Source: Thermaceae bacterium
GTDB taxonomy: Bacteria; Deinococcota; Deinococci; Deinococcales; Marinithermaceae
Direction: 5' to 3'
Length of the DNA: 5,954 nucleotides
NCBI GenBank assembly: GCA_027053145.1
Contig: JALUED010000026.1
Location: forward strand, 1-5,954
Shown: positions 1 through 5,954 of the stretch, piece by piece
Layout of the letters: each line of letters opens with the position of its first letter
Numbering within the stretch: position 1 is the first letter of the stretch
Program-made: the position numbers and the translations under genes
The notes under the pieces: generated by a model
Told to the model about the DNA's origin: nothing
The model's input: the letters and a program-made list of their open reading frames with translations, nothing else
Databases searched by the model: none

Positions 1-1001
1 CTCACCGTCCCCACCGCGGCGAGGAGGCCGTAGACCAGGTTCGGCAGCCAGGCCGCCGCGGGGCCGATCGCCCCCACCCCGGCGAGCCGGGCGGCGGCGA
101 CCCAGAGCACGTAGTAGCCGAAGATCAAGAGCACCACGAGGGCGAACGCCCAGGCCGCCTCCCGGAGCGAGAGCCCCACCACCAGGGCGAGCCAGGCGAG
201 CACCACCACCCCGGCGGCGTCGGCGTAGCGCCGGGCCAGGGGGAAGCGGGCCTTCGGGTCCACCCGGGCTAGCTCCCTGAGCTCCGAAAGGGTGAGCCCC
301 TCGTACCCCCGGGTGGCCGCGCGCGGCCGGTAGCGGGCGGGGAAGGGCAGGGCAACCCGCTCCCAGTGCTCGACCGAGGTTCCCTCGACGCGCCAGGGGT
401 GCTCGAGCACCCAGCTCCGTTCCACCCAGCGGCCGCGCTCGGCGCTCCAGACGACCCCCGAGGGCTCGACGACGCGGACGGCCTCGAGCACCGCGCCCCC
501 CTCGGGGCCGGGGTAGACTCGCTCGGCGTAGTAGACCCCAAGCCCCGGCGGGGCGTAGCCCTGCTTGTACAGCACGCCCGAGGGCTCACTGCCGTAGTAG
601 ACCTGGTAGAGCTTCTTTTCAAAGCGGGCCTGAGCCCAGGGCTTGACCCAGGCGCTGTTTGAAAAGACGATTCCCGCCACCAAAAGGGCAAGGACGAGGA
701 TCGGGGGGAGGAAGGAAAGCGGCGCCACCCCGCCGGCGTAGGCGGCTTTGAGCTCGGAGTCCCGGATCAGCCGGGCAAGCCCCACCAAAATCGCGAAGAC
801 AAGGCCCAGGGGAAGCGCCACCCCCAGGGTGTAGGGCAGGCGGTAGAGGACGAGGAGGAGAACGTCGGCTAGCGGCGTGCCCCTCGCGAGCAGGGCCCCG
901 GAGAGCGACGAGAGCAAATCGGTGGTGATCAGCCCCACAAAGAGCAGCACCCCGAGCAAATAGGGCAGGCTCACCTCGCGCAGGAGGTAGCGCTTGAGCA
1001 C
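1..1001 (-). CDS. LptF/LptG (YjgP/YjgQ) family permease, C-terminus cut by window edge
   Basis: Reading the minus strand from GTG at 1001-999 gives 333 uninterrupted codons to the window edge. The protein shows the family plan. A first membrane segment lies near residues 8-28 (LPYLLGVLLFVGLITTDLL). Two further hydrophobic segments flank the conserved RDSELKAAYAGGVAP stretch near residues 90-105. A soluble middle region of about 130 residues follows, matching the extracytoplasmic beta-jellyroll. Three hydrophobic segments close the protein, ending with AAWLPNLVYG, typical of the family C-terminus. In Gram-negative bacteria LptF and LptG form the inner-membrane channel of the LptB2FG transporter that extracts lipopolysaccharide. 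Thermaceae have an outer envelope without classical LPS, so the cargo here is unknown. F and G cannot be told apart by eye. Few residues should be missing. GTG is preferred because a TATAAT box lies 7 nt upstream and no in-frame start precedes it nearby. Confidence 0.88.
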   Translation of the reverse strand, partial: MLKRYLLREVSLPYLLGVLLFVGLITTDLLSSLSGALLARGTPLADVLLLVLYRLPYTLGVALPLGLVFAILVGLARLIRDSELKAAYAGGVAPLSFLPPILVLALLVAGIVFSNSAWVKPWAQARFEKKLYQVYYGSEPSGVLYKQGYAPPGLGVYYAERVYPGPEGGAVLEAVRVVEPSGVVWSAERGRWVERSWVLEHPWRVEGTSVEHWERVALPFPARYRPRAATRGYEGLTLSELRELARVDPKARFPLARRYADAAGVVVLAWLALVVGLSLREAAWAFALVVLLIFGYYVLWVAAARLAGVGAIGPAAAWLPNLVYGLLAAVGTV

Positions 1002-1008
1002 GCCCCGG

Positions 1009-1014
1009 ATTATA
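1009..1014 (-). promoter_or_regulatory. -10 box (TATAAT) of a leaderless promoter for the LptF/G-like gene
   Basis: The minus strand carries a perfect TATAAT followed by 7 nt (CCGGGGC) and then the GTG start. A transcript starting at the usual distance from the -10 box would begin at or next to the start codon. There is no Shine-Dalgarno sequence between them, which fits leaderless mRNA. No clear TTGACA-like -35 box is visible 16-18 bp upstream. Confidence 0.65.
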
Positions 1015-1071
1015 GGGAGGGGCCATGAGAAAACCGCCCGGTGGATTGTCCAGCGGTCTCGGGCGTTTCCG

Positions 1072-1726
1072 TCGTCATTACCGCTCGAGTCCGAACGCCC
1101 AGGCGCCGGTAATGGCGCAGCGCCGCGAGCAGAAAGCTCATCGCGCTCTCCTTTCGCTCGTCCCCCTTCACCTCCACGTAGGCCAGGCGGCTATAGGCGT
1201 CCACCGCGGCAAAGACCGCTTCGTAGCCCGCCCCAGGCGAAGCCCGGCGTCGGTCCCCGGTCACCCGGTATCCTGGCCTCGCAAACCGGGCGAGCTTCTT
1301 GGTTCCAGGTGCAGGAAGATCCCCGGCGCCTCAGCCTCGAAGCGTCTAGCGTTTAGGAGGAAGCTTGGGTTCTAAGGCGGAAAGACGATTCAACCCTTGG
1401 GCCTTGAGGATGTGCCCCACCGTGCTCTTAGAGAGACCCAGCTTGTGGACGATGCCCTGGTAGGGCCAGCGTTGTGGACGAAGCGCTTTCACCTGCTCCC
1501 TAAGCCGCTCAGGGGTGCGCCTGGGGCTGCGCCTTGGCCTTGAGCTTCGATCCAAGAGGCCTGCTTCTCCTTCCTCCCGGTAGCGCCTGAGCCCCTTGTA
1601 GGCGGTTCTTGGGCTGACGCCTTGGGTTTCGGCGGCTTCCCTAACCGGGAGGCCTTCGTGGATAAGGCGGGACACAGGGATGCGCCTTGCTTGATAGGTG
1701 CGTCGCGCGTTCTTGTGGCTGCTCAC
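1072..1726 (-). pseudogene. IS481-family transposase, frameshifted and truncated
   Basis: The start is GTG at 1726, with AGGAGGG 5 nt upstream. The first 127 codons match the IS481 N-terminus: SSHKNAR near the start, a helix-turn-helix (GLPVREAAETQGVSPRTAYK), then GEAGLLDRSSRPRRSPRRTP and a second helix-turn-helix (LGLSKSTVGHILKAQGLNRL). A TAG at 1348-1346 then stops the frame. Removing 7 nt (1342-1348) restores RFEAEAPGIFLHL. One nucleotide is then missing near 1301-1306, exactly at the codon expected for the first catalytic Asp (LHLDTKK in relatives). After that the original frame resumes with KKLARFARPGYRVTGDRRR and the integrase-core piece VFAAVDAYSRLAYVEV. Homology ends at RAVMT, just before the second catalytic Asp (TDNG). 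No complete DDE triad can be made. Two frame lesions plus the truncation mark an old, dead copy. Confidence 0.85.
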
Positions 1727-1793
1727 TGGAGCCCTCCTCTTGTGCTGAAAGCCAAGCACTCACCGGCACTTGGGTTTGGGGCTTTGGTGAACA
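1072..1793 (-). mobile_element. Truncated IS481-family insertion sequence remnant
   Basis: This stretch contains the 5' part of an IS481-type transposase gene and its short upstream leader on the minus strand. The right (5') boundary is inferred: a minus-strand TGTTCACC at 1793-1786 is a plausible element tip because IS481 ends usually begin with TGT. It was not confirmed by a partner repeat. The left boundary is where recognisable transposase sequence stops, near 1072. The distal half of the gene and the other terminal repeat are absent, so the copy cannot move by itself. It lies about 60 bp upstream of the LptF/G-like promoter. Confidence 0.6.
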
Positions 1794-2029
1794 ACGTGTT
1801 GGGAGGTTGCAGCTAGCCGCCTGGCGGTTGAGCGATTCCCGAAAGGCCATCGGTGATGAAGGGTTCAAGAGGGCCGCGCGGCCTGGGTTCCTTCACCAGC
1901 CTGGTCAGGTTGCCGGTCGTCTTGGGGCTATTGCGGTGGCCGAACAAAAGCCCAGGGCTTTCGCCCCCTTGCGGTTTCCCCCTGCTTACGCGGCATCCGA
2001 CACAAGAAAGATTACGCCCAGAGCCGCCT
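1794..2029. other. Intergenic region, no convincing gene
   Basis: These 236 bases separate the IS relic from the end of the PlsY-reductase gene. I see no tRNA and no open reading frame with a credible start and ribosome binding site. The minus strand holds a possible terminator at about 1942-1967. It also has an open stretch at roughly 1813-1955 (frame containing GHRNSPKTTGNL and EPFITDGLSG) that vaguely recalls transposase or recombinase fragments but cannot be assigned. A short inverted repeat (CCGCC-T-GGCGG) lies at about 1817-1827. Confidence 0.5.
1942..1967 (-). terminator. Possible terminator downstream of the PlsY-reductase gene
   Basis: On the minus strand, about 60 nt after the stop codon, GGGC-GAAA-GCCC is followed by TGGGCTTTTGTT. 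Two alternative small stems are possible: GGGC/GCCC with a GAAA tetraloop, or AAAGC/GCTTT. A short T-rich tail follows. The stems are short and compete with each other, so this is a weak candidate. Confidence 0.3.
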
Positions 2030-3712
2030 TCACCCGTCGAGGACTTCAAACCCCAGGGCCTCGGCGCGCTCGACGAAGTACTGCACGTTCTCGCTTTTGA
2101 CCTCGCCCCCCAGGCTCTTCCTTTCAAACTCCTCCTCGGCGGCGAGGATCATGGTCTCGGCGAGGCAGGCGGGTACCAGGTCGGGTCCGCCGAAGTGGAG
2201 GTCGAGGGTGCTTTTGGCTTCGCCCGGGAGCCGCACCACCCCGCCCGGGATCACCCGCACCCCGGGGATCTTCCGGACCTCGGGGTGGACGTCCGGGGGG
2301 ACGCCTTCGTCGTAGATCCAGGCGCCGGGCTTTACGTGTTCGGCGCGGATCACCGGCTCGGGGTCGCTGGTGGCGGTGAAGATGAGGTCGGCCTCTTTGA
2401 GCCAAGCGTAGTCGGTGGTGGCCACGACCTCGGTTTCGGCCCCCTTTCGGGCCAGGTTCTTTTTCAGGCTCCCCGCGATCTTTTGGAGCCGCTCGGGGTC
2501 CCGGGCGATAAGGATGAGCCGGCCGAAGAGCGGTGCGATTTGGCGGGCGATGCCAAAGGCCACCACCCCGGTGGCCCCGACCACGGCGGCGGTCGCTTCC
2601 CTTGGGGTTTTGCCCTCTTCCTCGAAGCGCTTGAGGATGCGGGGGATGGCGGCCCGGACCGTGCCGGCGGTGAGGGCGCCCCCGTTCGTTACCTGGATCT
2701 CGGGGACGGCCTCTTGGACCCTTTTCCCCTTTTCGCCCACCACGCTCCAAAAGGCTCCAAGCCCAAAGACCGTGGCTCCGAGCTCGTGCGCAAGCCGGGC
2801 TCCTTGGATTGCCCGCCGGACCGCAAGCTCGGGTTTTTTCACGATCTGGTGGGGGAAGAGGGGAGCGGAGATGAGGTGGCAGCGGATTTCGCGACCGTCC
2901 TTGGTCTTCACCCCGCGGATTTCGCCGACCTTCATGGGGCGAAAGCGCTCGGCAACGCGCTCGATCCAGCTTCTTGGAATCAGGCCCCGCTCGGCCAGGG
3001 GGCGGAGCCAGCGGAACCGGGGCGACTGCCAAAGGTCCTCGAGGGTAAGAGGGTGAATCATGAAGGCGCAGACCACCGTCTTCTCGTCGGGAAGGGGAAG
3101 GGGCTCGCCGAGCTTGGGTTCGGTGCCCTCGAGGATCCGCCCCAGGTTCTCCTTGTAGCGCCAGAGGGCGAGGAGGAAGAGCGCCCAAGCAAGCCCTTTG
3201 CTCAAAGGATCAAGGGGCAGGAAGCTCGCCGCCAGAGCGAGCGCTAAAGCAAGCGAGAGCGCCGCCAGCGTGGCGTAACCGGTGGCGGCGTAGACGGCGA
3301 GGGCAAGGGCTAAGGGCACGAGCGCGTAAAGCGTGCCCAGCCCCCCCACCGAGAGCCCGGCGAGCACGCCGAGGAGCACCCCGGCGCCCCGGGCTCTGAG
3401 CGGCATCCGGGGGGCGAGGAAGGCAAAGGGGTAGAGGTGCCCAAGGTAGGCGAGGACAGCGGCGGCAAAGGTCCAGGGCGGGCCGAAGCCCGCGATCAGG
3501 TACACCGCGAGGTAGCCCTTTAGGAAGTCGGCGGCAAAAGCGGCGAGGAGGGCCCGGGCACCGAGCTTTTTGAGCGCGCTTTCAAGGCCGAGGTTGTAGG
3601 TTGAGGCAAGGAGGGGGTCCACCCCGGAAAGCTTCTTGGCGACCCAGTAGCCCACGGGCAAGGCCCCCAGGAAGTAGGCGAGGAAGAGCAGCAGCACCCC
3701 CAGCGCTTCCAT
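2030..3712 (-). CDS. Fusion of PlsY-like acyltransferase domain and long-chain acyl-ACP reductase-like domain
   Basis: The product has 560 residues. Residues 1-203 are a multi-pass membrane domain like PlsY, which moves acyl groups from acyl-phosphate to glycerol-3-phosphate. GALPVGYWVAKKLSG, DFLKGYLAVYL, LGHLYPFAF and the C-terminal KENLGRILEGTEPKLGE follow the PlsY pattern. The first PlsY motif (GSGNxGxTNxxR) is replaced by ASTYNLGLES, and the GGKG of the second by RARG. Residues about 212-560 resemble cyanobacterial acyl-ACP reductase: AFGLGAFWSV-type segment (GLGAFWSVVGEKG, 317-329), VTNGGALTAGT, nucleotide loop VVGATGVVAFGIA (377-389), DEGVPPDVHPEV, RVIPGGVVRLPGE and VPACLAET, with Cys516 at the position of the acyl-carrying cysteine of AAR. 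It probably reduces an activated fatty acyl chain to an aldehyde at the membrane. Substrate and product are inferred. ATG is chosen because AAGGTAGG lies 5 nt upstream. It follows the sms gene by 6 nt. Confidence 0.82.
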   Translation of the reverse strand: MEALGVLLLFLAYFLGALPVGYWVAKKLSGVDPLLASTYNLGLESALKKLGARALLAAFAADFLKGYLAVYLIAGFGPPWTFAAAVLAYLGHLYPFAFLAPRMPLRARGAGVLLGVLAGLSVGGLGTLYALVPLALALAVYAATGYATLAALSLALALALAASFLPLDPLSKGLAWALFLLALWRYKENLGRILEGTEPKLGEPLPLPDEKTVVCAFMIHPLTLEDLWQSPRFRWLRPLAERGLIPRSWIERVAERFRPMKVGEIRGVKTKDGREIRCHLISAPLFPHQIVKKPELAVRRAIQGARLAHELGATVFGLGAFWSVVGEKGKRVQEAVPEIQVTNGGALTAGTVRAAIPRILKRFEEEGKTPREATAAVVGATGVVAFGIARQIAPLFGRLILIARDPERLQKIAGSLKKNLARKGAETEVVATTDYAWLKEADLIFTATSDPEPVIRAEHVKPGAWIYDEGVPPDVHPEVRKIPGVRVIPGGVVRLPGEAKSTLDLHFGGPDLVPACLAETMILAAEEEFERKSLGGEVKSENVQYFVERAEALGFEVLDG

Positions 3713-3718
3713 CGGCGC

Positions 3719-4183
3719 CTACCTTACCAGGAAGCGAAGGCCTTGAAGCACCCCCGCGCTCGCCAGCGCCACCAGCACACCAGCGGTGACCACGCCGGCG
3801 GCAATTGCGGGCAGGGCGTAGCGCTTTTTCACCCCCAGTACCACCGCGAGCACGCTTCCGGTCCAGGCCCCGGTTCCTGGGAGGGGGAGGGCGACGAAGA
3901 GGAAGAGGCCGAGGGCACCGTAGCGCTGGACCTTTTCCTCCCCCTTGAGGCGGACCCGAGCCTCGAGGGCCTCCCAAAACCGCCGGAAAAAGGGGTAGCG
4001 CTCTAGGCGCGCCACAAGCTCGGGGAGGAGGAAAAGCAAGGCGGGCACCACCAACAGATTGCCGAGCACCGCCCAAAGGAGAGCCTCCCAGACCGGAAGC
4101 CCGAGCGCCACCCCGAGCGGCACGGCCCCCCGGAGCTCGACCACCGGCGCCATTGCGGCGAGGAAGACGTAGAGCTCGGCCAC
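3719..4183 (-). CDS. Small multidrug export (Sms, COG2426) family membrane protein
   Basis: This 154-residue integral membrane protein has the two conserved stretches of the COG2426/PF06695 family: MAPVVELRGAVPLG at residues 11-24 and ALPLPGTGAWTGS at 98-110. About four hydrophobic segments (roughly 5-28, 34-58, 88-117 and 122-142) surround a charged loop at 59-86 rich in Arg and Glu. The family is annotated as putative small multidrug export, but its substrate is not well established, so the transport function is only a family label. The start is GTG at 4183, with no Shine-Dalgarno sequence and a TATACT box 9 nt upstream, suggesting leaderless translation. It is the first gene of a two-gene unit. 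Its stop at 3721-3719 is 6 nt before the PlsY-reductase start, and that gene's ribosome binding site lies inside the sms 3' end, so translational coupling is likely. Confidence 0.85.
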   Translation of the reverse strand: MAELYVFLAAMAPVVELRGAVPLGVALGLPVWEALLWAVLGNLLVVPALLFLLPELVARLERYPFFRRFWEALEARVRLKGEEKVQRYGALGLFLFVALPLPGTGAWTGSVLAVVLGVKKRYALPAIAAGVVTAGVLVALASAGVLQGLRFLVR

Positions 4184-4187
4184 TTTC

Positions 4188-4224
4188 GGAAAAGTATACG
4201 CGCGGGGCCGCGCGGCCCCGCGCG
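4188..4224 (-). terminator. Rho-independent terminator of the infC-rpmI-rplT operon
   Basis: Bases 4199-4224 form a perfect inverted repeat made of G and C only: two 11-nt arms (CGCGCGGGGCC and its complement) around a GCGC loop. On the minus strand it is followed by TATACTTTTCC, a T-rich tail. It lies 14 nt beyond the rplT stop codon. The plus strand has no T-run on the other side, which supports termination of minus-strand transcripts. Confidence 0.75.
4193..4198 (-). promoter_or_regulatory. Putative -10 box (TATACT) of leaderless promoter for the sms gene
   Basis: The minus strand reads TATACT, then 9 nt, then the GTG start, with no ribosome binding site between. It directly abuts the ribosomal-operon hairpin, whose stem fills the place of any -35 element. 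No -35 match is visible. The same bases could simply be the T-rich tail of the terminator, so the promoter role is uncertain. Confidence 0.45.
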
Positions 4225-4237
4225 CCGGTTCCGGGGC

Positions 4238-4594
4238 TTAGCCCCGCGCCTTGGCGGCGACCTCGACGAGTTTCTTAAAGCCCTCGGGGTCGCGCACCGC
4301 GATATCGGCGAGGACCTTTCGGTTCAGCTTGACGCCCGCAAGCTTCAGCCCGTGCATGAACTCCGAGTAGCGCATCCCGTTTTGGCGCGCGGCGGCGTTG
4401 ATGCGGGTGATCCAGAGCTTGCGGTATTCGCGCTTTTTCTTCTTGCGGTCGGCGTAGGCGTGCTCGGCGGCGTTGAGGAGGGTTTCTTTGGCCCGGCGGT
4501 AGGAGATCGAGCGAAGCCCCCAAAACCCCTTAGCCCGCTTCAAGAGCCGCTTGTGACGGCGACGGCGTACGACTCCGGTTTTGACCCGGGGCAT
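4238..4594 (-). CDS. rplT: 50S ribosomal protein L20
   Basis: The 118-residue product has the standard length of bacterial L20. It begins [19 protein letters not shown], a basic extended tail that threads into 23S rRNA. It continues with the helical segment [35 protein letters not shown] and the globular part ending in the [20 protein letters not shown] motif. L20 is needed early in assembly of the large subunit. GGAGGT overlaps the rpmI stop codon and sits 5 nt before the ATG, with only 3 nt between the two genes, so the pair is almost certainly co-translated. The stop codon lies in the loop of a small hairpin (GGGGC-TTA-GCCCC, plus strand 4233-4245) just before the operon terminator. L20 often represses its own operon in other bacteria; no specific operator is proven here. 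Confidence 0.97.
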
Positions 4595-4597
4595 CGC

Positions 4598-4801
4598 TTA
4601 CCTCCAGTCGTAGGGCAGGAGCACCCGGAACTTGCGGGCGTCGCCCTTGAAGAGCACGAACTTCCTGCCTTTGAGCCGGATCGTCTTGCCCGACTTCTTG
4701 TAGTTCAGGTGGCGCTTCCCGGTCTTGTACGCCACCTCCTTGCCGCGGGCGGTGATCTTGACCCGCCCTTTGGCGCCCTTGTGGGTCTTCATCTTCGGCA
4801 T
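4598..4801 (-). CDS. rpmI: 50S ribosomal protein L35
   Basis: The 67-residue, strongly basic product starts MPKMKTHKGAKGRVKITARGK and contains the family block TGKRHLNYKKSGKTIRLKGRK. Its ending FKGDARKFRVLLPYDWR is slightly longer than the common 64-65 residues. L35 is a small structural protein of the large ribosomal subunit. The ATG is preceded by GGAGGTGA. It is the middle gene of infC-rpmI-rplT. The 74-nt gap to infC is the largest in the operon and may fold into a stem (see the findings). It overlaps nothing and is followed by rplT after 3 nt. Confidence 0.97.
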   Translation of the reverse strand: MPKMKTHKGAKGRVKITARGKEVAYKTGKRHLNYKKSGKTIRLKGRKFVLFKGDARKFRVLLPYDWR

Positions 4802-4875
4802 GCTTCACCTCCGCTGGCCGGGGTCCCATGGGGAGCTTTGGCCCGGACGCAGCGCCCGCCAGTCTACCACACGCG

Positions 4876-5388
4876 CTACTTTCTCGCGATGGGGGCAAGG
4901 ACCATGTTCATGTCGCGGCCGGCGAGCTGCGGCGGCATCTCCACGGTGGCGATCTCCTTTAAGTCCTCGGCCACCCGGTCGAGGATCTTCCGGCCGAGCT
5001 CGGGGTGCGCCATCTCCCGGCCGCGGAACATGATCGTCACCTTGACCTTGTGGCCGTCCTCGAGGAACCGCCGCACGTGCCTGAGCTTCGTTTGGTAGTC
5101 GTGCTCGCTGACCTTGACCCGGAACTTAATCGCCTTTTGCTCTTGGCGCTTTTGCTTTTTGCGGCGCTCCTTTTCCTGCTGTTGCTGCGCGTAGCGCCAC
5201 TTGCCGTAGTCGAGGATCCGGGCTACCGGCGGCTTGGCCGTGGGGCTTACCAAAACAAGATCGAGGCCCTTTTCCTGCGCGATCCTCAGGGCCTCTCGGG
5301 TGTCCACGATGCCAAGCTGCTTGCCGTCTTCGTCAATGAGCCGCACCTGCCGGACGCGGATCTCCTCGTTGATCCTATGCTCCCTGAT
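4876..5388 (-). CDS. infC: Translation initiation factor IF-3 with an AUC start codon
   Basis: IF3 binds the 30S subunit, prevents premature 50S joining and checks the start codon and initiator tRNA. From ATC at 5388-5386 the protein has 170 residues, close to the Thermus thermophilus protein as I recall it (about 171). It shows the N-terminal domain (INEEIRVRQVRLIDEDGKQLG, VDTREALRIAQEKGLDLVLV, PPVARILDYGKWRY), a Lys/Glu/Gln-rich linker (about residues 72-86) and the C-terminal domain (SEHDYQTKLRHVRRFLEDGHKVKVTIMFRGREMAHPELG, GRDMNMVLAP). A TGA lies immediately upstream in frame, so no earlier start exists. The first ATG/GTG/TTG codon, GTG at 5346, would remove the conserved NEEIR segment and has no correctly placed ribosome binding site. 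GGAGGTGAT lies 5 nt before the ATC. It is the first gene of infC-rpmI-rplT. Confidence 0.95.
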   Translation of the reverse strand: MREHRINEEIRVRQVRLIDEDGKQLGIVDTREALRIAQEKGLDLVLVSPTAKPPVARILDYGKWRYAQQQQEKERRKKQKRQEQKAIKFRVKVSEHDYQTKLRHVRRFLEDGHKVKVTIMFRGREMAHPELGRKILDRVAEDLKEIATVEMPPQLAGRDMNMVLAPIARK

Positions 5389-5393
5389 TCAGC

Positions 5394-5402
5394 ATCACCT
5401 CC
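5394..5402 (-). promoter_or_regulatory. Strong Shine-Dalgarno sequence deciding the infC AUC start
   Basis: The minus strand reads GGAGGTGAT, a 9-nt perfect complement to the usual 16S 3' end (AUCACCUCC), followed by GCTGA and then ATC. Its strength and spacing point to the ATC at 5388-5386 rather than the GTG 42 nt further on. Confidence 0.85.
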
Positions 5403-5404
5403 AA

Positions 5405-5424
5405 GAGCGTTTCACCGAACGCTC
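5405..5424 (-). promoter_or_regulatory. Stem-loop in the infC 5' leader
   Basis: GAGCGTT and AACGCTC form a perfect 7-bp stem around a 6-nt loop (CGGTGA on the minus strand). It ends 2 nt before the Shine-Dalgarno sequence of infC. No T-run follows, so it is not a terminator. It could insulate the ribosome binding site or serve as a regulatory or stability element. Its role is inferred from position only. Confidence 0.5.
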
Positions 5425-5441
5425 AGAAACTACCGGCCCTA

Positions 5442-5470
5442 AGTGTACGGGGCGCGTGCGCCAGGCGCAA
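5442..5470 (-). promoter_or_regulatory. Candidate sigma-70-type promoter of infC-rpmI-rplT
   Basis: On the minus strand TTGCGC (5470-5465) and TACACT (5447-5442) are separated by exactly 17 bp. This would start transcription near 5435 and give a leader of about 45 nt that carries the stem-loop and the Shine-Dalgarno sequence. Both boxes are imperfect matches to the consensus. Confidence 0.45.
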
Positions 5471-5477
5471 GCGGCGT

Positions 5478-5483
5478 TAGGCT
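5478..5483 (+). promoter_or_regulatory. Candidate -10 box (TAGGCT) of leaderless promoter for the TrmL gene
   Basis: TAGGCT fits the TAnnnT pattern and lies 6 nt before the GTG at 5490, with no Shine-Dalgarno sequence. No good -35 match is visible. The spacing matches that seen before the LptF/G-like gene. Confidence 0.4.
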
Positions 5484-5489
5484 TTGGGC

Positions 5490-5936
5490 GTGGTCCGGAT
5501 CGTGCTCGTCGAGCCCGAGATCCCCCAAAACACCGGCAACGTGGCCCGCACCGCGGTGGCCCTTGGGGCCGAGCTCCACTTGGTCCGCCCCTTCGGTTTT
5601 CGCTGGGGCGATCCCCGGATGCGCCGGGCTGGGCTCGACTACTGGAGGCACCTTCGCTACATCCTCCACGATTCCTGGGCGGCCTTCCTGGAGAGCTTGC
5701 CCGAGGGCGCCCGCGTCTTTGCCTTCAGCGCCCGCGCCGAGCGCACGCTCTATGCGGCCCGCTTCCAGAAGGGGGATTGGTTGCTCTTCGGTCCCGAGAC
5801 CCGAGGGCTTTCCTCCGAGGTCCTGGCCCGCTTTCCCTCGCTCAAAATCCCTACCCCGGGGCCGGTGCGCTCCCTGAACCTGGCGGTGGCGGTGGGGGTG
5901 GCGGCGTACGAGGCCTACCGGCAGGTCGCGGGGTAA
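5490..5936 (+). CDS. trmL: tRNA (cytidine(34)-2'-O)-methyltransferase, TrmL-like SPOUT enzyme
   Basis: The 148-residue product is near the length of E. coli TrmL (157). It has the family blocks in order: PEIPQNTGNVARTAVALG (9-26), LHLVRPFGF (29-37), RRAGLDYW (45-52), FGPETRGL (100-107) and PVRSLNLAVAVGVAAYEA (125-142). The last two form the knotted SPOUT cofactor pocket that binds S-adenosylmethionine. TrmL methylates the ribose of the wobble base in tRNA-Leu species of E. coli; the tRNA targets here are inferred from the family. GTG at 5490 is chosen over an in-frame TTG at 5484, because MVRIVLVEPEIPQN matches the usual short N-terminus and a TAGGCT box sits 6 nt before the GTG. It diverges from infC with about 100 bp between start codons. 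Its stop codon overlaps a -10-like sequence of the next gene. Confidence 0.9.
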   Translation: MVRIVLVEPEIPQNTGNVARTAVALGAELHLVRPFGFRWGDPRMRRAGLDYWRHLRYILHDSWAAFLESLPEGARVFAFSARAERTLYAARFQKGDWLLFGPETRGLSSEVLARFPSLKIPTPGPVRSLNLAVAVGVAAYEAYRQVAG

Positions 5937-5939
5937 ACT
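5934..5939 (+). promoter_or_regulatory. Candidate -10 box (TAAACT) overlapping the trmL stop codon
   Basis: TAAACT begins with the TAA stop codon of trmL and is followed by 5 nt and an ATG at 5945. The arrangement resembles the other leaderless starts in this window, although the spacing is at the short end and no -35 box was found. Confidence 0.3.
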
Positions 5940-5944
5940 GGGGC

Positions 5945-5954
5945 ATGTTCAAAA
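5945..5954 (+). CDS. Start of an unidentified downstream gene (partial)
   Basis: Only ATG TTC AAA and one further base are present before the window ends, reading Met-Phe-Lys. It lies 8 nt after the trmL stop on the same strand. The start is supported only by the TAAACT box just upstream and the close spacing; there is no clear Shine-Dalgarno sequence. The product cannot be identified. Confidence 0.4.

What the first reader, a model, noticed from the sequence alone, without database searches (positions are those of the whole stretch)
2030..3712. One protein joins a PlsY-like membrane domain to an acyl-ACP-reductase-like domain
The N-terminal 203 residues follow PlsY topology and keep its last motif (KENLGRILEGTEPKLG). 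The remaining 350 residues align by eye with cyanobacterial long-chain acyl-ACP reductase, including the GATG nucleotide loop and the ACLAE cysteine. This would couple fatty-acyl reduction to the membrane or to glycerolipid acyl transfer. Thermus and Meiothermus contain long-chain 1,2-diol lipids that replace glycerol, and an acyl-aldehyde-forming enzyme next to an acyltransferase fold is a plausible step in such a pathway. The diol link is speculation.
Basis: partly seen in the sequence, partly recalled or inferred. Interest (0 to 1): 0.72.

Follow-up and report, generated by a model that had tools for sequence, protein, structure and literature searches.

The report
PlsY-reductase fusion of Deinococcus–Thermus bacteria
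A membrane protein found across the Deinococcus–Thermus bacteria joins a modified phospholipid acyltransferase fold to an enzyme that probably turns fatty acids into aldehydes, and it may be a missing step in making the unusual fatty-amine lipids of these microbes.

Summary
The fusion is real. Window 2030-3712 (-) encodes 560 aa: residues 2-207 fold like PlsY and 214-560 like acyl-ACP reductase (AAR), in a confident model (pLDDT 94.4, pTM 0.91). It is phylum-wide: 107 of 111 Deinococcota genomes carry it or fragments, and 38 of 120 listed homologues in a second search are named Deinococcus.

Two points change the reading. (1) The PlsY half is unlikely to be a glycerol-3-phosphate (G3P) acyltransferase: the 15 stand-alone PlsYs compared keep the G3P pocket, while the fusions keep His177 in 9 of 256 and have Glu for Thr41 in 247; part of the acyl-phosphate hole persists. 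(2) The reductase half fits PigE/TamH thioester reductases better than AAR, with Cys516 in 256 of 256.

Diols are unknown in Deinococcus; alkylamine phosphoglycolipids mark the lineage. I propose a membrane acyl reductase, perhaps fed by acyl phosphate, making the aldehyde precursor of the alkylamine. The chemistry is inferred from homology; the lipid role rests on distribution only, and no aminotransferase with a matching distribution was found.

The parts
2030..3712 (-). Fusion gene, 560 aa: PlsY-like membrane domain + AAR/PigE-type thioester reductase domain
3092..3709 (-). PlsY-like membrane domain (residues 2-207)
2033..3073 (-). Thioester reductase domain (residues 214-560)
2567..2578 (-). 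Dinucleotide-binding loop GATG (residues 379-382)
   Evidence: G379, G382 and G387 in 256 of 256 fusions
2156..2170 (-). Catalytic ACLAE (residues 515-519; Cys516 aligns with the catalytic Cys of AAR and PigE)
   Evidence: 256 of 256 fusions; alignments
3581..3583 (-). Glu44 at the position of aaPlsY Thr41, which binds the acyl-phosphate carbonyl in PlsY
   Evidence: E in 247 of 256 fusions; T in 14 of 15 stand-alone PlsYs
3155..3157 (-). Tyr186 at the position of aaPlsY His177 (G3P 2-OH binder)
   Evidence: H in 9 of 256 fusions (F 123, Y 98); H in 15 of 15 stand-alone PlsYs
3719..4183 (-). Upstream small membrane protein PF06695, 6 nt before the fusion gene, probably one transcript (inferred)
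   Evidence: Pfam 9.8e-40; homologue upstream on the same strand in 20 of 54 loci, within about 130 nt in 19 of them

Best explanation
The protein is a membrane-tethered fatty-acyl reductase. Its C-terminal domain takes an activated fatty acyl group onto Cys516 as a thioester and reduces it with NAD(P)H to a long-chain aldehyde. The N-terminal PlsY-like domain no longer handles G3P in most members; it keeps part of the PlsY pocket for acyl phosphate and holds or delivers the acyl donor at the membrane. The aldehyde is then aminated by a separate, unidentified aminotransferase to the alkylamine of the N-glyceroyl-alkylamine phosphoglycolipids that mark Deinococcus-Thermus bacteria. Shown by computation: architecture, folds, invariant catalytic residues, loss of the G3P pocket, phylum-wide distribution. 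Inferred: aldehyde formation (about 0.75), non-G3P role of the PlsY half (about 0.8), alkylamine role (about 0.45).
Against: No assay, and no gene-neighbour link to lipid head-group genes was seen. No aminotransferase with a matching distribution was found: the best PigE-like candidate is in 59 of 111 phylum genomes at 73% identity or more, all in the Thermaceae-like block, with no match at E <= 1e-90 in the other Deinococcota, and the putrescine aminotransferase model scores it higher than PigE in 3 of 3 scanned. Thr41, which binds the acyl-phosphate carbonyl in PlsY, is Glu in 247 of 256, and Val106/Ala107 of the phosphate hole vary, so acyl-phosphate binding is uncertain. Divergent members differ: L036 and L038 keep His177, and the Bacillota copies L038, L048 and L049 lack Glu44. 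PlsX is also in 3 of 4 fusion-lacking genomes, so it does not discriminate. Truepera radiovictrix has probable diols (PMC3072082), so diols are not excluded. PMC3111992 says that a novel series of Deinococcus phosphoglycolipids is absent from Thermus and Meiothermus. D. radiodurans is not among the 120 rows listed of 630.
Confidence: 0.42

Rival explanations
1. Diol pathway: the aldehyde, or an acyl group handled by the PlsY half, is a step towards long-chain 1,2-diols that replace glycerol.
For: Thermus, Meiothermus and probably Truepera make diols (passages), and Thermus, Meiothermus and Truepera MAGs carry the fusion.
Against: 38 listed homologues are named Deinococcus, where diols are unknown (PMC3072082). 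Diols are described as present in small amounts in M. ruber (PMC3035268). The Thermomicrobium roseum megaplasmid, from an organism whose membrane is described as all diols (PMC2615216), has a PlsY-like match but no fusion or reductase match; its chromosome could not be searched.
Confidence: 0.12
2. True bifunctional enzyme: the PlsY half still transfers an acyl group from an acyl phosphate, but to a new acceptor (alkylamine, glycerate or a diol), with Glu44 as general base, and the reductase makes the partner molecule.
For: Asp62, Gly109, a basic residue 108 and Glu44 are conserved in 247 to 256 of 256 fusions, and Asn189, Arg192 and Glu198 in 231 to 253, so the pocket is altered rather than decayed.
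Against: No candidate product was traced, and residues that place the G3P acceptor are mostly gone. Glu44 is missing in the Bacillota copies L038, L048 and L049.
Confidence: 0.2
3. The PlsY half is only a membrane anchor and the reductase takes acyl-ACP like AAR; the aldehyde serves another end, such as fatty alcohols.
For: AAR is a stand-alone reductase, and stand-alone relatives of this domain exist in Bacillota and a Proteobacteria MAG.
Against: A mere anchor would not be expected to keep Asp62, Gly91, Gly109 and a basic residue at 108 in 256 of 256, and Arg192 in 253 of 256.
Confidence: 0.2
4. As annotated in databases: a glycerol-3-phosphate acyltransferase with an attached dehydrogenase.
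For: Source names 'glycerol-3-phosphate acyltransferase'; a few divergent members keep His177.
Against: PlsY equivalog cut-off not reached (61.3 of 137.2 bits); G3P pocket residues mostly lost; an intact separate PlsY in the 15 fusion-bearing genomes compared.
Confidence: 0.06

Closest known systems
PlsY, glycerol-3-phosphate acyltransferase (PF02660, TIGR00023; PDB 5xj5-5xj8)
   Same: Fold of residues 2-207; acyl-phosphate-hole residues His92 and Gly105; Asn180, Arg183 and Glu189 mostly kept
   Different: Thr41 to Glu, His177 mostly to Phe/Tyr, Ser35 lost or shifted by one, a four-residue insertion before the motif 2 loop (alignment), fused to a reductase; equivalog cut-off not reached
Cyanobacterial long-chain acyl-ACP reductase AAR (TIGR04058; PDB 6jzu)
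   Same: Fold over 322 residues, catalytic Cys, dinucleotide-binding loop
   Different: 26% identity, cut-off not reached (46.8 of 449.7 bits), fused to a membrane domain; no ADO match among the six window ORFs scanned
Thioester reductase domain of PigE (prodigiosin) and TamH (tambjamine)
   Same: PigE is the best-scoring family for the C-terminal half; Cys and dinucleotide loop conserved
   Different: PigE and TamH fuse the reductase to a class III aminotransferase; this one has a PlsY-like membrane domain instead
Stand-alone 'predicted amino acid dehydrogenase' / fatty aldehyde-generating acyl-ACP reductase proteins of Clostridia
   Same: Same reductase domain (33% identical over 351 residues to the window for the L066 copy)
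   Different: No PlsY-like domain

Membership tests
PlsY | Pfam PF02660 above gathering score | tested here: met
   87.3 against 24.1 bits
PlsY | NCBIfam TIGR00023 PlsY equivalog cut-off | tested here: not met
   61.3 against 137.2 bits
PlsY | PlsY fold | tested here: met
PlsY | G3P pocket (S35, R45, K104, N180, S142, H177) | tested here: not met
   Among 256 fusions: H177 in 9, S35 in 13 (alignment uncertain by one residue), S142 in 28, R45 in 162; N180 in 231, K104 is Lys or Arg in all. In the window: T, K, R, N, A, Y
PlsY | Acyl-phosphate hole (backbone of K104-A107, side chain of H92) and T41 | tested here: inconclusive
   H92 255, G105 256, K/R104 256 of 256; but T41 is E in 247, and V106/A107 vary. 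H92 itself is N in 5 of 15 stand-alone PlsYs
PlsY | G3P acyltransferase activity | not testable with these tools
   needs an assay
AAR | NCBIfam TIGR04058 cut-off | tested here: not met
   46.8 against 449.7 bits
AAR | Fold and catalytic Cys (Cys294 in AAR) | tested here: met
AAR | Aldehyde deformylating oxygenase partner | not tested
   No search for ADO was made; none of the six window ORFs scanned matches it
PigE/TamH thioester reductase | Reductase domain homology | tested here: met
   PigE best for the C-terminal half: 109, 88.7 and 93.6 bits in three fusions
PigE/TamH thioester reductase | Aminotransferase domain in the same protein (NF053554 cut-off 850 bits) | tested here: not met
   The match covers only model positions 47-334 and no Pfam aminotransferase family is listed for the 560 aa
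PigE/TamH thioester reductase | Reduction of a thioester to an aldehyde | not testable with these tools
   needs an assay

The most novel reading that the evidence does not exclude
The protein is an acyl-phosphate reductase of the membrane: the PlsY-like pocket takes fatty acyl phosphate from PlsX and passes the acyl group to Cys516 of the fused domain for NAD(P)H-dependent reduction, shielding a heat-labile intermediate and starting the alkylamine branch of Deinococcus-Thermus lipids. A bolder variant, also not excluded (about 0.05), is that the pocket works in reverse, with 1,3-bisphosphoglycerate as acyl phosphate and the alkylamine as acceptor, forming the N-glyceroyl amide itself.
Probability: 0.25. 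Interest if true: 0.82.

Novelty: new variant of a known kind. Interest (0 to 1): 0.62.

Why it matters
The phosphoglycolipid with a third, amide-linked alkyl chain is described as an unambiguous chemical marker of the Deinococcus-Thermus lineage, and a 2022 paper states that the enzymes forming that third chain are not identified (passages of PMC3035268 and PMC9636437). A phylum-wide fusion with an acyl-reductase active site is a concrete, single-gene candidate that can be deleted in lab strains. It is also named glycerol-3-phosphate acyltransferase in database records, which the residue comparison contradicts, so pathway reconstructions for this phylum may carry the error.

Tried and rejected
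Diol link: not excluded but weakened by the Deinococcus distribution. A direct test in Thermomicrobium roseum was possible only for the megaplasmid. The single genome-contig scan looked only for stretches with one of two peptide patterns, so its silence about other phyla is not evidence.

Partner aminotransferase: a PigE-profile search of 12 genomes gave strong matches in Thermaceae-like genomes and in two Bacillota genomes (G002, G003; orthology not tested).

Gene neighbourhood: clustering of neighbours gave nothing that reads as a lipid head-group enzyme and is shared across families; Trueperaceae-type loci share neighbours that read like replication, RNA-modification and pilus genes (by eye). 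PF06695 lies upstream in 20 of 54 loci. Automatic gene calls in high-GC loci such as L038 and L067 were unreliable and carry no claim.

Model geometry: no coordinate file was available to scripts, so the distance from the PlsY pocket to Cys516 was not measured.

Counting choices: of 240 proteins, two shorter than 530 aa were left out; 238 proteins, the window and 17 loci give 256 fusions, 253 of them distinct. They are not independent: at 70% identity there are 44 clusters, with H177 in 6, E at T41 in 38, G105 in 44 and H92 in 43. Of 19 fetched regions with a second PlsY-like match, 15 were used as stand-alone PlsYs; L097, L098, L101 (divergent) and L102 (T. parvatiensis, a 141-aa open frame) were left out. 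Ser35 aligns ambiguously: the fusions have a conserved Ser one residue earlier.

'Thermaceae-like' and similar labels are inferred from similarity of the fusion, and G006 is taken as Deinobacterium chartae because its contig length equals that of P0151.

Papers: only search listings, abstracts, named passages or sections were seen, never whole texts. That neither the fusion nor an alkylamine-forming enzyme is in print rests on the listings only.

Full report
Observation. The window carries a 560-aa ORF at 2030-3712 on the minus strand. Pfam places PlsY at residues 11-193 with E 1.6e-24. The rest matches NAD(P)-dependent reductases: PigE model positions 47-334 (109.1 bits), AAR (46.8 bits), glutamyl-tRNA reductase (34.1 bits). 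By sequence the nearest solved structures are PigE (4ppm), PlsY (5xj5) and AAR (6jzu). Of the 120 homologues listed (of 648 found), 119 cover 95% or more of the query; names include Thermus, Meiothermus, Oceanithermus and one Armatimonadota MAG.

Distribution. A scan of genome contigs returned 57 loci: Thermaceae, Trueperaceae and other Deinococcota, a few MAGs labelled Bacillota or Thermaerobacter, distant stand-alone reductases in one Bacillota (L054) and one Proteobacteria MAG (L056), and some fragments. In the phylum search of 111 genomes, 107 have the fusion or fragments of it, best E 6e-99 or lower; four (G076, G080, G081, G103) have only weak matches, E 1e-16 to 1e-19, the level of stand-alone PlsY, whose places were not listed. 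Some of the 107 are cut by contig ends or frameshifted. No genome there is named, and a family search around G006 held only four genomes, so the genus Deinococcus was seen through named proteins instead: 38 of the 120 homologues listed (of 630 found) are named Deinococcus and one Deinobacterium chartae. D. radiodurans is not in the rows shown.

The PlsY half. I compared 256 fusions with 15 stand-alone PlsYs, one from each of 15 fusion-bearing genomes, and with aaPlsY, using residue roles given in passages of PMC5700162. Stand-alone proteins: S35, N37, R45, K104, S142, H177 and N180 in 15 of 15, T41 in 14, H92 in 10 (N in 5). Fusions: H177 in 9 of 256 (F 123, Y 98), T41 replaced by E in 247, S35 in 13 (alignment uncertain by one residue), S142 in 28 (T in 121), R45 in 162 (K in 55), N180 in 231, K104 as R in 215 and K in 41, H92 in 255, G105 in 256. 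Among 44 clusters at 70% identity, H177 is in 6 and E at T41 in 38. In aaPlsY, H177F and H177Y leave 0.32% and 0.03% activity, T41A 4.75%, R45K 6.25% and K104R 25%. The simplest reading is that G3P is no longer the acceptor in most members. Acyl-phosphate binding is possible, because part of the phosphate hole persists, but not shown, because Thr41, the carbonyl ligand, is replaced and Val106/Ala107 vary. The conservation of a changed pocket argues against plain decay. The divergent copies L036 and L038 keep His177, and L038, L048 and L049 lack the Glu, so this reading is strongest for Thermaceae and Deinococcus.

The reductase half. Cys516 and the loop glycines G379, G382 and G387 are in 256 of 256, and Arg404 in 253. 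An Arg there would suit NADPH (recalled; inference). The PigE profile beats AAR in three fusions scanned: 109 against 46.8, 88.7 against 54.7 and 93.6 against 36.8 bits. PigE is reported to reduce a thioester to the aldehyde that it then aminates (abstract and section 8 of PMC8341465). TamH with TamA turns fatty acids into amines; the abstract reports the transaminase activity and the coupled cascade and predicts an NADH-dependent reductase domain, and section 5 proposes its mechanism from sequence (PMC9594044).

Which lipid. The N-glyceroyl alkylamine phosphoglycolipid is the major phospholipid in strains of T. oshimai, T. thermophilus, M. ruber and M. taiwanensis, is related to the major D. 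radiodurans phosphoglycolipid, and is called an unambiguous chemical marker of the lineage (passage of PMC3035268). [quoted passage not shown] the same passage says that a novel series of Deinococcus phosphoglycolipids is absent from Thermus and Meiothermus. In T. thermophilus HB8 the alkyl chain is iso-heptadecanyl (PMC3398001). The enzymes forming the third chain are stated as not identified (PMC9636437). An aldehyde-forming reductase feeding an aminotransferase would supply such an amine. Diols, in contrast, are described as present in small amounts in M. ruber and as unknown in Deinococcus, although usual methods would miss them (PMC3072082). The membrane of T. roseum is described as all diols (PMC2615216); its megaplasmid holds a PlsY-like match but no reductase match, and its chromosome could not be searched. 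The distribution therefore fits alkylamine better than diol, but this is correlation.

What counts against it. No aminotransferase shares the fusion's distribution. The nearest PigE-type enzyme is in 59 of 111 phylum genomes at 73% identity or more, all Thermaceae-like, with no match at E <= 1e-90 in the other Deinococcota; two Bacillota genomes also have strong PigE-profile matches (orthology not tested). The putrescine aminotransferase model scores it higher than PigE in 3 of 3 proteins scanned, below the cut-offs of both. Neighbouring genes give no lipid context beyond the PF06695 gene in Thermaceae. Nothing here measures activity.

Acyl phosphate supply. PlsX (PF02504) is present in 11 of 11 fusion-bearing genomes and 3 of 4 fusion-lacking genomes tested, so acyl phosphate should be available but PlsX does not discriminate. 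PMC5700162 notes that acyl phosphate decomposes above 60 C, and discusses channelling and two PlsY fusions with a FakB-like protein in thermophiles (passages). A PlsY-like pocket joined to a reductase would be another answer to the same problem.

Known or new. Both halves are known folds and the domain pair exists in databases under a PlsY name. No paper on the fusion appeared in the listings, nor on an alkylamine-forming enzyme. I class it as a new variant of a known kind: a PigE/AAR-type thioester reductase with a repurposed PlsY membrane domain.

Noticed in passing
window 1010-1759 (-): Remnant of an IS481-type transposase: an HTH/leucine-zipper piece (1346-1759, PF13011 E 8.9e-17) and a second piece in another frame (1010-1264, read by eye), just downstream of the fusion gene.
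   Followed up: partly
window 3719-4183 (-): PF06695 small membrane protein 6 nt upstream of the fusion; upstream of the fusion in 20 of 54 loci, all Thermus or Thermaceae MAGs. From memory, this family is related to DedA lipid scramblases, which would suit a lipid operon.
   Followed up: partly
L066:4142-5269 and P0242-P0360: Stand-alone reductase relatives, many named from Clostridia (61-66% identical to the L066 protein), often called shikimate dehydrogenase although the PigE and AAR models score best for the L066 copy and for the more distant L054 copy.
   Followed up: partly
L056:6046-18379: A stand-alone PigE-type reductase gene in a Proteobacteria MAG lies among ORFs that read like ketosynthases, a ketoreductase, an acyl carrier protein and an acyltransferase (by eye).
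   Followed up: no
L031:10010-11670: In the Thermus parvatiensis assembly the fusion is split by a frameshift, its PigE-like aminotransferase is interrupted, and its stand-alone PlsY is only a 141-aa open frame; either sequencing error or decay.
   Followed up: no
L121:315-956 (-): T. roseum megaplasmid has a divergent stand-alone PlsY-like ORF beside an ORF that reads like a dihydroxyacetone/fatty-acid kinase (by eye); of interest for diol lipid synthesis.
   Followed up: no
L075:1342-2586 (-): Class III aminotransferase between putrescine aminotransferase and PigE, in 59 of 111 phylum genomes (Thermaceae-like), below the curated cut-offs of both models; substrate unknown.
   Followed up: partly
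G076, G080, G081, G103: Four of 111 phylum genomes show no fusion; whether by loss or incomplete assembly was not checked.
   Followed up: no
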